Shown piece by piece: positions 1 to 64,000 of a DNA stretch of 64,000 nucleotides (position 1 is the stretch's first letter; each line of letters opens with the position of its first letter). The stretch is from Streptomyces sp. RFCAC02 (GTDB taxonomy: Bacteria > Actinomycetota > Actinomycetes > Streptomycetales > Streptomycetaceae). Under the pieces are notes generated by a model. It worked only from the letters and a program-made list of their open reading frames with translations, was not told the DNA's origin and did no database searches. The stretch is taken from the NCBI RefSeq assembly GCF_004193175.1, contig NZ_SAUH01000001.1:5055501-5119500 (forward strand), read 5' to 3'. The translations under genes were made by a program, and so were the position numbers.

Positions 1-1026
1 CACGGCCGCCGCGATCGCCGTCAGGTACGTCTCGGCGCCGCCCGTACCCTGGTTCGCCGCGGCGAGCCGGCCGGCCGCCAGGACACCGCCGAGCGCGGCC
101 AGCGTCGAGCAGGCGATGAAGCAGGACACGGTCGTACGGCGCACCGGCACGCCCACCAGCAGCGCCGATCTGCGGTCGTCGCCCACGGCCCGCACCGACC
201 GGCCCCACCGCGTACGGCGCAGCAGGACGTCCGCCACGACGACGAGCCCGACGAACAGGACCACCGGGTAGCCGATGCCGCGGGCCGTCCCCAGGTAGGC
301 GACGATCACGCTGAGCAGCACGGCGAGCCCGGCGGTGCGCAGGACGAGGCGCGTCGTGCTCACCCGCGGCAGGTCGGCCCGTACGCGCCGCGCGCGGTCC
401 ACGAGCTGCACGGCGGTCACCACGGCCACGGCGAGGACCACGAGGCCCCACGCGGCCGCGGGCGGCAGGAAGTCCTGCTGGGCGAAGCGCACGAGCCGCG
501 ACTCGAAGGCCAGGTTGATCGACCCGCTGGGGCCGAGGACACGGAGCTGCACGCCGGTGAGGACCAGCAGGCCGGCGAGCGTGAGGACGAAGCTGGGCAG
601 CCCGACGCGCGTCGTCAGGAACCCGTAGCCGAGGCCGACGAACACGCCCACCGCGAGGGCCAGCAGGATGCCCGCGCCGACCGGCCAGTCGTGCAGCACG
701 GTCGTGACGGCGACGACGGCGGCGGACAGGCCGCTGACCGCGCCGACCGACAGATCGATCTGCCCGACGAGCAGCACCAGCACGACGCCGAGCGCGATCA
801 CGCCGGTCGGGGCGGACTGGAGGGTCAGGTTGACGAGGTTCTCGGCGGAGAGGAACGCCGGGTTCACGATCCCGAAGACGGCCCAGATCAGGACCAGCAC
901 GCCGATGACGGGCGCCACGCCCAGCTCGCGGTCCGGGATGCGGCGCAGCAGGCTCGGCAGGGACTCGCCGCTGTCGAAGGCGGCGACATGGGTGCGCGCC
1001 GGCGTCGGCGCCGAGGTTCTGGTCAT
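1..1026 (-). CDS. xylH: Xylose-type sugar ABC transporter permease (XylH-like), 3' end cut by window
   Basis: Inner-membrane permease of a CUT2-type (ribose/xylose) ABC importer. The visible 342 codons start with ATG at 1026 and stay open to base 1, so the C-terminus lies outside the window. After a short cytoplasmic N-terminus there are successive hydrophobic segments and the motif GQIDLSVGAVSGLSA, which matches the LSVG-containing signature of the RbsC/XylH family. The start overlaps the stop of the ATPase gene by 4 bp (1023-1026), so it is the last gene seen in a translationally coupled ROK-SBP-ATPase-permease operon. Gene order and the ROK regulator match the Streptomyces rok7B7-xylFGH locus as I know it. 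The substrate is inferred from that synteny. Confidence 0.85.
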   Translation of the reverse strand, partial: MTRTSAPTPARTHVAAFDSGESLPSLLRRIPDRELGVAPVIGVLVLIWAVFGIVNPAFLSAENLVNLTLQSAPTGVIALGVVLVLLVGQIDLSVGAVSGLSAAVVAVTTVLHDWPVGAGILLALAVGVFVGLGYGFLTTRVGLPSFVLTLAGLLVLTGVQLRVLGPSGSINLAFESRLVRFAQQDFLPPAAAWGLVVLAVAVVTAVQLVDRARRVRADLPRVSTTRLVLRTAGLAVLLSVIVAYLGTARGIGYPVVLFVGLVVVADVLLRRTRWGRSVRAVGDDRRSALLVGVPVRRTTVSCFIACSTLAALGGVLAAGRLAAANQGTGGAETYLTAIAAAV

Positions 1027-1793
1027 CGGGGCTTCCTGCCGCTCGGCCGGCTCACCCCGGTCATCGCGGCGAGCAGATCCTCGTACCCGACGCTCGCGGC
1101 GTCAAGCTCCCCGCCCATCCGGCCGAGCCGCAGCACGACGAACCGGTCGGCGACGGCCTGCAGGTCGGCGGCCTGGTGGCTGATGAGGACGACGGCGTGG
1201 CCGCGTTCCCGCAGGCGCTCGACCAGGTTCAGGACCTCGGCGGTCTGCCGTACGCCGAGCGCGGCCGTCGGCTCGTCGAGGACGACGACCCGGGGCGAGC
1301 CGAGCAGGGCGCGCGCCACGGCGACGACCTGCCGCTGCCCGCCGGACAGGGCGCGCACCGGCAGCCGTACGGAGGGGACGTCCGTGGCGAGCTGGCCGAG
1401 GAGCTTCCACGCCTCCCGCTCCATCGCGACCTCGTCGAGGAAGCCGCGCCGGGTCGGCTCGTGGCCGAGGAACAGGTTCTCGACGACGTCGAGGTTGCCG
1501 CACAGGGCGAGGTCCTGGAAGACGGCGGCGATGCCGTGGGCGCGGGCCGCGGCGGGGGAGTCGAGAGTGACGGGCGTGCCGTCGAGGAGGATCCGGCCCG
1601 CGTCGGGCCGGTAGACGCCGGCGATCACGCCGGCGAGCGTCGACTTGCCGGCGCCGTTGTCGCCGACGACGGCGAGGACCTCGTGCGGGTGCACGTCGAG
1701 GTCGATGCCGGTCAGGGCACGCACGCCGCCGAAGTTCTTCGCTATGCCGCGCAGCGACAGGATGGGGGCCGTGCGGCCGGAGGGGGTGCTCAC
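1023..1793 (-). CDS. xylG: Sugar ABC transporter ATP-binding protein (XylG-like)
   Basis: Cytoplasmic ATPase that powers the CUT2-type importer. The 256-residue protein has one ATP-binding cassette: Walker A GDNGAGKST near residue 44, ABC signature LSGGQRQ, Walker B VVVLDEPTAALG, and the H-loop in VLISHQ. Ribose/xylose transporters usually carry two fused cassettes of about 500 residues. A single-cassette XylG of about 260 residues is the form I associate with the Streptomyces xyl operon. The start is GTG at 1793, in a GTGA overlap with the stop of the binding-protein gene, and the stop overlaps the permease start by 4 bp. Confidence 0.9.
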   Translation of the reverse strand: MSTPSGRTAPILSLRGIAKNFGGVRALTGIDLDVHPHEVLAVVGDNGAGKSTLAGVIAGVYRPDAGRILLDGTPVTLDSPAAARAHGIAAVFQDLALCGNLDVVENLFLGHEPTRRGFLDEVAMEREAWKLLGQLATDVPSVRLPVRALSGGQRQVVAVARALLGSPRVVVLDEPTAALGVRQTAEVLNLVERLRERGHAVVLISHQAADLQAVADRFVVLRLGRMGGELDAASVGYEDLLAAMTGVSRPSGRKPR

Positions 1794-2908
1794 GGGGACT
1801 CCTCCAGCAGTCCGGTGCGGACGCAGGCCGTCGTGTAGTGGCGGGTGCAGATGTCCTCGACCGAGTGGACGCCGCCCTCGACGAGGACGCGCTCCACGTC
1901 GCCCGCGCCCACCGCGCGGGGGGCGAGCAGCATGCTGGGGACGCCGTCGATCATGGCGGTGGTGCGGGGCACCTCGCCGCGCAGGACGCGCACGGCCAGT
2001 TCGGCGGCGGTGCGGGCCTGCTCGTTCGTCGCCTTGAAGACGGTCATGTACTGGTCGCCGGCGATGATCCGCTGGGCCGCGGCCAGCTCGCCGTCCTGCC
2101 CGGTGACGGGCGGCACGGGGGAGACGCCGGCGGCCTTCATCGCGGCGATCACGCCGCCCGCGATGCCGTCGTTCGCCGCGTAGACGCCGTCGACGCGGCC
2201 GGAGAACTCGGTGAGCCTGCTCTCGACCCAGTCGGTTGCCTTGTCGGGGCTCCAGTCGGGGGTGTCGTACTCCGCCAGCACGTCGATGTCCTCTCCCTCC
2301 AGCGCGCGGTGGACCCCGGCGGCGAGCGCGGCCGAGTTCGGGTCGGTCGGGGAGCCGTGGACGAGGAGGATGCCGGGCGGGCGTCCGTCGGGGCGGGGTC
2401 CCTGCTCCCTGATCGCGGCCACCAGGGCCGTCCCCTGGAGATAGCCGATCAGCTCGCTGTCGAACGAGACGTAGTAGTCGGTTCCGGCGTCCGCGATGAA
2501 GCGATCGTAGGCGATGACGGGCACGCCGTGACGTTTCGCCTCCGCGACGATGCTGACGGCGGCCACGGTGTCGACGGCGTCGAGGACGAGGACGTCGGCG
2601 CCGCGGGCGAGCATGGACTCGGCCTGCTGCTGCTGGGTGGCGGCGTTCTGGTCGGCGTTGGCGTAGTACACGTCGCAGCCGGGGCAGCGCTGCTCGACGA
2701 CGCCGAGGAACGCGGGGCGGTCGGAGGTCTCGTAGCGTGCCGTCTTGGCCTCGGGGAGCAGCAGCGCGATGGCGCCCTCGGACGGCTCGTCGCCGGCGGC
2801 GCGGGCCGCGAGCAGCGCGGCGGCCAGGGCGAGGACGACGGCCAGGACGGCGGTCGCCCGCGCCCAGGTGCGGCGGGGGGCGCGGATCGAGGACCAGTGG
2901 AGGGTCAC
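1790..2908 (-). CDS. xylF: Periplasmic-type sugar-binding protein (XylF-like)
   Basis: Extracellular substrate-binding component of the xylose-type importer, 372 residues. The N-terminus has a basic stretch and a hydrophobic segment (about residues 13-35) forming a signal sequence or anchor. No lipobox cysteine follows it, so attachment may be by an uncleaved anchor. The body resembles periplasmic-binding protein family 4 (ribose/xylose type): it has repeated Asp/Asn-rich loops such as VYAANDGIAGG and VTGQDGE. The GTG at 2908 is chosen because it forms a GTGA overlap with the ROK stop (2905-2907); the open frame continues upstream but only as a shadow of the ROK gene. Confidence 0.85.
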   Translation of the reverse strand: MTLHWSSIRAPRRTWARATAVLAVVLALAAALLAARAAGDEPSEGAIALLLPEAKTARYETSDRPAFLGVVEQRCPGCDVYYANADQNAATQQQQAESMLARGADVLVLDAVDTVAAVSIVAEAKRHGVPVIAYDRFIADAGTDYYVSFDSELIGYLQGTALVAAIREQGPRPDGRPPGILLVHGSPTDPNSAALAAGVHRALEGEDIDVLAEYDTPDWSPDKATDWVESRLTEFSGRVDGVYAANDGIAGGVIAAMKAAGVSPVPPVTGQDGELAAAQRIIAGDQYMTVFKATNEQARTAAELAVRVLRGEVPRTTAMIDGVPSMLLAPRAVGAGDVERVLVEGGVHSVEDICTRHYTTACVRTGLLEESP

Positions 2909-4089
2909 GCGCTCACCCCCAGGGCGCCGTTGACGCGGGCCGTGTCGAGGGCGATGGCGAGGGCGCCGCGCACCTCGGCGGTGGCGCCGAGCTGGGCGGT
3001 GACCACCTCGACGGGACCCGCGGTGCTGGGCATGGTGCGCTGCTCGACGACGGTGCGCAGCGGGCCGAGGAGGATGTCGCCGGCCTCGGCGAGCTGGCCG
3101 CCGACGACGAGGATCTCGGGGTCGACGAGGTTGCACAGGTTGGCGGCGGCGACGCCCAGGTGCTGGCCGGCGTCGGACAGGACGCGGCGGCAGCCGGGGT
3201 CGCCGTCCGTGGCGCGGGTGATGATGTCCCGCAGGGTGAGGTGGCCATGGCTGGCGGCGAGCATACCGAGGAGGGCGGGGGCGCCGACGAACGTCTCCAG
3301 GCAGCCGCGGTTGCCGCAGCGGCAGATCGGTCCGTTCGCGTCGACCGTGACGTGGCCTATCTCGCCGGCGCCGCCGGCGCGGCCGTGGACGAGCTGGCCG
3401 CCGAGGACGAGGCCGCCGCCGACGCGGTGGGAGACCCGCAGGTAGGCGACGGAGTCGCGGCCGGCGGCGGCACCGAAGCGGGTCTCGGCGAGGGCGCCGA
3501 GGTTGGCGTCGTTGTCGACGGACACGGGGACGTCGAGGTCGTCGGCGATCACCTCGGGCACGGGCGTCCCGTCCCAGCCGCGCAGCATGCCGACGGTCGT
3601 GATGCGGCCCGTGCGGTGGTCGACGGGGGCGGGCAGGCAGACGCCGACGGCGAGGAGTTCGTCGGGGCGCGCGTCGAGGGACTCGACCATCTCCATGATC
3701 AGCATGGTGGCGCGGCGCAGTCCTGCGTCGGCCCGGTGGTCGGGGGCGAGCGGCATCGACAGGTCGGTGAGGACCTGCATCGAGGCGTCGGCGAGGGCGA
3801 CCCGCAGGGAGCGGATGCCGAAGTGGACGCCGGCGACGAGGCCGAGGCTGCGGGCGAGCGTCACCTGGAGGGCGCGCCGGCCGCTGCGGGTGGCGGGGGA
3901 GGTGTGCAGGACGCCGACGGCCGTCAGTTCCTTGACGATGTTGGACACGGTCGCGGGGGACAGGCCGGTGACGCCGGCCAGCTCGATTTGCGTGATGGAG
4001 CCACGCCGCTGAACGGCGCTCACTATCCGGGCTCGGTTCGCCTCACGCAGTGAAGTCTGCGAGCCCGGGGTCACCCGGTCAGCGCGCAC
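2905..4089 (-). CDS. rok7B7: ROK-family transcriptional regulator (Rok7B7-like)
   Basis: DNA-binding regulator of the ROK (repressor, ORF, kinase) family, 394 residues. An N-terminal winged helix-turn-helix (about residues 15-70, LSPATVSNIVKEL) is followed by a sugar-kinase-like fold. The ROK zinc motif is complete: GHVTVDANGPICRCGNRGCLE contains the CxCGxxGCxE ligands. It sits between xylFGH, which it is coupled to by a 4-bp overlap, and a divergent ABC importer. This is the arrangement of rok7B7 in Streptomyces coelicolor, where it controls xylose transport and affects carbon control and antibiotic production. It probably regulates both divergent operons. The GTG at 4089 is the longest reasonable start; a GTG at 4074 is an alternative. 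Confidence 0.85.
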   Translation of the reverse strand: MRADRVTPGSQTSLREANRARIVSAVQRRGSITQIELAGVTGLSPATVSNIVKELTAVGVLHTSPATRSGRRALQVTLARSLGLVAGVHFGIRSLRVALADASMQVLTDLSMPLAPDHRADAGLRRATMLIMEMVESLDARPDELLAVGVCLPAPVDHRTGRITTVGMLRGWDGTPVPEVIADDLDVPVSVDNDANLGALAETRFGAAAGRDSVAYLRVSHRVGGGLVLGGQLVHGRAGGAGEIGHVTVDANGPICRCGNRGCLETFVGAPALLGMLAASHGHLTLRDIITRATDGDPGCRRVLSDAGQHLGVAAANLCNLVDPEILVVGGQLAEAGDILLGPLRTVVEQRTMPSTAGPVEVVTAQLGATAEVRGALAIALDTARVNGALGVSA

Positions 4090-4189
4090 AGCGGGCAGGA
4101 TACCGCCTGCCCGGGCGGACGGTCATGCCCTCGCGGTCGCGGGGAAGGCGGTGGAGGACGCTCACGGCGGCCTCTTGAGTACGTGACCC

Positions 4190-4258
4190 GATCGCAATGA
4201 TCGCTTGAACGTCTCGTTGGATTTACTTCTTGACTCCATGGATGGCCTGGATTTTGAT
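4190..4258 (+). promoter_or_regulatory. Divergent promoter region of the two sugar transporters
   Basis: The 268-bp gap between the ROK gene and the rightward importer holds a direct repeat gatcgc-aat-gatcgc (4190-4204) and a promoter-like pair, TTGACT (4230-4235) and TTTGAT (4253-4258), separated by 17 bp and reading toward the importer. The local AT content is higher than its surroundings. The repeat is a plausible ROK operator, but no established consensus was matched. Confidence 0.4.
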
Positions 4259-4357
4259 GTACGCCGACAACGCGGCGCACCGCGGCGTCCATCGGCAGCG
4301 CGCCACGGGAGGCGCGCGCCGTTCCCCGGTACGGCAACGAAGGCGTAGGGATCACGA

Positions 4358-5650
4358 ATGCGTGTCAACCGCAGGCTGGGCGCGATGGTGGCTGGGTCCG
4401 TCATCGCGGCACTGAGCCTCTCGGCATGTTCCGGCAGTTCGAACAACGAGGGCGGCGGAGGGGGCGGCGAGGGCGGCTCCGACGAGGTCGAGGTCTTCAC
4501 CTGGTGGGCCGCCGGCTCCGAGAAGGCCGGCCTCGACGCCCTGGTCGGCGTCTTCGACGAGCAGCACCCGGAGACCGAGTTCGTCAACGGCGCCGTCGCC
4601 GGCGGCGCGGGCTCGGCCGCGAAGGACCTGCTCCAGTCCCGGCTCCAGGCCAGCGACCCGCCGGACACGTTCCAGGCGCACGCCGGTGCCGAGCTGCAGG
4701 ACTACATCAACGCCGGGCAGATCGAGGACCTCTCCTCGCTCTACGACGAGTTCGACCTGCGCGAGGCGTTCCCCGCCGACCTGGTGGACCGGCTGACGCA
4801 GGACGGCAAGATCTACTCCATACCGTCCAACATCCACCGCGCGAACATGCTGTGGTCCAACTCCGCCGTGCTGCAGGACAACGGCATCGACCCGAACCGC
4901 ACCTACAACTCGCTCGACGAGTGGTTCGAGGACCTGGACGCCCTGCAGGACGCGGGCGTCACCCCGCTGTCCGTCGCCACCGCGTGGACCCAGGTCCACC
5001 TGCTGGAGACGATCCTCCTCTCCGACCTCGGCGCCGAGGGCTACAACGGCCTGTGGGACGGCACGACCGACTGGGAGAGCTCCGAGGTCACCGCCGCCCT
5101 CGAGGACTTCGAGCGGGCCATGAGCTACACCAACAGCGACCGCGACGGCCTGGACTGGCCCGAGGCCACGCAGATGGTCATCGACGGCAACGCCGCGTTC
5201 AACGTGATGGGCGACTGGGCGATCGCCGCGTTCGAGGAGCAGGGCAAGGAGTACGGCACGGACTTCGCCGCCGTCCCGGTCCCCGGCACCGACGGCGTGT
5301 TCGACTTCCTCGCCGACTCGTTCACGCTGCCCGTCGGCGCCCCGCACCCCGAGGGCGCGCACGCCTGGCTGGAGACCATCAGCTCGCTGGAGGGCCAGAC
5401 GGCGTTCAACGCGGCGAAGGGCTCCATCCCCGCCCGCACCGACGCCGACCCGGCCGACTTCTCCGAGTACCAGCAGTCGGCGATGGAGTCGTTCGGCCAG
5501 GACACGATCGTCTCCTCCCTGGCCCACGGCGCCGCCGCGCCGGTCGCCACCCTGAACGCCATCACGGACGCCACCAGCAAGTTCACGACCGGGGCTTCCG
5601 ACCTCGATGCGTTCCAGTCCGAGCTCGCCGCCGCCACGGCCGCGAACTGA
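4358..5650 (+). CDS. ABC transporter extracellular solute-binding lipoprotein, family 1
   Basis: Lipoprotein that captures a sugar for the two permeases encoded downstream, 430 residues. A lipoprotein signal is visible: basic start MRVNRR, hydrophobic stretch, lipobox LSAC with Cys at residue 24, then a Ser/Gly-rich tether. The mature part resembles family-1 binding proteins of glucose/mannose type (FTWWAAGSEKAG near the N-terminus and a W-rich ligand cleft). It corresponds by position to the binding protein (SCO6005-type) next to rok7B7 in S. coelicolor. No ATPase is encoded beside it, so it probably shares a global MsiK-like ATPase, as CUT1 importers in Streptomyces do. The ligand is not determined. 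Confidence 0.85.
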   Translation: MRVNRRLGAMVAGSVIAALSLSACSGSSNNEGGGGGGEGGSDEVEVFTWWAAGSEKAGLDALVGVFDEQHPETEFVNGAVAGGAGSAAKDLLQSRLQASDPPDTFQAHAGAELQDYINAGQIEDLSSLYDEFDLREAFPADLVDRLTQDGKIYSIPSNIHRANMLWSNSAVLQDNGIDPNRTYNSLDEWFEDLDALQDAGVTPLSVATAWTQVHLLETILLSDLGAEGYNGLWDGTTDWESSEVTAALEDFERAMSYTNSDRDGLDWPEATQMVIDGNAAFNVMGDWAIAAFEEQGKEYGTDFAAVPVPGTDGVFDFLADSFTLPVGAPHPEGAHAWLETISSLEGQTAFNAAKGSIPARTDADPADFSEYQQSAMESFGQDTIVSSLAHGAAAPVATLNAITDATSKFTTGASDLDAFQSELAAATAAN

Positions 5651-5773
5651 CCGGAGCGGACCAGCGGGGCGTGCGGTGATCCGCGCCGCACGCCCCCCAA
5701 TGCCGGATTCGGACCGCACGTGCCGCGCCGCCGGCCCCCGCCGACGGCGCGGCACGGCGCTCAGGAGACATCG

Positions 5774-6673
5774 ATGACCAAAGCTCTCAAACGGGCCGGC
5801 GCGCCGCTGTTGCTGCTGGCCCCCTCACTGATCCTCGTGGGCATATTCGTCTACGGGCTCATCGCCGTGAACTTCGGGACGTCGGCCACCGACATCCACA
5901 CCGCGGCCCAGACCACGGGTCGGGAACCGTCGGGCACCGTGTGGTTCGACAACTACCTCGACCTCCTCGGCAGCGAAGCGTTCCAGCACTCGCTGAAGAA
6001 CCTGCTCCTCTACACCGTCCTCTTCCTCGCCGGCACGCTGCTCATCGGCTTCGTGTGGGCGTGGCTGCTGGAGAGCCCGATCAAGGGCGAGGGCATCTTC
6101 CGCGCGGTCTACCTCTTCCCGATGGCGGTGTCGTTCGTCGCCTCGGGCGTGGTGTGGCGCTGGCTGCTGAACTCCGGCCAGGACGAGAGCGCCACCGGCC
6201 TCAACCGTCTCTTCCAGATGGTCGGCCTGGACTTCATGCAGAACAACTGGTGGAACAACGTCGACTACGGCATCACCGCCATCGCCATCCCCGCGATCTG
6301 GCAGTTGTCCGGCTACGTCATGGCGCTGTTCCTCGCCGGCTTCCGCGGCATCCCCTACGAACTGCGGGAGGCCGCGCGCGTGGACGGCGCGACCACCTGG
6401 CAGCTCTACCGCCACGTGCTGTTCCCGCAGCTCTCCCCGATCGCGCTGTCCGCGCTCATCATCATCGGGCACATGTCGCTGAAGTCCTTCGACCTGATCA
6501 TGTCCATCTCGAAGCCGGCGAACTACCAGACCAAGGTGCCCGCCGTCGACATGTACATCTTCAAGTCGAGCTTCGACTACGCGAACGCCGCCGCCGTCGG
6601 ATCGATCCTGCTGGTCATCGTCGCCCTGGTCGTCGTGCCCTATCTCATCCGCACGAATCGCAAGGAGAAGTGA
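5774..6673 (+). CDS. Sugar ABC transporter permease (MalF type)
   Basis: First of two inner-membrane permeases of the CUT1 importer, 299 residues. It has six predicted membrane segments and the cytoplasmic EAA loop (LREAARVDGATTWQLYRHV), which docks on the ATPase. The ATG at 5774 is preferred over an upstream in-frame ATG at 5720 because AGGAG lies 7 bp upstream and the hydrophobic N-terminus then starts at once. The stop overlaps the next start by one base (TGATG). Confidence 0.92.
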   Translation: MTKALKRAGAPLLLLAPSLILVGIFVYGLIAVNFGTSATDIHTAAQTTGREPSGTVWFDNYLDLLGSEAFQHSLKNLLLYTVLFLAGTLLIGFVWAWLLESPIKGEGIFRAVYLFPMAVSFVASGVVWRWLLNSGQDESATGLNRLFQMVGLDFMQNNWWNNVDYGITAIAIPAIWQLSGYVMALFLAGFRGIPYELREAARVDGATTWQLYRHVLFPQLSPIALSALIIIGHMSLKSFDLIMSISKPANYQTKVPAVDMYIFKSSFDYANAAAVGSILLVIVALVVVPYLIRTNRKEK

Positions 6674-7575
6674 TGGCCACGCTCTCCACCCAGCCGGTCT
6701 CGCCGCAGCCGGTCGCGGACGGCCTGACCCCGCCGAAGGGCGCCAAGCGCCCCAAGGGCTTCACCCTCGGGCGGACGCTGCGTTACGCCGTACTGATCCT
6801 GTTCCTGCTGATCGTCCTGATCCCCGTCTACGTCCTGCTCGTGACGAGCTTCAAGGGGCCCGGCGACGCCGCCCCGGCCCGCGCCTGGGACCTGCCGCAG
6901 AACTGGACGTTCGACAACTGGGAGACGGCGTGGGACGCGCTCGCGCCGGCGATCTGGCGCACCGTGCAGATGGTCGTGCCGTCCGCGCTCATCGCCGCGC
7001 TGCTCGGCTCCGTCAACGGGTTCGTGCTGGCGCGCTGGCGGTTCCGCGGGGCGAACCTGGTGTTCACGCTCATCCTGTTCGGGATGTTCATCCCGTACCA
7101 GGCGGTGATCATCCCGCTGAACGAGCTGGTGCTCGACCTGGACCTGCCCAGCGGCATCCCGACGCTGATCCTGCTGCACGTGGTGTTCGGCATCCCGATC
7201 ACGACGCTGATCTTCCGCAACTACTACCAGACCGTCCCGCACGAGCTGATCGAGGCCGCGCGCATCGACGGCGCGGGCATGCTGCGGACGTACGCGTCGG
7301 TGATCCTGCCGATCTCGGTCCCGAGCTTCGTGGTCGTGCTGATCTGGCAGTTCACCTCGGCGTGGAACGACTTCCTGTTCGCGGTGTTCTTCTCCTCCAG
7401 CCAGAACGGTCCGGTGACCCTGGCGCTGAACAACCTCGCGAACGGCGCACTGCTGCAGAACTACGGTGTCTCGATGGCGGGCGCGCTCTTCGCGTCGCTC
7501 CCGACGCTGGTGGTGTACATCGTGCTGGGCAAGTACTTCATCGGCGGCCTGATGTCGGGCTCCGTGAAGAGCTGA
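6673..7575 (+). CDS. Sugar ABC transporter permease (MalG type)
   Basis: Second permease of the CUT1 importer, 300 residues, starting in a TGATG overlap with the MalF-type gene. A Pro/Lys-rich cytoplasmic N-terminus is followed by six membrane segments. The EAA loop reads LIEAARIDGAGMLRTYASVILP. It is the last gene of the SBP-permease-permease operon, and a strong hairpin lies 20 bp downstream. Confidence 0.92.
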   Translation: MATLSTQPVSPQPVADGLTPPKGAKRPKGFTLGRTLRYAVLILFLLIVLIPVYVLLVTSFKGPGDAAPARAWDLPQNWTFDNWETAWDALAPAIWRTVQMVVPSALIAALLGSVNGFVLARWRFRGANLVFTLILFGMFIPYQAVIIPLNELVLDLDLPSGIPTLILLHVVFGIPITTLIFRNYYQTVPHELIEAARIDGAGMLRTYASVILPISVPSFVVVLIWQFTSAWNDFLFAVFFSSSQNGPVTLALNNLANGALLQNYGVSMAGALFASLPTLVVYIVLGKYFIGGLMSGSVKS

Positions 7576-7595
7576 CCCTCCCGCGCACCGGACGG

Positions 7596-7632
7596 ACCCC
7601 GCCGATCCCCGCTCCACGCGGGCCGGCGGGGT
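7596..7632 (+). terminator. Hairpin terminator after the sugar ABC operon
   Basis: Inverted repeat ACCCCGCCG (7596-7604) with CGGCGGGGT (7624-7632), extended inside by CCCGC/GCGGG (7608-7612 with 7618-7622), followed by TTTCGT. It lies 20 bp after the stop of the MalG-type permease. Confidence 0.8.
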
Positions 7633-7703
7633 TTCGTCGTGATGGGGGCGCCGTGTGCGGGCCGGCCGGGGAATCGGTCCAAAGCATGGCCCGCGGCGGT
7701 CGT

Positions 7704-7749
7704 GACCGTACTTTCAGCCGGTCCGCCCGGCCGACCGGCTTCCTAGCCT
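7704..7749 (+). promoter_or_regulatory. Inverted-repeat promoter shared with the ABC exporter operon (copy 1)
   Basis: GACCGTACTTTCAGCCGGTC (7704-7723) is an inverted repeat with 5-bp arms GACCG/CGGTC and a 10-bp spacer. It lies 53 bp before the ATG at 7757. A -10-like TAGCCT (7744-7749) ends 7 bp before that ATG, which suggests a leaderless transcript. A very similar element sits at 10135-10154 before the ABC ATPase gene at almost the same distance from its ATG. It is a candidate binding site for the response regulator encoded at 9418. Confidence 0.55.
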
Positions 7750-7756
7750 CCTCGGT

Positions 7757-8254
7757 ATGGACGAGAGGGAAGACCGGCCGGGAAGGCCGGGCGCAGGAGC
7801 GGTCGACGTCGTGCTCGGCATTGTGTTCACCCTGGGAATCGCCGGCACGGCCTACATGCTCATGGACAGTTGGGCCGGGGCCTCATGGGTGCTGACCAGT
7901 GCCGTGGGCGCGGTCGTGTCCGCGCTCGCACTGCTCCGCGCGCGGCAGCCGGTGTGGACGGCGATCGCCGGCCTGGCCGTCGTGGCCTGTGCCGTCGGGG
8001 TGTCGGCGTCGGTCGACCTGCCGCAGGAGCCGGGTCCCACCACGGCCCTGGCCCTGGCCGTCCTCGTCGGCTCGGCGATACGTGTGCTGCCGCCCGCCCG
8101 GGCAGCGGGCATAGCCCTGGCGAGCATCGTGGTGATGGCCTGCGCCTGGATCTCGGGCGGAGGAGCCGTCGTGGTGCTGGCCGCCCTGCTGTGCATATCG
8201 GCCATCGCCACCGGGCTCGGCCTCCGCGTCGTCGACCGCGGCGGCCGTCGGTAG
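7757..8254 (+). CDS. Membrane protein homologous to the sensor domain of the adjacent kinase
   Basis: A 165-residue protein of five or six hydrophobic segments with no catalytic domain. Its middle clearly matches the N-terminal membrane domain of the histidine kinase encoded 10 bp downstream: both have RQxxWxAxAGLxV, then LPQEPxPT, then LAVLxGSxxRxLPxxxAG, and both end in a L-R-(V/L)-(V/I)-D-R/S boundary where the kinase continues into its dimerisation helix. It thus looks like a duplicated sensor domain without the kinase, possibly a modulator or co-sensor. Family name unknown to me. It shares a transcript with the two-component genes. Confidence 0.75.
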   Translation: MDEREDRPGRPGAGAVDVVLGIVFTLGIAGTAYMLMDSWAGASWVLTSAVGAVVSALALLRARQPVWTAIAGLAVVACAVGVSASVDLPQEPGPTTALALAVLVGSAIRVLPPARAAGIALASIVVMACAWISGGGAVVVLAALLCISAIATGLGLRVVDRGGRR

Positions 8255-8263
8255 CGTGCACGG

Positions 8264-9421
8264 GTGACCATGCTGGACCGCCGTGTCAGGATCGCCTCCG
8301 CCGCCGGACTCGGTGCCGTGTTCCTCGCGGCCCTCGTCATCCAGGTCGCCGCCATCGCGCGGAGCTGGGGCGCGATGGCGTACGGCCTCCCGGGCGCCAC
8401 CGCCGCGGCGGTGGTGTGCGCGCTGGCGCTGCTGCCCGGCAGACAGCGGTTGTGGCCGGCCGTCGCGGGGCTCGGCGTCGCGGCCGCCGCCGTGGCGGTC
8501 ACCGGCCTCGCCAACCTGCCGCAGGAGCCCAGCCCGACCATGATGCTCGGCCTGGCCGTGCTGATCGGCTCGGGGGTCCGCACCCTGCCGCGCGTGCCCG
8601 CCGGGGCCGTCGCCGCCGCCGGGCTCGCCGTGACGGCCGGCGGGCAACTCGCCGCCTGGCCGGGCGACACGAGCGTCAGGGCCGTGACGGTGGTGAGTGC
8701 CGCCGGATGGCTCGCCGCCGTCGCCACCGGCGCCTCGCTGCGGCTCATCGACAGCCGGGCGCGGGCCGCCGTCGACACCGTGCGCCGCGAGGAGCGCCTC
8801 GAACTGGCCAGGGAGCTGCACGACATCGTCGCCCACCACCTCACCGGCATGCTGATACAGGCCCAGGCCGCGCAGGTGGTCGGCCGCAAGGACGCGGGCA
8901 AGGCGGCACAGGCCCTGGCCGGTATCGAGACCTCGGCCGGTGACGCCCTCACCGCGATGCGCCGCGTCGTCGGCCTCCTGCGCGACGACGGCGCCGCGCC
9001 CTCGTCGTCCTCGTCGGGGCCGGAGCAGCTCGGCGCGCTGGTCGAGCGCTTCAGCCGCCAGGGGCCGCCGGTCCGCCTGCGGGTGCCCGGCGGCCCCGGC
9101 GGCGGGGCCGAGTGGCCGCCGGAAGTCACCAGCACGGTGTACCGGATCGTCCGCGAGGCCCTGACGAACATCCGTCGCCACGCGCCGCAGGCGACATCCG
9201 TCGCGGTCACCGTCGACCGCGAACCCCACGGTGTGACCGTCGAGATAGCGGACGACGGCCCACCGGTGCCGGCACGGCCCGGGCACCGCGGCGGGTACGG
9301 TCTGATCGGCATGCGCGAGCGCGTCGAAGCGCTCAACGGCACGCTGTCCGCCGGACCCGGCCGCGACGCCGGCTGGGCCGTACGGGCCACCCTGCCCATC
9401 CCCACCCGGGAGCCCCGATGA
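8264..9421 (+). CDS. Two-component sensor histidine kinase (NarL/DesK type)
   Basis: Membrane sensor kinase, 385 residues. Residues 1-155 form a membrane sensor domain related to the preceding small protein. The HisKA_3 dimerisation helix carries the phospho-accepting His in [18 protein letters not shown], and the HATPase domain has the N-box [12 protein letters not shown] and the G-box [17 protein letters not shown]. Start is GTG at 8264 (ATG at 8270 is possible). The stop overlaps the response regulator start (ATGA). Together with the downstream ABC exporter this resembles cell-envelope or antibiotic-stress systems; the signal is unknown. Confidence 0.9.
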
Positions 9422-10077
9422 CCATCACGGTCCTCCTCGCCGACGACCAGGCCATGATCCGGAGCGGACTGCGGCTCATCCTGGAGGACCAGCCCGACAT
9501 CGAGGTGGTCGCCGAGGCCGCGGACGGCGCCGAGGCCGTCTCCCTGGCCCGGCGGCTGCGCCCCGACGTGTGCCTCGTGGACGTCAGGATGCCCTGCCTC
9601 AACGGCATCGAGGTCACCCGCGCGCTCGCCGGACCCGGAGTGCGCGACCCCCTTCGGGTGGTCGTGGTCACCACCTTCGACCTCGACGAGTACGTCCACG
9701 GCGCCCTGCGTTCAGGCGCGGTCGGCTTCATCCTCAAGGACGCCGGCCCCACGCTCCTGGTCGAGGCCGTCAGGGCCGCCGCCGTCGGCGACGCGCTGGT
9801 GTCCCCGTCCGTCACCCTGCGGCTGCTGCGGCAGTTGGCGGAGCCTCGCGGGCCGGGCGGCGGCAAGGAGCTGCCGCCGCTGTCCGAACGCGAACTCGAG
9901 GTCGTGCGCTCGCTCGCGCGCGGACGCACCAACCAGGAGATCGCCGGCGAGCTGTTCATCTCCCTGAGCACGGTGAAGAGCCACCTGTCGGCCATCCAGG
10001 GCAAGCTCGGCGTGCGGAACCGGGTCGCGATCGCCGCCTGGGCCTGGGAGAACCGCGTCGTGGACAGCACCGTCTGA
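9418..10077 (+). CDS. NarL/FixJ-family response regulator
   Basis: Cognate response regulator, 219 residues. The receiver domain has acidic residues ADD near position 9, the phospho-acceptor Asp55 in CLVDVRMP, Thr in VVTTFD and Lys in FILKDA. A C-terminal LuxR-type helix-turn-helix ([22 protein letters not shown]) is complete. Its ATG overlaps the kinase stop. The inverted repeats at 7704 and 10135 upstream of its own operon and of the ABC operon are likely targets. Confidence 0.93.
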
Positions 10078-10134
10078 CACCCCTCCGGAGGGACGACCGG
10101 AAGACCGGCCGAAAGAACGGTCGCCCGGGGCCGG

Positions 10135-10180
10135 GACCGTGCTTTGGACCGGTGCCGGGGGACGGCCAGGTTCCGAGGAT
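10135..10180 (+). promoter_or_regulatory. Inverted-repeat promoter of the ABC exporter (copy 2)
   Basis: GACCGTGCTTTGGACCGGTG (10135-10154) matches the element at 7704-7723 in 15 of 20 bases and keeps the ACCG/CGGT arms. It starts 52 bp before the ATG at 10187, against 53 bp in the other copy. A -10-like GAGGAT (10175-10180) ends 6 bp before the ATG, again suggesting a leaderless mRNA. Confidence 0.55.
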
Positions 10181-10186
10181 GGGGAC

Positions 10187-11104
10187 ATGTCCAACGAGCA
10201 ATCCCCACCCGTGTTCGCGGCGCGGGGCCTGACGAAGAAATACGGCCGCCGCACCGCGCTCGACGACGTGAACCTCACCGTCCCCGCCGGTCGTGTCATC
10301 GGTCTCGTCGGCCCCAACGGCGCCGGGAAGTCCACCCTGCTGCACCTGGCCTGCGGGCTGACCGAGCCGACGTCCGGCCGGCTCGACGTGCTGGGCGCCC
10401 GCCCGGCCGCCGACGCGGCGCACCTCGCCAGGGTGGGGTTCGTCGCCCAGGACACCCCGGTGTACGCGTCCCTCAGCGTCGCCGACCACCTCCGCCTCGG
10501 CGCGCGCCTCAACCCCGCGTGGGACCAGGCCCTCGCCGAGCGGCGCATCGCGCAGGTCGGGCTCGCCCCGGACCAGAGGGCAGGGCGCCTCTCCGGCGGC
10601 CAGCGCGCCCAGCTCGCCCTGACGATCGCCGCCGCGAGCCGCCCCGAACTGCTGATCTTCGACGAACCGGCCGCCGCCCTCGACCCGCTGGCGCGCCAGG
10701 CGTTCCTCGAGAACCTCATGGAGTTCGTCACCGAACTCGGCGCCAGCGCCGTCCTGTCCTCCCACCTCCTCGGCGATGTCGAGCAGGTCTGCGACCACCT
10801 CATCGTGCTGTGCGCCTCCCGGGTCCAGGTCGCCGGTGACATCCCGGACCTCCTGGCCGCCCACCACAGGATCGTCCTGTCACGCGAGGCGCTGGACCGG
10901 CTCCCCGCCGGGATCGAGGTCGTCCGGGTCACCGACGCCGACGACGGCCGGTACGTCAGCGCCCTCGTCCGCCGCGACACGGCGACGCCCCCGCCGGGCG
11001 CCGTCGAACCCGTCACCCTCGAAGAACTCGTGCTCGCCTACATGACCCGGGCCGCGGCGACCGCCGCCGGTGTCAGGGCGCCTGCGGGAAGGAGTGCCCG
11101 ATGA
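10187..11104 (+). CDS. ABC exporter ATP-binding protein
   Basis: ATPase of a two-gene ABC-2 export system, 305 residues. Motifs: Walker A GPNGAGKST, signature LSGGQRAQ, Walker B LLIFDEPAAALD and H-loop SSHLL. The C-terminal third (residues 220-305) is an extension typical of BcrA/CcmA-type drug or antimicrobial-peptide exporters. The ATG at 10187 is chosen because a second element with -10-like spacing ends 6 bp before it; an in-frame TTG/ATG upstream lies inside the regulatory repeat. The stop overlaps the permease start (ATGA). Confidence 0.9.
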   Translation: MSNEQSPPVFAARGLTKKYGRRTALDDVNLTVPAGRVIGLVGPNGAGKSTLLHLACGLTEPTSGRLDVLGARPAADAAHLARVGFVAQDTPVYASLSVADHLRLGARLNPAWDQALAERRIAQVGLAPDQRAGRLSGGQRAQLALTIAAASRPELLIFDEPAAALDPLARQAFLENLMEFVTELGASAVLSSHLLGDVEQVCDHLIVLCASRVQVAGDIPDLLAAHHRIVLSREALDRLPAGIEVVRVTDADDGRYVSALVRRDTATPPPGAVEPVTLEELVLAYMTRAAATAAGVRAPAGRSAR

Positions 11105-12129
11105 TCTGGCTCAGCTGGCGTCAGTTCCGTGCCCAGGCGCTCGTCGCCGCCCTCGCCCTCGCTCTTGCCACCGCCTACCTGGTGCACCTCGGCCTGGACA
11201 TCCGGGACGCCCACGACGTCTACGAGGCCCATTGCGGGGAGGAGGGGGGCGACTGCGCCCAGGCCGCGTCGCATTTCCGCAGCTCCTACGAGAACACGCT
11301 CCTCTATCTCGCCGCCGGGATGGCCCTGCTCCCCGCCGTCATCGGCACGTTCTGGGGCGCCCCGCTCATCGCCCGCGAACTGGAGACGGGCACCCACCGG
11401 CTGGTGTGGAACCAGAGCGTCACCCGCCGCCGCTGGCTCCTGGTAAAGCTGCTGGTCGTCTGCCTGGCCGCCATCGCGGTGACGGGCGCGGTCAGCGCGC
11501 TGCTCACCTGGGCGGCCGGCCCGTACGACGAGGTCGCCCAGGACCGGTTCAGGGCCATCGTGTTCCTCGCCCGCGGCTTCGTGCCCGTGGGCCACGCCGT
11601 CCTCGCCGTCGTCCTGGGAACCGTCCTCGGTCTCCTGCTGCGCCGGGCGATACCCGCGATGGGCATCACGCTCGCCGCCGTCCTCGTCATCGAGTTCCTC
11701 GTGCCGAACTATGTCCGACCGCACCTCATGACCCCGGAGACGACGACGCTCGCCATGACCGCGGAGGCCATCAACGAGGCGAAGAATCTCGGCAGTGTCA
11801 CCGGCGGGGCCACCATAGGCGGCCTCCAGGTGCCCGATGCCCCCGGCGCCTGGATCAGTCACACCAGCTCCCTGCGGACCGCGGACGGCGCGTCGCTCAG
11901 CGAGTCCACCTTCAACGACTGCCTGAACAACGCGCCGGAGACGGGCGCGGACGGCAGGTTCGGCGACACCGCCGTGTGCCTCGGCGACCTCGGCCTCCAC
12001 GTCGACATCTCCTACCACCCGGCGGACCGTTACTGGCCCTTCCAGGGATTGGAGACGGCGATGTACTTCGGGGCCGGTGCCCTCCTGACGGGCTTCGCCC
12101 TGTGGCGCATCCAGCGCCGCGTGAGCTGA
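11101..12129 (+). CDS. ABC-2 type membrane permease
   Basis: Membrane partner of the preceding ATPase, 342 residues, six predicted membrane segments. The conserved cytoplasmic stretch ELETGTHRLVWNQSVTRRRW is characteristic of the ABC-2 transporter permeases found beside two-component systems in Streptomyces. A large extracytoplasmic loop (about residues 205-310) lies between the last two membrane segments. ATGA overlap with the ATPase gene. Likely role: export of, or resistance to, a compound sensed by the neighbouring kinase. Confidence 0.88.
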   Translation: MIWLSWRQFRAQALVAALALALATAYLVHLGLDIRDAHDVYEAHCGEEGGDCAQAASHFRSSYENTLLYLAAGMALLPAVIGTFWGAPLIARELETGTHRLVWNQSVTRRRWLLVKLLVVCLAAIAVTGAVSALLTWAAGPYDEVAQDRFRAIVFLARGFVPVGHAVLAVVLGTVLGLLLRRAIPAMGITLAAVLVIEFLVPNYVRPHLMTPETTTLAMTAEAINEAKNLGSVTGGATIGGLQVPDAPGAWISHTSSLRTADGASLSESTFNDCLNNAPETGADGRFGDTAVCLGDLGLHVDISYHPADRYWPFQGLETAMYFGAGALLTGFALWRIQRRVS

Positions 12130-12171
12130 GACGGGCGGCAGGGCGTACGTCCGGCGCTGCGGACCGCGCGA

Positions 12172-12217
12172 CCGCGCCGCCGGACCTCCCCGGGCCGGGG
12201 GTGGGTCGGCGGCGCGG
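12172..12217. terminator. Bidirectional hairpin between convergent genes
   Basis: Perfect 11-bp arms CCGCGCCGCCG (12172-12182) and CGGCGGCGCGG (12207-12217) with a 24-nt loop, in the 121-bp gap where the ABC permease and the xylanase gene converge. No clear T-tract. Confidence 0.55.
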
Positions 12218-12250
12218 CCGAGCGGCGCCGGACGGGCGGGTGCGGTGCCG

Positions 12251-14164
12251 TCAGGCGGTCGTGCAGGCAGAGCCGTTGAGCGTGAAGTACGTCGGGTGGT
12301 TCACGCCGTCGTCCGTGCGGGAGGTGATCAGGCCGAACGTCACCGAGCCGCCCGGCGGGATCGTCCCGTTCCATGCGGCGGCGGTGACCGTCACCGAGCC
12401 GCCGGAAGCGCTGAGCGACCCGTTCCACACCTGCGTGACCTCCTCGCCCGGGCCGGGGCGCCAGGTCAGGGACCAGTCGCCCACGGGGGCATCGGTCGGG
12501 TTGCCGATCGTGACATGGGCCAGGTAACTGCCCGGCCACTCGCCGACCGTCTCGTGCGTGACGGTGCACCGGGCCGCGGGGGCGCCCGTCCCCGTCCCGT
12601 CCCACGCGGGGTCCACCACCGCCCAATAGGCGGACTTGGCCTGGAGATCGTCGTCGAACAGGAGAGGAGCGTCGTCGCGTGTCCCGTCGAGCCATGTGCC
12701 GTCGTCACCGAGACCCCACAGCGTGACCGACGAGATCGCGTCCCCGTACCGCGTGAACAGGTCGAACATCGCCCGGTACTGGCGGGCCTGGGCGAGGAGA
12801 CGGTCGGCGGGCGGCGTCGGGAAGGACTCACCGGCCGACGTGTAGACCGACACGTCCATCTCGGTGATCTGCTGGTCGACGCCGAGCGCGGCGAACGTCG
12901 TGAGCATCTCCTCGGTCTCCGCGACGGAGGGCCACTCGACGTTGATGTGCATCTGGTGCCCGACCCCGTCGATCGGGACGCCCTCCGCGCGCAGCCGGCT
13001 CACCAGGGCGGCGAGGGCGTCGCGCTTCGCCGGCACGTTGGTGTTGTAGTCGTTGATGAACAACTCGGCGTCCGGCGCCACCTCGTGGGCCACGCGGAAC
13101 GCGGTGCGGATGTAGTCGAGGCCGGTGATCTCGTACCAGCGGCTGCGGCGCATGCCGTCCGCCTGGTTCTCGTCGATCACCTCGTTGACGACGTCCCACA
13201 CGCCGATGGCGTCGCCGTACCGGCCGGCGACGGCGCGGATGTGCGCCTCCAGGCGTGACAGGAGGAGTTCCTTGTTCTCCTCGGTCGGGGTCATCGGCGC
13301 GCCCTCCGCGTCGAGGAACACCCAGGCGGGTGTCTGCTGGTGCCACACGAGGGTGTGGCCGCGCAGCGCCATGCCGTGCGCGGCGGCGTACTCCACGACG
13401 GGGTCCGCGTCGGTGAAGCGGAACGCGCCCTCGGTCGGCTCGGTCGCGTCCCACTTGAGGGCGTTGCCCGGGGTGAGGGAGGTGAAGTGCTTGTCGAGGA
13501 GCCGGGCGCGCTCCCCGTAGAGGTCGGAGGGGCCGACCGCGACGCCCGTCGCGAAGTCGGGGAAGACCTCGTGCAGGGACGGGATGTCCGTCTGGATCGG
13601 GGTCTCGGGGACGGTCGTGACGGACACGTCGTCGATGAGCAGGCCGTCCGTGACGGTCGCCGTCTCGACGTACAGGCCGAGGTGGTCGGCGGGGACGGCG
13701 GGCAGGTGGGAGCCGGTGAGTTCGACCCAGCCGTCGGCGGTCGCGGTGGCGCTGCCCAGCGTGCTGTACGAGGTGACGCCGTCCACGCGGCGCTCCAGGC
13801 TGAGCCGTACGGTGTCGCCGGCCGACCCCTCCGCGAGGCGCGCCCACAGCGAGACCGTGTACTCGGTGCCTGTCTCGAACAGGTCCGTCACATCGAGGAC
13901 GGGACCCTGCCAGGTCGCGGTGCGGCCGGTCGCGGCGAGCGCGCCCGTGCCGCCGTGGGCCTCGCCGGTGACGGCGGCGACGGTCTCGCCGCCGCGCGCG
14001 CCCCAGCCCTGGGCCGTGCCGTCCTCGAAGGTGTGGGCGGCCACCGTGACCGGGTCGGCGGCGGCAGCGGGGGCGGCCGGCAGCAGCGTGGCCGTGGCGG
14101 CGGCGGCCGCGGCGAGCACGGCGCGGAGGGCTCGGGACAGCGGACGGGACGGGGACGCGCGCAT
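12251..14164 (-). CDS. Secreted GH10 endo-1,4-beta-xylanase with two carbohydrate-binding modules
   Basis: Extracellular xylan-degrading enzyme, 637 residues. Order: signal peptide (residues 1-36, ending APAAAA), a CBM4/9-like beta-sandwich (about 38-185), a GH10 catalytic barrel (about 193-520) and a C-terminal CBM2-like cellulose/xylan-binding module (about 535-637, with Cys near each end and conserved Trp). GH10 residues are present: acid/base Glu328 in WDVVNEVID and nucleophile Glu435 in ITEMDVS, plus the substrate-binding HTLVWHQQTP. The ATG at 14164 begins the signal peptide; the open frame continues upstream only as shadow. A perfect CebR-type palindrome lies 50 bp upstream, so expression is probably induced by cello-oligosaccharides. 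Confidence 0.95.
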   Translation of the reverse strand: MRASPSRPLSRALRAVLAAAAAATATLLPAAPAAAADPVTVAAHTFEDGTAQGWGARGGETVAAVTGEAHGGTGALAATGRTATWQGPVLDVTDLFETGTEYTVSLWARLAEGSAGDTVRLSLERRVDGVTSYSTLGSATATADGWVELTGSHLPAVPADHLGLYVETATVTDGLLIDDVSVTTVPETPIQTDIPSLHEVFPDFATGVAVGPSDLYGERARLLDKHFTSLTPGNALKWDATEPTEGAFRFTDADPVVEYAAAHGMALRGHTLVWHQQTPAWVFLDAEGAPMTPTEENKELLLSRLEAHIRAVAGRYGDAIGVWDVVNEVIDENQADGMRRSRWYEITGLDYIRTAFRVAHEVAPDAELFINDYNTNVPAKRDALAALVSRLRAEGVPIDGVGHQMHINVEWPSVAETEEMLTTFAALGVDQQITEMDVSVYTSAGESFPTPPADRLLAQARQYRAMFDLFTRYGDAISSVTLWGLGDDGTWLDGTRDDAPLLFDDDLQAKSAYWAVVDPAWDGTGTGAPAARCTVTHETVGEWPGSYLAHVTIGNPTDAPVGDWSLTWRPGPGEEVTQVWNGSLSASGGSVTVTAAAWNGTIPPGGSVTFGLITSRTDDGVNHPTYFTLNGSACTTA

Positions 14165-14213
14165 GGCGGGATACCTCTTCCTTCCGGCGGGGGTCACCGG
14201 CGAACCGAGCCTT

Positions 14214-14227
14214 TGGGAGCGCTCCCA
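14214..14227. promoter_or_regulatory. CebR-type operator (perfect 14-bp palindrome)
   Basis: TGGGAGCGCTCCCA is identical to the CebR box known from Streptomyces cellulose-utilisation genes, where the LacI-family repressor CebR is released by cellobiose or cellotriose. It lies 50 bp upstream of the xylanase ATG. Confidence 0.88.
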
Positions 14228-14294
14228 CGCCGGGGCGGGGCCGATGCTAACGCCCGGCGCGACCCCCGTGAAGATCCCCGGCGGAAACCGGCGG

Positions 14295-14330
14295 CCGGGC
14301 GGGGGCGCGTTCCGCCGCGCCCCCGCCCGG
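14295..14330 (-). terminator. Hairpin terminator after the GH16 gene
   Basis: Perfect 15-bp arms CCGGGCGGGGGCGCG (14295-14309) and CGCGCCCCCGCCCGG (14316-14330), loop TTCCGC, 8 bp past the GH16 stop. It separates the GH16 and xylanase transcripts. Confidence 0.8.
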
Positions 14331-14337
14331 CGGGCCG

Positions 14338-15177
14338 TCAGCTCGCGCGCGAGCGGCCGACGTAGATGTTGCGGGCGCGGTAGTACGTGTCCCCGGAAGG
14401 CCCCGAGCCGCCGGACGAGCCTTCCATCTGGAGGTTGCAGATGATCCACAGCGCCCGGCCGACGAAGCCGGTCGCGCGGTGCACGGCGCGCCAGGTCCCG
14501 TCCAGGTAGTAGTGGATGTCGAGGTCGGTGCTGTTCACCTTGGTGATCCAGGCGCGGTAGGTGTGCCAGGAGCCGGGCGAGGAGACGGGCACGATCGTGC
14601 TGGACACGTCCGACGCGGTGCGGAAGGTGTTGAACCAGTTCCGGTTGTCGCCCTTGAACTCCAGGATGTCGCTCTCCGGCGGCCAGCCGCTGACCGCCGT
14701 CAGCCAGAACGCGGGCCATGTGCCGGGCGCGCTCGGCGCCTGGAACTCGCCCTTCACCTCGTAGTTGGGGAACCGGTCGTCCACCAGCACCTGGTGCTTC
14801 GCGTGCACGGCCCCCGAGTGGTACCGGATGGGGAGGTGCGGGTCCGACGTGCTGGTGCCCTCGTCCCACGAGATGCGGGCGGCCCGCAGGGTGAGGACGC
14901 CGGAGGCGAGGGAGATGTGGTTGTGGTCGGTGGGGCTGCCGTACATGCGGGCGCTGCCGTTGTGGTCCGAGCCCCAGGGATAGAGGTAGTTCCAGGCGGC
15001 CTCGAACGAGGCGTAGTCGGCGAACGAGCCGGAGTCGATGACGGTTTCCCAGGTGTCGGCCCGTGCGCGGCCGGCCCCGGCGAGGGAGACGGCGGTGCCC
15101 GCGGCGACGGCGGCTGCGCCGGCCAGCAGGGTCCTGCGTCCGGTGGCGGCGCGCGGCTCGCCCGTGCGTTCGGTCAT
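14338..15177 (-). CDS. Secreted GH16-family glycoside hydrolase
   Basis: Extracellular beta-glucanase-like enzyme, 279 residues. The N-terminus is a Tat-type signal: twin arginine in TGRRTLLAGAAA, then a hydrophobic stretch ending GRARA. The GH16 catalytic motif ExDxxE is present as E168-S-D170-I-L-E173, inside a Trp-rich jelly roll (TWPAFWLT). The exact substrate (laminarin, lichenin or another beta-glucan) cannot be read from the sequence. ATG at 15177 has AGGAGG 9 bp upstream. It lies next to the GH10 gene but has its own terminator. Confidence 0.85.
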   Translation of the reverse strand: MTERTGEPRAATGRRTLLAGAAAVAAGTAVSLAGAGRARADTWETVIDSGSFADYASFEAAWNYLYPWGSDHNGSARMYGSPTDHNHISLASGVLTLRAARISWDEGTSTSDPHLPIRYHSGAVHAKHQVLVDDRFPNYEVKGEFQAPSAPGTWPAFWLTAVSGWPPESDILEFKGDNRNWFNTFRTASDVSSTIVPVSSPGSWHTYRAWITKVNSTDLDIHYYLDGTWRAVHRATGFVGRALWIICNLQMEGSSGGSGPSGDTYYRARNIYVGRSRAS

Positions 15178-15268
15178 CTGCGACCTCCTGGCGGGGTGGT
15201 GGGGGGAGTGGCTTCCGGCAGGCCCGCCCCATGCTCGAACCGCGACGCGCACATGTCAACAACGGGGG

Positions 15269-15292
15269 CCGCGGCGGCCGGAGCCGCCGCGG
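15269..15292 (-). terminator. Hairpin terminator after the epimerase gene
   Basis: Perfect 10-bp arms CCGCGGCGGC (15269-15278) and GCCGCCGCGG (15283-15292), loop CGGA, 8 bp beyond the epimerase stop. Confidence 0.65.
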
Positions 15293-15299
15293 GTACGGC

Positions 15300-16244
15300 T
15301 CAGTTCTCGTGGCCCGCGCGCAGCCACGCGATGTAGTCGGCGGCGGCGCGCCCGCTGTCGTACGCGGGCCGGTAGCCGGTGTCCGCCGTCAGCCGCGAGA
15401 TGTCCAGCACGAGGTGCGGTGTCCCGCCCCCGGTGGGCAGGTCGATCCGGGCGTCGGGGACCGTCCTCCTGATCGCCGCGATCAGCTCGGCGTTGGTGGT
15501 GGCCCGGCCGGAGCCGACGTTGTACGTGCGGTGGCCCAGCCTGTCCGCGAGTTGGAGGAGGGCGATGGCCCGCCCGGTGTCCTTGACGTAGCTGAGGTCG
15601 ATGCCGTCCTCGGCGTGGGCCGGGCCGACGAGGTGGGAGAGGTCGGGGGTGGTGGCGCGGGCGGCGGCGTGCACGAGCGCGGGGGCCGCGAAGAACGGGT
15701 CGGCGTGGCCGAGGGGACCCCAGGTGCCGGAGATGCGGTAGTCGACGATGTCGAGGCCGGCGGCGTCGGCGAGGAAGCCGTTCAGCATCTCGCCGATCTT
15801 CTTGAAGGTGGGGATGGAGGCCGGGGCGGTCATCGGCAGCGGGGCGTCCTCGCGGAGCGGGGCACCGGCTCCGGCGCCGAGGTAGACGCCGATGGTGCTG
15901 GCGACGCCCAGGCGCCGTACGCCCCAGTCCTGCGCCGCCTGCGCGATGTTGAGCAGTCCGCCGAGCGAGCGCCGGGCCGCGTCCACCGCCTCGGCGGGCG
16001 CGGGCCGCCAGGGGTAGGAGCCGGCGAGGTGGACGATGCCGGTGATGGTGTGGCGCCGGCCGATGGCGAGGAGCGCGTCGCGGTCGGTGATGTCCGCCTG
16101 CTCCACGGTGACGCGTGCGGGGTCGAGGAAGGCGGGGAGTCCGCGGGGGCGGCGCTGGACGGCGACGCAGTCCTCGCCGAGGTCGAGGAGGGCCCGCATG
16201 GTGTGCGAGCCGATGAAGCCGAGACCTCCGGTGACCAGGATCAT
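15300..16244 (-). CDS. NAD(P)-dependent epimerase/dehydratase-like protein (extended SDR)
   Basis: Cytoplasmic Rossmann-fold protein, 314 residues. The nucleotide-binding motif TGGLGFIGSH at residues 5-14 and the downstream VHLAGSYP and NVGSGRATTN stretches place it among extended short-chain dehydrogenases (UDP-glucose 4-epimerase superfamily). Where family members have the catalytic YxxxK, the sequence reads ASIPTFKKIGE: the Lys is present but the Tyr position appears to be Ile. The alignment was done by eye. It may be an atypical reductase or a non-catalytic member. It follows the alpha/beta hydrolase with an 82-bp gap containing a hairpin. Substrate unknown. Confidence 0.75.
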   Translation of the reverse strand: MILVTGGLGFIGSHTMRALLDLGEDCVAVQRRPRGLPAFLDPARVTVEQADITDRDALLAIGRRHTITGIVHLAGSYPWRPAPAEAVDAARRSLGGLLNIAQAAQDWGVRRLGVASTIGVYLGAGAGAPLREDAPLPMTAPASIPTFKKIGEMLNGFLADAAGLDIVDYRISGTWGPLGHADPFFAAPALVHAAARATTPDLSHLVGPAHAEDGIDLSYVKDTGRAIALLQLADRLGHRTYNVGSGRATTNAELIAAIRRTVPDARIDLPTGGGTPHLVLDISRLTADTGYRPAYDSGRAAADYIAWLRAGHEN

Positions 16245-16270
16245 TGCTGTGCCCTTCGTGTCGTGCGCGT

Positions 16271-16296
16271 GCCCGGGCCGGGGTTCCGGCCCGGGC
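16271..16296 (-). terminator. Hairpin between the hydrolase and epimerase genes
   Basis: Perfect 11-bp arms GCCCGGGCCGG (16271-16281) and CCGGCCCGGGC (16286-16296), loop GGTT. It lies past the hydrolase stop and 27 bp before the epimerase start, so it could terminate or attenuate read-through. Confidence 0.6.
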
Positions 16297-16326
16297 GGTG
16301 GTGCTGAGCCGGTGGCGTCGGCTCGC

Positions 16327-17268
16327 CTACTTGCTCCGCAGGGTCCCCAGCGGGTCGGCGTCGGCCTCCAGCGCGGTGGCCGCCGCCCGCCATCCGCTCT
16401 CGTCGCCGAGGAGGGTGCTGCGCAGGAAGGCCGTGGTGAGGCGCTGGATCAGGGCGACGCGCGCGGGGTTCTCGTCGGTGGTCTCGGCGACCTCGTACCC
16501 GGGGATGCCGCCCAGCGAGTGTTCGGCGCCGAACAGGGTGAGCAGGCTCTTGGGGCCGGGGCTGTGGGCGTAGGGGTCGGTGAACCAGTCCGGGCCGCGC
16601 GTGGACAGGTGGGACCGGTCCTTGTCGCCGGCGATGACGAGCGCGGGGGCGGTCATGGTGGCGAACGACGGCCTCATGAAGGGGAAGTGCTCGGCGGCGA
16701 ACGGCGTCAGGTCGTCGCCGAGGCCGGTCAGGGCCAGCAGGACCCCGGCCGTGACCCTCGGATCGGACAGGTCCTCGCCGGGTGTGCCGTCGGCGTCGAG
16801 GACGCGTGCGCCGAGCAGGGTGCTCGCGGTCTGGGCGCCCCAGGAGTGGCCGGCCACGGCGACGCGGTCGCCGTCGACGCGCCCGGCGAGCCCCGGCACG
16901 GCGGCCTGGAGGGTGTCGAGCCCGTCGAGCACACGCGTGAGGTCCTCGACGCGGTGGCGCCAGATCCGCGGTGTGCGGGGGTCGTCGGCGGGGATGCCGA
17001 GCGTGCGGGAGTCGAGGTGGGTGGGCCGCACGACCACGAAGCCCTGCGCGGCCCAGTGGTCCGCCAGCGGGGCGTACCCGTCCATGGACCAGCCGTAGCC
17101 GTGGGAGAGGACGATCACGGGCAGGCCGGCGCCGGCCGCCGGGGCGGAGACGCTGACCCGGAGATCCGCGCCCCGGCCGGGGGCGGGCAGGACGACCGGC
17201 CGCGCGGTGACCACCGTCACCGGCGTGTCCGCGGTTCCGCGGTCGTCGGCGTTGCTCGATGCGGACAT
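16327..17268 (-). CDS. Alpha/beta hydrolase (dienelactone hydrolase/chlorophyllase-like)
   Basis: Predicted soluble hydrolase of 313 residues. Strand-loop features of the alpha/beta fold are visible: oxyanion region VIVLSHGYGWS, nucleophile elbow GHSWGA with the catalytic Ser, Asp in LVIAGDKDR and His in GAEHSLGG. No signal peptide. The ATG at 17268 is chosen as the first start giving the family-like N-terminus; an in-frame start 30 bp upstream has no better ribosome-binding site. The gene is divergent from a TetR regulator whose operator-like repeats lie between them, so it is probably that regulator's target. Substrate unknown. Confidence 0.85.
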   Translation of the reverse strand: MSASSNADDRGTADTPVTVVTARPVVLPAPGRGADLRVSVSAPAAGAGLPVIVLSHGYGWSMDGYAPLADHWAAQGFVVVRPTHLDSRTLGIPADDPRTPRIWRHRVEDLTRVLDGLDTLQAAVPGLAGRVDGDRVAVAGHSWGAQTASTLLGARVLDADGTPGEDLSDPRVTAGVLLALTGLGDDLTPFAAEHFPFMRPSFATMTAPALVIAGDKDRSHLSTRGPDWFTDPYAHSPGPKSLLTLFGAEHSLGGIPGYEVAETTDENPARVALIQRLTTAFLRSTLLGDESGWRAAATALEADADPLGTLRSK

Positions 17269-17392
17269 GGGGGTGCCTTCCGTTCGGTGTCCCGGCACTC
17301 GGGAGGGGTGGGGCCGGGGTGCGTGTCTCCCCGGGAGGGCGGAATGAGGGCGGCGGGCAGCCGCCGGCCGTCCCGTCTGTCATGATGACGAA

Positions 17393-17434
17393 ACGGATCT
17401 GCGTTCCATTTGAAGATACGGAATGCTGTTCCGT
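17393..17434. promoter_or_regulatory. Two operator-like inverted repeats for the TetR regulator
   Basis: ACGGAATGCTGTTCCGT (17418-17434) is a perfect 6-bp-arm inverted repeat with a 5-bp spacer. A second, imperfect copy ACGGATCTGCGTTCCAT (17393-17409) starts 25 bp upstream with the same geometry. Both lie in the divergent region between the hydrolase and the TetR gene, a typical autoregulated arrangement. Confidence 0.6.
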
Positions 17435-17466
17435 TTTGCAAGGTCGGTCGACGGAAGGAGTCCGCG

Positions 17467-18057
17467 GTGCACGAGGGCGGACGGACGGCGGGCAGCTCGG
17501 CCCGCTCCCCGCGCAAGGACGCGCGGCGCAATCAGCAGGCCCTGCTCGACGCGGCCGCGGCCGTCTTCGTCGCGTCCGGGGTGCAGGCGCCGGTCCGCGA
17601 CATCGCGGCCGAGGCCGGCGTCGGGGTGGCCACGATCTACCGCCACTTCCCCACCCGCGCGGACCTCGTCATCGCCGTCTACCGCCACCAGGTCGACGCC
17701 TGCGCCGAAGCCGGTCCGGCTCTGCTCGCGGCCGGTCCGACACCCCATGCCGCGCTCGCGCGCTGGGTCGACCTCTTCGTCGACTTCCTGGTCACCAAGC
17801 ACGGACTCGCCGCCGCGATGCAGAACGGGAGCGCCGGCTTCGAGACGCTGCACACCTACTTCCTGGACCGTCTCCTGCCCGTGTGCACTGAACTCCTCGA
17901 CGCCGCGGCCGCCGAGGGCGAGATCGGCCCGGGCATCGACGCCTACCAGCTCATGCGCGGCATCGGGAACCTCTGCATCGGCGCGGACGACGACCCCCGC
18001 TACGACGCACGCCGGCTCGTCGCCCTCCTCGTCGCCGGCCTCCGCGACCAGCGCTGA
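17467..18057 (+). CDS. TetR-family transcriptional regulator
   Basis: Repressor-type regulator, 196 residues from GTG 17467. The N-terminal helix-turn-helix (VRDIAAEAGVGVATIYRHFPTRADLV) is canonical; the C-terminal ligand-binding part is helical and not assigned. The GTG at 17467 is preferred because GGAAGGAG lies 6 bp upstream. An in-frame ATG at 17410 would place the start inside the operator-like repeat. Divergent from the alpha/beta hydrolase, the likely target. Confidence 0.88.
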   Translation: MHEGGRTAGSSARSPRKDARRNQQALLDAAAAVFVASGVQAPVRDIAAEAGVGVATIYRHFPTRADLVIAVYRHQVDACAEAGPALLAAGPTPHAALARWVDLFVDFLVTKHGLAAAMQNGSAGFETLHTYFLDRLLPVCTELLDAAAAEGEIGPGIDAYQLMRGIGNLCIGADDDPRYDARRLVALLVAGLRDQR

Positions 18058-18522
18058 GTTCCGGCCGAAGCCGCGGCGTACGGGCGGGACTCCTGCGCGG
18101 ACGCGTACGGGTCGTGGCCGTGGTCCGGGCGCCGCATGCCGTGCTCAACGGCCCCGGTCGTCCACCGCCACCGGTGATGACACGGGTTCGTGATGAGCAG
18201 CGGTCCGGGCTCGTGCACTCGCACTGCCGGGGTGAGGACGCCGTCCGGGCCGTCGAAGCGGTGCGGGACGCCTGGCGGCCTCCCGGCGGACGCCGGTTCG
18301 ACGAGCAGGCGCGGGGACCGGCCACCGCCGCGCGGGCGTGGGGAGACGGCAACGGACGCCCGCTGCCCGGGAGTCGGTGTCTCGCAGTACAGTGATGCAC
18401 ACGATGTGCGGACGCGGTGGCGGACGGTCTCGTTCCGGTGTCCGCCCGGTGCCGGTCGTCCCGCTCACCGCCGCCCCACGGCACGTCGCCCGGTCCCGTC
18501 CCGCGCCCACGAGGGGTCTGTC
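18058..18522. other. Intergenic region upstream of the SARP regulator
   Basis: 465 bp without a convincing gene. Short open frames occur but have no ribosome-binding site or family features. Near 18390 there is TACAGT followed by GCACA-cga-TGTGC, a small inverted repeat (about 18401-18413) that could belong to the promoter of the downstream regulator. Confidence 0.5.
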
Positions 18523-21066
18523 TTGGACGTACGGCTGCTCGGCCCGCTGGAGGTCTTCGCCGACGACGGCTCCCGGCTCGCCCTGACCGCGCCCGCGCAG
18601 CGTGCCGTCCTCGCGGCGCTCGCACTGCGCCCCGGGCTCCCGGTCCCGGCGGGCGACCTCGCCGCCCGCCTCTGGGGCGACGCCCCGCCCCGCACCGCGC
18701 CCGCCGCCCTGCGCGGGCACGTCGCCCGGCTCCGCCGCGTCCTGCCGCCGGGCCGACTGCGCACCGTCCCCGGCGGCTACCTGCTGCGCGCCGAGCCCGC
18801 CGAGACGGACGCGGGCCGCTTCCGCACCGCCCTGGAGCGCGCCCGCGCCCTCGTCACCCGGGAGCCGGCCGAGGCCGCTGACCTCGTGGACGAGGCCCTC
18901 GCCCTGTGGCGCGGCACCCCCGCGGCCGGCGACGCCGAGCGCGCCGCCTTCGACGAGCTGCACCGCGAGGCGTTCGTCCTGCGCGACACCGCGCGCCGCG
19001 CCCTCGCGGACCGTGCCTCGGCGGGAGCGGGACTCCCGCCGGACATCACGTCGTTCGTCGCGCGCGGCCCCGAACTCGCCCGCGTCCGCCGCGTCCTGTG
19101 CGACGCGCCGGCCGCGCCCGCGCTGTGCCTGATCGACGGTCCCGGCGGTGTCGGCAAGTCGACGTTCGCCGTCCGGGCGGCCCGCGAGGTCGCCGGCCGC
19201 TTCCCCGACGGGCTGCTGTACGTGGACCTGCGCGGCGCCGATCCGCGCAACCCCCCGCTGGAGACGGCCGAGGCGCGCCGTCTGCTCCTGGCCTCCGCCG
19301 GTGTGCCGGGCAAGGACATACCCCAGGACCCGGCCGCCGCCGAGGCGTTCCACCGGGAGCGCTTCGCCGGGCGCCGGGTCCTGTTCCTCCTCGACAACGC
19401 CCTGGACGTCGCCCAGGTCGCGCCGCTGCTGCCGCTGGACGCGGGCAGCGCCGCCCTCGTCACGAGCCGGACGGCGCTCACCGGGCTCGGCCGGGGCCAC
19501 CACGTCCACCTCGACACGCTCGCCGGCGACGACGCCGTGACGTTCCTCCGCGCCGTCGCCGGCATACCGGTGCAGGCCGGCACCGCAGAGGAGTGGGCCG
19601 AACTCGCCTCGCTCTGCGGCCGGCTGCCGCTCGCGCTGCGGATCGTCGCCGCCCGCATGGCCACCCGGCCCGGCTGGCGCGTGCGCGACTGGGTCGCCCT
19701 GCTGCGGGACGAGCGCCGCCGCACCGACGAGCTGACCACCGACGACCTGGACCTGCGCGCCGGTCTCATGGTGAGCATCGAGCAGCTCGCGCACGGCCGC
19801 GAGCCGGCCGACCGCGGTGCCGCGGCGATCTTCCCGCTGCTGGGCGCCGCCGCCGTCAGGTCGTACTGCGACGGCTCGGTCGCCGCGCTCACCGGCCGCA
19901 CGGCCCGCGAGGCCCGTGCCGCGCTGGAGCGGCTCACCGACGCCCGGATCGCCAACAGCCCCGCGCCCGGCGTGTACGGGCTGCATGACCTGGTGCGTTC
20001 GGCCGCCGTGTGGCAGGCGGCCCGTCTCCCCGCCGAGCGGGTCGCCGCCGGCCTGGCCAACCTCGCGCGCTGGTACCTCGGTTCCCTGTACCGCGTGAAC
20101 ACGCCGCTCGCCCTGCCCGACCGCTACCGCACCCGGTACCGGGCCGGCGCCGGGCGGTTCCCGAGCGGCAAGCTCTTCACCGACGTGGACGAGGCCCTGC
20201 CGTGGGTCGACGCCGTCCTGGAGGACGTGCTGTCGCTGGCCGCGCAGCTCGCCGAGCCCGAGTACGACGAGGGTGACGCGCTGGGCGGCCGGCCGCTGTC
20301 GGACTTCGCGCTGGAGGCGGTGTCGGCGCTGGAGAGCTACTTCGGCACCCGCTTGAGCTGGCGGGCGCAGCGGCGGCTGTGCGAACTCGTCCTCGCCGTC
20401 GCCGCCCGGCGCGGCGACACCCTGGCCGAGGCGGTGGCGCTCGGCCAGCTCGGGAAGGCGGCGGGGCAGCGCGGCGAGGGGCTGCGGGGCGTGGAGCTGC
20501 TGCGGCGCAGCATCGACCTGTTCCGTGCCTGCGGGGAGCACGTCGAGGCGCTGGCCGTGATGTCGAACCTCGTGCCGTGCCTGGGGTCGGCGGGCCGTCT
20601 GGAGGAGGCCGTCGAGGTGGGGGAGCGGGCGCTCGCCGAGGCGGACGCGGCGGGGCTGCGGGATCTGCGCGCCTCCATCGTGAACAACGTGGGGCGCTGC
20701 CACCTCTTCCTCGGCCATCACGCCGTGGCGCACCGGCTGCTGAGCACGAACTACGCGTCCCTGACGCGGCCGTACGAGCTGACCCTCGCGGCGGGCGTCC
20801 TGGCGGAGTACCACCTGGAGACGGGGGAGTTCGAGGAGGCGGCGCGGTGGGCCGACCGGTCGCTGAGCCACGCGTCGGAGCAGCCGTTCGACCCGTTCGT
20901 GGTCGCGATGCAGCGCACCTGGCTGGCGGCGGCGCTGCGGGGGCTCGGGCGTGACGGGGCGGCCCGTGCGCAGGAGATGCAGGCGCGCGCCATCCTGGAG
21001 AACCTCAACACGCGGGAGAACAGCCACCTTCGCGTTCGCATCGAGGAGAAGTACACGCCGGTGTGA
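18523..21066 (+). CDS. AfsR/SARP-type regulator with NB-ARC and TPR domains
   Basis: Large transcriptional regulator, 847 residues. An OmpR-like winged helix (about 1-90, LRGHVARLRRVLPPG) is followed by a shortened BTAD-like helical segment (about 95-165), an NB-ARC ATPase with Walker A GPGGVGKST at 206-214 and Walker B VLFLLDNALD, and C-terminal TPR-like helices (about 600-830). The first residues DVRLLGPLEV are the usual start of the family, which supports an unusual TTG start at 18523, with GAGGGG 6 bp upstream; the upstream open frame has no plausible start. BTAD is about 70 residues here, shorter than in AfsR. It precedes the type VII secretion locus and might control it. Confidence 0.85.
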   Translation: MDVRLLGPLEVFADDGSRLALTAPAQRAVLAALALRPGLPVPAGDLAARLWGDAPPRTAPAALRGHVARLRRVLPPGRLRTVPGGYLLRAEPAETDAGRFRTALERARALVTREPAEAADLVDEALALWRGTPAAGDAERAAFDELHREAFVLRDTARRALADRASAGAGLPPDITSFVARGPELARVRRVLCDAPAAPALCLIDGPGGVGKSTFAVRAAREVAGRFPDGLLYVDLRGADPRNPPLETAEARRLLLASAGVPGKDIPQDPAAAEAFHRERFAGRRVLFLLDNALDVAQVAPLLPLDAGSAALVTSRTALTGLGRGHHVHLDTLAGDDAVTFLRAVAGIPVQAGTAEEWAELASLCGRLPLALRIVAARMATRPGWRVRDWVALLRDERRRTDELTTDDLDLRAGLMVSIEQLAHGREPADRGAAAIFPLLGAAAVRSYCDGSVAALTGRTAREARAALERLTDARIANSPAPGVYGLHDLVRSAAVWQAARLPAERVAAGLANLARWYLGSLYRVNTPLALPDRYRTRYRAGAGRFPSGKLFTDVDEALPWVDAVLEDVLSLAAQLAEPEYDEGDALGGRPLSDFALEAVSALESYFGTRLSWRAQRRLCELVLAVAARRGDTLAEAVALGQLGKAAGQRGEGLRGVELLRRSIDLFRACGEHVEALAVMSNLVPCLGSAGRLEEAVEVGERALAEADAAGLRDLRASIVNNVGRCHLFLGHHAVAHRLLSTNYASLTRPYELTLAAGVLAEYHLETGEFEEAARWADRSLSHASEQPFDPFVVAMQRTWLAAALRGLGRDGAARAQEMQARAILENLNTRENSHLRVRIEEKYTPV

Positions 21067-21118
21067 TCGGCGACCTCACGGGTACCGTTGACCCGCGTTG
21101 TACCGGTTCCGTGGTTGC

Positions 21119-21212
21119 GTTCGGCTGTTAATTACCGAACTGATACACAAAAGCCACTCCCCGGGGCGTCCTCGGTGGTGGATTATGGCTCGCAACATAC
21201 GGCGGCGTATGT
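21119..21212 (+). promoter_or_regulatory. Promoter/leader region of the type VII secretion locus
   Basis: The AT-richer 193-bp gap holds two inverted repeats. GTTCGG (21119-21124) pairs with CCGAAC (21135-21140) across a 10-bp spacer; ACATACG (21195-21201) pairs with CGTATGT (21206-21212) across GCGG. The second lies 48 bp before the first substrate-like gene. Either could be an operator; no family consensus is claimed. Confidence 0.4.
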
Positions 21213-21259
21213 CTTCAGTGCGTACGGGGTCGCTGTGCGCCGCCGGGAGACGAGGGAAA

Positions 21260-21601
21260 ATGTTCGACGAAGTCAAGCTCACGCCGGACGAGGCCATGAA
21301 GGTCATGCAGGCCATCGCGGCCGGTCAGCAGGAGATGGCGAGCGTCGCCCAGGTCATCGAGAGCCAGAGTGTCGAGACGGCCTCGGTGTACAGGGGCCAG
21401 GGCACCGTGACCGCCGTCCAGAACTACGAGGACCTCAGCAAGGGCGGCCAGGCGCTCGGCACCGTGCTCGAGCACCTGGCGAACGACGTGCGCACCGCCA
21501 CCCAGACCGGTGAGCAAGGTTCCGTGGACGCCGCCAACGCCGTCCGCGCCACCGAGGTCCGCAACATCAACCCGGACACCAGCATCATCGCGAGTGTCTG
21601 A
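21260..21601 (+). CDS. Small helical protein, candidate type VII secretion substrate
   Basis: 113 residues, acidic, predicted largely helical, no signal peptide and no membrane segment. It lacks a WXG motif and the C-terminal YxxxD/E signal, so it is not a classical EsxA/EsxB protein. Size and position as first gene of the secretion operon suggest a partner or substrate. The sequence contains repeated Gln/Glu-rich amphipathic stretches (residues 10-36 and 62-95). The ATG at 21260 is chosen because the protein begins cleanly there; an upstream in-frame ATG at 21098 would add an Arg-rich stretch spanning the palindromic promoter region. Confidence 0.7.
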   Translation: MFDEVKLTPDEAMKVMQAIAAGQQEMASVAQVIESQSVETASVYRGQGTVTAVQNYEDLSKGGQALGTVLEHLANDVRTATQTGEQGSVDAANAVRATEVRNINPDTSIIASV

Positions 21602-21655
21602 CCCCCACCCCCTCGGCACTTCAGCTTTCCCCCCTCCACCAGGCAAGGAGTCACC

Positions 21656-21961
21656 ATGGCCACGGATGGCGTGATCCTCTTCAACAACGAGGGCTTCGAC
21701 GGCCTTCACCGCACCTCCGCCAACAACCAGACCACCTACGCGGACGTCTGGCAGCACGTCAAGTCCCAGATCCAGTTCCTCATGGAGAGCGGCGCCGTCG
21801 ACAAGGCGTTCGGCACCACGCTGCAGGCCAGGGACGCCGAGTTCCAGCGCCTCGCGGGCGGCTTCGACGAGGACCACACCGGTCACGCGAACGGCATGCG
21901 CAATGCCCAGCAGATCGGCAACGAGACCGGCGGCAGCATGGTCCGCATCCTTCGCGGCTGA
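21656..21961 (+). CDS. EsxA-sized protein, candidate type VII secretion substrate
   Basis: 101 residues, the typical length of WXG100 proteins, helical with a central Gly/Ser turn (about residues 45-53), but with no WXG. A ribosome-binding site AAGGAG lies 7-12 bp upstream. 54 bp after the previous gene and 23 bp before the next. The pair 21260/21656 could form a heterodimer as EsxB/EsxA do; this is inference from size and order only. Confidence 0.7.
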   Translation: MATDGVILFNNEGFDGLHRTSANNQTTYADVWQHVKSQIQFLMESGAVDKAFGTTLQARDAEFQRLAGGFDEDHTGHANGMRNAQQIGNETGGSMVRILRG

Positions 21962-21984
21962 ATCCGCCCGGGGAGGCGCCGATC

Positions 21985-22401
21985 ATGACCATCTTGAACA
22001 TCGGCGGTCTCAACGACGCCGGTGACGGTGTGGACAAGCGGGAAAAGCTTGCCGCGATGAAGGAGAAGTTCTTCGAGATCGCCTCCACGCGCGAGATGTT
22101 CGGGGACGTCCCGAACGCGGATCTCGCGTCGGCGGCTCTGGAACGGGCGGCCGCCGCCATGCTGCGCGAGCTGGAGGCCACCGGGCAGACGCTCGGTGAG
22201 ATCAGGCTCGACGTGGTGAACGCGGCGGGCATCGGGGAGAACGGCGACGAGGAAGCGCACGCCGTCCTCAACCGGACGCAGGTGCGGGACGTCAAGCAGC
22301 TCGACAACCTGCTCACCGAGGCCGAGTACGACGCAGCAGGGGACACACCGCCCGGACCGCAGTACGCGCCGGGCGGCCAGTGGTACGGAGCGGGAGGCTG
22401 A
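21985..22401 (+). CDS. Conserved-type helical protein in the type VII secretion locus
   Basis: 138 residues, soluble. The first 105 residues are rich in Glu/Lys/Ala and probably helical; the C-terminal 30 residues are Gly/Pro-rich and end in GGQWYGAGG, similar to tails of secreted or surface proteins. It is encoded 1 bp before the PPE-like gene, which suggests the two are co-translated partners, as PE/PPE pairs are. Family not recognised. Confidence 0.65.
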   Translation: MTILNIGGLNDAGDGVDKREKLAAMKEKFFEIASTREMFGDVPNADLASAALERAAAAMLRELEATGQTLGEIRLDVVNAAGIGENGDEEAHAVLNRTQVRDVKQLDNLLTEAEYDAAGDTPPGPQYAPGGQWYGAGG

Positions 22402-22402
22402 C

Positions 22403-23986
22403 ATGGCGAGTCCCGACGCGGCGTTCGACAGCGCCGTGAACAAGATTCTCAGCGCCCGCTACTACCACATGCAGGCAGCGGCCGGCGCGTGGACCGCGCT
22501 GGCCCAGGCCGCGGGTGTGGAGAGCAGCGCGCTGACCAGCCAGGCCGGCAGCACCGCCCTGGAGCCCGGTGTCGGGCTGATCGCGCTCGCCGACCGCATC
22601 GAGGCGACGGGCGGCTGGGCGGAGAGCGCCGGGCAGACCGCCCAGGTGATCGCCGAGCAGCTGCGCAGCGCCTCGGACAGCGCGGCGGCGGCGGCCGAGC
22701 GGGCTCTCGAACTCGACGACCAGTACTGGGAGGTCGAGCAGTGGGAGACCGACCGGATCAACACCCTCGACGTCGGCATGGGCGTCGTGCAGACCAACCT
22801 GGTCGCCAATGAGCGGAAGAACGCGCTCAAGACCGAGGCGCTCAACGTCCTGAACAACCTCGGTGACGACTTCTCGCGCGTCATCGGCGCCGAGCCGCCA
22901 CCCGCCCCCGGGGGCGGATCGGGCGGCACCGGGTCGGTCGGTGACGGGATCACTCCGGTCGCGAGCGGCGACACCCTGTCCGCGGTGGGTTCCGGCGTCT
23001 CCTCGACGGCCGACTATCAGACACCCAACGGTGCCTACGTCGGCTCGGGCACCTACCCGGGCTCGCGTGTCGTCGGCCCCGAGGGCGGCGACTTCGCGGG
23101 CTGGGTCCAGAGCCCGAGCACGGGGAATCTGGTGGACCCGGCGACGGGACGTGAGTACGACCCGTCCACCGGCCAGTGGATCGACCCCAACACCGGCCTC
23201 GGCTTCGGCCAGGCCGGCGACCAGTCCGGCCGGTGGGAGGGCCTGGGCACAGGCCCCGGCACCGTGCCGGGGGCGGTCCCGGGCGGCTACCCGGGCGTGG
23301 CGAGTCCCGGCCTCACCACACCGGGACTCACGCCCGGCGCGCTGCCGGGGTACTCGGGTTCGGGCATCGCCGACCTCGGCCCCTGGTACAACGGGCAGGT
23401 CCCGCCGAGCATCGCCCAGTCGGGCCCCGCGCGGTCTCAGATGACGCAGCAGGCGCTCAACAACATGGGCCGGCGCGCGCGTGTCGCGAACTCGTTCGCG
23501 TGGCGCGAGGCGGCCCAGGGCGGACGGCCGTACACGCCGCCGCCCGGAGCGGCGGCGGCGGGGCGCCAGGGCTACGGCCCCGGCCGTTCCGGCCAGGCCG
23601 CGGGCCGTGGCGGGACGGGCGGCGTGCGTGCCGGCGGTGTGGGAGCGGGACGTGTCGGAGCCGGCGGTGTCCGGGCCGGCATGGCACCGCCCGGAGCGGC
23701 CGCGCACGGCGCGAACGCGCGGGACGGCGGCAGGCGTACGGGTGTCGCGGGCCGTGGCACGGCCCTGCGGGAACCCGCGCGCACCTGGCGCAGCGGTGTG
23801 AAGGACGTATCGGCCGGCAGCCGGCTGGCCGGACGCTCCACCACGGCGCCACCGGTCGGCGCGGGAGCCAGGAACCAGCGGGACAAGGACGAGAAGGCCC
23901 GGCAGTTCGGGCCGACGGAGCTGACCGAGGACCCCTCGGTGTGGACCAGCTCCCGGCCCGCCACGCACGGCGTGCTGGGCGAGTAG
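22403..23986 (+). CDS. PPE-like secreted protein of the type VII system
   Basis: 527 residues. The N-terminal 170 residues are helical and include YWEVE at 108-112, a match to the YxxxD/E type VII secretion signal. After that comes a Gly/Pro/Ser-rich low-complexity region with a repeated DPxTG unit (about 236-262) and a Gly/Arg/Ala-rich C-terminal half. The layout of a helical N-terminal module plus a disordered variable tail is that of PPE-like substrates. The last residues (EDPSVWTSSRPATHGVLGE) resemble the conserved ends of actinobacterial ESX-associated proteins. Likely exported substrate; function unknown. Confidence 0.7.
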   Translation: MASPDAAFDSAVNKILSARYYHMQAAAGAWTALAQAAGVESSALTSQAGSTALEPGVGLIALADRIEATGGWAESAGQTAQVIAEQLRSASDSAAAAAERALELDDQYWEVEQWETDRINTLDVGMGVVQTNLVANERKNALKTEALNVLNNLGDDFSRVIGAEPPPAPGGGSGGTGSVGDGITPVASGDTLSAVGSGVSSTADYQTPNGAYVGSGTYPGSRVVGPEGGDFAGWVQSPSTGNLVDPATGREYDPSTGQWIDPNTGLGFGQAGDQSGRWEGLGTGPGTVPGAVPGGYPGVASPGLTTPGLTPGALPGYSGSGIADLGPWYNGQVPPSIAQSGPARSQMTQQALNNMGRRARVANSFAWREAAQGGRPYTPPPGAAAAGRQGYGPGRSGQAAGRGGTGGVRAGGVGAGRVGAGGVRAGMAPPGAAAHGANARDGGRRTGVAGRGTALREPARTWRSGVKDVSAGSRLAGRSTTAPPVGAGARNQRDKDEKARQFGPTELTEDPSVWTSSRPATHGVLGE

Positions 23987-24006
23987 AACGGGAGGAGCGG
24001 CAGACC

Positions 24007-24339
24007 ATGGCATCAGACGGTCTGTGGTATGTGCCGTCGGGCTACCGGAGTGCCGGGAGGCTCGACGACGAGACGTCGGAGGGAGCGGACGGGGTGGCCC
24101 GTACGCTCGGTTCCGTCCACATGAGTCCGAGTTCGTGGGGCGGTGCCGACGCGTTCGTGAGTTCGGTGCTGTCGAAGCGCGACGACCATGTGACGGGTGC
24201 CCGGCGGGCGCGTGACGACCGTTCGCACTGGGCCGACACGGACGTACGGGCGGCCGGGCACGGTGAGGAGGGCGACATCGCGGCGGGGGCCGCTGTGCGC
24301 GCCGTCCAGATCGACACGAACATCACCGACGCCATCTGA
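24007..24339 (+). CDS. WXG-motif-containing small protein, type VII secretion locus
   Basis: 110 residues. SSWGGADAF includes W44-G45-G46, matching the WXG turn of ESX substrates, although the flanking helices are short and rich in Arg/Asp. No signal peptide or membrane segment. 20 bp after the PPE-like gene with GGGAGGAG upstream. It is the last gene before a strong hairpin that separates the substrate genes from the machinery genes. Confidence 0.65.
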   Translation: MASDGLWYVPSGYRSAGRLDDETSEGADGVARTLGSVHMSPSSWGGADAFVSSVLSKRDDHVTGARRARDDRSHWADTDVRAAGHGEEGDIAAGAAVRAVQIDTNITDAI

Positions 24340-24344
24340 CCTGC

Positions 24345-24388
24345 GGGTCGCGTTCCGGCGGAGCGGTGCCTCCGTCGGGACGCGGCCC
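24345..24388 (+). terminator. Long hairpin between substrate and machinery genes of the type VII locus
   Basis: 19-bp stem: GGGTCGCGTTCCGGCGGAG (24345-24363) pairs with CTCCGTCGGGACGCGGCCC (24370-24388) with three G-U pairs and a 6-nt loop, followed by a CTTTCTGTTCC tract. It probably terminates part of the transcripts, giving more substrate than machinery mRNA. Confidence 0.7.
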
Positions 24389-24511
24389 GCGCAGCCTTTC
24401 TGTTCCCTTCAATTCAGGTTCATTTGCAGTCCGGTACATCCACATCTGCTTCCCGCAAGGTCACGACGGTAAGTGACCCAGGCCCGCGGGCCGAACGACG
24501 GGGGAGCAGGC

Positions 24512-26944
24512 GTGCCGGACTTCTCATTCAGCAGCGACGAGGTCGAGGAAGTGGCGAAGAACAAGCCGTGGACTCGGCAGCGGGAGTTCTCGGACGAGAT
24601 CGACCCCGAGCACATGGCCGACACCGCGACCGTCTACGCCCGCGCCGCGGGTGAGGCCGACGGCGCCGGCGACCTCGCCCGGCACGCGACCGAGGTGGCG
24701 TTCGAGGGCGGCGCGCTGAACGGCGAGTCGCTCGTGGACGACGAGGGCCGCATCGACGCGACCACGCGCGGCCTGTCCGGCAACGGCCGCGACATGGACA
24801 CGGTGGTCGGCTACCTCGTGGGCGCCATGAACCGCGCGCTGGCGGCCGAGGAGGAGGTCAGCGGCCTCATCCTGGGCGACGGCGGCCTGGAGGAGGCGCG
24901 CTCCCGCCACATCACCGCCGCGATCAGCGAGTGGGACGGCTGGCAGTCGGCGCTGGAGGCGGCCGTCAGCACACCGGTGGAGTCCACGATCATGCCGCGC
25001 ATCGACAGCGTGGACGTCAGCTACCGGGGCCGCACCCTGACGCTCACCCCCACCCACCCCAACGCCGGCCAGAACGTGTACAGCCTGCCCGGCCACCTCG
25101 CCGACGAGATCAGGCAGCGCCACCTGCGGGACTGCGCGGACGACGCCGAACGCACGTACGCCGACATCGACGACGCGATCGAGGCGTACCGCACCCGTCT
25201 CGCCGAGTACGGCGGGGAGCTCGGCGAGCTGGGCTACGACCTCTCCGAGGGCCCGCTCGGCCTCTTCACGAGCGAGGACCAGGCCGTCTGGACGGCCGAC
25301 ATGCTCGCCGCCGAACTCGACAAGGAGAACCCGGACCCGGAGGCCCTGCGCCGGTACACCGAGACGCTGGAGTCCATCGCGCTCGGCATCTGGGACAACC
25401 CGGCCAACGCCGACGGCGACCCGGGGCGCCCCCTCACCGAGGCCGAGCGCGCCTACCTCAGCGCGTTCTACGGGCGGCTCGACGCCGACGATCTGGTCGC
25501 CCTCGGCCGCCTCGCCGACGACGGGGGAGCGGGCCGGACGGCCGCCGAGCGCGCCGCGAACGGCCTCACCATGCTGCTCGACTGGCGTGTCGGCGGCTAC
25601 AACCCGGAGACCGACCCGGACAGGATCCCCGACGCGGTGCGGCCGTTCATCTACGACTACCGCGACAGCGACCTGTTCGACCCGGGCTTCCCGGTCTCCT
25701 TCTACGACGACCTCGACGAGTTCAACGCCTTCGGCGCGCTCATGGGCTCGGCGACCGTCGCGCCCGGCGACGAGTTCGGCCGCGACATGGCCGAGGCCGC
25801 CCTGGAGGTCCAGGACCGCACCAACGTGCAGTACACGCTCGGCGCGACCACCGGCGAGGACAACACCTTCAGCAGCGACCTGCTGCACGGCGTCTCCCTC
25901 AACACCGAGGTGTCCGCCGCGCTCCTGAACGACGAGGACTACCGCGAGCGGCTCCTCGGCATGACCTGGCAGGACAGCGCGGGCGTGGGCGACCTCATCA
26001 CCAGCGGCACCACCGTCCCCGCCGGGGTGGAGATGAACGACGAGGCGGCCCGCGCCTATGTCGAGGCCGCGTTCAACGTCGTCCGCGACGCCGGCGACCA
26101 CGCGGACGCCATCCTCGGCAAGGACTTCCCCGGCCACGCGGCCCACAAGGACCTGCAGGGCGCGATCGCCGACACGACCCTCGCCTACCTGAACATGATC
26201 ACCAAGCCGGACGCGGAGACCAGCGAGTTCTTCGCGGGCGCCGGCATCGGCGACTTCACCGACCCCGACCTGCTCGGGAACGACTACCGCTACTCGTTCG
26301 ACCTCGACCAGGACGACCGCTCCAGCCTGTTCCAACTGCTCGGCCAGATGGACAAGGACGTCCAGGACACCTTCTCCACGGGCGTCGCCGCGTGGCAGGA
26401 GACCACCGCCTACAACGCGTTCGTGCGCGAGCAGCAGACCGGTGACGGGCAGGACGACGCGTTCGCCGCCATCGGCCGCGCCGAGGGCCTGATGAAGCGC
26501 GCCGAACTCGACCTGAACATCGAGCCGGCGGCCAGCGCCCGTACCCAGTCCAACCTGGTCGGCGGGCTCGCCGCCGCCGGCTCCATCGTGAAGGACACCC
26601 TCTCCCTCACCCCGGCCGGCAAGGCCGCCATCATCGCCACCACCTACGGCATCGCGTCGGTCGTCCGCCTGGAACTGCCGCCCACCACGCCGCCGGACAC
26701 CTCAGGGGAGGAGGCCCAGGCCTACCGCAACGGCGATACCATCCCCCGGCGCCTCATCGCGGAGGCCGCCCTGCAGGCCGACTACCGTGGCCTGGGAGAC
26801 TCCGAACTGCCCGACCCCACCGACAAGAACCTCAACGAGTCGGACATGCTCCGCCAGGTCGAACGGCTGGAGCACGAGTACGACGCCTACCGGGACGCCA
26901 TGCGTGAGGCGTACCGCGGCGAGGTGTACAGCCGCACTCCCTAG
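24512..26944 (+). CDS. Large soluble protein of the type VII secretion locus, function unknown
   Basis: 810 residues, strongly acidic, helical, with no membrane segment apart from one Ala/Gly-rich hydrophobic patch near residues 690-705. Asp/Glu-rich stretches are spread through the whole length. It stands directly before eccC (25-bp gap), a position where Streptomyces ESX loci encode a large conserved protein I cannot name with confidence. It may be a very large substrate or a cytosolic partner. GTG at 24512 is chosen because GGGGGAG lies 5 bp upstream; a GTG at 24473 is in frame but lacks such a site. Confidence 0.75.
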   Translation: MPDFSFSSDEVEEVAKNKPWTRQREFSDEIDPEHMADTATVYARAAGEADGAGDLARHATEVAFEGGALNGESLVDDEGRIDATTRGLSGNGRDMDTVVGYLVGAMNRALAAEEEVSGLILGDGGLEEARSRHITAAISEWDGWQSALEAAVSTPVESTIMPRIDSVDVSYRGRTLTLTPTHPNAGQNVYSLPGHLADEIRQRHLRDCADDAERTYADIDDAIEAYRTRLAEYGGELGELGYDLSEGPLGLFTSEDQAVWTADMLAAELDKENPDPEALRRYTETLESIALGIWDNPANADGDPGRPLTEAERAYLSAFYGRLDADDLVALGRLADDGGAGRTAAERAANGLTMLLDWRVGGYNPETDPDRIPDAVRPFIYDYRDSDLFDPGFPVSFYDDLDEFNAFGALMGSATVAPGDEFGRDMAEAALEVQDRTNVQYTLGATTGEDNTFSSDLLHGVSLNTEVSAALLNDEDYRERLLGMTWQDSAGVGDLITSGTTVPAGVEMNDEAARAYVEAAFNVVRDAGDHADAILGKDFPGHAAHKDLQGAIADTTLAYLNMITKPDAETSEFFAGAGIGDFTDPDLLGNDYRYSFDLDQDDRSSLFQLLGQMDKDVQDTFSTGVAAWQETTAYNAFVREQQTGDGQDDAFAAIGRAEGLMKRAELDLNIEPAASARTQSNLVGGLAAAGSIVKDTLSLTPAGKAAIIATTYGIASVVRLELPPTTPPDTSGEEAQAYRNGDTIPRRLIAEAALQADYRGLGDSELPDPTDKNLNESDMLRQVERLEHEYDAYRDAMREAYRGEVYSRTP

Positions 26945-26969
26945 CAGAACACCAGGAAGCCAGGACCGT

Positions 26970-29900
26970 ATGACCGCACCCACCCCGACCACCGTCTTCC
27001 GGCGCCCGGCCCGGGCGCCGCGCCCGACGGTGCCGGAGAGCGACCTCGTCCTCAAGGCGCCTCCGGAACTGCCCCAGCCGGAGGACGCCAACATATGGAT
27101 GACGGCGCTCCCGGCACTCAGCGGTCTCGGCTCGGTCCTCTACATGCTGACGATGGGCCGCGGCGCGATCGGCTACATCGTCGGCAGCATGTTCCTCGTG
27201 TCCTGCCTGGCCATGGTCATCGGCTCGATCATGCGGCAGCGCGGGTCGGGCAAGGCCCAGGCACGGCACGACCGCCGTGAGTACCTGCGCTACCTGGAAC
27301 GGACCAGGGCCGAGGTCCGCCGCACCGCGTCCGCCCAGCGCACCGCGCTCCAGTGGAGCTCGCCGCCCCCCGGCACCCTGTGGGCCGTGGCGGCGAGCCG
27401 CCGCCTGTGGGAACGCCGCGCCATCGACAACGACTTCGGCGTCGTGCGGATCGGCACAGGACCCCGCTACCTCGCCACGCCCCTGGTGCCCGGCGAGTCG
27501 GCGCCCGTCGAGGACCTCGACCCGCTGTGCGCCGTCGCGCTGAAGCGCTTCATCGACGCCCACTCCGTCGTCCCCGACCTGCCCGTGCAGGTGGCCCTGC
27601 GCCGTTTCGCCTCGGTGTCCGTCAGGTCGGACGACGACCCGGAGGCGGCGCGCGCGCTGTTCCGCGCCGTGATCGCGCAGGCCGTCACGTTCCACTCGCC
27701 GCGCGACCTGCGGGTGATCGTGTGCACGAAGGACATCGAGGGCGAGCGCTGGAACTGGCTCAAGTGGCTCCCGCACACCCACCACCCCGATGAGCTGGAC
27801 CACGTCGGGCCCGTCCGCATGATGCACCCGAGCCTCGCCGTCCTGGAGGACTGGCTCGGCGCCGAACTGACCCGCCGCACCCGCTTCAACCGCGCGGCGG
27901 AGCCCGAGCCGGACATGCCGCACCTCCTCGTCGTCATCGACGGCGGGCTCATCACCGGCAGCGAGGCGCTCCTCGACCCGGGCGGCCTCCAGGGCGTCAC
28001 CGTCCTCGACGTGGACGGCCGCTCCGCCGCGCTCACCGAGGCCCACGGCGCGCTGCTCGAAATTGACGCCGACGGCACCCTGTCCGTCCGCGCCGGCGAG
28101 ACCACCGACATCCTCGGCACCGCCGACGCCCTGTCCGCCGCCGAGGCCGACGCGCTGGCGGGCCAGCTCGCCCGGTTCCGCGCGGACACGGCCACCAGCG
28201 GCGAGGGCGAGGACCTCACCACAGCCGTCAACACCCTCCCGGCCCTCCTCGGCATCCCCGACCCGGGCCACCTCGACCTGGAGACCCTGTGGCGGCCCCG
28301 TCCGATGCGCGACCGCCTCCAGGTACCCATCGGCGTCTCCGCCGAGGGCGGGCTCCTCGAACTCGACATCAAGGAGTCCGCGCAGAACGGCATGGGGCCG
28401 CACGGCCTCCTCGTCGGCGCCACCGGCTCCGGCAAGTCGGAGCTGCTGCGCACCCTCGTCCTCGGCATGGCCGTGACGCACTCCAGCGACCAGCTCAACT
28501 TCGTGCTGGTCGACTTCAAGGGCGGCGCGACGTTCGCCGGCATGGCCGAACTCCCGCACGTCGCCGCCGTCATCACCAACCTGGAGGACGACCTCACGCT
28601 GGTCGACCGCATGAAGGAGGCCCTGTCCGGCGAGATGAACCGCCGGCAGGAGGTCCTGCGCGACGCCGGCAACCTCGTCTCCGTCCGCGACTACGAGCGC
28701 GCCCGCCAGCGCGGCGCCGCGCTCCCGCCGCTGCCCAGCCTCTTCATCGTCGTCGACGAGTTCTCCGAGCTGCTGGCGCAGAAGCCGGACTTCGCCGACC
28801 TGTTCGTGCAGATAGGCCGCCTGGGCCGGTCCCTCGGCCTGCACCTGCTGCTCGCCTCGCAGCGCCTGGACGAGGGCAAGATGCGCGGCCTTGAGGCGCA
28901 CCTGTCGTACCGCGTGGGCCTGCGCACGTTCTCCGAGTCGGAGAGCCGCACCGCCATCGGCGTGCCCGACGCCAACCACCTCCCGAGCGCCCCGGGCCAC
29001 GGCTACCTGCGCACCGACACGACGACGCTGCGGCGCTTCCGCGCCGCGTACGTGTCCGGTCCGTACCGCCAGGGCGAGGACAGCGGCAGCGCCGCGCTCG
29101 GCGGCGGCGTGACGATCCGCCCGTTCCCCGCGCGCTACGTGCCCGTCCCGGCCGGGCTCGTCCCGGACGAGCCGGAGCCCGAGCCGTCCGAGCCGGACGA
29201 CTTCGCCGACAACGAGGAGCTGGGCACCACCATCATCGGCGTCATGGTCGAGCAGATGACCGGCCAGGGCGCCCAGGCGCACCAGGTGTGGCTGCCGCCC
29301 CTCGACGTCCCCGAGCCGCTCGACGCGCTCCTCACCGACCTGCGGGAACGCCCGGGGCGCGGCTTCGGCTCCTCGCCCGCGACGCCGCCGCTGCAGCCCG
29401 TCATCGGCATCGTGGACCGGCCGTTCCATCAGCGCCGCGACCCGTTCACGCTCGACCTCACGGGCGCCGGCGGCCACATCGCCATCGTCGGCGGTCCGCA
29501 CAGCGGCAAGTCGACGGCCGTCCGCAGCCTCATCGCGTCGCTCGCGCTGCGCCACACGCCCGAGGAGGTGCAGTTCTACTGCCTGGACTTCTCCGGCACC
29601 CTGTTCCCGTTCGCCCGCCTGCCGCACGTCGGCGGTGTCGCGAGTCGGCTGGACGCCGAGGTCGTCAACCGCACCGTCGCCGAGGTGCTGGCCATCATGG
29701 AGAGCCGGGAGACGCGGTTCCGCGACCTCGGCGTCGACTCCATGGCGGACTACCGCGAGGCGCGCGCGTCCGGCCGGGTCACCGACGACCCGCACGGCGA
29801 CATCTTCCTCGTCGTGGACGGCTGGGCCGTCCTCCGGCAGAGCTACCCGGACCTCGAACAGCTCCTCATGGGCACCGCGGGCCGCATGCTCACCTACGGC

Positions 29901-31019
29901 ATCCACCTCGTCGTCACCGGCAACCGCTGGCTCGACATGCGCATGGGCATGCGCGACCTCATCGGCACCAAGGTCGAGCTGAAGCTCGGCGACGCCCTCG
30001 ACTCCGAGGTCGACCGCAAGATCCAGCGCACCATCCCCGCCGGGCGCCCGGGGCGCGGCATCACCGGCGAGAAGCTGCACTTCCTCACCGCCATGCCGCG
30101 CGTCGACGGCGTACGGTCCGGCAGCGGCGTCTCCGAGGGCGTCACCGACCTCATCGACCGCGTCGAACGCGCCTGGACCGGCGCCCGCGCCCCCCGCGTG
30201 CGTCTCCTGCCCACCACCCTCGCGCTCACCGAACTGCCCGCCGCGCCCACGCCGGGCGGCATCACGATCGGCCTGGAGGGCAACCGCCTGGAACCCGTCG
30301 TGTTCACGCCGGGCGAGGAGGCGGGCCTCATCGTCATCGGCGACACCGAGAGCGGCAAGACGGGCCTGCTGCGGTCCATCGCCCACCAGGTCGTCGCCGC
30401 CTATCCGCCCGACCGCGGCAAGCTGATCATCCTCGACCACGGCATGACGATGCTGCGGGAGTTCGACGGCCCGAGCCTGCTCGGCTACTCCACGACGCAC
30501 GAGCGGTCCATGGAGATCCTCGCCGGTCTCGCCGAGGGCCTGAAGAAGCGCATCCCCGGCAGCGACGTGACGCCCGAGCAGCTCCGCGACCGCTCCTGGT
30601 GGACCGGCCCCGAGATCTTCGTCATCGTCGACGACTACGATCTCGTCACCACCTCCGCGGGGAACCCGCTGCGGTACCTCCTCGACAACCTCCCGCAGGC
30701 CCGCGGCATGGGCTTCCACATCTACCTCGCACGCCAGGCCGGCGGCGCGTCGCGCGCCATCGCCGACCCGATCATCAGCCGCATGAAGGAGCTCAACACC
30801 CCGAGCATCCTGCTCAGCATCCCGAAGGACGAGATGCCCATCTGGGGCGTCAAGCCGGCCCAGCGCAAGAAGGGCCGCGGCCTGCTGATGCACCGCCGCC
30901 TCGGCAACGTGCCGATCCAGCTCGTGCGCACCGACTCGCCCCTCGCCGCCGGTGACACGCCCGACGGGCCGCACGCCCCCTCGACCACCACCCCGTCCAC
31001 CCCCAGGAACCGTTCATGA
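26970..31019 (+). CDS. eccC: EccC-type FtsK/SpoIIIE ATPase of the type VII secretion system
   Basis: Motor of the secretion machine, 1349 residues, with EccCa and EccCb fused. Two membrane segments near residues 47-90 anchor it. Three FtsK/SpoIIIE ATPase domains follow, with Walker A GATGSGKSE (about residue 482), GGPHSGKST (about 841) and GDTESGKTG (about 1124). The first domain also has Walker B-like LFIVVDEFSELL, and the others LVVDGWAVL and FVIVDDYDL. Starts at ATG 26970, 25 bp after the previous stop; the upstream open frame is a shadow of that gene. The stop overlaps the eccD start (ATGA). Confidence 0.95.
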   Translation: MTAPTPTTVFRRPARAPRPTVPESDLVLKAPPELPQPEDANIWMTALPALSGLGSVLYMLTMGRGAIGYIVGSMFLVSCLAMVIGSIMRQRGSGKAQARHDRREYLRYLERTRAEVRRTASAQRTALQWSSPPPGTLWAVAASRRLWERRAIDNDFGVVRIGTGPRYLATPLVPGESAPVEDLDPLCAVALKRFIDAHSVVPDLPVQVALRRFASVSVRSDDDPEAARALFRAVIAQAVTFHSPRDLRVIVCTKDIEGERWNWLKWLPHTHHPDELDHVGPVRMMHPSLAVLEDWLGAELTRRTRFNRAAEPEPDMPHLLVVIDGGLITGSEALLDPGGLQGVTVLDVDGRSAALTEAHGALLEIDADGTLSVRAGETTDILGTADALSAAEADALAGQLARFRADTATSGEGEDLTTAVNTLPALLGIPDPGHLDLETLWRPRPMRDRLQVPIGVSAEGGLLELDIKESAQNGMGPHGLLVGATGSGKSELLRTLVLGMAVTHSSDQLNFVLVDFKGGATFAGMAELPHVAAVITNLEDDLTLVDRMKEALSGEMNRRQEVLRDAGNLVSVRDYERARQRGAALPPLPSLFIVVDEFSELLAQKPDFADLFVQIGRLGRSLGLHLLLASQRLDEGKMRGLEAHLSYRVGLRTFSESESRTAIGVPDANHLPSAPGHGYLRTDTTTLRRFRAAYVSGPYRQGEDSGSAALGGGVTIRPFPARYVPVPAGLVPDEPEPEPSEPDDFADNEELGTTIIGVMVEQMTGQGAQAHQVWLPPLDVPEPLDALLTDLRERPGRGFGSSPATPPLQPVIGIVDRPFHQRRDPFTLDLTGAGGHIAIVGGPHSGKSTAVRSLIASLALRHTPEEVQFYCLDFSGTLFPFARLPHVGGVASRLDAEVVNRTVAEVLAIMESRETRFRDLGVDSMADYREARASGRVTDDPHGDIFLVVDGWAVLRQSYPDLEQLLMGTAGRMLTYGIHLVVTGNRWLDMRMGMRDLIGTKVELKLGDALDSEVDRKIQRTIPAGRPGRGITGEKLHFLTAMPRVDGVRSGSGVSEGVTDLIDRVERAWTGARAPRVRLLPTTLALTELPAAPTPGGITIGLEGNRLEPVVFTPGEEAGLIVIGDTESGKTGLLRSIAHQVVAAYPPDRGKLIILDHGMTMLREFDGPSLLGYSTTHERSMEILAGLAEGLKKRIPGSDVTPEQLRDRSWWTGPEIFVIVDDYDLVTTSAGNPLRYLLDNLPQARGMGFHIYLARQAGGASRAIADPIISRMKELNTPSILLSIPKDEMPIWGVKPAQRKKGRGLLMHRRLGNVPIQLVRTDSPLAAGDTPDGPHAPSTTTPSTPRNRS

Positions 31020-32470
31020 GCGCCAGCACCATCCAGCCGCCGGCGACCCCCGGCGGACCGGGTCCCCAGCCGGGCACAGGCACGGCGTCGGGCACCGACT
31101 TCGTCCGCGTCGGCCTCGCGGGCCCCGCCGGCCGCGCCGACCTCGCCGTGCCCGCGACCGTCCCCATCGCCCGGCTCATGCCCGCGCTGCTCGGCCACGC
31201 CGGCGAGGACCCGGGTCCCGACGGCGGCGTGCGGCACGGCGGCTGGATCCTGCGCCGCACGGACGGCACCCGCCTCGACCCGGCGGCCTCCCTCGCCGTC
31301 CAGGGCGTCACCGAGGGCGACCTGCTCTTCCTCGGGCACGGCACGGACGACACGACGCCGCCGCTGTACGACGACGTGGTCGAGGTCATCGGCGAGCACG
31401 GCGTACGGCATGCCTGGGCCGCGGGACCCACCCGCGGCACCGCAGGCGCCCTCGCCGTCATCGCCACCCTCGGCACCTGCGCCGCCCTCGCCGCGGCGCC
31501 CGGCCGGCTGCCCGGCTGGCTCGGCCTCGCCACCGCGGCCCTCGCGCTCGCCGTGGGCGTCCTGATGTCCCGTGCGTTCGCCGACGTACGGGCCGGCACC
31601 TGGGCCGGGATCCTCGCCGCGCCGGCCGCCATGCTCGGCGCCGTCCGGCTGCTGGGCACCGAGGGCGGCACCGCCGAGGGCTTCACGGCGGGCCACCTGC
31701 TGCTGGCCTGCGCGGTCCTCGCGGTCGTGGGGGCCGCGGGACCCGTGCTGATCGGCGGCGGCGACGGGGCGTTCGCCTCCCTCGTCGTCGCGGGTCCCCT
31801 GGCGGCGCTCGGCGCACTGCAGTGCGCGGTGTGGGACGTGTCCCCCGTACGGGCCGCGGCCGTCGCTGCCCCCCTCGCCCTCGCGCTGACGACGCTGTGG
31901 CCGACGGTGGCGCTGCGCGTCGCCCGTGTCCCGGCGCCGCAGGTGGCCGCCACCACGGAGGAGCTCGAAGCGCTCCGCAGCCAGTTGGAGCACGACCGGC
32001 TGCGGTCCCGCGTCGTGCGGGCGCGGCGCCTCCTGACCGGCATGCTGACCGGCAGCCACGTCGTCGCGGGCGGCGGCACGCTCGTCCTGTTCGGCGCGGG
32101 CGGCCTGTGGGCGCGGCTGCTCGGCGGCGTCCTCGTCCTGCTGATGCTGCTGCGGTCGCGGCTGTTCAAGGAACGCGCGCAGAGCGCCGTGCCGATCGTG
32201 ACGGCGCTGGCGACGGCCGTCGGGGTCGCCGCGTTCGTCGTCACCGAGCGGCTGGGGGAGAAGCTGTCGCTGCTCGGCGTCGTCTTCCCCGCGATGCTCG
32301 TCGTGGCGCTGATCGCGGGCTGCGTCGGCCTGTTCGCCGGCCGGTACCGCCTCAACCCGCGCGTCTCCCGGGCGCTCGACATGGTGGAGACGCTGTTCCT
32401 GCTGGCCGTCGTGCCGCTCGCCCTCGCCGTCTGGGAGGTCTACACCGCCCTGCTCGATCTGAAGGCGTGA
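31016..32470 (+). CDS. eccD: EccD-type membrane channel component
   Basis: Integral membrane protein of the type VII complex, 484 residues. A ubiquitin-like (YukD) domain occupies about residues 28-105 (VPIARLMPALLGHAGED, then LQxxxxxEGDLLFL), followed by 11 predicted membrane segments. This is the domain plan of EccD. ATGA overlap with eccC; the mycosin gene starts 4 bp after the stop. Confidence 0.93.
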   Translation: MSASTIQPPATPGGPGPQPGTGTASGTDFVRVGLAGPAGRADLAVPATVPIARLMPALLGHAGEDPGPDGGVRHGGWILRRTDGTRLDPAASLAVQGVTEGDLLFLGHGTDDTTPPLYDDVVEVIGEHGVRHAWAAGPTRGTAGALAVIATLGTCAALAAAPGRLPGWLGLATAALALAVGVLMSRAFADVRAGTWAGILAAPAAMLGAVRLLGTEGGTAEGFTAGHLLLACAVLAVVGAAGPVLIGGGDGAFASLVVAGPLAALGALQCAVWDVSPVRAAAVAAPLALALTTLWPTVALRVARVPAPQVAATTEELEALRSQLEHDRLRSRVVRARRLLTGMLTGSHVVAGGGTLVLFGAGGLWARLLGGVLVLLMLLRSRLFKERAQSAVPIVTALATAVGVAAFVVTERLGEKLSLLGVVFPAMLVVALIAGCVGLFAGRYRLNPRVSRALDMVETLFLLAVVPLALAVWEVYTALLDLKA

Positions 32471-32474
32471 CGGG

Positions 32475-33890
32475 ATGAGGGGAGCGGGAGTGACAGGAAC
32501 ACAGGACGGGGGCCGCCGCCGGCCCCGCGGCCCCGCGCGCGCCGCGGCCCTGGCGTGCGCGGTCGCGGCCGTGTGGGGCGCGCAGCTCGCCGTGCCGGGC
32601 GCGGCGTCGCAGGCCGCCGCCGCGTCCGAGCCGTGCCGGCAGGAGATCCACGGCGAGGACTTCCCCGCCGACCAGGGGCCGTACCCGCTGATCTCGCAGC
32701 TCGGGCTCCAGCAGGCGTGGGACCTGTCGACGGGCGACGGCGTCACCGTCGGCGTGGTCGACTCGGGCGTGGACGCGCGCCACCCGGACCTGGCCGGCGC
32801 CGTACGGGACGGCTCGGAGTTCACGCAGACCAACGACGAGAGCGAGTACGACCGTTCGACGCCGCCGCCCGAGCAGGACTGCGAGGGGCACGGCACGGCG
32901 ATCGCCGGCCTGGTCGCCGCAGCCAGGGACCGCGAGGACCGGATGGCCGGCGTCGCCTACGACGCGACCGTCTACCCGGTGCGCATCGCCGACGGCATCG
33001 ACAGCGCCTCGTTCAACCTGATCGCCGCGGCGATCGACGACGCGGTCGGCGCCGGCGTCGGCGTCCTCAACCTCTCCTTCGCCCTCCCGACCGACAACGA
33101 GCCGATCCGCGAGGCCGTCGCGCGGGCCGTGGCCGCCGACGTGGTGGTCGTCGCGGCGGCCGGCAACGAGGGCGGCCGGTCCGGCGAGATCACGATGTAC
33201 CCCGCCGCGTACGAGGGGGTCGTCGCGGTCGGCGCCGTGGACGCCGAGGGCCAGCCCATGGACGCCTCCAACCAGGGCGACTGGGTGGACATCGCCGCCT
33301 ACGGCGAGAACATCACCCTCGTCTCCGCCGGCGGCTCCGGCTACCGCGTGGACTCCGGCACCAGCTACGCCGCCGCGCAGGTCTCCGGCGTCGCCGCGCT
33401 GGTCCGCTCCCGCTTCCCCGACCTGTCGGCCGCCGAGGTCGCCGAGCGCCTCATGGACTCCGCGAACCGCGTCGGCGGCGAACGCAACGACTGGGCGGGC
33501 GCCGGCATCGTCTCCCCGTACGGCGCGCTCACCGACCTGCCGGGCGCGGCGGACGAGGGCACGGCGGGCCGGCCGGGACAGGTCCCGATCGCCGATGTGC
33601 CGACCGAGGAGCCCCTGCTGTCCGACACGGCGGAGAAGGCGCTCGCGTGGAGCGGCTGCCTCCTGCTCGCCGTCGTCCTCGGCCTGCTGGGCGCCCCGGC
33701 CATCGGCCGCGCGGCGCGCCGCGGCTGGCGCGCGGGACCCGACCCGGCCCGCAACCCGGAGGACCGCCCCAGGCCGCCGGCCGCCGGGCCGCCGTCCGCG
33801 CCCCGGCCGCGCCTCGACTGGCTCGACGGCAGCGACGTGCGCTCCCCCTCCGAATCCTCCCGCCCGAACCCCCGGAACCGGACTCACTAG
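32475..33890 (+). CDS. mycP: Mycosin: membrane-anchored subtilisin-like protease MycP
   Basis: Type VII secretion-associated serine protease, 471 residues. Order: signal peptide (about 1-50), S8 catalytic domain, C-terminal membrane segment (about 392-412) and a short Pro/Arg-rich cytoplasmic tail. Catalytic Asp96 (VVDSGVD), His139 (CEGHGTAIAG) and Ser297 (DSGTSYAAAQVSG) are present, as is oxyanion Asn in AAAGNEGG. MycP proteins stabilise the secretion complex and cleave some substrates on the outer face of the membrane. Encoded between eccD and eccB with minimal gaps. Confidence 0.95.
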   Translation: MRGAGVTGTQDGGRRRPRGPARAAALACAVAAVWGAQLAVPGAASQAAAASEPCRQEIHGEDFPADQGPYPLISQLGLQQAWDLSTGDGVTVGVVDSGVDARHPDLAGAVRDGSEFTQTNDESEYDRSTPPPEQDCEGHGTAIAGLVAAARDREDRMAGVAYDATVYPVRIADGIDSASFNLIAAAIDDAVGAGVGVLNLSFALPTDNEPIREAVARAVAADVVVVAAAGNEGGRSGEITMYPAAYEGVVAVGAVDAEGQPMDASNQGDWVDIAAYGENITLVSAGGSGYRVDSGTSYAAAQVSGVAALVRSRFPDLSAAEVAERLMDSANRVGGERNDWAGAGIVSPYGALTDLPGAADEGTAGRPGQVPIADVPTEEPLLSDTAEKALAWSGCLLLAVVLGLLGAPAIGRAARRGWRAGPDPARNPEDRPRPPAAGPPSAPRPRLDWLDGSDVRSPSESSRPNPRNRTH

Positions 33891-35315
33891 ATGGCCAGTA
33901 CACGCGAGCAGGCGGAGGCGTACGCCTACGAGAACCGCCGCAGGACCACCAGCCTCATCCGGGGCGCCGACGAGGCGCGCACCGATCCGCGCCGCCGGCT
34001 GAACCGGGGCGTCGGCGGCGGCATCGCCATCGGCATCCTCATCATGGCCGGCTTCGGCATCGCCGGCTGGCTCGGCGGCGGACAGGGCCCCGACCTGCCC
34101 GACAGCGGCGCCGTCCTCGCCGACGGGCGGCCGTACGTCGTCGTCGACGGGGTCGTCCACCCCGCGCTCAACCTCACCTCCGCGCTCCTCGCCGGGGGCG
34201 GCCAGCAGACCGAGGTGCGCGAGAGCGTCATCGACGACGCGCCGCGCGGCCTGCCGGTCGGCATCCCGGGCGCGCCGGACGCCGTACCGGACGCCGACGA
34301 CCTCACGACCGACCCGTGGACCCTGTGCGCCGTCCCGTCCGAGACCGGCGGCGAGCCGACACGGACGGCGCTGTACGTCTCGGTCCCCGGCATCGCGCCC
34401 GCCGAGGACGCGCCCTCGGCGACGGTCCTCGGGCAGACGGAGGACGGCCGGCTGTGGCTGCTCACCGAGGGCCGCAGGTACGCCCTGGAGCCGGGCATCC
34501 GGGACCTGCTCGGCCTCGGGCGCGTCGTGCCCGAGCAGTTGCCGGTCTGGTTCGTCGAGACCCTGCCCGAGGGGAACGAGATCACCGTCCCCGCCACGGG
34601 CGGCGGCACCGGCGACGCCCCCGCGGCGCACCTGCCGTTCGACGCGGTCGTGGACGACGTGGCGCACACCGAGCTCGACGGCGCCAACCCGCAGTACTAC
34701 CTGGTGCGGCCCGACGGGCTCGTCAACGTGTCCGAGCTGGAGTACACCCTGCTGGCCGCGAACGCGCCGCAGACGCACACCATCAGCACCGCCGAGGCGG
34801 CCCGCGCGCCGCGCTCCGAGGAGCGGGCGTTCGGCGAGGACCAGTGGCCAGACGCCGTGCCGCGCGCCGACGACCCGGGTCGCGACCAGCCCGTGTGCGT
34901 CAGCACCGCGCCCGGCAGCCGGGCCGGCGACACGCCGTGGCAGGCCGCGCTGCACCTCCCGGACGCGCTGCCCGAGCCGGAGGGCCTCGAACCGGTCACC
35001 GCCACGGGCGGCGCCGACATCGGGGAGCTGACGCAGATCTGGATGCCCACCGGGACGGGGGTGCTCGTACGGGCGACCACGTCGTCGGGCGAGGGCGGCA
35101 CGTACACGCTGGTGACGGACAGCGGGACGGCGTTCCCGCTGGCGTCGCCGGACGCCGTGGAGCGGCTGGGGTACGACCCGCAGGACGCCCTGCCGCTGCC
35201 GCGCGGCTACGTGGGGCTGCTGCCGACGGGCGTGACGCTGGACCCGGAGGCGGCGGGCATCGAGCACACGGGCGCCGTCGCGGAGGACGCGACGGCCGAG
35301 GGAGGCGACGCGTGA
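33891..35315 (+). CDS. eccB: EccB-type component of the type VII secretion system
   Basis: Membrane protein with a large extracytoplasmic domain, 474 residues. The N-terminal Arg/Ala-rich stretch AEAYAYENRRRTTSLIRGAD is the typical EccB start; one membrane segment follows at about 42-65. Repeated extracytoplasmic modules (R domains) are suggested by recurrent beta-rich segments and two Cys (about 146 and 340). The start ATG follows the mycP stop directly. Confidence 0.93.
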   Translation: MASTREQAEAYAYENRRRTTSLIRGADEARTDPRRRLNRGVGGGIAIGILIMAGFGIAGWLGGGQGPDLPDSGAVLADGRPYVVVDGVVHPALNLTSALLAGGGQQTEVRESVIDDAPRGLPVGIPGAPDAVPDADDLTTDPWTLCAVPSETGGEPTRTALYVSVPGIAPAEDAPSATVLGQTEDGRLWLLTEGRRYALEPGIRDLLGLGRVVPEQLPVWFVETLPEGNEITVPATGGGTGDAPAAHLPFDAVVDDVAHTELDGANPQYYLVRPDGLVNVSELEYTLLAANAPQTHTISTAEAARAPRSEERAFGEDQWPDAVPRADDPGRDQPVCVSTAPGSRAGDTPWQAALHLPDALPEPEGLEPVTATGGADIGELTQIWMPTGTGVLVRATTSSGEGGTYTLVTDSGTAFPLASPDAVERLGYDPQDALPLPRGYVGLLPTGVTLDPEAAGIEHTGAVAEDATAEGGDA

Positions 35316-35638
35316 GCCGCGACGGCGCGACCGCCGCGGTGGGCGGTCGTCCCGGTGCCGGGCCGGTGTCGGTGCGTCCCCGCCGGTACCGGACGTCCGC
35401 CGGGGCAGTGGGCACGCTTCCGGGGCGCGCGGCTGCCGGTGACGGGGGCGTGGGGCACGACGGCGTGCCGGCGCGCGACCGGACATGCCGGTGCCGCCCG
35501 TCGGCTCGGGCCGCACGTCCGGTGCCCGTGCGGGTGGTTGTCAGTGCTGTCGGCGACCATGTGCGTGATGGCGCGGCCCCGCACGGTGCCCCCGCGCCGC
35601 GCCGGGCCGTGAGGACCAGGAGAGGAGAACGCGCATGA
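35312..35638 (+). CDS. Possible small Arg-rich protein between eccB and eccE
   Basis: An open frame of 108 codons starts with GTG in a GTGA overlap with the eccB stop and ends in an ATGA overlap with eccE, which would make it coupled at both ends. The product is Arg/Ala/Gly/Pro-rich without recognisable domain. Third-position GC is high at the start but drops in the second half, and the frame contains the eccE ribosome-binding site. The alternative is an untranslated spacer of 319 bp. Confidence 0.3.
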   Translation: MSRDGATAAVGGRPGAGPVSVRPRRYRTSAGAVGTLPGRAAAGDGGVGHDGVPARDRTCRCRPSARAARPVPVRVVVSAVGDHVRDGAAPHGAPAPRRAVRTRRGERA

Positions 35639-36909
35639 AGGCCGCGCGAAACCGTCGGGGCGGTACCGCCGGTGCCGTCCCGCAGGGTGCACGCCGTGAG
35701 CCGGTGCGCTTCGGGCGTGGCCGGCTCGTGGCCGTCGAGGCCGGGCTCGGCGGGATCGCCACCGGCGTCGCCCTCCAGAGCACCTGGGGCTGGACCCTGA
35801 CCGGCGCGGGCGCCCTCGTCGTCGCCGGCGGTCTTGCGCGCCTGCGCGGCCAGTGGGCCGACCAGCGTCTCCTGGACGGGCAGCGGCGGCGCGCCCTCGC
35901 GGCCCCCCCGCCCGCCGCCGGGCGGCCGGCCGGCGACGGCGATCTCGGCGTCGTCCACACCCTGCTGCCCTCGCTCGACGTCACCGAGGTCGCCGACCGC
36001 AACGCGGCGGGCGCCGGGCGCGCCGGCCAGGCACTCCCCGGCGGCACGCAGGGCCTCGGCGTCCTGGCGGACGGGCGCGGCTGCGCGGCCGTCGTCGCCT
36101 TCCCCGGCGGCACGCTGCCCGCGCTGCCGGCGGGGGAGATCGGCCGCTGGCTCGCGGAGGACCCGGCGCGGCCGGCCGCTGCGCAGCTCGTCGTCGAGCA
36201 GTTCGGCCTGCCCCCGTGGGACTTCCACTACCGCTACCAGCCGACCGTCGCCTACCGGCAGCTGCCGACCGGCGGCCGGCCGATCGCCGTGCGGTCGTGG
36301 CTGGTCGTGCGGTACGAGCCGTTCGACGCGCCCGAGGCCGCCGACCGGCGCGGCGGCGGCACCCCCGGCGCGCGCGCCGCGCTCGCGGCCGCGACCGCGC
36401 GCCTGCGCGCCCGTCTGGAGAGCCTGGGCGCCCCCGGGGTACCGCTCAACGGCGACGCCCTGCGCGCCCTGCTCCGGCAGACCGGCGACGCCTCGGGCGA
36501 GGGCCGCGCCCTGCCGGGGAGCTGGGCGGGCAACGCCGCCACCCACTGCACGGTCACCGCCGAGGTCCGCACCCAGGCCGACTGGGGCCGGCTGCTGACC
36601 GGCCTCGCGTCCTGCACGGCCGACCGTGTCGTCACCGCCGCGACCCTGACGCGCGAGGGCGGCGGCCTGCGGGTCGTCACCGCCGTCCGGGTCGTGTCCA
36701 CCGCCGCCCAGCACGCGGCGGCCGAACGGGACCGGCTCATCGCCACCGGGCTGGTCGGCCCGCCTGCCGCCGACCAGGCGGCGGGGCTGCTCGCGACGCT
36801 GCCGGTGGCGTACCCGTCCCGGTCCCTCGTCGAGGCCACCGGGCTCTTCGGCGGCGGGCCGGCCGCACCGGCCGGCGCCACCGCCACGGCAGGCAGGAGT
36901 GCCCGATGA
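35635..36909 (+). CDS. eccE: EccE-type component of the type VII secretion system
   Basis: 424 residues. A short basic N-terminus (MKAARNRRGG) leads to two adjacent membrane segments (about 30-75), then a soluble domain with the WDFHYRYQPTVAYRQL region conserved in actinobacterial EccE proteins. EccE stabilises the membrane complex with MycP. AGGAGAG is placed 8 bp upstream of the ATG. The stop overlaps the next start by 4 bp. Confidence 0.85.
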   Translation: MKAARNRRGGTAGAVPQGARREPVRFGRGRLVAVEAGLGGIATGVALQSTWGWTLTGAGALVVAGGLARLRGQWADQRLLDGQRRRALAAPPPAAGRPAGDGDLGVVHTLLPSLDVTEVADRNAAGAGRAGQALPGGTQGLGVLADGRGCAAVVAFPGGTLPALPAGEIGRWLAEDPARPAAAQLVVEQFGLPPWDFHYRYQPTVAYRQLPTGGRPIAVRSWLVVRYEPFDAPEAADRRGGGTPGARAALAAATARLRARLESLGAPGVPLNGDALRALLRQTGDASGEGRALPGSWAGNAATHCTVTAEVRTQADWGRLLTGLASCTADRVVTAATLTREGGGLRVVTAVRVVSTAAQHAAAERDRLIATGLVGPPAADQAAGLLATLPVAYPSRSLVEATGLFGGGPAAPAGATATAGRSAR

Positions 36910-37586
36910 CGACGCCCGACCTCACCACCCTGCCCGCCACCACGTGGGAGGACCCCGCCCCGGCCGTGCCGCTGCTGTACCCGGCACAGGCCGGCGTCCA
37001 CCTCGGGACCGACCGGCAGGGCCGCGCCGTCGCGCTGCCCGCGCCGGGGCCGGCGGGCATCCGCATCGCCGTCCTCGGGGAGTCGCTGTTCGGCCGGCTG
37101 TTCGCGCTGCGGCTCCTCGCCGTCGGCGCGTGCGTGACCGCGGCGACGCGTGCCCCGGCGCAGTGGGCCGGCATCCGGCAGGCGGCCGGCGACCGGCTCG
37201 TCATCGCCGGACACACCGGCGCCTGGCCGCCGCAGCCCGCCGCGCCGCCGACCGTCGACTCCGGGCCGCAGGCCCTCGTGTGCGACCTGCGGCGCGCCCC
37301 CCACACGGCGCTCGCGGCCGGGCCGTGGCGCACGGTCGTCCACGTGACGCGGACGGCGCCGCGGCGGTCGGCGTTCTGGGCGGCGGCGGAGGCCGTGCTG
37401 GCGCTGGACGCGCAGTTCGCCGACGCCGTGGAGCAGGTCCTCGGCACCGACGCGGCGCGTGTGGCGGCCGGGCTGACGCCGGGCGAGATCGTCGTCTTCC
37501 ACCGCGGCGGCGGGTGCGACGTCCTGCGCCCGGACATCTCGCCGGGCGAGACGGCGCTGCTCACCCCGGGCCGCCCCCCGGCCTGA
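36906..37586 (+). CDS. Conserved hypothetical protein at the end of the type VII operon
   Basis: 226 residues, no signal peptide. The N-terminus is a Pro/Thr-rich linker; residues 50-150 look like an alternating alpha/beta nucleotide-binding-type fold (IRIAVLGESLFGRLFALRLLAVGA is reminiscent of a Rossmann start). It is translationally coupled to eccE. Seen in Streptomyces secretion loci as far as I recall, function not known. Confidence 0.75.
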   Translation: MTTPDLTTLPATTWEDPAPAVPLLYPAQAGVHLGTDRQGRAVALPAPGPAGIRIAVLGESLFGRLFALRLLAVGACVTAATRAPAQWAGIRQAAGDRLVIAGHTGAWPPQPAAPPTVDSGPQALVCDLRRAPHTALAAGPWRTVVHVTRTAPRRSAFWAAAEAVLALDAQFADAVEQVLGTDAARVAAGLTPGEIVVFHRGGGCDVLRPDISPGETALLTPGRPPA

Positions 37587-37592
37587 TCCCGT

Positions 37593-37625
37593 GCCCCGCG
37601 CCGCTCCCGTACGGCCGCGCGGGGC
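37593..37625 (+). terminator. Hairpin terminator after the type VII operon
   Basis: Perfect 9-bp arms GCCCCGCGC (37593-37601) and GCGCGGGGC (37617-37625), loop of 15 nt, starting 7 bp past the last stop. Confidence 0.6.
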
Positions 37626-37654
37626 GCGCGGGACGTCCGGGCAGAATGGGGCGC

Positions 37655-38578
37655 ATGGATCTGCGCATCTTCACCGAACCCCAGCAGGGCGCCTCGTACG
37701 ACACCCTCCTGACCGTCGCCAAGGCCACCGAGGACCTGGGCTTCGACGCCTTCTTCCGCTCCGACCACTACCTGCACATGGGCGACGGCGACGGCCTCCC
37801 GGGCCCGACCGACGCCTGGATCACCCTGGCCGGCCTCGCGCGGGAGACCAGCCGCATCCGGCTCGGCACGCTGATGACGGCCGCCACGTTCCGGCTGCCC
37901 GGCGTGCTGGCGATCCAGGTGGCGCAGGTCGACGCCATGTCCGGCGGTCGGGTCGAACTGGGCCTGGGCGCCGGCTGGTTCGCCGAGGAGCACACGGCGT
38001 ACGGCATCCCGTTCCCGAAGGCCAAGTTCCCGCGCCTGGAGGAGCAGCTCGCGATCGTCACCGGGCTGTGGGCGACGCCGGTGGGGGAGACGTTCTCCCA
38101 CGAGGGCGAGCACTACCGGCTCACCGACTCGCCCGCGCTGCCGAAGCCGGCGCAGGCGAAGGTCCCGGTGCTGATCGGCGGCATGGGCAAGGAGACGACG
38201 CCGCGCCTGGCCGCCCGTTACGCGGACGAGTTCAACATCCCGTTCGGGTCGGTCGAGGACAGCGCCGCGCAGTTCGGGCGGGTGCGGGAGGCGGCCGAGA
38301 AGGCGGGGCGCGCCCCCGGTGACCTGGTGTACTCCAACGCGCTCGTGGCCTGCGTGGGCAAGGACGACGCGGAGGTCGCACGGCGCGCGGCGGCCATCGG
38401 GCGCGACGTGGAGGAGCTGAAGCGCAACGGTCTCGCCGGCACGCCGGGTGAGGTCGTGGAGCGGATCGGCCGGTTCGCCGAGATCGGCTCGTCCCGCATC
38501 TACTTCCAGATCCTCGACCTGTCCGACCTCGACCACCTCGACGTGATCGCGTCGCAGGTCGCGCCGCAGCTTTCGTGA
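37655..38578 (+). CDS. LLM-class F420-dependent oxidoreductase
   Basis: Cytoplasmic TIM-barrel oxidoreductase of the luciferase-like superfamily, 307 residues. It has the family features LRIFTEPQQG at the start, DHYLHMG near residue 35, the GRVELGLGAGWFAEEH motif and VPVLIGGMGKETTPRLAARYAD toward the C-terminus. The last two indicate the F420-using subgroup. ATG 37655 is preferred; an in-frame ATG 9 bp upstream is possible. The stop overlaps the GTG of the following gene, so they are co-translated. Substrate unknown. Confidence 0.9.
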   Translation: MDLRIFTEPQQGASYDTLLTVAKATEDLGFDAFFRSDHYLHMGDGDGLPGPTDAWITLAGLARETSRIRLGTLMTAATFRLPGVLAIQVAQVDAMSGGRVELGLGAGWFAEEHTAYGIPFPKAKFPRLEEQLAIVTGLWATPVGETFSHEGEHYRLTDSPALPKPAQAKVPVLIGGMGKETTPRLAARYADEFNIPFGSVEDSAAQFGRVREAAEKAGRAPGDLVYSNALVACVGKDDAEVARRAAAIGRDVEELKRNGLAGTPGEVVERIGRFAEIGSSRIYFQILDLSDLDHLDVIASQVAPQLS

Positions 38579-39486
38579 CCGGGGCGCCGCACGCCGCCGC
38601 CTTGCCGCTCGGGGACCGCGCGGTGGTCCTCGACGGCGGGCTGTCCGACGAGCTGGCCGCCCGGGGGCACGACCTGTCGGGCGGCCTGTGGACGGCGCGG
38701 CTCCTCGCCGAGGACCCCGGCGCGCTGCTCGCCGCGCACCGGGCGTACCTGGCGGCGGGCGCCGAGGTGCTGACGACGGCCAGCTACCAGGCGTCGTTCG
38801 GCGGGTTCGCGCGGTGGGGCGCGGACCGCGCGGCGGCGGAGCGGCTGTTCGGGGAGAGCGTCCGGCTCGCCAGGCGGGCGGCGGCGGGGCGGCGGGCGTG
38901 GGTGGCGGCGTCGGTCGGGCCGTACGGCGCGGTCCTCGCGGACGGCGGGGAGTACCGGGGCCGGTACGGGCTGTCCGTCGCCGAGCTGACGCGCTTCCAC
39001 CGGCCGCGCATCGAGGCGCTTGCTGCGGCGGGACCCGACGTCCTGGCGCTGGAGACCGTGCCGGACGTGGACGAGGCGGAGGCGCTGCTGCGGGCCGCCG
39101 AGGGCTGCGGGGTGCCGGTGTGGCTGTCGTACACGGTCGCCGGCGGCCGTACGCGGGCCGGGCAGCCGCTCGCCGATGCGTTCGCCGTGGCGGCGGGGAA
39201 CGCGCAGGTGCTCGCGGTGGGGGTGAACTGCTGCGCGCCCGGCGAGGTGGCCCCGGCCGTGCGGCTCGCGGCGGAGGTGACGGGCCGGTCGGCCGTCGCG
39301 TATCCGAACAGTGGTGAGGCGTGGGACGTGGAGCGCGGGCGGTGGCACGGTCCCGCGGGCCTTGCCGGGGATGCGGCGGGGGAGGCGGCCGTGGCGTGGC
39401 GGGCGGCGGGCGCCCGGCTGATCGGGGGGTGCTGCCGGGTGGGTCCCGCGGCGATCGCCCGGATGGCGGCGGCGCTCGCGGCGTGA
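38575..39486 (+). CDS. mmuM: Homocysteine S-methyltransferase
   Basis: Zinc enzyme that makes methionine by transferring methyl from S-methylmethionine (or S-adenosylmethionine) to homocysteine, 303 residues. The homocysteine-binding barrel starts with LDGGLSDELAARG; the zinc ligands are Cys in VGVNCCAP and the double Cys in IGGCCRVGP. Family length is about 300. Start is GTG at 38575, overlapping the upstream stop. Confidence 0.92.
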   Translation: MTGAPHAAALPLGDRAVVLDGGLSDELAARGHDLSGGLWTARLLAEDPGALLAAHRAYLAAGAEVLTTASYQASFGGFARWGADRAAAERLFGESVRLARRAAAGRRAWVAASVGPYGAVLADGGEYRGRYGLSVAELTRFHRPRIEALAAAGPDVLALETVPDVDEAEALLRAAEGCGVPVWLSYTVAGGRTRAGQPLADAFAVAAGNAQVLAVGVNCCAPGEVAPAVRLAAEVTGRSAVAYPNSGEAWDVERGRWHGPAGLAGDAAGEAAVAWRAAGARLIGGCCRVGPAAIARMAAALAA

Positions 39487-39626
39487 GCGGTCCGACCATC
39501 GGCGGGCGGAAAGCGACTTTGGATGACTGTGCGCAAGGGGGGCGGCGGCCTACGGTCGTGGTGTCGGTGACGCCCGGTGGAAAAGCTTCGGGCGGGCCGT
39601 GGGCACAGCAGGGGAGGAGGGTCGTG

Positions 39627-40355
39627 ATGAGCGGCGTCGAGAGGTGGAGCGACGGCGGGCCGGGCGACGGCAGCGGCATCGGGGGCACGGTGCTCGGGCT
39701 GCCGCGCGCGGACCGGGCGGTGCTCGTCGTCGGCGGCCCGCTCCTCGGCGTTCTCGTCGGCGCCGTCCTGCCCCCGGTCGCGGACTGGGCGGTGTCCCTG
39801 CCCCATGTCCCGATGCGGGCGCCGCTGGAGTTCGCCGCCTCGTGGCGCAGCGGATGGTCGGCCGTCGTGGCCGGCTGCGCGGGGCTGCTCGCCGGCCTCG
39901 GCCTGGCCGTCGTCGCCGTGGCGACCAGTCTCAAGGTCACCGTGACGGACGCCGCGCTGAGCATCCGGCGGGACGAGGATGTGCGCGCCATAGGCAGGGC
40001 CGAGGTCGAGGCCGTCTTCCTCGACGGGAAGCGGCTGGTCGTGCTCGACGGCGCGTCCCGCCATCTGCTGCGGGAGGTGACGGAGGCCCGGCCCGCCGAC
40101 GTGGCCCGTGCGTTCACCGCCCACGGCTACCCCTGGCTCGACGCCGACCCCTACGCGGACCTGTACCGGCGCTGGGTGCCCGGGACGCCCGACCTGCCCA
40201 CCGGGGCGCACGCCCTGCTGAAGGCGCGGGAGGCGGCCCTCGGCAAGCGCGCCCACGACGACGCCCGCGAGCTGCGCGAGGGCGTCGAGGCCCTGGGCTT
40301 CACCGTCCGGGAGGAATCCGGCCGGCAGTTCTGGCGCCCCCTGGTGCTCCCATGA
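39627..40355 (+). CDS. YqeB-like membrane protein
   Basis: 242 residues with two membrane segments (about 26-47 and 70-95), then a soluble domain of about 150 residues with VTVTDAALSIRR and a helical C-terminus ending SGRQFWRPLVLP. It resembles the uncharacterised YqeB family. ATG 39627 has GGGGAGGAGG 6 bp upstream. Translationally coupled (ATGA) to the histidine kinase gene, so it may belong to that signalling unit. Confidence 0.7.
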   Translation: MSGVERWSDGGPGDGSGIGGTVLGLPRADRAVLVVGGPLLGVLVGAVLPPVADWAVSLPHVPMRAPLEFAASWRSGWSAVVAGCAGLLAGLGLAVVAVATSLKVTVTDAALSIRRDEDVRAIGRAEVEAVFLDGKRLVVLDGASRHLLREVTEARPADVARAFTAHGYPWLDADPYADLYRRWVPGTPDLPTGAHALLKAREAALGKRAHDDARELREGVEALGFTVREESGRQFWRPLVLP

Positions 40356-41536
40356 GGCGGACCCACCGGCAGGACCGGATCACCGACGCCCTCTGCGTCG
40401 TCCTGGCGCTGTGCCTGGGCGCGGCTCTCGCCGCGGAGGCGGTGGACAGCGGCCGGCAGGGGCCGCCCTGGTACGTGCTGCTGTGCCTGGCGCTGACCAT
40501 GGGGAGCTGTGTCGTCCTGTGGTGGCGCCGTGGCCGGCCCGTCGCCGTCGCCGTCCCGGTCGTCGTGGCCTCGGCGGTGACCGACTGGGGGGCCGGCGCC
40601 GTGCTGGTGGCCGTGTTCACCGTGGCCGTGCACCGGCCGTGGCGCCAGGCGGCCGCCGTCTTCTGCGGCGCCGTCGCCGCCTCCGGCGTCTTCGGGGCGC
40701 TGCGGCCCGACCCGGCCCTCACCGCGGAGGGTCTCGGGGTGGCCGGGCAGGTGGTGGCCGTCGTCCTGGTGACCGCTGTGGCCACCACCCCGTTCGCCGC
40801 CTGGGGGATGGTCGTCCGCGCGCGCCGCGAGGTCGTGGACTCGCTCCGCGACCGGGCCGAGCGCGCCGAGGCGGAGGCGGCGCTGCGGGCGGAGCAGATC
40901 CGCGGCCGGGAGCGCGAGCACATCGCCCGCGAGATGCACGATGTGCTGGCCCACCGCATCACGCTGCTCAGCCTGCACGCGGGCGCGCTGGAGGTCCGGC
41001 CCGACATGGCGCGGGAGCAGGTCGCCGCCGTCGCCGGCACCATCCGCGCGAGCGCCCACCAGGCGCTGGAGGACCTCCGCGAGATCCTCGGCGTCCTGCG
41101 GGCGGGGCCGGATACCGCGGTGCGTCCGCAGCCGGGCGTCGGCGAGATCGCGGCGCTGGTCGCCGAGGCGGTGGCGGCCGGCGCGCCCGTCGCCCTGGAG
41201 GACCGGCTGCCGGCCGGCGCGGCCCCTGCGCCCGCCGTCGGCCGCACGGCCTACCGCGTCGTCCAGGAGGGCCTGACCAACGCCCGCAAGCACGCGCCGG
41301 GCTGTCGCGCCGATGTGCTGCTCGACCGCTCGGCGGACGGCCGGCTGCTCGTGCGGGTGACCAACCCCCTGGCCGATCCCGGGGCGCCGGTGTCCGTGCC
41401 CGGCGGGCAGGCGGGTCTCGTCGGGCTGGGGGAGCGGGTGCGGCTCGCGGGCGGCCGCCTCGAGCACGGCGTCCATCGCCACCCGGGCGGCGGCGTCGTC
41501 TTCCGATTGGAGGCGTGGTTGCCGTGGACGGAGTGA
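40352..41536 (+). CDS. Two-component sensor histidine kinase (NarL type)
   Basis: 394 residues. Four or five membrane segments occupy residues 10-155, followed by a coiled region (RDRAERAEAEAALRAEQIR), HisKA_3 helix with phospho-acceptor His in REMHDVLAHRITLLS, and an HATPase domain (N-box QEGLTNARKHAPG, G-box GGQAGLVGLGERVRLAGG). Overlaps the YqeB-like gene and the response-regulator gene. Signal unknown. Confidence 0.9.
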   Translation: MRRTHRQDRITDALCVVLALCLGAALAAEAVDSGRQGPPWYVLLCLALTMGSCVVLWWRRGRPVAVAVPVVVASAVTDWGAGAVLVAVFTVAVHRPWRQAAAVFCGAVAASGVFGALRPDPALTAEGLGVAGQVVAVVLVTAVATTPFAAWGMVVRARREVVDSLRDRAERAEAEAALRAEQIRGREREHIAREMHDVLAHRITLLSLHAGALEVRPDMAREQVAAVAGTIRASAHQALEDLREILGVLRAGPDTAVRPQPGVGEIAALVAEAVAAGAPVALEDRLPAGAAPAPAVGRTAYRVVQEGLTNARKHAPGCRADVLLDRSADGRLLVRVTNPLADPGAPVSVPGGQAGLVGLGERVRLAGGRLEHGVHRHPGGGVVFRLEAWLPWTE

Positions 41537-42243
41537 TCCGCGTGGTCGTCGCGGACGACGACGCGCTGGTGCGGGCCGGCCTGGTGCTGATCCTGGGCGC
41601 CGACCCGGGCATCGAGGTGGTGGCCGAGGCCGGGGACGGCGAGGCGGCCGTCGCGGCGGTCCGCGCGCACCGGCCGGATGTCGTGCTGATGGACATCCGG
41701 ATGCCCCGGATGGACGGCCTGGCCGCCACCGAGGCGGTGCGGGCGGGCGGCGCGGGGCCGGCCGTCGTCGTCCTGACCACGTTCAACACCGACGCCCATG
41801 TCCTGGGGGCGCTGCGGGCGGGGGCGAGCGGCTTCCTGCTGAAGGACGTGCCGCCCACCGACTTCCTGAACGCCGTCCGGACCGTGGCCCGGGGCGAGTC
41901 GATGCTCTCCCCGGCCGTCACCACCCGCCTGATCGGCCATGTGCTCAGGGGCGGCGGGGACACGGAGCGGGACCGGCGCGCCCGCCGGGCACGCTCGGCG
42001 CTCGCCGCGCTCAGCGACCGCGAGCGGGACGTCGCCCTCGCCGTCGGCCGCGGCGGGTCGAACGCGGACATCGCCCGGGAGCTGTTCATGTCCGTGCCCA
42101 CGGTGAAGACGTACGTGTCCCGCATCCTCGGCAAGCTGGAGTGCGACAACCGCGTCCAGGTCGCCATCCTCGTGCACGAGGCCGGGCTCGGCGACGCGGG
42201 GAGCGCCGGCGGCCCGGCCGGGGAGCGGGGATCCGTCAGGTGA
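41524..42243 (+). CDS. NarL/FixJ-family response regulator
   Basis: 239 residues. Receiver with ADDD near residue 11, Asp57 in VVLMDIRMP, Thr in VLTTFN and Lys in FLLKDV; C-terminal LuxR-type helix-turn-helix ([22 protein letters not shown]). Start is ambiguous: GTG at 41524 is chosen because GGAGG lies 10 bp upstream; GTG at 41515 or 41533 is possible. Its 3' end overlaps the convergent arcB-like gene by 8 bp. Confidence 0.9.
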
Positions 42244-43236
42244 GGGTGGCGACCATGAGGGCCTTGATGGTGTGCAGCCGGTTCTCGGCCTGGTCGAAGA
42301 CGACCGACCGGTCCGACTCGAACACCTCGTCCGACACCTCCAGGTGCGTGAGCCCGTGCCGGGTGTGCACCTGCCGCGCCACCTCGGTGCCCAGGTCGTG
42401 GAAGGCGGGCAGGCAGTGGAGGAACTTGGCGTCCGCCTTCCCCGTGGCGTCCAGCACGTCGGCGGTCACGGCGTACGGGCGCAGGAGCGCGATCCGCTCG
42501 TCCCACATCTCCGCCGGTTCGCCGAGCGACACCCACACGTCCGTGGTGACGAAGTCGGCGCCCCGCACGCCCTCGGTCACGTCCTCCGTCAGGGTCACCC
42601 GGGCACCCGTCCGCTCGGCGAGCCGCCGGGCCTCGGCCCGGACCGCCTCGTCCGGCCACAGCGCGCGGGGGCCACGATCCGCACGTCCATGCCGAGGAGG
42701 GCGCCGGTGACGAGGTAGGAGTTGCCCATGTTGTTGCGGGCGTCGCCGAGGTAGGCGAAGGCGAGCCGCTCCACCGGGCGGCCCCCGCCGTGCTCCAGCA
42801 TCGTCAGCACGTCCGCCAGCATCTGCGTCGGGTGCCAGTCGTCCGTCAGGCCGTTGTAGACCGGCACGCCGGCGTGGGCGGCCAGCTCCTCGACGGTCGC
42901 CTGCGCCTTCCCCCGGTACAGGATCGCGTCGAACAGCCTGCCGAGGACCCGGGCCGTGTCCTTCGGGGACTCCTTGTAGCCGATGTGGGAGCCCGCCGGG
43001 TCGAGGTAGGTGGTGGACGCGCCCTGGTCCGCCGCGCCGACCTCGAAGGACGTGCGCGTCCTCGTGGAGCTCTTCTCGAAGATCAGCGCGATGTTCTTCC
43101 CGCGCAGCCGCTGCTCCTCCGTGCCGGAGCGGCGGGCGGCCTTCAGCTCGCCGGCGAGGGACACCAGGGACAGGAACTCCTCGGCGGAGAGGTCGAGCTC
43201 TCTGAGGAGGTGGCGGCCAGTGAGGTTCGAGGCCAT
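42236..43236 (-). pseudogene. arcB: Ornithine carbamoyltransferase, frameshifted
   Basis: Catabolic-type ornithine carbamoyltransferase (arginine deiminase pathway, citrulline to ornithine plus carbamoyl phosphate). The N-terminal domain has the carbamoyl-phosphate motif [13 protein letters not shown], the C-terminal domain the ornithine loop [11 protein letters not shown], but they are in different frames. The switch falls at a G-run (42667-42671, C-run on the coding strand): restoring one base there gives [17 protein letters not shown] and a full protein of about 333 residues. The 1001-bp span is one short of a multiple of three. Either a real inactivating mutation or a base-calling error; the neighbouring arcA has two similar deletions. 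Confidence 0.85.
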
Positions 43237-43269
43237 GACGGCTCCGTAGGTCGGACGGCTGGGGCAGAA

Positions 43270-43310
43270 ATGGAAGTATATACATCAGGCCACATGGTTA
43301 TGCAGGGTGG
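43270..43310 (-). promoter_or_regulatory. Possible promoter of the arcB-like gene
   Basis: AT-rich stretch with the palindrome GTATATAC (43276-43283), 40 bp upstream of the arcB-like start, and a TGCATAACCATG-like sequence on the minus strand further upstream, which loosely resembles an ARG-box half-site. Weak evidence. Confidence 0.3.
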
Positions 43311-43318
43311 TGGGTGCG

Positions 43319-44567
43319 TCACACGGCGTCCCGCTCCACCGGGCAGCTCATGCACCGCGGACCGCCCCGCCCCGGCCCAGCTCGCTCCCCGGGATTTCCA
43401 GCACCTCGAAGCCCTGCGCCCGCAGATGCTCGTTCGCCGTCACGGTCCGCTCGTACGCGATCACGACGCCCGGCTCCACCGCCAGCACGTTGCAGCCGTC
43501 GTCCCACTGCTCGCGCTCCGCCGCGTGCACGTCCTGCCACGGCGTCAGCACCCGGATGCGGTCGAGGCCCAGCGCCGCCGCGATCGCCCGGTGCATGTGC
43601 TCGGGCGCGTGGTCCGTGACCGCCAGCTCACTCCCGCCCGCACCCGGCTCGATGGTGTAGGAGCGCAGCATTCCGAGCCCCGCGTACTGGGTGAACGTCT
43701 CCCCGTCCACCATGGTCAGCACCGTGTCCAGGTGCATGAAGGCCCGCCGCTTCGGCAGGTCGAGCGCGACGATCCGCCGCGCCGAGCCGGCGGCGAACAG
43801 CCGCCGCGCCAGCAGCTCCACCGCCTGCGGCGTGGTCCGCTCGCTCATCCCGACGAGGACCGCGCCGTTCCCGATCACCAGCACATCACCGCCCTCGATC
43901 GTCGACGGCTGCGCACCGTGCCCCTCCGCCCAGTACCGGAACCCGCCGCCGTCCCCCGCGTGCCCCGGCCCTCGCCCGCGAACAGCGGGTGGTGGCCGTA
44001 CACCGCCTCGAAGTGCACGCTCTCCCGCTGCCGCGCCGGCCAGCGCATCGCGTTGATCGCCACCCCGTCGTAGACCCACGCCGACGCGTCCCGCGTGAAC
44101 AGGTGGTTCGGCAGCGGCGGCACCAGGAAGTCGTCGGGGGCCATCACATGGAACCGCACCGAGACCGGCTCCGGGTGCCGCTCAAGGTACTCCCGCTTGG
44201 TCATCCCCCCGATCAGCGCCTCGGCCAGCTCCCGCGTCGGGAGCCCGTCGAACGCCGCACGCAGCCGGCCGGTCGCCAGCGGCCCGTACTCCCGCTCGTC
44301 GAACACCCGGTCGAGCACCAGCGCGCGGGCCGCGGGGACCTCCAGCGTCCGTGCCAGCAGATCGCCGAACAGCAGCACCTCCACCCCCCGCTCCCGCAGC
44401 ACCCCGGCGAACACGTCGTGCTCCTCCTGCGCCCGCCGCACCCACAGCAGGTCGTCGAAGAGCAGGTCGTCCTTGTTGCTCGGCGTGAGCCGCTTGAGTT
44501 CCAGGCCGGGCCGGTGCAGGATCACGCGGCGCAGCCGTCCGGTCTCCGAGTCGACGTGGAAGGTCAT
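43319..44567 (-). pseudogene. arcA: Arginine deiminase, two frameshifts
   Basis: Would hydrolyse arginine to citrulline and ammonia. Three reading-frame segments join into a full-length arginine deiminase of about 416 residues: the first with LKRLTPSNKDDLLFDD and NHLFTRDASAW, the second with TIEGGDVLVIGNG and KRRAFMHLDTVLTMVD, the third with GRGGPRCMSCP. Breaks lie near 43962-43966 and 43366-43372; each is repaired by adding one base. Without the second repair the product lacks the catalytic Cys. The 1249-bp span is two short of a multiple of three, consistent with two deletions. Sequencing error cannot be excluded. Confidence 0.88.
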
Positions 44568-44666
44568 GCCCCCATTGGACCACCGGGACCGCGTCCGGCC
44601 GGGATCCGCGGAAAAAGCATTCGCACATGCATTGTCGTGCCCACGATCCCCGGGCAGGATTCCCCC

Positions 44667-45947
44667 GTGGCAGCAGCGCGCGAGAACACCGCTCCCGACA
44701 TCACCCCCACCACCCGCTGGCGGCTCATCGGCCCCGGCCTGGTCGTCGCGGCCACCGGCGTGGGCGCCGGCGACCTGGTGGCCACCGCCGTGGCCGGCGA
44801 ACGGTTCGGCTACACACTCGTCTGGGCGGCCGTCCTCGGCTGCCTGATCAAGATATCCCTGGCCGAGGCCACCGGCCGCTGGCACCTGGCCACCGGCCGC
44901 ACCATGTTCGACGGCTGGCAGTCCCTCGGCCGCTGGGCCGTCTGGTACTTCGCCGTCTACTGCGTCATCTGGGGCTTCGTCTACGGCGCGACCGCCATGT
45001 CGTCGAGCGGCCTGCCGCTGGCGGCGCTGTTCCCCGACGGGCCGTCACTGCGCACCTGGGGCATCCTGACCGGGCTGCTCGGCCTGGTCTGCGTCTGGTT
45101 CAACCGGTACGCGGTCGTCGAGAAGCTGATGATGGTCTTCGTCGGCGTCATGTTCGTCGTGGTCGTCGGCATCGCGATCCGCGTCGCGCCCGACCTCGGC
45201 GCGCTCGGCGCCGGCCTGTGGCCCACCCTGCCGGACGGCTCCGTGCTCTACACGCTCAGTCTCATGGGCGGCGTCGGCGGCACCATCACCCTCGCCGCGT
45301 ACGGCTACTGGGTCACCGCCAAGGGCTGGACCGGCCCCCGCTGGATCCCCATGATGCGGCTGGACAACCGCGTCGCCTACGCCACGACCGGCCTGTTCGT
45401 CGTCGCGATGCTGATCATCGGCGCCGAGCTGCTGCACTCCGCCGACGTCGCGCTGGCCAAGGGCGACCGGGGGCTGCTGGACGTCGGCGACGTCCTGGAG
45501 GACCGGTTCGGCGGGGCCACGGCGAAGCTGTTCCTGGTCGGCTTCTTCGCCGCCTCGTTCAGTTCGGTGATCGGCGTCTGGCACGGCGTGAGCCTGCTGT
45601 TCACGGACTTCGTCGGCCGGCTGCGCCCCGACGTGTCGGCGCGCGCCGCGTCGGACCGGGAGGGCGACCGGGAGAAGTCCTGGCCCTTCCGCGCCTACCT
45701 GCTGTGGCTGACGTTCCCGCCGATGGCGCTGCTGTGGCTGGACCAGCCCATCGGCCTCATCATCACCTACGGCGTGCTCGGCGCGTTCTTCATGCCGTTC
45801 CTCGCGCTGACGCTCCTGTGGATGCTGAACACCGACCGCGTCGCGAGGGAGTGGCGCAACGGCGTCCTGAGCAACGTGATGCTGGGCGGGGCGGGCGTCC
45901 TGTTCGTGGTGCTGTGCGTGCAGCAGGTGCGCGACCTGCCCTGGTGA
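44667..45947 (+). CDS. NRAMP-family divalent metal (Mn2+/Fe2+) transporter
   Basis: Integral membrane transporter of 426 residues with 10-11 predicted membrane segments. The first helix reads GPGLVVAATGVGAGDLVATAVAGERFGY. This corresponds to the NRAMP metal-binding helix, but the usual DPGN is GAGD here, so it belongs to a divergent NRAMP-related group whose substrate is less sure. Start is GTG at 44667 with GGCAGGA 7 bp upstream. Divergent from arcA. Ends inside a bidirectional terminator. Confidence 0.75.
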   Translation: MAAARENTAPDITPTTRWRLIGPGLVVAATGVGAGDLVATAVAGERFGYTLVWAAVLGCLIKISLAEATGRWHLATGRTMFDGWQSLGRWAVWYFAVYCVIWGFVYGATAMSSSGLPLAALFPDGPSLRTWGILTGLLGLVCVWFNRYAVVEKLMMVFVGVMFVVVVGIAIRVAPDLGALGAGLWPTLPDGSVLYTLSLMGGVGGTITLAAYGYWVTAKGWTGPRWIPMMRLDNRVAYATTGLFVVAMLIIGAELLHSADVALAKGDRGLLDVGDVLEDRFGGATAKLFLVGFFAASFSSVIGVWHGVSLLFTDFVGRLRPDVSARAASDREGDREKSWPFRAYLLWLTFPPMALLWLDQPIGLIITYGVLGAFFMPFLALTLLWMLNTDRVAREWRNGVLSNVMLGGAGVLFVVLCVQQVRDLPW

Positions 45948-45981
45948 CCCGAGTCGGCGGGCCTCCGGCTCGGGTCACCAG
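45941..45981. terminator. Bidirectional terminator containing both convergent stop codons
   Basis: Perfect 13-bp arms CTGGTGACCCGAG (45941-45953) and CTCGGGTCACCAG (45969-45981). Each arm contains the Trp-stop end (TGGTGA) of one of the two convergent genes. Confidence 0.8.
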
Positions 45982-46208
45982 CGGTCGCGCCCGCCCCCGC
46001 GTCGGTCGTCGCGCTCGTCCCACCAGGGGTCGTCCGGTCCGCGCCGGTTCGCCGTGATGGCGGCGAGCGGCGGGATCGCGGCGGCCACCACACACATCCC
46101 GATGGCCAGCGGCACCGACCACAGGCGCACCAGTGCCCCGGCCCCGACGAACAGGAGGAGACACACCGTCATCAGGGCGAAGTACCTGCGGCGCCTGCGT
46201 GCGTACAT
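45975..46208 (-). CDS. DUF3099-like small membrane protein
   Basis: 77 residues: basic N-terminus MYARRRRRYF, two adjacent membrane segments (about 11-28 and 31-52) and an Asp/Arg-rich tail. This matches the actinobacterial DUF3099 family as I recall it. Function unknown. Convergent with the NRAMP-like gene, sharing its terminator. Confidence 0.75.
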   Translation of the reverse strand: MYARRRRRYFALMTVCLLLFVGAGALVRLWSVPLAIGMCVVAAAIPPLAAITANRRGPDDPWWDERDDRRGGGRDRW

Positions 46209-46223
46209 GCGTCCGACAGTAGA

Positions 46224-46249
46224 CGCGCGCCCCCGGGCGGGGGCGCGCG
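46224..46249 (-). terminator. Hairpin terminator after the small membrane protein gene at 46254
   Basis: Perfect 11-bp arms CGCGCGCCCCC (46224-46234) and GGGGGCGCGCG (46239-46249), loop GGGC, 4 bp past the stop. Confidence 0.7.
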
Positions 46250-46253
46250 AAAC

Positions 46254-46532
46254 TCAGGACACGAAGGGCGCGGCCACCAGATACGGCAGGCTGCCGGCCA
46301 GCAGCCCCGCGAAGACGACGGTGGCCGTCATCGTGGCGGCACCGTCCTGCGCCCGCCGCGCGAGCAGCCCCGTCGCCACGAGCCCGGCGGCCCCGGCCAG
46401 CAGCTCCCACAGGACGAGATAGGGCGAGAGCAGCGCGGCCGCCAGGAAGACGGCGGCGAACAGATAACGTGCCCGCCGCGATGTCCTGCGGTCGATCCGG
46501 TGGTCCATCCGGTTGTCCAGCGCGTGATCCAT
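46254..46532 (-). CDS. Small membrane protein, function unknown
   Basis: 92 residues. The hydrophilic start is His/Asp/Arg-rich (MDHALDNRMDHRIDRRTSRR), followed by two or three membrane segments to the C-terminus. The ATG at 46532 has GAGGAG about 9 bp upstream; a second in-frame ATG at 46508 would give 84 residues. The 238 bp upstream (46533-46770) hold no gene I can support. Confidence 0.65.
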   Translation of the reverse strand: MDHALDNRMDHRIDRRTSRRARYLFAAVFLAAALLSPYLVLWELLAGAAGLVATGLLARRAQDGAATMTATVVFAGLLAGSLPYLVAAPFVS

Positions 46533-46770
46533 GGTCGGACTCCTCAGCGTCGCCGGTCGTTCGCCGTTTTTCACATCCCCTCCCCACGAAACCGTCACCT
46601 CATGCCCGGGACCGGAATCGACCGGAGGCGCGCACTCCGGAACGGAACGGGACCCGTTCACGGACGAACCGGGTGCCCACCGCGACCGGACGACGCGGTC
46701 AGAACGCACGCCGCCCGTCCCGTCCACCGGTGGAGTGCTCTCGCGGGCGGATGCCCAGTGGCCCGGCCGT

Positions 46771-47496
46771 TCACCGCGTGGTGTCGGGAGCGCAGCAGGC
46801 GCAGCCGGCCGTGCGTTCGGCTCCTCCGCTCCGTTCCGCCGCTCCCGGCGGGACGGAGCAGCAGGAGTCCCCGTGCCAGGCGTCGACACCCTCCTTGACG
46901 GCCAGGGCGGCTATCGCGAGCGCCGCGACCGGGTCAGCCCAGGACCAGCCCAGGGCGGCGTTGGCCAGGAGCCCCGCCAGCAGCACGGCGGACAGGTAGG
47001 TGCACAGCAGCGTCTGCCTCGAATCGGCGACCGCCGAGGCCGAGCCGAGTTCCCGGCCGGCGCGTCGCTGGGCGGCCGACAGGAGCGGCATCACGACCAG
47101 GGAGGCGGCGGCGAGCACGATGCCGGGGCCGGAGGCGTGCGTCTCCTGATCGCCGGTCAGCGTGCGGACGGCGTCGAACGCCACGCAGGCGGCCAGTGCG
47201 AAGAACGCGACCGCGATGACCCGCAACGCGCGCGCCTCGCGTGCCTCGCGCACCGCGGGGTCGGTTGCCGAGAACTGCCAGGCGACCGCGGCGGCCGAGG
47301 AGACCTCGACCACCGAGTCGAGGCCGAAGCCGATCAGCGCGGACGAGGAGGCGACGGCGCCCGCGGTGATGGCGGCGACCGCCTCGACGACGTTGTAGGT
47401 GATGGTCGCCGCCACCAGCCACCTGATCCGCCGCGCCAGGACTGCCCGCCGCGCGGGTGACGGCCCGACCGTCAGGGGCATGGGTATGCCCGTCAT
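46771..47496 (-). CDS. Cation diffusion facilitator-like heavy-metal efflux protein
   Basis: Membrane transporter of 241 residues with six hydrophobic segments. The acidic residues of the family membrane site can be seen in GFGLDSVVEVSS and ASAVADSRQTLLCTYLSAVLL, and ALGWSWADPVAALAIA is a typical last-helix motif. The C-terminus is Cys-rich (SCCSVPPG, CACCAPD), which fits soft-metal binding. It is cotranscribed with, and 1 bp overlaps, the CmtR-like regulator gene, so Cd/Pb/Zn efflux is the likely role. Confidence 0.82.
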   Translation of the reverse strand: MTGIPMPLTVGPSPARRAVLARRIRWLVAATITYNVVEAVAAITAGAVASSSALIGFGLDSVVEVSSAAAVAWQFSATDPAVREAREARALRVIAVAFFALAACVAFDAVRTLTGDQETHASGPGIVLAAASLVVMPLLSAAQRRAGRELGSASAVADSRQTLLCTYLSAVLLAGLLANAALGWSWADPVAALAIAALAVKEGVDAWHGDSCCSVPPGAAERSGGAERTAGCACCAPDTTR

Positions 47497-47840
47497 CAGC
47501 AGCAGCCCTTCTCCTCCGCGTCCCGGCACGTGCGGTCCGCCGCCACCGCCACCACGGCGGCGCGCAGGTCGTCCAGCGCGTGCCCGAGCCGTTCGTCGGC
47601 CAGTTCGTAGCGGGTGCGCCGGCCCACCGGGACGGCGACGACCAGGCCGCAGTCCCGGAGGCAGGCCAGGTGGTTCGACAGCCTCGTGCGGGAGATCCCC
47701 AGCCGGTCGGCCAGGTCGGACGGGTGGGCGGGCGCCTCGCGCAGCGCGAGCAGCAGCCGGCAGCGGATCGGGTCGGCCAGCGCGCGACCGAACCGCGCCA
47801 GCACCTCGATGTCGGGAGCAATGGTCAGCACCCCGGTCAC
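47496..47840 (-). CDS. CmtR-like ArsR-family metal sensor
   Basis: DNA-binding repressor of 114 residues with an ArsR winged helix (SDLADRLGISRTRLSNHLACLRDCGLV). Cys60, Cys64 and Cys105 have exactly the spacing (4 and 41) of Cys57, Cys61 and Cys102, the Cd/Pb ligands of Mycobacterium CmtR; two more Cys end the protein. Start is GTG at 47840. Downstream in the same operon is the cation-efflux gene it presumably controls. An AT-rich TGAATTCA palindrome (47858-47865) just upstream is a candidate operator. Confidence 0.88.
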   Translation of the reverse strand: MTGVLTIAPDIEVLARFGRALADPIRCRLLLALREAPAHPSDLADRLGISRTRLSNHLACLRDCGLVVAVPVGRRTRYELADERLGHALDDLRAAVVAVAADRTCRDAEEKGCC

Positions 47841-47857
47841 GTTAGTACACGAAAGCC

Positions 47858-47865
47858 TGAATTCA
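47858..47865. promoter_or_regulatory. Candidate operator of the CmtR-like regulator
   Basis: TGAATTCA palindrome 18 bp upstream of the GTG start, in a short AT-rich stretch (47855-47876) that is unusual for this genome. Location suits autoregulation; no consensus match claimed. Confidence 0.35.
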
Positions 47866-48047
47866 TAGATTGATGGATCGTCCGGCGCCGACGGCCCCGG
47901 ACACGCGCCGTTCCGCCGGGGCGGGTCCGGCGCGGGCGCCGGCGGGCGGTACGCGTCCGGGGCTCATGTCCGCGTCCCCGCGCCGCCCGGCGCTCTTGTG
48001 CGCTGTCGCGAAGGATGCGAACCCGGGAATGCCCTAGAGCGGGAGTT

Positions 48048-48063
48048 CCCATCGGCCGATGGG
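48048..48063. promoter_or_regulatory. 16-bp perfect palindrome upstream of the terpene cyclase gene
   Basis: CCCATCGGCCGATGGG, 22 bp before the ATG at 48086. Its position between a possible -10 (TAGAGC, about 48035) and the start codon suits an operator for the three-gene biosynthetic operon. Confidence 0.45.
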
Positions 48064-48085
48064 CGACACGTAGGGGCGTGACGGC

Positions 48086-48871
48086 ATGGGCGGGATCGTC
48101 GCGGGCATCGCGGGGGAATCGGCCGCGACCGGGGAAGCCGTGGTCACGGACACGCTGCGCATGCTGCTGACCGTGCTGTGCGGGTTCTTCTGGACACTCA
48201 CCTACGTGCTGGCGATCCGGACGGGCGTACGGGACCGCACCTACGCCGTCCCGATCGTCGCACTCGCGATGAACATCTGCTGGGAGTTCCAGTTCGTCTT
48301 CGTCCGGTCCACCGCGCACACGGCCGCCGCGACCGGCACCGCCCAGGCCGAGATCCTGATCGGCGCGGTCTGGTTCGTCGTCGACTGCGGACTCCTGTAC
48401 ACCGTGCTGCGCTTCGGCCCCCGCGAGTTCCCCTACCTCACGCACGGCCGGTTCATCGCCGCCTTCATCGCCGTGCTGGCCCTCGCCTACGCGGGACTCG
48501 ACATTGCCGCCCGGCAGTACGACGACGGCAAGGCCGTCCTGACCAGCTACGGCATGAACGTCGCCATGTCCGGCCTCTTCCTCGCGATGCTCGCCGCACG
48601 GCGTTCGAGCCGGGGCCAGTCGCTCGGCATTGCCGCCGCCAAGCTCGTCGGCACCGCGGCGGCCTGCGCCGGCTGGTACCTGGACCCGTCCACCCACCCG
48701 GGACCCTGGCTGCCCTTCTGCTCGATCGCCTGCCTCCTGCTGGACCTCGCCTACCTCCTCGCGCTCTCCGCCGTCATCCGGGCGGAGCGGGGGCCGGCCG
48801 CGCGCACGCGCCAGGCCCCGCTTCCGGGGACCGCCGTGACAGCGCCTCCGGAAGGGACCGACGTCACATGA
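48086..48871 (+). CDS. Integral membrane terpene cyclase (DmtA/Pyr4-like)
   Basis: 261 residues with seven predicted membrane segments. It resembles membrane terpene cyclases of the Pyr4/PaxB superfamily, used in bacteria by drimentine pathways (DmtA type). The two acids known to matter in that family can be placed: Glu67 in MNICWEFQF (Pyr4 Glu63) and Asp220 in CLLLDLAYLL (Pyr4 Asp218). Expected role: protonation-initiated cyclisation of a farnesyl chain attached to a cyclodipeptide. The stop overlaps the cyclodipeptide synthase start, which ties it to that pathway. Confidence 0.8.
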   Translation: MGGIVAGIAGESAATGEAVVTDTLRMLLTVLCGFFWTLTYVLAIRTGVRDRTYAVPIVALAMNICWEFQFVFVRSTAHTAAATGTAQAEILIGAVWFVVDCGLLYTVLRFGPREFPYLTHGRFIAAFIAVLALAYAGLDIAARQYDDGKAVLTSYGMNVAMSGLFLAMLAARRSSRGQSLGIAAAKLVGTAAACAGWYLDPSTHPGPWLPFCSIACLLLDLAYLLALSAVIRAERGPAARTRQAPLPGTAVTAPPEGTDVT

Positions 48872-49569
48872 CCGCAAGCAGTCCCGCACCCTTCGTCCCG
48901 GCCTTCACGACCGAGCCGCTGACGGACAACTGCGACCGCATCCTCAAGAGGGGGGACCACGCCCTGATCGGGGTGTCCCCGGGGAACAGCTACTTCAGCG
49001 AGAGCCGCATCACGGGACTCCTGACCTGGGCCGCCGCCCGCTGCCGCGCCGTGCACGTCATGATCCCGGACTCCGCGTTCACCCACACGCTGCTGGCCCT
49101 CGGGTACTCGCCCGGGCGGGCGCGGCGCAAGACGTCCTCCGAGGCGTCCCGCATCCGCAACCGGGTCGAACGCGCCGCGGCGGCCGCCGCGCTGCGCCCG
49201 GGCACCCTGACGGTCTTCCGGCTCGCCGAGATCGAGGCGTCGGCCGTCTACCGGGACCTGCTGCGGCGGGCGCAGGAGGCGTACCGCGACGACGCGGCGA
49301 CCCGCGACAGCGTCGCGCGCGTCGTCGCACCGGTCCTCCGGGGCCATCTGGACGGTGCGAGCCCGACGGCCGATCAACTGGACGAGGCCGCCGCCTACCT
49401 GCTGGCGGAGACGCCTCTCCTCCTGGACACGCCGGGCCTGCTGGGCGTGCCGAGCTCGGCGGGGATCTACCACCGGCACGTGGCGTTCATCGACGACATC
49501 TACGCGGGGAAGGTGGCGCTGAGCCGGAGCGAGCGGCAGGCGTTCATCGTGACCCGGCCCGCCTCATGA
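48868..49569 (+). CDS. Cyclodipeptide synthase, NYH subfamily
   Basis: Makes a 2,5-diketopiperazine from two aminoacyl-tRNAs; 233 residues, typical length. AlbC residues can be aligned one to one: nucleophile Ser37 in LIGVSPGNSYFS, Asn40, Tyr177 and Glu181 in AYLLAET (AlbC Tyr178/Glu182), and Tyr201-His202 (AlbC Tyr202-His203). Asn40, Tyr and His define the NYH subfamily. By analogy with DmtB proteins the product is probably a Trp-containing cyclodipeptide, but the pockets were not analysed. Overlaps both neighbours by 4 bp. Confidence 0.92.
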   Translation: MTASSPAPFVPAFTTEPLTDNCDRILKRGDHALIGVSPGNSYFSESRITGLLTWAAARCRAVHVMIPDSAFTHTLLALGYSPGRARRKTSSEASRIRNRVERAAAAAALRPGTLTVFRLAEIEASAVYRDLLRRAQEAYRDDAATRDSVARVVAPVLRGHLDGASPTADQLDEAAAYLLAETPLLLDTPGLLGVPSSAGIYHRHVAFIDDIYAGKVALSRSERQAFIVTRPAS

Positions 49570-50477
49570 GCGCCCGCGAACTCGACCTCGCCGGCATCCG
49601 CGAGCCGCTGCTGCGGGCGGCGTTCACCCGCTGCGAAACGATTCTTCGCACGGACGACCACGCGGCGCACTCCTGGCTGCGGAACCGCCTGCGCCCCGCC
49701 GTACGGCCGTACTGGGACGCGATGATCGCCTTCTGCGGCCACGCCGACGACCTGGCGGACGCGCCCGGCGTCGCTCCGGCGACGCGCCGGCGCCGGTACG
49801 ACGCGTTCGCCGCTTCGTTCTTCCGCGTCCTGGCGGCCGGCGACACGGCGCTCGCCGGGCCGGACGACGGCGACGACACCGGCGCGGGCCGTCTCGTCTC
49901 CCTCGCCTTCGCGCACTTCGCACGGACGTGGCGGCTGGACGAGGCGGGCATCCGCGAGGCGAGCCGGGCGCTGCGCGCCGACATGGACCGCTCCGCCTAC
50001 CCCACGCTGCGTGAGCTGGAGACGTACATGCACGGGGTGAGCGGGCAGCCGTCGCGCTGGCTCGCCGTCCTGCTGGAACCGGACGGCCGTCCGCCGTCGC
50101 GCGCGGCACAGCACGCCGCCGTCTCGTGGGGATTCGGGCTGCAGACGCTCGACTTCGTCCTCGACGTCGAGGAGGACACCCGCGTCGGCAAGGTGTACTT
50201 CCCGCTCGACGACCTGAGCGCGTGCGGACTCGGCCGCGACGACCTGGTGCGCGCCGTCGCCGCCCGGCGCGCCACCGGCCCGCTGCGCCGGGTCGTGGGA
50301 GCGCAGGTGGACCGCGCCCGTGCCTACTTCGCCACCGCCGGACGATGGCTCGCGGACGGGGACCGTCCGGGCTGGGCCCCGGTGCGCGCGTCACTGGCCG
50401 AGGGACTGCGCACGGCGGACCACATCGAGCGCTGCAACTACGACATCTTCCGCGCGACGACCTCACGGGACACGTGA
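49566..50477 (+). CDS. Squalene/phytoene synthase-like prenyltransferase (DmtC-like)
   Basis: 303 residues, all-helical trans-isoprenyl diphosphate synthase fold. First Asp-rich motif D61-D62-L-A-D65 (FCGHADDLAD) and second motif D196-FVL-D200-VEE-D204 are intact, so it should bind a prenyl diphosphate. Instead of joining two prenyl chains, DmtC-type members transfer farnesyl to the indole of a Trp-containing cyclodipeptide. Membership is inferred from the operon with a cyclodipeptide synthase and a membrane cyclase. Overlaps the synthase gene (ATGA). Confidence 0.85.
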   Translation: MSARELDLAGIREPLLRAAFTRCETILRTDDHAAHSWLRNRLRPAVRPYWDAMIAFCGHADDLADAPGVAPATRRRRYDAFAASFFRVLAAGDTALAGPDDGDDTGAGRLVSLAFAHFARTWRLDEAGIREASRALRADMDRSAYPTLRELETYMHGVSGQPSRWLAVLLEPDGRPPSRAAQHAAVSWGFGLQTLDFVLDVEEDTRVGKVYFPLDDLSACGLGRDDLVRAVAARRATGPLRRVVGAQVDRARAYFATAGRWLADGDRPGWAPVRASLAEGLRTADHIERCNYDIFRATTSRDT

Positions 50478-50570
50478 CAGGGCGCACCACGGACCCCGGG
50501 CACGAGCGGCCCCGGGTACGGGAAGTTCCGTTCCCGGCCCGCCGGAAGTCCGTGCCCGGAACCTCTTGCG

Positions 50571-50596
50571 CAATGGTCAAGAAACGTTGACCATTG
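50571..50596. promoter_or_regulatory. Large palindrome over the start region of the ArsR-like regulator
   Basis: Perfect 10-bp arms CAATGGTCAA (50571-50580) and TTGACCATTG (50587-50596) with a 6-bp spacer, ending 5 bp before the ATG at 50602. Strong candidate for the operator of the regulator that follows. Confidence 0.75.
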
Positions 50597-50601
50597 GTCG
50601 C

Positions 50602-51141
50602 ATGCCCACCGACGACCGTCCCGGGACGTTCCACGTCACCACCGACGAGCAGCTCCGCGCCGTCTCCAACCTCACCCGCCACCGCATCATGGCGGTGCTC
50701 CGCTTCGAACCCGCGACGATCACGCAGATCGCCGAACGGGTCGGCCTCGCGAAGGGGAGTTCCAGCTACCACGTGCGGCTGCTGGAGCGGGCCGGCCTCG
50801 TGAAGGTGGTGCGGACACGGAAGGTGCGGGGAGTCACCGAGCGGTACTACGCGATGGCCGCGCCGGAGATCGAGCTGCCGGACCCCGGCGAAGGAGGGCC
50901 GGACATGCTGATGCGCCACGCGGTGGCCGACCTGGAGGCGTCGCCCGCGGACGGCGAACGGCACGTCCGGATGGCTCATCTGCGGCTCACCGACGAGCAG
51001 TTCGCGGAGCTGGGAGCGCGGCTCCAGGCGCTGGCGGACGAGTACAGGGAACGGTCCGACCCGTCGCTCCCGGACACGTCGCTCGTCTTCGCGCTATTCC
51101 GCCCGGCACGGCGCGAGCAGGCCGAGGAGGACGCCGAGTGA
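50602..51141 (+). CDS. ArsR-like helix-turn-helix regulator
   Basis: 179 residues. A winged helix at about 15-85 (LTRHRIMAVLRFEPATITQIAERVGLAKGSSSYHVRLLERAGLV) is followed by a helical C-terminal half of about 90 residues, a layout of ArsR/HTH_20-type regulators of exporters. No metal-ligand Cys. It overlaps the MFS gene (GTGA) and its own start lies under a palindrome, so it probably represses itself and the exporter. Confidence 0.85.
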   Translation: MPTDDRPGTFHVTTDEQLRAVSNLTRHRIMAVLRFEPATITQIAERVGLAKGSSSYHVRLLERAGLVKVVRTRKVRGVTERYYAMAAPEIELPDPGEGGPDMLMRHAVADLEASPADGERHVRMAHLRLTDEQFAELGARLQALADEYRERSDPSLPDTSLVFALFRPARREQAEEDAE

Positions 51142-52421
51142 CCGCGGACATGAGCAAGCTGCCCACAGGGTTCGGACGCCTGTGGACCGCCCAGACGGTG
51201 TCCTCGCTCGGCGACGGGGTGTCGCACGCCGCGCTGCCCCTGATCGCGCTGACGCTGACACGGGATCCGATGGCGCTCGCCGTCGTCACCGCCGCCGGAA
51301 CGCTGCCGTGGCTGCTCTTCGGCGTGCTCGGCGGCGCGCTGGTGGATCGCTGGGACCGTCGGCGCACCATGTGGGTCGCGGACGCGGCGCGCGCGGTGCT
51401 GCTCGTGATACCGGCGGCAGCGGCCGCGCTCGACGTGCTGAGCATTCCGCTGCTCGCGGCCGTCGCCTTCCTGCTCGGCCTCGGCGGGCTGTTCTTCGAC
51501 ACGGCCGCCACGGCCTACCTGCCGGACCTGCTCCGCCGCGACCCCGCGCTCCTGGAGCGCGCCAACTCCCGCCTGCGCGGCGCCCAGACCGCCATGTCCG
51601 GATTCGCCGGGCCACCGGCGGGCAGCGCGCTGCTCGCGCTCGGGCGGGCGGTTCCACTGCTCACCGACGCGGTGTCGTTCCTGTTCTCCGCGCTGCTCGT
51701 CCGTACGCTGCCCGCCGTGCCCCGGCCCGTGCCCGAGGTCCGCGAGTCGCTGCTCCGGCAGGCGCGGGTCGGAGCCTCGTACGTCTTCCGTGACCGTCTG
51801 CTGCTCGGCCTCGCGCTCCGCCCGGCGGTCGGGAACGTCGCCTTCCTCGCCGTGGAGACCGTCCTCGCCCTCTTCGCGCACGACCACCTGGGCATCGGCA
51901 CGCAGGGCTTCGGCCTGCTCCTCACGGCGGAGGCCGCCGGCGGCCTGCTCGGCGCGGGCATCGCCTCCCGCCTCGGCCGGCGGCTCGGCACGGGCGCGGC
52001 GCTGACCTGCACGGCCGCGGTCGAGGGGCTTGCCGTCCTGGGCCTGGCCGGCGCCCCGAACCCGTACGCCGCCGGGCTGGCGCTCGCCGTCTGCGGGGCC
52101 GGCATGGGCGCCACGATGGTGCTCGCGCCCTCCCTGCGGCAGGCGATCGTCCCCGCCCACCTGATGGGCCGGGTCGCCTCCACCTCCCGCATGCTGGCCA
52201 TGTGCGCCGCCCCCGTCGGAGCCTTCGTCGGCGGCTGGCTGGCCACCGCCTACGACATCCGCACCCCGCTCTACGCCGCCGCCGGTCTCCTTCTCACCAT
52301 GACGGCCGTCACGGCGTCCATGACCAGCAACCGCCGGGTCGAGGCGGCGCTGCGTGCCGCCGCCCCGGACCGGGCGGTGACCGAGGAGCCCGCCCTGGCG
52401 AGCGCGCCCGACCCGGTGTGA
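51138..52421 (+). CDS. MFS transporter (drug-efflux type)
   Basis: 427 residues, 12 predicted membrane segments, with the MFS loop GGALVDRWDRRRTMWVADA between segments 2 and 3 and a hydrophilic central loop. It resembles the enterobactin-exporter/macrolide-efflux (MFS_3) branch. Start GTG overlaps the regulator's stop. Placed between the cyclodipeptide operon and the thiopeptide cluster, it could export either product, or be unrelated. Confidence 0.88.
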   Translation: MTADMSKLPTGFGRLWTAQTVSSLGDGVSHAALPLIALTLTRDPMALAVVTAAGTLPWLLFGVLGGALVDRWDRRRTMWVADAARAVLLVIPAAAAALDVLSIPLLAAVAFLLGLGGLFFDTAATAYLPDLLRRDPALLERANSRLRGAQTAMSGFAGPPAGSALLALGRAVPLLTDAVSFLFSALLVRTLPAVPRPVPEVRESLLRQARVGASYVFRDRLLLGLALRPAVGNVAFLAVETVLALFAHDHLGIGTQGFGLLLTAEAAGGLLGAGIASRLGRRLGTGAALTCTAAVEGLAVLGLAGAPNPYAAGLALAVCGAGMGATMVLAPSLRQAIVPAHLMGRVASTSRMLAMCAAPVGAFVGGWLATAYDIRTPLYAAAGLLLTMTAVTASMTSNRRVEAALRAAAPDRAVTEEPALASAPDPV

Positions 52422-52547
52422 CGCCGAGTCGGGTCCGGGCACCGGACGGCAGCCGTATCCCGTCCGCCGGCGAGCGGCGTCTTCCGCACCGCACCCGCTC
52501 GCGCCCGGAGAGGTCCGTGGGTGCGGGAGAACTCGCGGGTCGGCCCG

Positions 52548-52970
52548 TCAGTCGGGCGAATCCGTTGGAAGGGCCGCGAGGCGGCGGGCTTCGGCGGCGA
52601 CCTGGTCCACGGTCCTGTCGCCGTAGTCGAGGGTGTCGTACTCGTCGTCGAGTTCGGCGAGGCGCTCGGTCAGGGGCAGCTCATGTCCGTGATGCCGGTG
52701 GACCCAGGAGGTGAACTCCCGGGGAGTGAACTCCCCGGAGAGCGTGCGGCGGGCGAGTGCGCGGGCGGCGGCTTCGTGACCGGCCCTGCTGGCGACCGGA
52801 TGGAAGGTGAGGCCGAGTTCGCCGAGTGCGGCGGGAAGCAGGTCGTGGACGTCGTGGACCGCCTCGGCGCGCGTGCAGGCGGCGAGGATCCGGAGGCCAG
52901 GGGTGTCGAGTCCGGCGACAAGCGCATCACAGGCGGCGTTCACCACATCGATCGCTGTGATCTCCCCCAT
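52548..52970 (-). CDS. Conserved-type hypothetical protein
   Basis: 140 residues, acidic, soluble, no signal peptide. Helical stretches with EFTPREFTSWVHRHHGHELPLTERLAELDDEYDTLDY suggest a small regulatory or immunity-like protein, but no family was recognised. Codon use is normal for the genome. Convergent with the MFS gene. Confidence 0.65.
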   Translation of the reverse strand: MGEITAIDVVNAACDALVAGLDTPGLRILAACTRAEAVHDVHDLLPAALGELGLTFHPVASRAGHEAAARALARRTLSGEFTPREFTSWVHRHHGHELPLTERLAELDDEYDTLDYGDRTVDQVAAEARRLAALPTDSPD

Positions 52971-53524
52971 GCTCCAGAGGGCGGCATGGTCCTGCAGGGC
53001 GATCGCTGCGGATTCGGTCGACGTAACTCGGCCAGGTTCCCTTCGCTACGCGTCCGGGGCGAGCGGATTTCATCGACGGTGTCGCTCGGCGGCTCGTTCC
53101 GGCAGTCGGTCGGGCCCGTGCGGCAGGGCCTCTCTGCAAGCCGCCGGTGCGATGGCCGAGCAGCGGGGCGGAGGCCGCGATGCCGTGTCTGGTGGGAGCG
53201 CGCCCAAGCCGAAGGGGTGCTTGCCGGGGCCGTCGATGGCGCTCGACCGGGACGTGCGTTCATTGAAAGTTGACCTTTGTGGTCCGGTGATTCCCGATGG
53301 CGCTGCTTTGCTCCGGCCGCCCCACGTGTGACCCGGATGGTCGGAGAGTGCCGTTGCGGCGAGCACGCCACGCTCTGCATCAGGTGGGACATCCGCTCCT
53401 GCGGACCGGTCGCCGCCGCGCCAGCCCTTCGCTCGAAGTGTCTCCGAAGGCAGATGAATCACGTGCGCGAAGAATGTTTAACGAGGGGCTCATGGTGTAC
53501 GAACTCTCCTTTGTTGCACGAGTA
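52971..53524. other. Intergenic region before the thiopeptide cluster
   Basis: About 550 bp without a gene I can support. Short open frames on both strands lack ribosome-binding sites and have poor codon bias. GC content falls toward 53450-53530 (AATGTTTAAC, TTTGTTGCAC), as expected for a promoter region. It may contain decayed sequence; no transposase ends were found. Confidence 0.5.
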
Positions 53525-53554
53525 TTGACGTGATTTCAGCGCCCGCCCTACTGT
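53525..53554 (+). promoter_or_regulatory. Promoter of the thiopeptide cluster
   Basis: TTGACG (53525-53530) and TACTGT (53549-53554) with an 18-bp spacer, a good sigma-70-type match in an AT-rich stretch. The expected transcription start is about 53561, just before the CebR-type box. Confidence 0.6.
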
Positions 53555-53567
53555 CCCCCACGGCTCA

Positions 53568-53581
53568 TGGAAGCGCTCCCA
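53568..53581. promoter_or_regulatory. CebR-type box upstream of the thiopeptide cluster
   Basis: TGGAAGCGCTCCCA differs by one base from the CebR palindrome TGGGAGCGCTCCCA seen intact before the xylanase gene. It lies directly downstream of the promoter and upstream of the ribosome-binding site, the place for a roadblock-type LacI repressor. Confidence 0.65.
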
Positions 53582-53593
53582 CGGGGAGGTGGC

Positions 53594-55474
53594 ATGCGAC
53601 CGCGACTACGTCAGGACGTCAGATTCGCCGAGGGCACGGACGGGGACGTCCTCGTCCACGGCGACAACGGAAGCTGCACCCTCCGGGGCCGGGGCGCGTA
53701 CCCGCTCCTGACCCGGCTGGCCCCGCTGCTGACCGGTGAACGCACCCTCGACGACCTCACCCGAGGGCTCCCCGGGCCGACACGGGACGTCATCACCGGG
53801 CTCGTGGACGCGCTCGCCGCCCAGGACTTCGTGGTGGACGCGCGCCCCGACCGCCCGCACACCCTCTCCGACGCCGAGACACGGACGTACGCCGACGAGA
53901 TCGCGTTCATCGCCCACGCGGTGGACTCGCCCGAGCACCGCTTCGAGCGCGTGCGGCGCGCCCGCCTCGTCCTCGTGGCCCACGCCCCGGCGGCCGGCGC
54001 CGTGCTGGACGCCCTGGTCGGCGCGGCCCTCACGGCGGGGTGGCGCGACGTGCGCGTGGCCGGCGCCGATCCGCTCCGCGTCGAGGACATCGCGCGCCGC
54101 GCCCGGCGCGACCCCGCCCAGTCGGTCCGTGCCCTGCCGGCGGACACCGATCCGTTCGCCGCCCTTCCCGGCACGGTCGTCCTGCAGGTGGCCACGGAGA
54201 CGGCCGACCTCGTCGACGGCTGCCGCGCCTGCCACCGCGGCGGCGCCGCCCTCGGGCAACTGCTCCTGCACCCCACCGAGGCGTGGCTGACGGAGGTCGG
54301 TCCACCCGCCCGCACACAGGCCGAGTCGGGCTGGCTCCGCCTGACCCCGCCCGCCGCCGGGGGACAGGCCGCGCCCGAGCTGCTGACCGGCTCCGTCCCG
54401 GCGCTGCTGGCAGGCCGGCTGACGCTCGCCGCGTTCTCCCACGTCACCGGCCTCGACAGACCCCGGCCGGCGGACGGTTCCCCGGCCGCCGTCCTGGTCC
54501 ACGTGGACCTCCACAGCCTCGACTCCGTCCCCCACCGGGTGGTGCCCCATCCCTCGGCCGTCGCGGTCACGGCCCCCGCCCGGCGGTCGCCGTCCGGCGA
54601 TGCGGAGATCCGCGCCCGGGTGGCGGAACTGGCCTCCCTGCCGCCCGTGCCGGCGGAGGAACTGCTGCGCCGCGCCGCCCCGCTCGTGGACGCCAGGACC
54701 GGACTGCTGCGCCTCCTCGACGAGGACGACCTCCCCCAGATCCCGCTCGCGGTGTGCCGCGCCGCGCTCGCGGACCGTGCCGCTCCCACGCTGCTCGGCT
54801 GGGGCACGGACCGTACGGAGGCACGCGCCCGCGCGGTCATGTCGGCCCTCGCCGCCCACGGGGTGGCCTCGGTGGACGGCGGCTCCGTCCTCGGCGTGGA
54901 GCCGGACACCGGCCGCCCGCGCGCCGTCCCCGCGAAGGCGCTGCGGGCCGTGGCGGGTACGGGCGTCGCGGGCGGCGCCACCTGGGCGGACGCACTGGCG
55001 GCGGCGCTGCGCGGAGCGTACGAGGGCGTGCTCGCGGAGCGCGTCGCGGCCGCCGGACCCACGGGACTCCCGCCGGCCGCGCCACTCCACGACGGCCTCA
55101 CCGGACGGGCCGCCGAGCTGCGCCGCCTGCTCGCCGCCGCCGGCGCCGAGCCGTCGGTGCGGGACCTGACGCCGCCGCTCGGGCTGCCCGCGTTCGCCTT
55201 CCTCCAGGCCGGCCGGACGGTCGCGCTGACGTGCGCCGCCACACCGGACGACGCCGTCGCCGACGGTCTCGAACGGGTGCTGGCGCGCTGGCAGACCGGC
55301 GACGGCGCCGCGACGGCCGGACCGGTGCCGTGGCCGGTCGGCGGCGACCCGGCGGCCGCCGTCCCGGTGCTGGCCGAGGCCCTGCGGCGGGCGGGCCGTG
55401 TCCCGGTGGCCGTGCCGCTGGCGGACGGCCACGCGCTGCCGTTCACCGTGGCGGTGGTGAGCGCCGATGCCTGA
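53594..55474 (+). CDS. Ocin-ThiF/RRE-type azole-forming partner protein (TbtF-like)
   Basis: 626 residues. The N-terminal 85 residues look like a PqqD-like RiPP recognition element (winged-helix type, from VRFAEGTDGDVLVHGDNG to VITGLVDALAAQDFVV). The rest resembles E1/ThiF-like partners of thiopeptide cyclodehydratases, without an obvious complete adenylation motif. These proteins bind the leader peptide and deliver it to the YcaO enzyme. ATG at 53594 with GGGGAGG 4 bp upstream is chosen over an ATG at 53567, which lies inside the CebR-type box. First gene of the cluster. Confidence 0.8.
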   Translation: MRPRLRQDVRFAEGTDGDVLVHGDNGSCTLRGRGAYPLLTRLAPLLTGERTLDDLTRGLPGPTRDVITGLVDALAAQDFVVDARPDRPHTLSDAETRTYADEIAFIAHAVDSPEHRFERVRRARLVLVAHAPAAGAVLDALVGAALTAGWRDVRVAGADPLRVEDIARRARRDPAQSVRALPADTDPFAALPGTVVLQVATETADLVDGCRACHRGGAALGQLLLHPTEAWLTEVGPPARTQAESGWLRLTPPAAGGQAAPELLTGSVPALLAGRLTLAAFSHVTGLDRPRPADGSPAAVLVHVDLHSLDSVPHRVVPHPSAVAVTAPARRSPSGDAEIRARVAELASLPPVPAEELLRRAAPLVDARTGLLRLLDEDDLPQIPLAVCRAALADRAAPTLLGWGTDRTEARARAVMSALAAHGVASVDGGSVLGVEPDTGRPRAVPAKALRAVAGTGVAGGATWADALAAALRGAYEGVLAERVAAAGPTGLPPAAPLHDGLTGRAAELRRLLAAAGAEPSVRDLTPPLGLPAFAFLQAGRTVALTCAATPDDAVADGLERVLARWQTGDGAATAGPVPWPVGGDPAAAVPVLAEALRRAGRVPVAVPLADGHALPFTVAVVSADA

Positions 55475-55522
55475 GACGCCGAACGTTCCCGCTGCCCCGC
55501 ACCGTGACGGCGGTGACGTCCG

Positions 55523-57496
55523 ATGACCGGTACGACGAGTGCCGTGCGGGCCACGGCGGCGGGTGAACGCGCCGCGCCGGTGACCGCGCTGGCGGGCACG
55601 GGCCGTCTGCACACCGCGGTCCGCGCGGCCCTGCGCACCGCCGGCCACACGACGGTCCCCGCGACGGCGTCCCACGGCGCGTCCGCGCTCGTCGTGGTCG
55701 CCGACACCGAGCGGGTGGCCGCCCCCGCCGCGCCGGACGTGCCGTGGCTGCCGGTGCGGGTGGACACCGGGTGGGTGTGCGCCGGGCCGCTGGTCCGCCC
55801 CGGCCGCGCGGGCTGCCCGACCTGCGCCGAACGCCGCCGCGCCGTGAACCGCCCCGACGCGGCCGGCCGGCGCGCACTGCGTGAACGGTACGGCGCCGAG
55901 GTGACCGCCCGGCCGAACACCCTCCTCACCCCGCTCATCACCGCCACGGTCGCCGCGCTCGTCACCGACGACATCGACCGCCTGCGCCACGACGCCGCAC
56001 CGCCCCGCACGGAGGGGGCCGTCCTGCGCGTCCGGCTGACGGACGGCCGCACTTCCCGCCACCTGCTGCTGCCCGACCCACTGTGCCCCGACTGCGGACG
56101 CCTGCCCGACGACCGGCCCGGCGCCGGCCGCCCCGAGCCGCGCCCCGTACGCCCCGCGCGCCCAGGCGGCCTCCGCGTCCGCGAACTCACCGGCCTCGAG
56201 GCCGAGCTGACCGGCCGCTACGTCGACGCCGAGACGGGCGTCGTGCAGTCCCTCGCCGACGGCCCCGACGGGGGAGCGGTCGCGGCCGTGGCACGGTTCC
56301 GCCCGGCGCTGGCCACCCGCGCGGGCCAGCACGGCTACGGCCGCGCCGCCGATCACGCCGCCGCGCGCCTCACCGCCCTGACCGAGGCCCTGGAACGGCT
56401 CGCCGGCATCCGTCCGCGCGGCCGTCGCACCGCCGTCCGGGCCGCGTTCGCCGACGTCGCCGACACGGCGCTCGACCCCCGCGCGCTCGGCGAGTACCCG
56501 GACGACTGGTACGACCGGCCCGGCGCACCGTTCGCCCGCTTCGACCCCGACCGGCCCGTCCCCTGGGTGTGGGGCTGGTCCTTCGCGCAGGGCCGGCCGC
56601 TGCTCGTGCCCGAGGCGTACGCGTACTACGGCCCCCGCCCCGCCGCCGAGCGGGCGCACCTCTACGAGACGTCGAACGGCTGCGCCCTCGGCGGCAGCCT
56701 GACGGAGGCGATCCTCCACGGCCTGCTGGAGGTCGCGGAACGGGACGCGTTCCTGACCACCTGGTACGCCCGGCTGCCCGCGCCCCGCGTCGATCTCGAC
56801 GCGGCCGCCGACCGGCGCGTCCCCGTCACCGCCGAGCACATCGGGCAGCGTCTCGGCTACGAGGTGACGGCCTTCGACACGACCCTGGAGCAGGGCGTGC
56901 CGGCGCTGTGGGTGGTGGCCGTCGACCGGGCGCGCGGCGCCGGCGGACGGCCCGCCCTGATGTGCGCCGCCGGCGCCCACCCCGACCCGGAACGCGCCCT
57001 GCTCGGCGCCCTCGTCGAACTCGGCCCCGCTCTCGCCGGCCTGCTCCGCCGCTACGACGCCACGGCGGCCGCACGCCTGGTGGCGGACGCCGACGCGGTG
57101 CACGGAATGGACGACCACGCCCTCCTGTACGGGCACCCGGACGCCGCCCGCCGGCTCGGCTTCCTCCCGTTCGACGGCCCGGCGCACCCGCCCGCGCGCC
57201 GGGCGATCCGCACCGACCCCGGCGACATCGGCGCCGGCCTCGCCGACCTCGTCGGCCGCTACCTGCGCACCGGCCTCGACGTCATCGCCGTGGACACCAC
57301 CGCGTCCGAGCACCGGGCCGGCGGTTTCCGCAGCGCGAAGGTCATCGTGCCGGGGACGGCGTCGATGACCTTCGGACACCGCCACCGCCGCGTCCACGGC
57401 CTGCCGCGCCTGCTGAGCGCGCCCCGCAGGCTCGGGCACGCGGACCGCGACCTGACCCCCGGCGAACTCAACCCGCACCCGCACCCGTTCCCCTGA
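55523..57496 (+). CDS. YcaO cyclodehydratase (TbtG-like, C-D fusion)
   Basis: ATP-dependent enzyme that turns Cys (and possibly Ser/Thr) of the precursor into azolines; 657 residues. The N-terminal third is an E1-like partner domain with zinc-type C98-PT-C101 and C188-PD-C191 pairs. The YcaO domain follows (about 235-650) with the ATP-site helices LTALTEALERLAG and LLEVAERDAFLTTW and the C-terminal Pro-rich end PHPHPFP that is typical of azoline-forming YcaOs. Starts 48 bp after the preceding gene. Confidence 0.93.
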   Translation: MTGTTSAVRATAAGERAAPVTALAGTGRLHTAVRAALRTAGHTTVPATASHGASALVVVADTERVAAPAAPDVPWLPVRVDTGWVCAGPLVRPGRAGCPTCAERRRAVNRPDAAGRRALRERYGAEVTARPNTLLTPLITATVAALVTDDIDRLRHDAAPPRTEGAVLRVRLTDGRTSRHLLLPDPLCPDCGRLPDDRPGAGRPEPRPVRPARPGGLRVRELTGLEAELTGRYVDAETGVVQSLADGPDGGAVAAVARFRPALATRAGQHGYGRAADHAAARLTALTEALERLAGIRPRGRRTAVRAAFADVADTALDPRALGEYPDDWYDRPGAPFARFDPDRPVPWVWGWSFAQGRPLLVPEAYAYYGPRPAAERAHLYETSNGCALGGSLTEAILHGLLEVAERDAFLTTWYARLPAPRVDLDAAADRRVPVTAEHIGQRLGYEVTAFDTTLEQGVPALWVVAVDRARGAGGRPALMCAAGAHPDPERALLGALVELGPALAGLLRRYDATAAARLVADADAVHGMDDHALLYGHPDAARRLGFLPFDGPAHPPARRAIRTDPGDIGAGLADLVGRYLRTGLDVIAVDTTASEHRAGGFRSAKVIVPGTASMTFGHRHRRVHGLPRLLSAPRRLGHADRDLTPGELNPHPHPFP

Positions 57497-57560
57497 CCGC
57501 GCCCGACCGCACCACCACCTGCCGACGCCGACCGACCGAGCCCGACGAGGAGGTACGCCC

Positions 57561-60401
57561 GTGACCGAGCCCGAAGCACCGCCGCGCCCCGGCACCGCGC
57601 TGCGCGCCTACCTGCGTACGGTGCGGGACGCGCCGCCGCGCCCCCTGCCCGCCGGCGACGAACCGGCCGGCGCCAAGCACTACCCCGGCGCCCCCCGTGT
57701 CCCGCTGCCGGGCGGCCCGTCGCCCGCGTCCGCGCGGGACGGGGAAGCCGTCTTCCTGGGGGAGCTGCTGCACAACCTGGTCGGTGTCGTACGGGCGACG
57801 TGGTGCCACCCGGTGCCGTCGGCGGGCGGTCCCGCCGCCATGCCGCCGGTCGTGCTCGCGGGGCGGCCCGCGCCGTCGGGGGGCGCGCTGCACCCGATGG
57901 AGGCGTACGTGGCCTGCCGCCGCGACACGTACCCGGGTCCCGGTCTCCACCACTACGCGCCGGTCCACCACGCCCTGGAGCGGGTCCACGGCGGCGACCT
58001 GTCGGCCGCTCTCGCCGGAACGCTCCACCGGCCGCCCGCCGGACCGCCGGACGCCGTCATCGTCCTGACCGCCGTGTTCCGGCGCACGCTCGCCGGTTAC
58101 GGCGAGTTCGGCTACCGCCTCATCTGCCAGGAGACGGGCGTGCTGGCCGCGCAGGCGACGGCCGTCGCCGAGGCGCTGGGCGGGTGGGTGACGACGCACC
58201 TGTCCTTCGCCGACGAGGACGTGGACGCGCTGCTCGGCCTGGACGGCGCGCGGGAGAGCGGCATGGCGCTGCTCACCGTGTCGTTCCCGTCCGCCACGGC
58301 CGGGGGCGCCGTACGTCGCGACGCACCACCCGCGGGGAGTACGGCGCCCGCCGCGCCGCGTCCGGCTTCGCGGCCGGGGGAAACCGGGGTTGCCGGTCCG
58401 GCACCCGCTGTCGGCCCGGGCGCGGTTCCGCCGGGGGAGGGGACGTTGCCCGGCGCGGCACTGCCGGGCGGCCGGTCGGTGACCGGGGCACAGGGCGCCA
58501 CGGGTGCCGGTCTCGGCCCGTGGCCCGCGCGGGGCACGGTCGCCGCAGGGCTGAGGTCCGACGGCGGACATTCCGTCGATGCGTACCTGCCGGCCGATGC
58601 GGACACGACGGAGTCGCGCGCTGCCGCGACCGAGGCCGCCACGGGTTCCGGCGCGGCCACGCCGGAGCCGTCCGTGGAGGCAGGGGAGGGGGCGTTCGCA
58701 GGCGCGCCGTTCGTGGCCGGTGCCGCCGTCAGTGCCGGATCGACTCCATCGCGGGGGCGGTTCGAGCCCGGGGCGCGTGCCGCTTCGGGTCCCGGTTCGC
58801 GCGCCGGTCAGCCCACGGTCGCCGGTCCCGATGCGGCTGCGCCGGCCGTTCCGGCGGCGACCGGGTCGGGCGCGGCCCCGCGACTGGGCACACCACTCCC
58901 GCACGCGCCGGCGGACTCACCGGCCGAGGGCACCGAGGCCGATCCGCCGGCCGCGTCCGAGCCTGCTGTCGAGCGGTCGGCCATCGCGGCCGGGACCGGT
59001 GCGACGCTTCCGGGTGGTCTCTGCGTCTCCGGTCCGGGCGCGGCTTCGCGTCCCGCGCCGGAGCCGTCCGTGGAGGCGGGGGATGGGGCGTTCGCGGGCG
59101 CGCCGTCCGTGTCCGGTGCCGCCGTCGGTTCGAGCACGGTTGCGCCGGACGGCCCGGGCACCGATGTCGATCCGCCGGCCGCGCCCGGGCCTGCTGCCGC
59201 GCTGTGCGGTCCGGTCGTGTCCGGGCCGGACACGGCCGCCGCCCCGCCGGAGTCCGACGGCGGGTACGCCGCGGCTGCCGGTCTCGGTGCGGCGCTGCCG
59301 GCCGACCTCGCGGCCGTGACCTTGCACGCCGCGTCACGTCGCTTCCCCCGACAGGCCGTTCCGCCGTCCGCTCCCGGCGGCACGGCCCCGTCGGACACAG
59401 CCTCGCGTCCGGGGCGACCGTCTGCGGGGGAGGGCGTGGTCGCCCGCCTCGCGCCGGGGGCCTCCGCAGGCGCGGACGGTTCCGGAACGGCTCCGCCGGA
59501 CGGTCGGATCGAGTCCGAACGGCATACCGCTGTGCGTCTCGCTCCGCTGCCCGTGCCGCTGGACGAGGCGGCGATCACCGGCCCGCCGTCCACTGGCGAC
59601 GTCGGCGAGACATCGCGTCCCGGGCAGCCGTCCGCCGGGGAGGGCGTGGACACCCGCCTCGAGCCGGGGGGCTCTGCCGGCCCGTCGTCCGCGCCCGGGG
59701 CCGTCGGCCCGCAGGGCCGGGACGGTGCGGCCCCGGCGCTCCCGCTCCCGGCTCCCGCGCCGGTACGCCTCGCCGCCGGTGTGGCGGAACGCGTCTCCCC
59801 GGCGGCCGGTTTCCGTCCCGAACCGGTGTCACCGACCACTCTCGCCACCCTGCTGGCCGCCGCCACCGTGCCCCTGGACCTGTACGAGCCCGACCCCGTC
59901 ACCCTCCACCTGCTCGCCCTGCGCGTCTCGGAACTGCCCGTCGGCGCCTACCGGTACGACCCGCACCGGCACACGCTGATGGCGACCGGCGGCCCCGACA
60001 CCGTGACCGCCCTCACCACCGCCTCCCTGGCCGCCAATACACGTCTCGCCCTGCGCGGTGCCGCCCTGGTGCTCGTCCCCGTGGGCGATCCGCTGTCGGG
60101 CGTCGCCACCCACGGGGACCGCTGGTACCGCGTCCAGCAGGCCCGCGCCGGTCACGCCGTGCACCGCGCAACGCTCGCCGCGACCGCCCTCGGTCTCACC
60201 GCCCGGATCCACTCCGACGGCACCAATCCCGTCACCGACACCGCGCTCGGCGTGGCCGGCGCCGACGCGCGCGGCCTGTCGTTCCTCGCCGTCGGCCGGC
60301 CGCGCCTCGGCGGCCCGACCCTGACCCGCCGGCTGGCGCCGTTCCCGCGCGCCGCCGGCCCGCCCGACCCGACCGTCCCACCCCTCCCGCGCCCCCGCTG
60401 A
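57561..60401 (+). CDS. SagB-type azoline dehydrogenase with a giant low-complexity insertion
   Basis: FMN enzyme that oxidises azolines to azoles, 946 residues, about twice the family norm. A first nitroreductase half (about 1-245; PSGGALHPMEAYV, then GYRLICQETGVLAAQ) and a second half (about 735-946; PVGAYRYDP, then IHSDGTNPVTDTALG) flank an approximately 490-residue Pro/Ala/Gly/Ser/Thr-rich linker built partly of repeated units. TbtE-type dehydrogenases in thiopeptide clusters also contain two such halves, but not with this linker as far as I know. GTG at 57561 has GAGGAGG 7 bp upstream. Confidence 0.85.
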   Translation: MTEPEAPPRPGTALRAYLRTVRDAPPRPLPAGDEPAGAKHYPGAPRVPLPGGPSPASARDGEAVFLGELLHNLVGVVRATWCHPVPSAGGPAAMPPVVLAGRPAPSGGALHPMEAYVACRRDTYPGPGLHHYAPVHHALERVHGGDLSAALAGTLHRPPAGPPDAVIVLTAVFRRTLAGYGEFGYRLICQETGVLAAQATAVAEALGGWVTTHLSFADEDVDALLGLDGARESGMALLTVSFPSATAGGAVRRDAPPAGSTAPAAPRPASRPGETGVAGPAPAVGPGAVPPGEGTLPGAALPGGRSVTGAQGATGAGLGPWPARGTVAAGLRSDGGHSVDAYLPADADTTESRAAATEAATGSGAATPEPSVEAGEGAFAGAPFVAGAAVSAGSTPSRGRFEPGARAASGPGSRAGQPTVAGPDAAAPAVPAATGSGAAPRLGTPLPHAPADSPAEGTEADPPAASEPAVERSAIAAGTGATLPGGLCVSGPGAASRPAPEPSVEAGDGAFAGAPSVSGAAVGSSTVAPDGPGTDVDPPAAPGPAAALCGPVVSGPDTAAAPPESDGGYAAAAGLGAALPADLAAVTLHAASRRFPRQAVPPSAPGGTAPSDTASRPGRPSAGEGVVARLAPGASAGADGSGTAPPDGRIESERHTAVRLAPLPVPLDEAAITGPPSTGDVGETSRPGQPSAGEGVDTRLEPGGSAGPSSAPGAVGPQGRDGAAPALPLPAPAPVRLAAGVAERVSPAAGFRPEPVSPTTLATLLAAATVPLDLYEPDPVTLHLLALRVSELPVGAYRYDPHRHTLMATGGPDTVTALTTASLAANTRLALRGAALVLVPVGDPLSGVATHGDRWYRVQQARAGHAVHRATLAATALGLTARIHSDGTNPVTDTALGVAGADARGLSFLAVGRPRLGGPTLTRRLAPFPRAAGPPDPTVPPLPRPR
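58661..59131 (+). repeat. In-frame direct repeat pair A in the dehydrogenase linker
   Basis: A unit of about 75 bp at 58661-58735 recurs at 59057-59131 with few substitutions. The offset of 396 bp is a multiple of three, so both encode EPSVEAGxGAFAGAPxVxGAAV. A weaker repeat of the intervening Asp-Pro-Pro-Ala motif occurs near 58940 and 59168. Confidence 0.85.
59403..59670 (+). repeat. In-frame direct repeat pair B in the dehydrogenase linker
   Basis: About 58 bp at 59403-59460 recurs at 59613-59670 (offset 210 bp, in frame). Both encode SRPGxPSAGEGVxxRLxPG. Confidence 0.8.
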
Positions 60402-60417
60402 GGACGCGGCCACGAAA

Positions 60418-60455
60418 CGCGCCCCGGGGAACCGTCCCGACGGCCCCGGGGTGCG
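60418..60455 (+). terminator. Hairpin after the dehydrogenase gene
   Basis: CGCGCCCCGGGG (60418-60429) pairs with CCCCGGGGTGCG (60444-60455), one G-U pair, 14-nt loop. It lies between the dehydrogenase and precursor genes and may separate their transcripts or structure the precursor leader. Confidence 0.5.
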
Positions 60456-60519
60456 CACCGCGCGGCACCCGCCGGCGCGGTGTGCGCTCCCTCCACCACC
60501 GAATGAAGGAGACACCACC

Positions 60520-60702
60520 ATGTCCGACCACGAGTTCACCCTCGACCTCGACGGCCTGGACGTCGACACCATCGACGTCCTGCCGGCCGACTCCGTCATG
60601 ACCGAGGGCCACGGCGCCATCGAGACCGGCGCCTCCTGCTCCCCCGGCTACTGCTCCTGCTACAGCACGGCGATGAGCTGCTTCGTGCCGGAGGAGATCT
60701 GA
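60520..60702 (+). CDS. Thiopeptide precursor peptide
   Basis: 60 residues. Leader 1-38 is acidic and Leu/Asp-rich (FTLDLDGLDVDTIDVLPADS) and ends in TEGHGAIETGA, very close to the end of the thiomuracin precursor TbtA as I remember it (TAGHGMTEVGA). The core starts at Ser39-Cys40 and has 22 residues with 4 Cys (core positions 2, 7, 9, 16), 5 Ser (1, 3, 8, 11, 15) and 1 Thr (12), ending FVPEEI. Canonical Cys-Ser-Cys occurs at 7-9. ATG 60520 has AAGGAGA 7 bp upstream; a longer frame from 60451 is unlikely. Hairpins flank the gene. Confidence 0.92.
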   Translation: MSDHEFTLDLDGLDVDTIDVLPADSVMTEGHGAIETGASCSPGYCSCYSTAMSCFVPEEI

Positions 60703-60709
60703 TCCACCC

Positions 60710-60737
60710 GGTGCCCGGGCCGCACGGCCCGGGCACC
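60710..60737 (+). terminator. Attenuator hairpin after the precursor gene
   Basis: Perfect 12-bp arms GGTGCCCGGGCC (60710-60721) and GGCCCGGGCACC (60726-60737), loop GCAC, 7 bp past the precursor stop. It would let the precursor mRNA exceed that of the downstream enzymes. Confidence 0.8.
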
Positions 60738-60794
60738 CCCCGGGGGCCGGCGCGTCCGGCCCGATCCGCCGTCCCCGCGCCCAGGAGCACCGAC

Positions 60795-63563
60795 ATGCCC
60801 GACCTGCCGCCGGCCACCGCCCCCGAGGACCGCACGCACCCCGCGCCCGGCGGCACGTCACCCGCCGGCGGAGTGCTGACCGCGCCGGACGCCCCCGCCG
60901 GCATCCGGCCGGAGGGCCGCGCGTACGTCGTCGCGCCGGTGTTCGGCGTCCGCGTCGCGGGGCTGCCCGTCGCCGCCGTGGAGTCGCTGCGCGCGCCGCG
61001 CGCCTGGGCGGCGGCCGACCGCCTGGCACAGGACGCGGCCCGGCTCGCCGCCGACGGCGCACGCCTCGCCGACACGCTGCACGACGCCATCGCCGACCCG
61101 TCCCGCGCGCCGGTCAAACCGCTCCTCGTGGCGCTGCGCCGCAGCCTGTTCACCGGCCGCAGGCCCACCGCCCGCAGTCTCGCCCCCGAGGTCCTCGCCA
61201 CCCTGCCCGACGGGCTCGCGCGCGGGATCCGCGGCTGGGACGAGCGGCGCCTCGCGCACACCGAGGAGACCGCGGCGCTGCCCGCGCTCCTCGCGGCGGA
61301 GACCCGCGCGGCGGACGGGGCGATCGCCGCCGCCGCGTCGGCGCCCGACTTCCGCCGCGCCCTCGCGCTCAGCAGCCCCACCCTCTCCGCCGACCTGGCG
61401 GACTGGCTGGCCGGTCCAGGCCGCCCCGCCGACCGCAAGGCGCGGCTCAGCCTCGCCCGGTACGTGGCGCGGGCCGCCGCCAAGACCAGCCCGTACGTGT
61501 CGTTCGCCTACAGCGGCTTCGGCCGGTGGACCGCGGCGGGACCCGCCGTGCGCACCGCCGACGACCTGTCCTGGCGCAGCGTCGTCGAGCTGGACCGCGC
61601 GCAGACCACCCGGCTGTGGGCCGCGCTGGTACGGTGCCCCGCCGTACGGGACCGCGCGCGGCTGCGCGTGAACCCGACCGCCTCGGACGACGGCATGCGC
61701 GTCTGGTTCCTCGCGGCGGGCACGGCGGAACGGCTCGCGGGCGTCCCGTCCACCGGTTCCGTCCGCCACGTCCTGGCCGAGGTGCGCGGTACGCCCGGCC
61801 TCACCCTCGCCGGTCTGCGGCAGCGGCTCGGCGGGGGCGCCGGCACCGCGCGGGGACTCGAAGCACTCATCGACGCGGGACTGCTCGAACTCCTGCCGCC
61901 GCACGGCGACCAGTGCCCGGACCCGCTCGCCGCCCTCGACACCTGGCTCGCCGGGACGCTGCCGCCCGACGAGCCGGAACGCCCGGCGCTCCTCGCGTCC
62001 GTGCGGCGGATCCGCGCGGCCCTGCCGCCCGGCGGCACGCCCGACACCGCACCGGCCGCCGCGCGCGCGGCGCTGGAGACGACGTTCACCGAGCTGACCG
62101 GCGCGCCGCCCCGCCTGCCGGAGAAGAACCTCTGCCTGGAGACGGCCGTCCTGCCGGGCACCGCGGCCCACGCCGCGCTCCCCGACTGGACGCCGGTCCT
62201 CGACGACCTGGACGCGGTGCGCCGCCTGCTGTCCGTCTTCGACCTCGAACTGCCCGTCAAACTGGCCGCCGCCGCCGACTTCGCAGCACGCTACGGGCCG
62301 GACGCCGTCGTCCCCGCGCTCGCCTTCTACCGCGCCGTGCACGCGGACGGGCAGGACGCCGCGCCGGAGCTGGCAGGCGGCCTCCGCGCCCTGCTGCACA
62401 ACCCCCTCGTCCCCCACCCCAGGACCCTGCTGACCAGCCCGGTGGCGCGGATGCGGGAGCTGGGCGCCGTCCGCAAGGAGGTCTGGTCGCTGCTGGGCGC
62501 GGGACCCGACGCGCGGCCGGCCCCCGTCCGCGTGGACCCGGACCTGCCGGCCCGGCTGTCGGCCGGCCGGCCCCCGTGGATCAGGGCGCTCGACTCGGTC
62601 TGCGCCTACGTCCAGCCCGTCACGGGACCCGACGGCCTGCGCGTCGTGCTCAACGCCATGACGGCCGGGCACGGGCGCGGCCTCGGACGGCTGCACCACC
62701 TGGTGGGGCTCGCCGGGGGAGAGGTCCCCGAGCCCGACGGGCTGCGCGCCCCGCCCGGCCCGGAACTGCGCGCCGAGTACCGGGGCGAACTGGCCAGCGC
62801 CCTCAACCTCCGGCCGCCCACCACCGACGCCGCGCTCGCCTACCCGTTCGGCGCGGGACCGGGCACCGGCGGCGCGCCCGAGCCGCCCCCGCTGTCCCCG
62901 GCCGACCTCACCGTGACGACCGACCCCGCGACCGGCCTGCTCACGCTCCGCGCGCCCGACGGCAGGCCCGTACGCCCCCTGCACCTGGGCCTCGTCGCCG
63001 AGCACTGGCTGCCGCCCGCCCTGCGCTTCCTGGTGCGCGTCTTCGGCGACCCGTCCACCGTGATGCCGCCAGGCTGGCTGTTCCGCGCCGGGGCCCGCGT
63101 GCCGGACGCGGGCGTCGTGGAGCGGTGGCCGCGGCTCGACGTCGGACGCGTCACGCTCGCCCGCGCCTGCTGGCGGCTGCGCGCCGGCGACTTCCCCGTG
63201 CCGGCGCGCGGCGAGTCGCAGGCGGCGCACCTGGTGCGGTTCGCCGGCTGGCTGCGCGATCACGGCGCGCCCGCCCGTTTCTTCGCCCGTGTCGTCGACC
63301 CGAGCGTCACCCTCGACGAGGGCATGCGCGACGGCATGCGCGACGGGCTGGTCGGGAAGGCCCGCAAACCGTTCTGGACGGACGCGGCCAGCCCGCCGCT
63401 GCTCGCCGGTCTGGTGCGCGCCGTCACCGCGGCGCCGCCCGGCGCGCTCGTGGTCCTTGAGGAGGCGCTGCCCGATCCGGCCGACGCGCCGCACCACGCG
63501 CACCACGGGCCGCGCGTCACCGAGTACCTGGTGCAGTTGTCCGCCGTGCGGGACGACCGGTGA
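60795..63563 (+). CDS. LanB-type dehydratase, glutamylation component (TbtB-like)
   Basis: Uses glutamyl-tRNA to glutamylate Ser/Thr of the core, the first step to dehydroamino acids; 922 residues. It resembles the Lant_dehydr_N domain of split thiopeptide dehydratases: VAPVFGVRVAGLPVAAVESLR near the start, LARYVARAAAKTSPYVSFAYSGFG near 220, and a C-terminal WLRDHGAPARFFARVVDPS region. No C-terminal elimination domain, which the next gene probably supplies. ATG 60795 with CAGGAGC 7 bp upstream. Overlaps the next gene by 4 bp (GTGA). Confidence 0.9.
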   Translation: MPDLPPATAPEDRTHPAPGGTSPAGGVLTAPDAPAGIRPEGRAYVVAPVFGVRVAGLPVAAVESLRAPRAWAAADRLAQDAARLAADGARLADTLHDAIADPSRAPVKPLLVALRRSLFTGRRPTARSLAPEVLATLPDGLARGIRGWDERRLAHTEETAALPALLAAETRAADGAIAAAASAPDFRRALALSSPTLSADLADWLAGPGRPADRKARLSLARYVARAAAKTSPYVSFAYSGFGRWTAAGPAVRTADDLSWRSVVELDRAQTTRLWAALVRCPAVRDRARLRVNPTASDDGMRVWFLAAGTAERLAGVPSTGSVRHVLAEVRGTPGLTLAGLRQRLGGGAGTARGLEALIDAGLLELLPPHGDQCPDPLAALDTWLAGTLPPDEPERPALLASVRRIRAALPPGGTPDTAPAAARAALETTFTELTGAPPRLPEKNLCLETAVLPGTAAHAALPDWTPVLDDLDAVRRLLSVFDLELPVKLAAAADFAARYGPDAVVPALAFYRAVHADGQDAAPELAGGLRALLHNPLVPHPRTLLTSPVARMRELGAVRKEVWSLLGAGPDARPAPVRVDPDLPARLSAGRPPWIRALDSVCAYVQPVTGPDGLRVVLNAMTAGHGRGLGRLHHLVGLAGGEVPEPDGLRAPPGPELRAEYRGELASALNLRPPTTDAALAYPFGAGPGTGGAPEPPPLSPADLTVTTDPATGLLTLRAPDGRPVRPLHLGLVAEHWLPPALRFLVRVFGDPSTVMPPGWLFRAGARVPDAGVVERWPRLDVGRVTLARACWRLRAGDFPVPARGESQAAHLVRFAGWLRDHGAPARFFARVVDPSVTLDEGMRDGMRDGLVGKARKPFWTDAASPPLLAGLVRAVTAAPPGALVVLEEALPDPADAPHHAHHGPRVTEYLVQLSAVRDDR

Positions 63564-64000
63564 ACGGCGACCCGCGCTGGGTCAGCGCGCACCTCTTCCA
63601 CGACGGCGACCTCGACCTCCTCGCGCGGCGCGTCGTGGCGCCCGTCGTGCACGAGGCGCGGGAACGCGGCCTGCTGCGGCGGCACTTCTTCCTGCGCTAC
63701 TGGGAGGGCGGCCTGCATGTACGGCTGCGCCTCCTGCCCACTGCCCCGGAGGCGGCGCCGGAACTGCGGCGGCTGGTCGGCGAGCGGGCCGCGGCCCACT
63801 TCGCCACCACGCCGTCCGTGCGCGCCATCGGCGACGAGCGGTACGCGGAACTCGCCGCCAGGATGGCCGCCGGGGAACGCCTCACCTCGTACGAGACCGC
63901 CCTGCGCCCGCCCGACTCCGTCGCCGACGTGCCGTACCGGCCCGAGTACGACGCGTACGGCGACGCGTCCTGCCTCGACCTGGTCGAACAGCACTTCACC
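63560..64000 (+). CDS. Thiopeptide-type LanB C-domain protein (elimination or pyridine synthase), cut by window
   Basis: 147 codons are visible, open to the window end. WVSAHLFHDGDLDLLARRVVAP and RRHFFLRYWEGGLHVRLRLL match the SpaB_C/thiopeptide-type biosynthesis domain. In related clusters this fold occurs twice: as glutamate-elimination enzyme (TbtC) and as [4+2] pyridine synthase (TbtD). Which one this is cannot be decided from the part seen; the other should follow beyond 64000. GTG start overlaps the upstream stop. Confidence 0.85.
   Translation, partial: MNGDPRWVSAHLFHDGDLDLLARRVVAPVVHEARERGLLRRHFFLRYWEGGLHVRLRLLPTAPEAAPELRRLVGERAAAHFATTPSVRAIGDERYAELAARMAAGERLTSYETALRPPDSVADVPYRPEYDAYGDASCLDLVEQHFT

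Follow-up and report, generated by a model that had tools for sequence, protein, structure and literature searches.

Which serine residues would be joined into the pyridine ring when a thiopeptide precursor offers no second serine at a familiar distance from the first? This question was raised by a 60-residue open reading frame in the window, the 64,000-nucleotide stretch of DNA analyzed here, which corresponds to bases 5055501 to 5119500 of contig C1 of the source genome (G000). In the accessible parts of two papers, natural ring sizes were given as 26, 29, and 35 in 2014 (PMC3917276) and as 26 to 35, with 32 for lactazole, in 2020 (PMC7210931), and ring size tracks the target, 26-membered rings going with the ribosomal L11 region and 29-membered rings with EF-Tu (PMC3917276; PMC7210931). 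An earlier note on this DNA had read the frame as a thiopeptide precursor with no standard ring size, and the analysis bore this out. It had derived the ring size as 3n − 4 from the position n of the second serine, and this rule agrees with the sizes reported for lactazole (Ser1/Ser12, 32-membered; PMC7210931) and the pyritides (Ser1/Ser6, 14; Ser1/Ser7, 17; PMC9247985).

The precursor and its gene set

The open reading frame was translated into MSDHEFTLDLDGLDVDTIDVLPADSVMTEGHGAIETGASCSPGYCSCYSTAMSCFVPEEI, and its ATG start codon is preceded by GAAGGAG. The translation agreed with the coordinates given in the earlier note, with its SC core start behind a leader end of the GxxETGA type, and with its core serines at positions 3, 8, 11, and 15. 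Residues S1-C2 of the core (SCSPGYCSCYSTAMSCFVPEEI) are located directly behind the leader end GHGAIETGA, and a second serine follows downstream, as in thiopeptide precursors. Cysteines occupy positions 2, 7, 9, and 16; the other residues are Pro4, Gly5, Tyr6, Tyr10, Thr12, Ala13, Met14, and the tail Phe17-Val18-Pro19-Glu20-Glu21-Ile22. The precursor scored 23.9 bits (E 3.1e-05) with the NCBIfam model thiazolyl_GetA (NF033399), below the curated cut-off of 29, and orthologues with similar leader and core were found in six other named genomes, each adjoining and upstream of a TbtB-like gene. Because of this match and these orthologues, the frame is beyond chance, and it is a real precursor.

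Table 1. Features of the thiopeptide locus, in coordinates of the window
Feature	Position	Strand	Remarks
TbtF-like ocin-ThiF protein, leader-binding partner of the cyclodehydratase	53567..55474	+	TIGR03693, 75.3 bits, far under the cut-off of 561.9; relatives in L017, L018, L019
TbtG-like YcaO azoline-forming cyclodehydratase with TOMM leader-binding region	55523..57496	+	PF02624, 272.7 bits; TIGR03604, 324 bits (cut-off 219.25)
TbtE-like SagB dehydrogenase, halves parted by a long low-complexity stretch	57561..60401	+	TIGR03605, 112.7 bits (cut-off 78.4); PF00881
Precursor peptide A	60520..60702	+	60 aa; leader, residues 1-38; core, residues 39-60
Core region	60634..60699	+	Ser1, 60634; Ser8, 60655; Ser11, 60664; Ser15-Cys16, 60676-60681
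TbtB-like Lant_dehydr_N protein, Ser glutamylation half of the split dehydratase	60795..63563	+	PF04738, 106.7 bits; 46-50% identity to L016-L021
TbtC-like elimination half (Lant_dehydr_C)	63560..64594	+	Window ends at 64000; L010:60-1094; PF14028, 118.1 bits
TbtD-like pyridine synthase	64591-65748		Outside the window; L010:1091-2248; NF045556, 469.6 bits (cut-off 325)

The precursor gene belongs to an intact, thiomuracin-like set in the order F-G-E-A-B-C-D (Table 1). This set matches that of thiomuracin, whose Tbt names and roles are used here. The first gene product is likely an ocin-ThiF protein, as judged from a weak model match together with orthology. The absence of a pyridine synthase gene past position 64000 would have spoken against the reading of the earlier note; such a gene starts 591 bases beyond the end of the window. 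The first of the two Lant_dehydr_C proteins reached only 65.3 bits with NF045556 and was thus assigned as the TbtC-like elimination protein. For the second, PbtD and TbtD were the closest solved structures (PDB 5WA3, 5W98; E 4.1e-57 to PbtD). One of its tyrosines aligns with the Tyr position occupied by Phe in PbtD entry 8ejz, and all 27 of 27 clade members have Tyr in this column (24 identified by pattern, 3 by reading). With a YcaO protein, its ocin-ThiF partner and a SagB dehydrogenase, a split LanB-like dehydratase, and a pyridine synthase, the locus has all the genomic features tested for a thiopeptide gene set and is predicted to be one, of the TbtD/PbtD kind.

The SagB-like protein aligned with its relative in L018 at query residues 10 to 271 and 661 to 937. 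About 470 residues, largely Ala, Gly, Pro, and Ser, separate these halves, compared to about 60 in the relative in L017. The insertion is in-frame and open, and no Pfam domain was found there; the one short repeat array of the gene (57694-57737) is outside the insertion. This long, odd insertion would fit a silent or degenerate cluster that yields only linear azole/Dha peptides, as would the clade synthases L079, L080, L086, and L096 without intact partners in the fetched stretch, and no product with this core is known from the literature searched, as far as its accessible text goes. Such a fate is nevertheless improbable, with all seven genes open and closely spaced and the TbtB/TbtC and TbtC/TbtD pairs overlapping by 4 bases each.

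Relatives of the precursor

As a single query against 5.8 billion proteins, the precursor returned only itself. Scanning of genome contigs with the TbtC-like protein yielded 11 loci, 6 of which, from Plantactinospora, Microbispora, Sphaerisporangium, and three Nonomuraea, carried a window-like precursor upstream of TbtB, TbtC, and TbtD relatives, the TbtD proteins being 53 to 57% identical to that of the window. An alignment of these six precursors and that of the window, used as the query, retrieved 26 proteins at E ≤ 0.1, among them the window precursor itself, and a second precursor alignment retrieved 33 at E ≤ 1. The precursor profile matched 4 of 396 genomes of the phylum, G000 and three weak ones (17 to 20 bits), and the window TbtD matched 6 of 394 genomes of the class at E ≤ 1e-70, again including G000. 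Pyridine synthases were matched in 181 of 394 genomes of the window's family, 30 of them above the cut-off, and at E ≤ 1e-50 in 56 of 297 genomes of the order of L017. From the family search, 31 loci were fetched for inspection of precursor patterns, and 60 from the order search; nothing was found by these patterns in many of them.

The core count comprised 36 distinct cores, 28 of the window family, which is common to the source genome, Microbispora, Nonomuraea, Plantactinospora, and others, and 8 of a sister type. P0028 was counted as n = 15 by reading, Ser14 of P0022 was taken as the closure homologue rather than the last S-C at Ser19, and P0031 and P0034 were assigned to the sister type by precursor similarity alone, with no TbtD tied to P0031. 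P0027 from Nonomuraea salmonea has an intact family leader with a core that is apparently out of frame, and it was excluded from the count.

Conservation of the candidate serines

Ser1 was required by the core parser, and the alignment also shows it kept throughout the window family. Counted by reading of the alignments, the homologue of Ser15-Cys16 was present in all 28 family cores and the motif around Ser8, Tyr-Cys-Ser-[Cys/Ser/Thr]-Tyr, in 26. The two exceptions, P0026 and P0029, contain S-C-[FY]-A-P-E and are precursors known without gene context, on contigs of 1,411 and 950 bases. Most cores have a distance of 14 from Ser1 to Ser15; P0017 (from L016) and P0024 exceed it by five, and P0022 and P0029 fall short of it by one.

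A serine at place 11 was found in the window alone among the 28 cores, with Leu, Met, Thr, Ala, Ile, Phe, or Cys elsewhere. A Dha1-Dha11 closure would give a ring of a standard size, the 29 members of GE2270, and the serine is indeed there, but its neighbors are Tyr and Thr. Being private to the window, Ser11 was rejected as the closure site; a 29-membered ring is hardly credible, in agreement with the doubt raised in the earlier note.

The spacing between Ser8 and Ser15 was seven in nearly all aligned members, including P0017 and P0024, in which the insert precedes Ser8. This constancy would suit a 20-membered Dha8-Dha15 ring, with residues 1 to 7 departing together with the leader. Such a closure is very improbable, since Ser1 is kept directly after the leader through the family and since the reading has no counterpart in the sister clusters L063 and L072, whose cores contain Ser1 and a single further serine.

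A closure between Dha1 and Dha8 within Thz7-Dha8-Thz9 would result in a 20-membered ring with a 14-residue tail. The motif is kept in most of the family, and Ser8 has azole-able residues before and after it, a context also present in the cores of L102, L117, and L121, which we take to be thiomuracin and GE2270 cores with closure inside C-S-C. In L016 and P0024, the same serine would yield a familiar 35-membered ring, and 20-membered rings were made by the Laz enzymes, at low efficiency (PMC7210931, as far as accessible). Against this stand the size, which is below the natural range of 26 to 35 given in the same paper, the missing motif in P0026 and P0029, the absence of C-S-[CST] from all 8 sister-type cores, and the lack of any role for the invariant Ser15-Cys16. 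Closure at Ser8 is therefore unlikely, although it is the alternative that deserves most attention.

Pyridine synthase trees and sister clusters

Two trees of TbtD proteins were calculated, a quick one with 75 rows and a careful one with 48. For the quick tree, 24 of 99 sequences were omitted by choice, with no measured threshold: 4 judged by eye to be incomplete or unusual (one of them containing a stop) and 20 that were apparently redundant by core label or score. In both trees, the window TbtD shared one clade with the family and the sister clusters (SH-aLRT 100 with 75 rows, 100/98 with 48 rows). Its nearest relative was that of L016 (90 and 96/90), and the support for the sister group as a separate branch was only 93 and 91/89, not starred.

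The sister cores of L063 (SCGHEFTRPCGSCGAPHDGELDEF) and L072 (SCGAFCICATISCQAPVAE) contain a single serine besides Ser1, and that of L070 (SCGHREVGFPHCGSCRAPYDGEHDES) contains one internal and one C-terminal serine. These internal residues, Ser12 in L063, Ser14 in L070, and Ser12 in L072, are each part of x-S-C-x-A-P and are preceded by Gly, Gly, and Ile, respectively. Relatives of all seven genes were present in L063 and L072 in the order F-G-E-A-B-C-D; in L070, the 19 kb that were fetched contained B, C, and D near the precursor but none of E, F, and G. Should these clusters form a pyridine, the closure partner of Ser1 would be the one internal serine. By sequence comparison, it is assigned as the homologue of the window serine in Ser15-Cys16-Phe-Val-Pro. 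Ser-Cys was present in 6 of the 8 sister-type cores, those of L099 and L103 being without it.

Outside the clade, 23 of 27 core-labeled rows of the 75-row tree contained C-S-[CS] (by reading), L087 and L097 C-S-T, and L101 and L113 neither. Since L101 has Leu-Ser-Cys, x-Ser-Cys is not confined to the clade. The clade synthases L079, L080, L086, and L096, with no intact TbtB-like gene in the fetched stretch, may be remnants or stand-alone enzymes. L071 goes with two short precursors, P0033 and P0034, of neighboring locus tags on one contig, for which a Ser-Cys closure would yield 23 and 20 members.

Probable closure at Ser15 and the predicted product

Of the two serines that the earlier note had put forward, Ser8 and Ser15, both remain candidates, and the comparison moved the preference from the "canonical" Cys-Ser-Cys of Ser8 to Ser15, because the sister clusters offer only the x-Ser-Cys-x-Ala-Pro serine and two family members are without the Ser8 motif. 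With Ser15-Cys16-Phe-Val-Pro being homologous to the sister closure candidate, the best reading is a closure of Ser1 with Ser15, which would probably give a 41-membered ring followed by a short tail, with the non-azole Met14 before the joining serine.

The residue before the Ser15 homologue in the 28 cores was Thr in 19, Met in 3, Asn in 3, Cys in 2, and Ala in 1, and Thr is likewise prevalent there in natural pyritides, whose enzymes close rings with no azole at all (PMC9247985). In vitro, rings of up to 62 atoms were closed by Laz enzymes (PMC7210931) and of up to 68 by Mro enzymes (PMC9247985), and lactazole is closed at Ser12 while its other serines become Dha (PMC7210931). On the other side, the C-S-[CS] pattern that dominates outside the clade is that of Ser8 in the window, and in L016 the Ser15 homologue would lead to a 56-membered ring, compared to the familiar 35 from its CSC serine. 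In lactazole, an azole just before the joining serine was needed (S11A abolished the product), and the Cys after that serine was dispensable (C13A was tolerated; PMC7210931); the window has Met before Ser15. With the Mro enzymes, Thr in front of the joining serine was no help, and 6 of 10 such precursors were poor substrates or nonsubstrates (PMC9247985). These statements extend to the accessible parts of both papers.

From the genes, their order, the orthology, the conservation, and the tree, all of which were observed, we infer the closure site and every chemical step of the following scheme. Glutamylation and elimination prefer serines preceding azoles. The YcaO pair and the SagB dehydrogenase would first convert Cys2, Cys7, Cys9, and Cys16 into thiazoles, and the split LanB pair would then turn Ser1, Ser15, and probably Ser8, each before an azole-able residue, into dehydroalanine. 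Dha1 and Dha15 would be joined by the TbtD-like enzyme in a formal [4+2] addition with loss of the leader amide and water. The product would be a 41-membered ring with Met14, a non-azole, adjoining the pyridine, an internal Thz7-Dha8-Thz9 motif, and the tail Thz16-Phe-Val-Pro-Glu-Glu-Ile. For lactazole, azoles have been taken to form first, with a similar sequence of events in thiomuracin (PMC7210931, accessible part).

The interpretation in the earlier note thus held for the precursor class and for Ser8 and Ser15 as candidates, and it failed where a comparison of masses was to separate a Ser1/Ser8 from a Ser1/Ser15 ring. These products are isomers, the formula for the computed mass contains no term for the closure site, and the product mass was rejected as a test because all closures are isobaric. 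For a product with four thiazoles and the complete tail, the computed [M+H]+ is 2212.737, 2194.726, or 2176.716 with a total of two, three, or four dehydrated serines or threonines, whichever serine is joined. The scheme itself, counting azoles, Dha, and the loss of leader amide and water, reproduced lactazole A at m/z 701.20 (2+) after three extra residues of the core sequence used had been removed by hand; this core has SCAQP at its closure.

Comparison with known systems

The likeness to the thiomuracin and GE2270 clusters covers the enzyme set, the leader end, and the precursor upstream of the pyridine synthase. The roles within both enzyme sets were presumed to be the same. The leader end GHGxxExGASC is shared, the precursor is upstream of the pyridine synthase as in L102, and this synthase is above the NF045556 cut-off. 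In contrast, the window core has its CSC at n = 8 and none at n = 10 to 14, and its TbtD is in a separate clade.

With lactazole A (LazA-F), the window shares a closure serine followed by Cys and an x-x-Pro tail, SCAQP compared to SCFVP, and the proposal shares the conversion of serines besides the closure pair into Dha (PMC7210931). Lactazole, however, needs Ser10 and Ser11 (an oxazole) before the joining Ser12, as described in the accessible part of that paper, whereas the window has Met14. The residue before the joining serine would thus not be azole-able for Ser15 but would be for Ser8, with Cys7. Moreover, residue 2 is Trp in lactazole and Cys in the window, and LazF is a fusion of dehydrogenase and elimination protein, whereas the SagB and TbtC-like proteins of the window are encoded by two genes. 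The pyritides (MroA-D) resemble the window in a non-azole residue before the joining serine, with Thr common there in nature, but their rings have 14 and 17 members and they are devoid of Cys and of azole enzymes, compared to a YcaO protein and four Cys in the window (PMC9247985, as far as accessible). The cluster deviates from the thiomuracin precursor model, the lactazoles, and the pyritides in a tested feature each and is therefore placed outside all three.

Ring size and neighboring loci

The gene set is of a known kind, and the predicted closure is what is new. Neither this core nor a natural 41-membered thiopeptide was described in the papers listed by the literature searches, which is weak evidence of absence because subscription papers were mostly outside its scope. 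The sequence comparison suggests a predicted ring larger than any natural one found described. If the prediction is true, the 41-membered rings of this family would represent a scaffold with no known target. Possibly, although with somewhat less than even chances, the whole clade of TbtD-like synthases recognizes x-Ser-Cys-x-[Ala/Val]-Pro near the C terminus as the address of the second serine, requiring neither a preceding azole nor a fixed distance from Ser1. Natural azole-bearing rings of 20/23, 32, 38, 41, and 56 members would follow, and ring size would evolve freely by loop insertion. In the sister branch, a single closure site occurs in natural variants of different length, which makes the choice of the second serine testable with natural substrates.

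The list of usual ring sizes in the earlier note may be incomplete, as several other fetched cluster groups would lead to n = 14 and thus to 38 members by the 3n − 4 rule. In other genomes of the window's family (L028, L029, L031, L033, L034, L037, L038, L039, L041, L043, and L055), the core SFCCAPPPNCCNCSCS recurs in identical form in the vicinity of TbtD-like genes, and its C13-S14-C15 would correspond to a 38-membered ring.

Near the thiopeptide set, an Nramp-like match was located within 43989-45947, and adjoining genes for a Pyr4-like membrane terpene cyclase, a cyclodipeptide synthase, and a squalene/phytoene synthase-like protein were found at 48086-50477. The latter region looks like a prenylated diketopiperazine cluster, presumably of the drimentine type. 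In G000, ten Lant_dehydr_C matches were counted, including TbtC and TbtD of the window. At other Lant_dehydr_C loci on contig C1 (L012, L013, and L015), small open reading frames resemble lanthipeptide precursors, for which we assume the name FxLD type.
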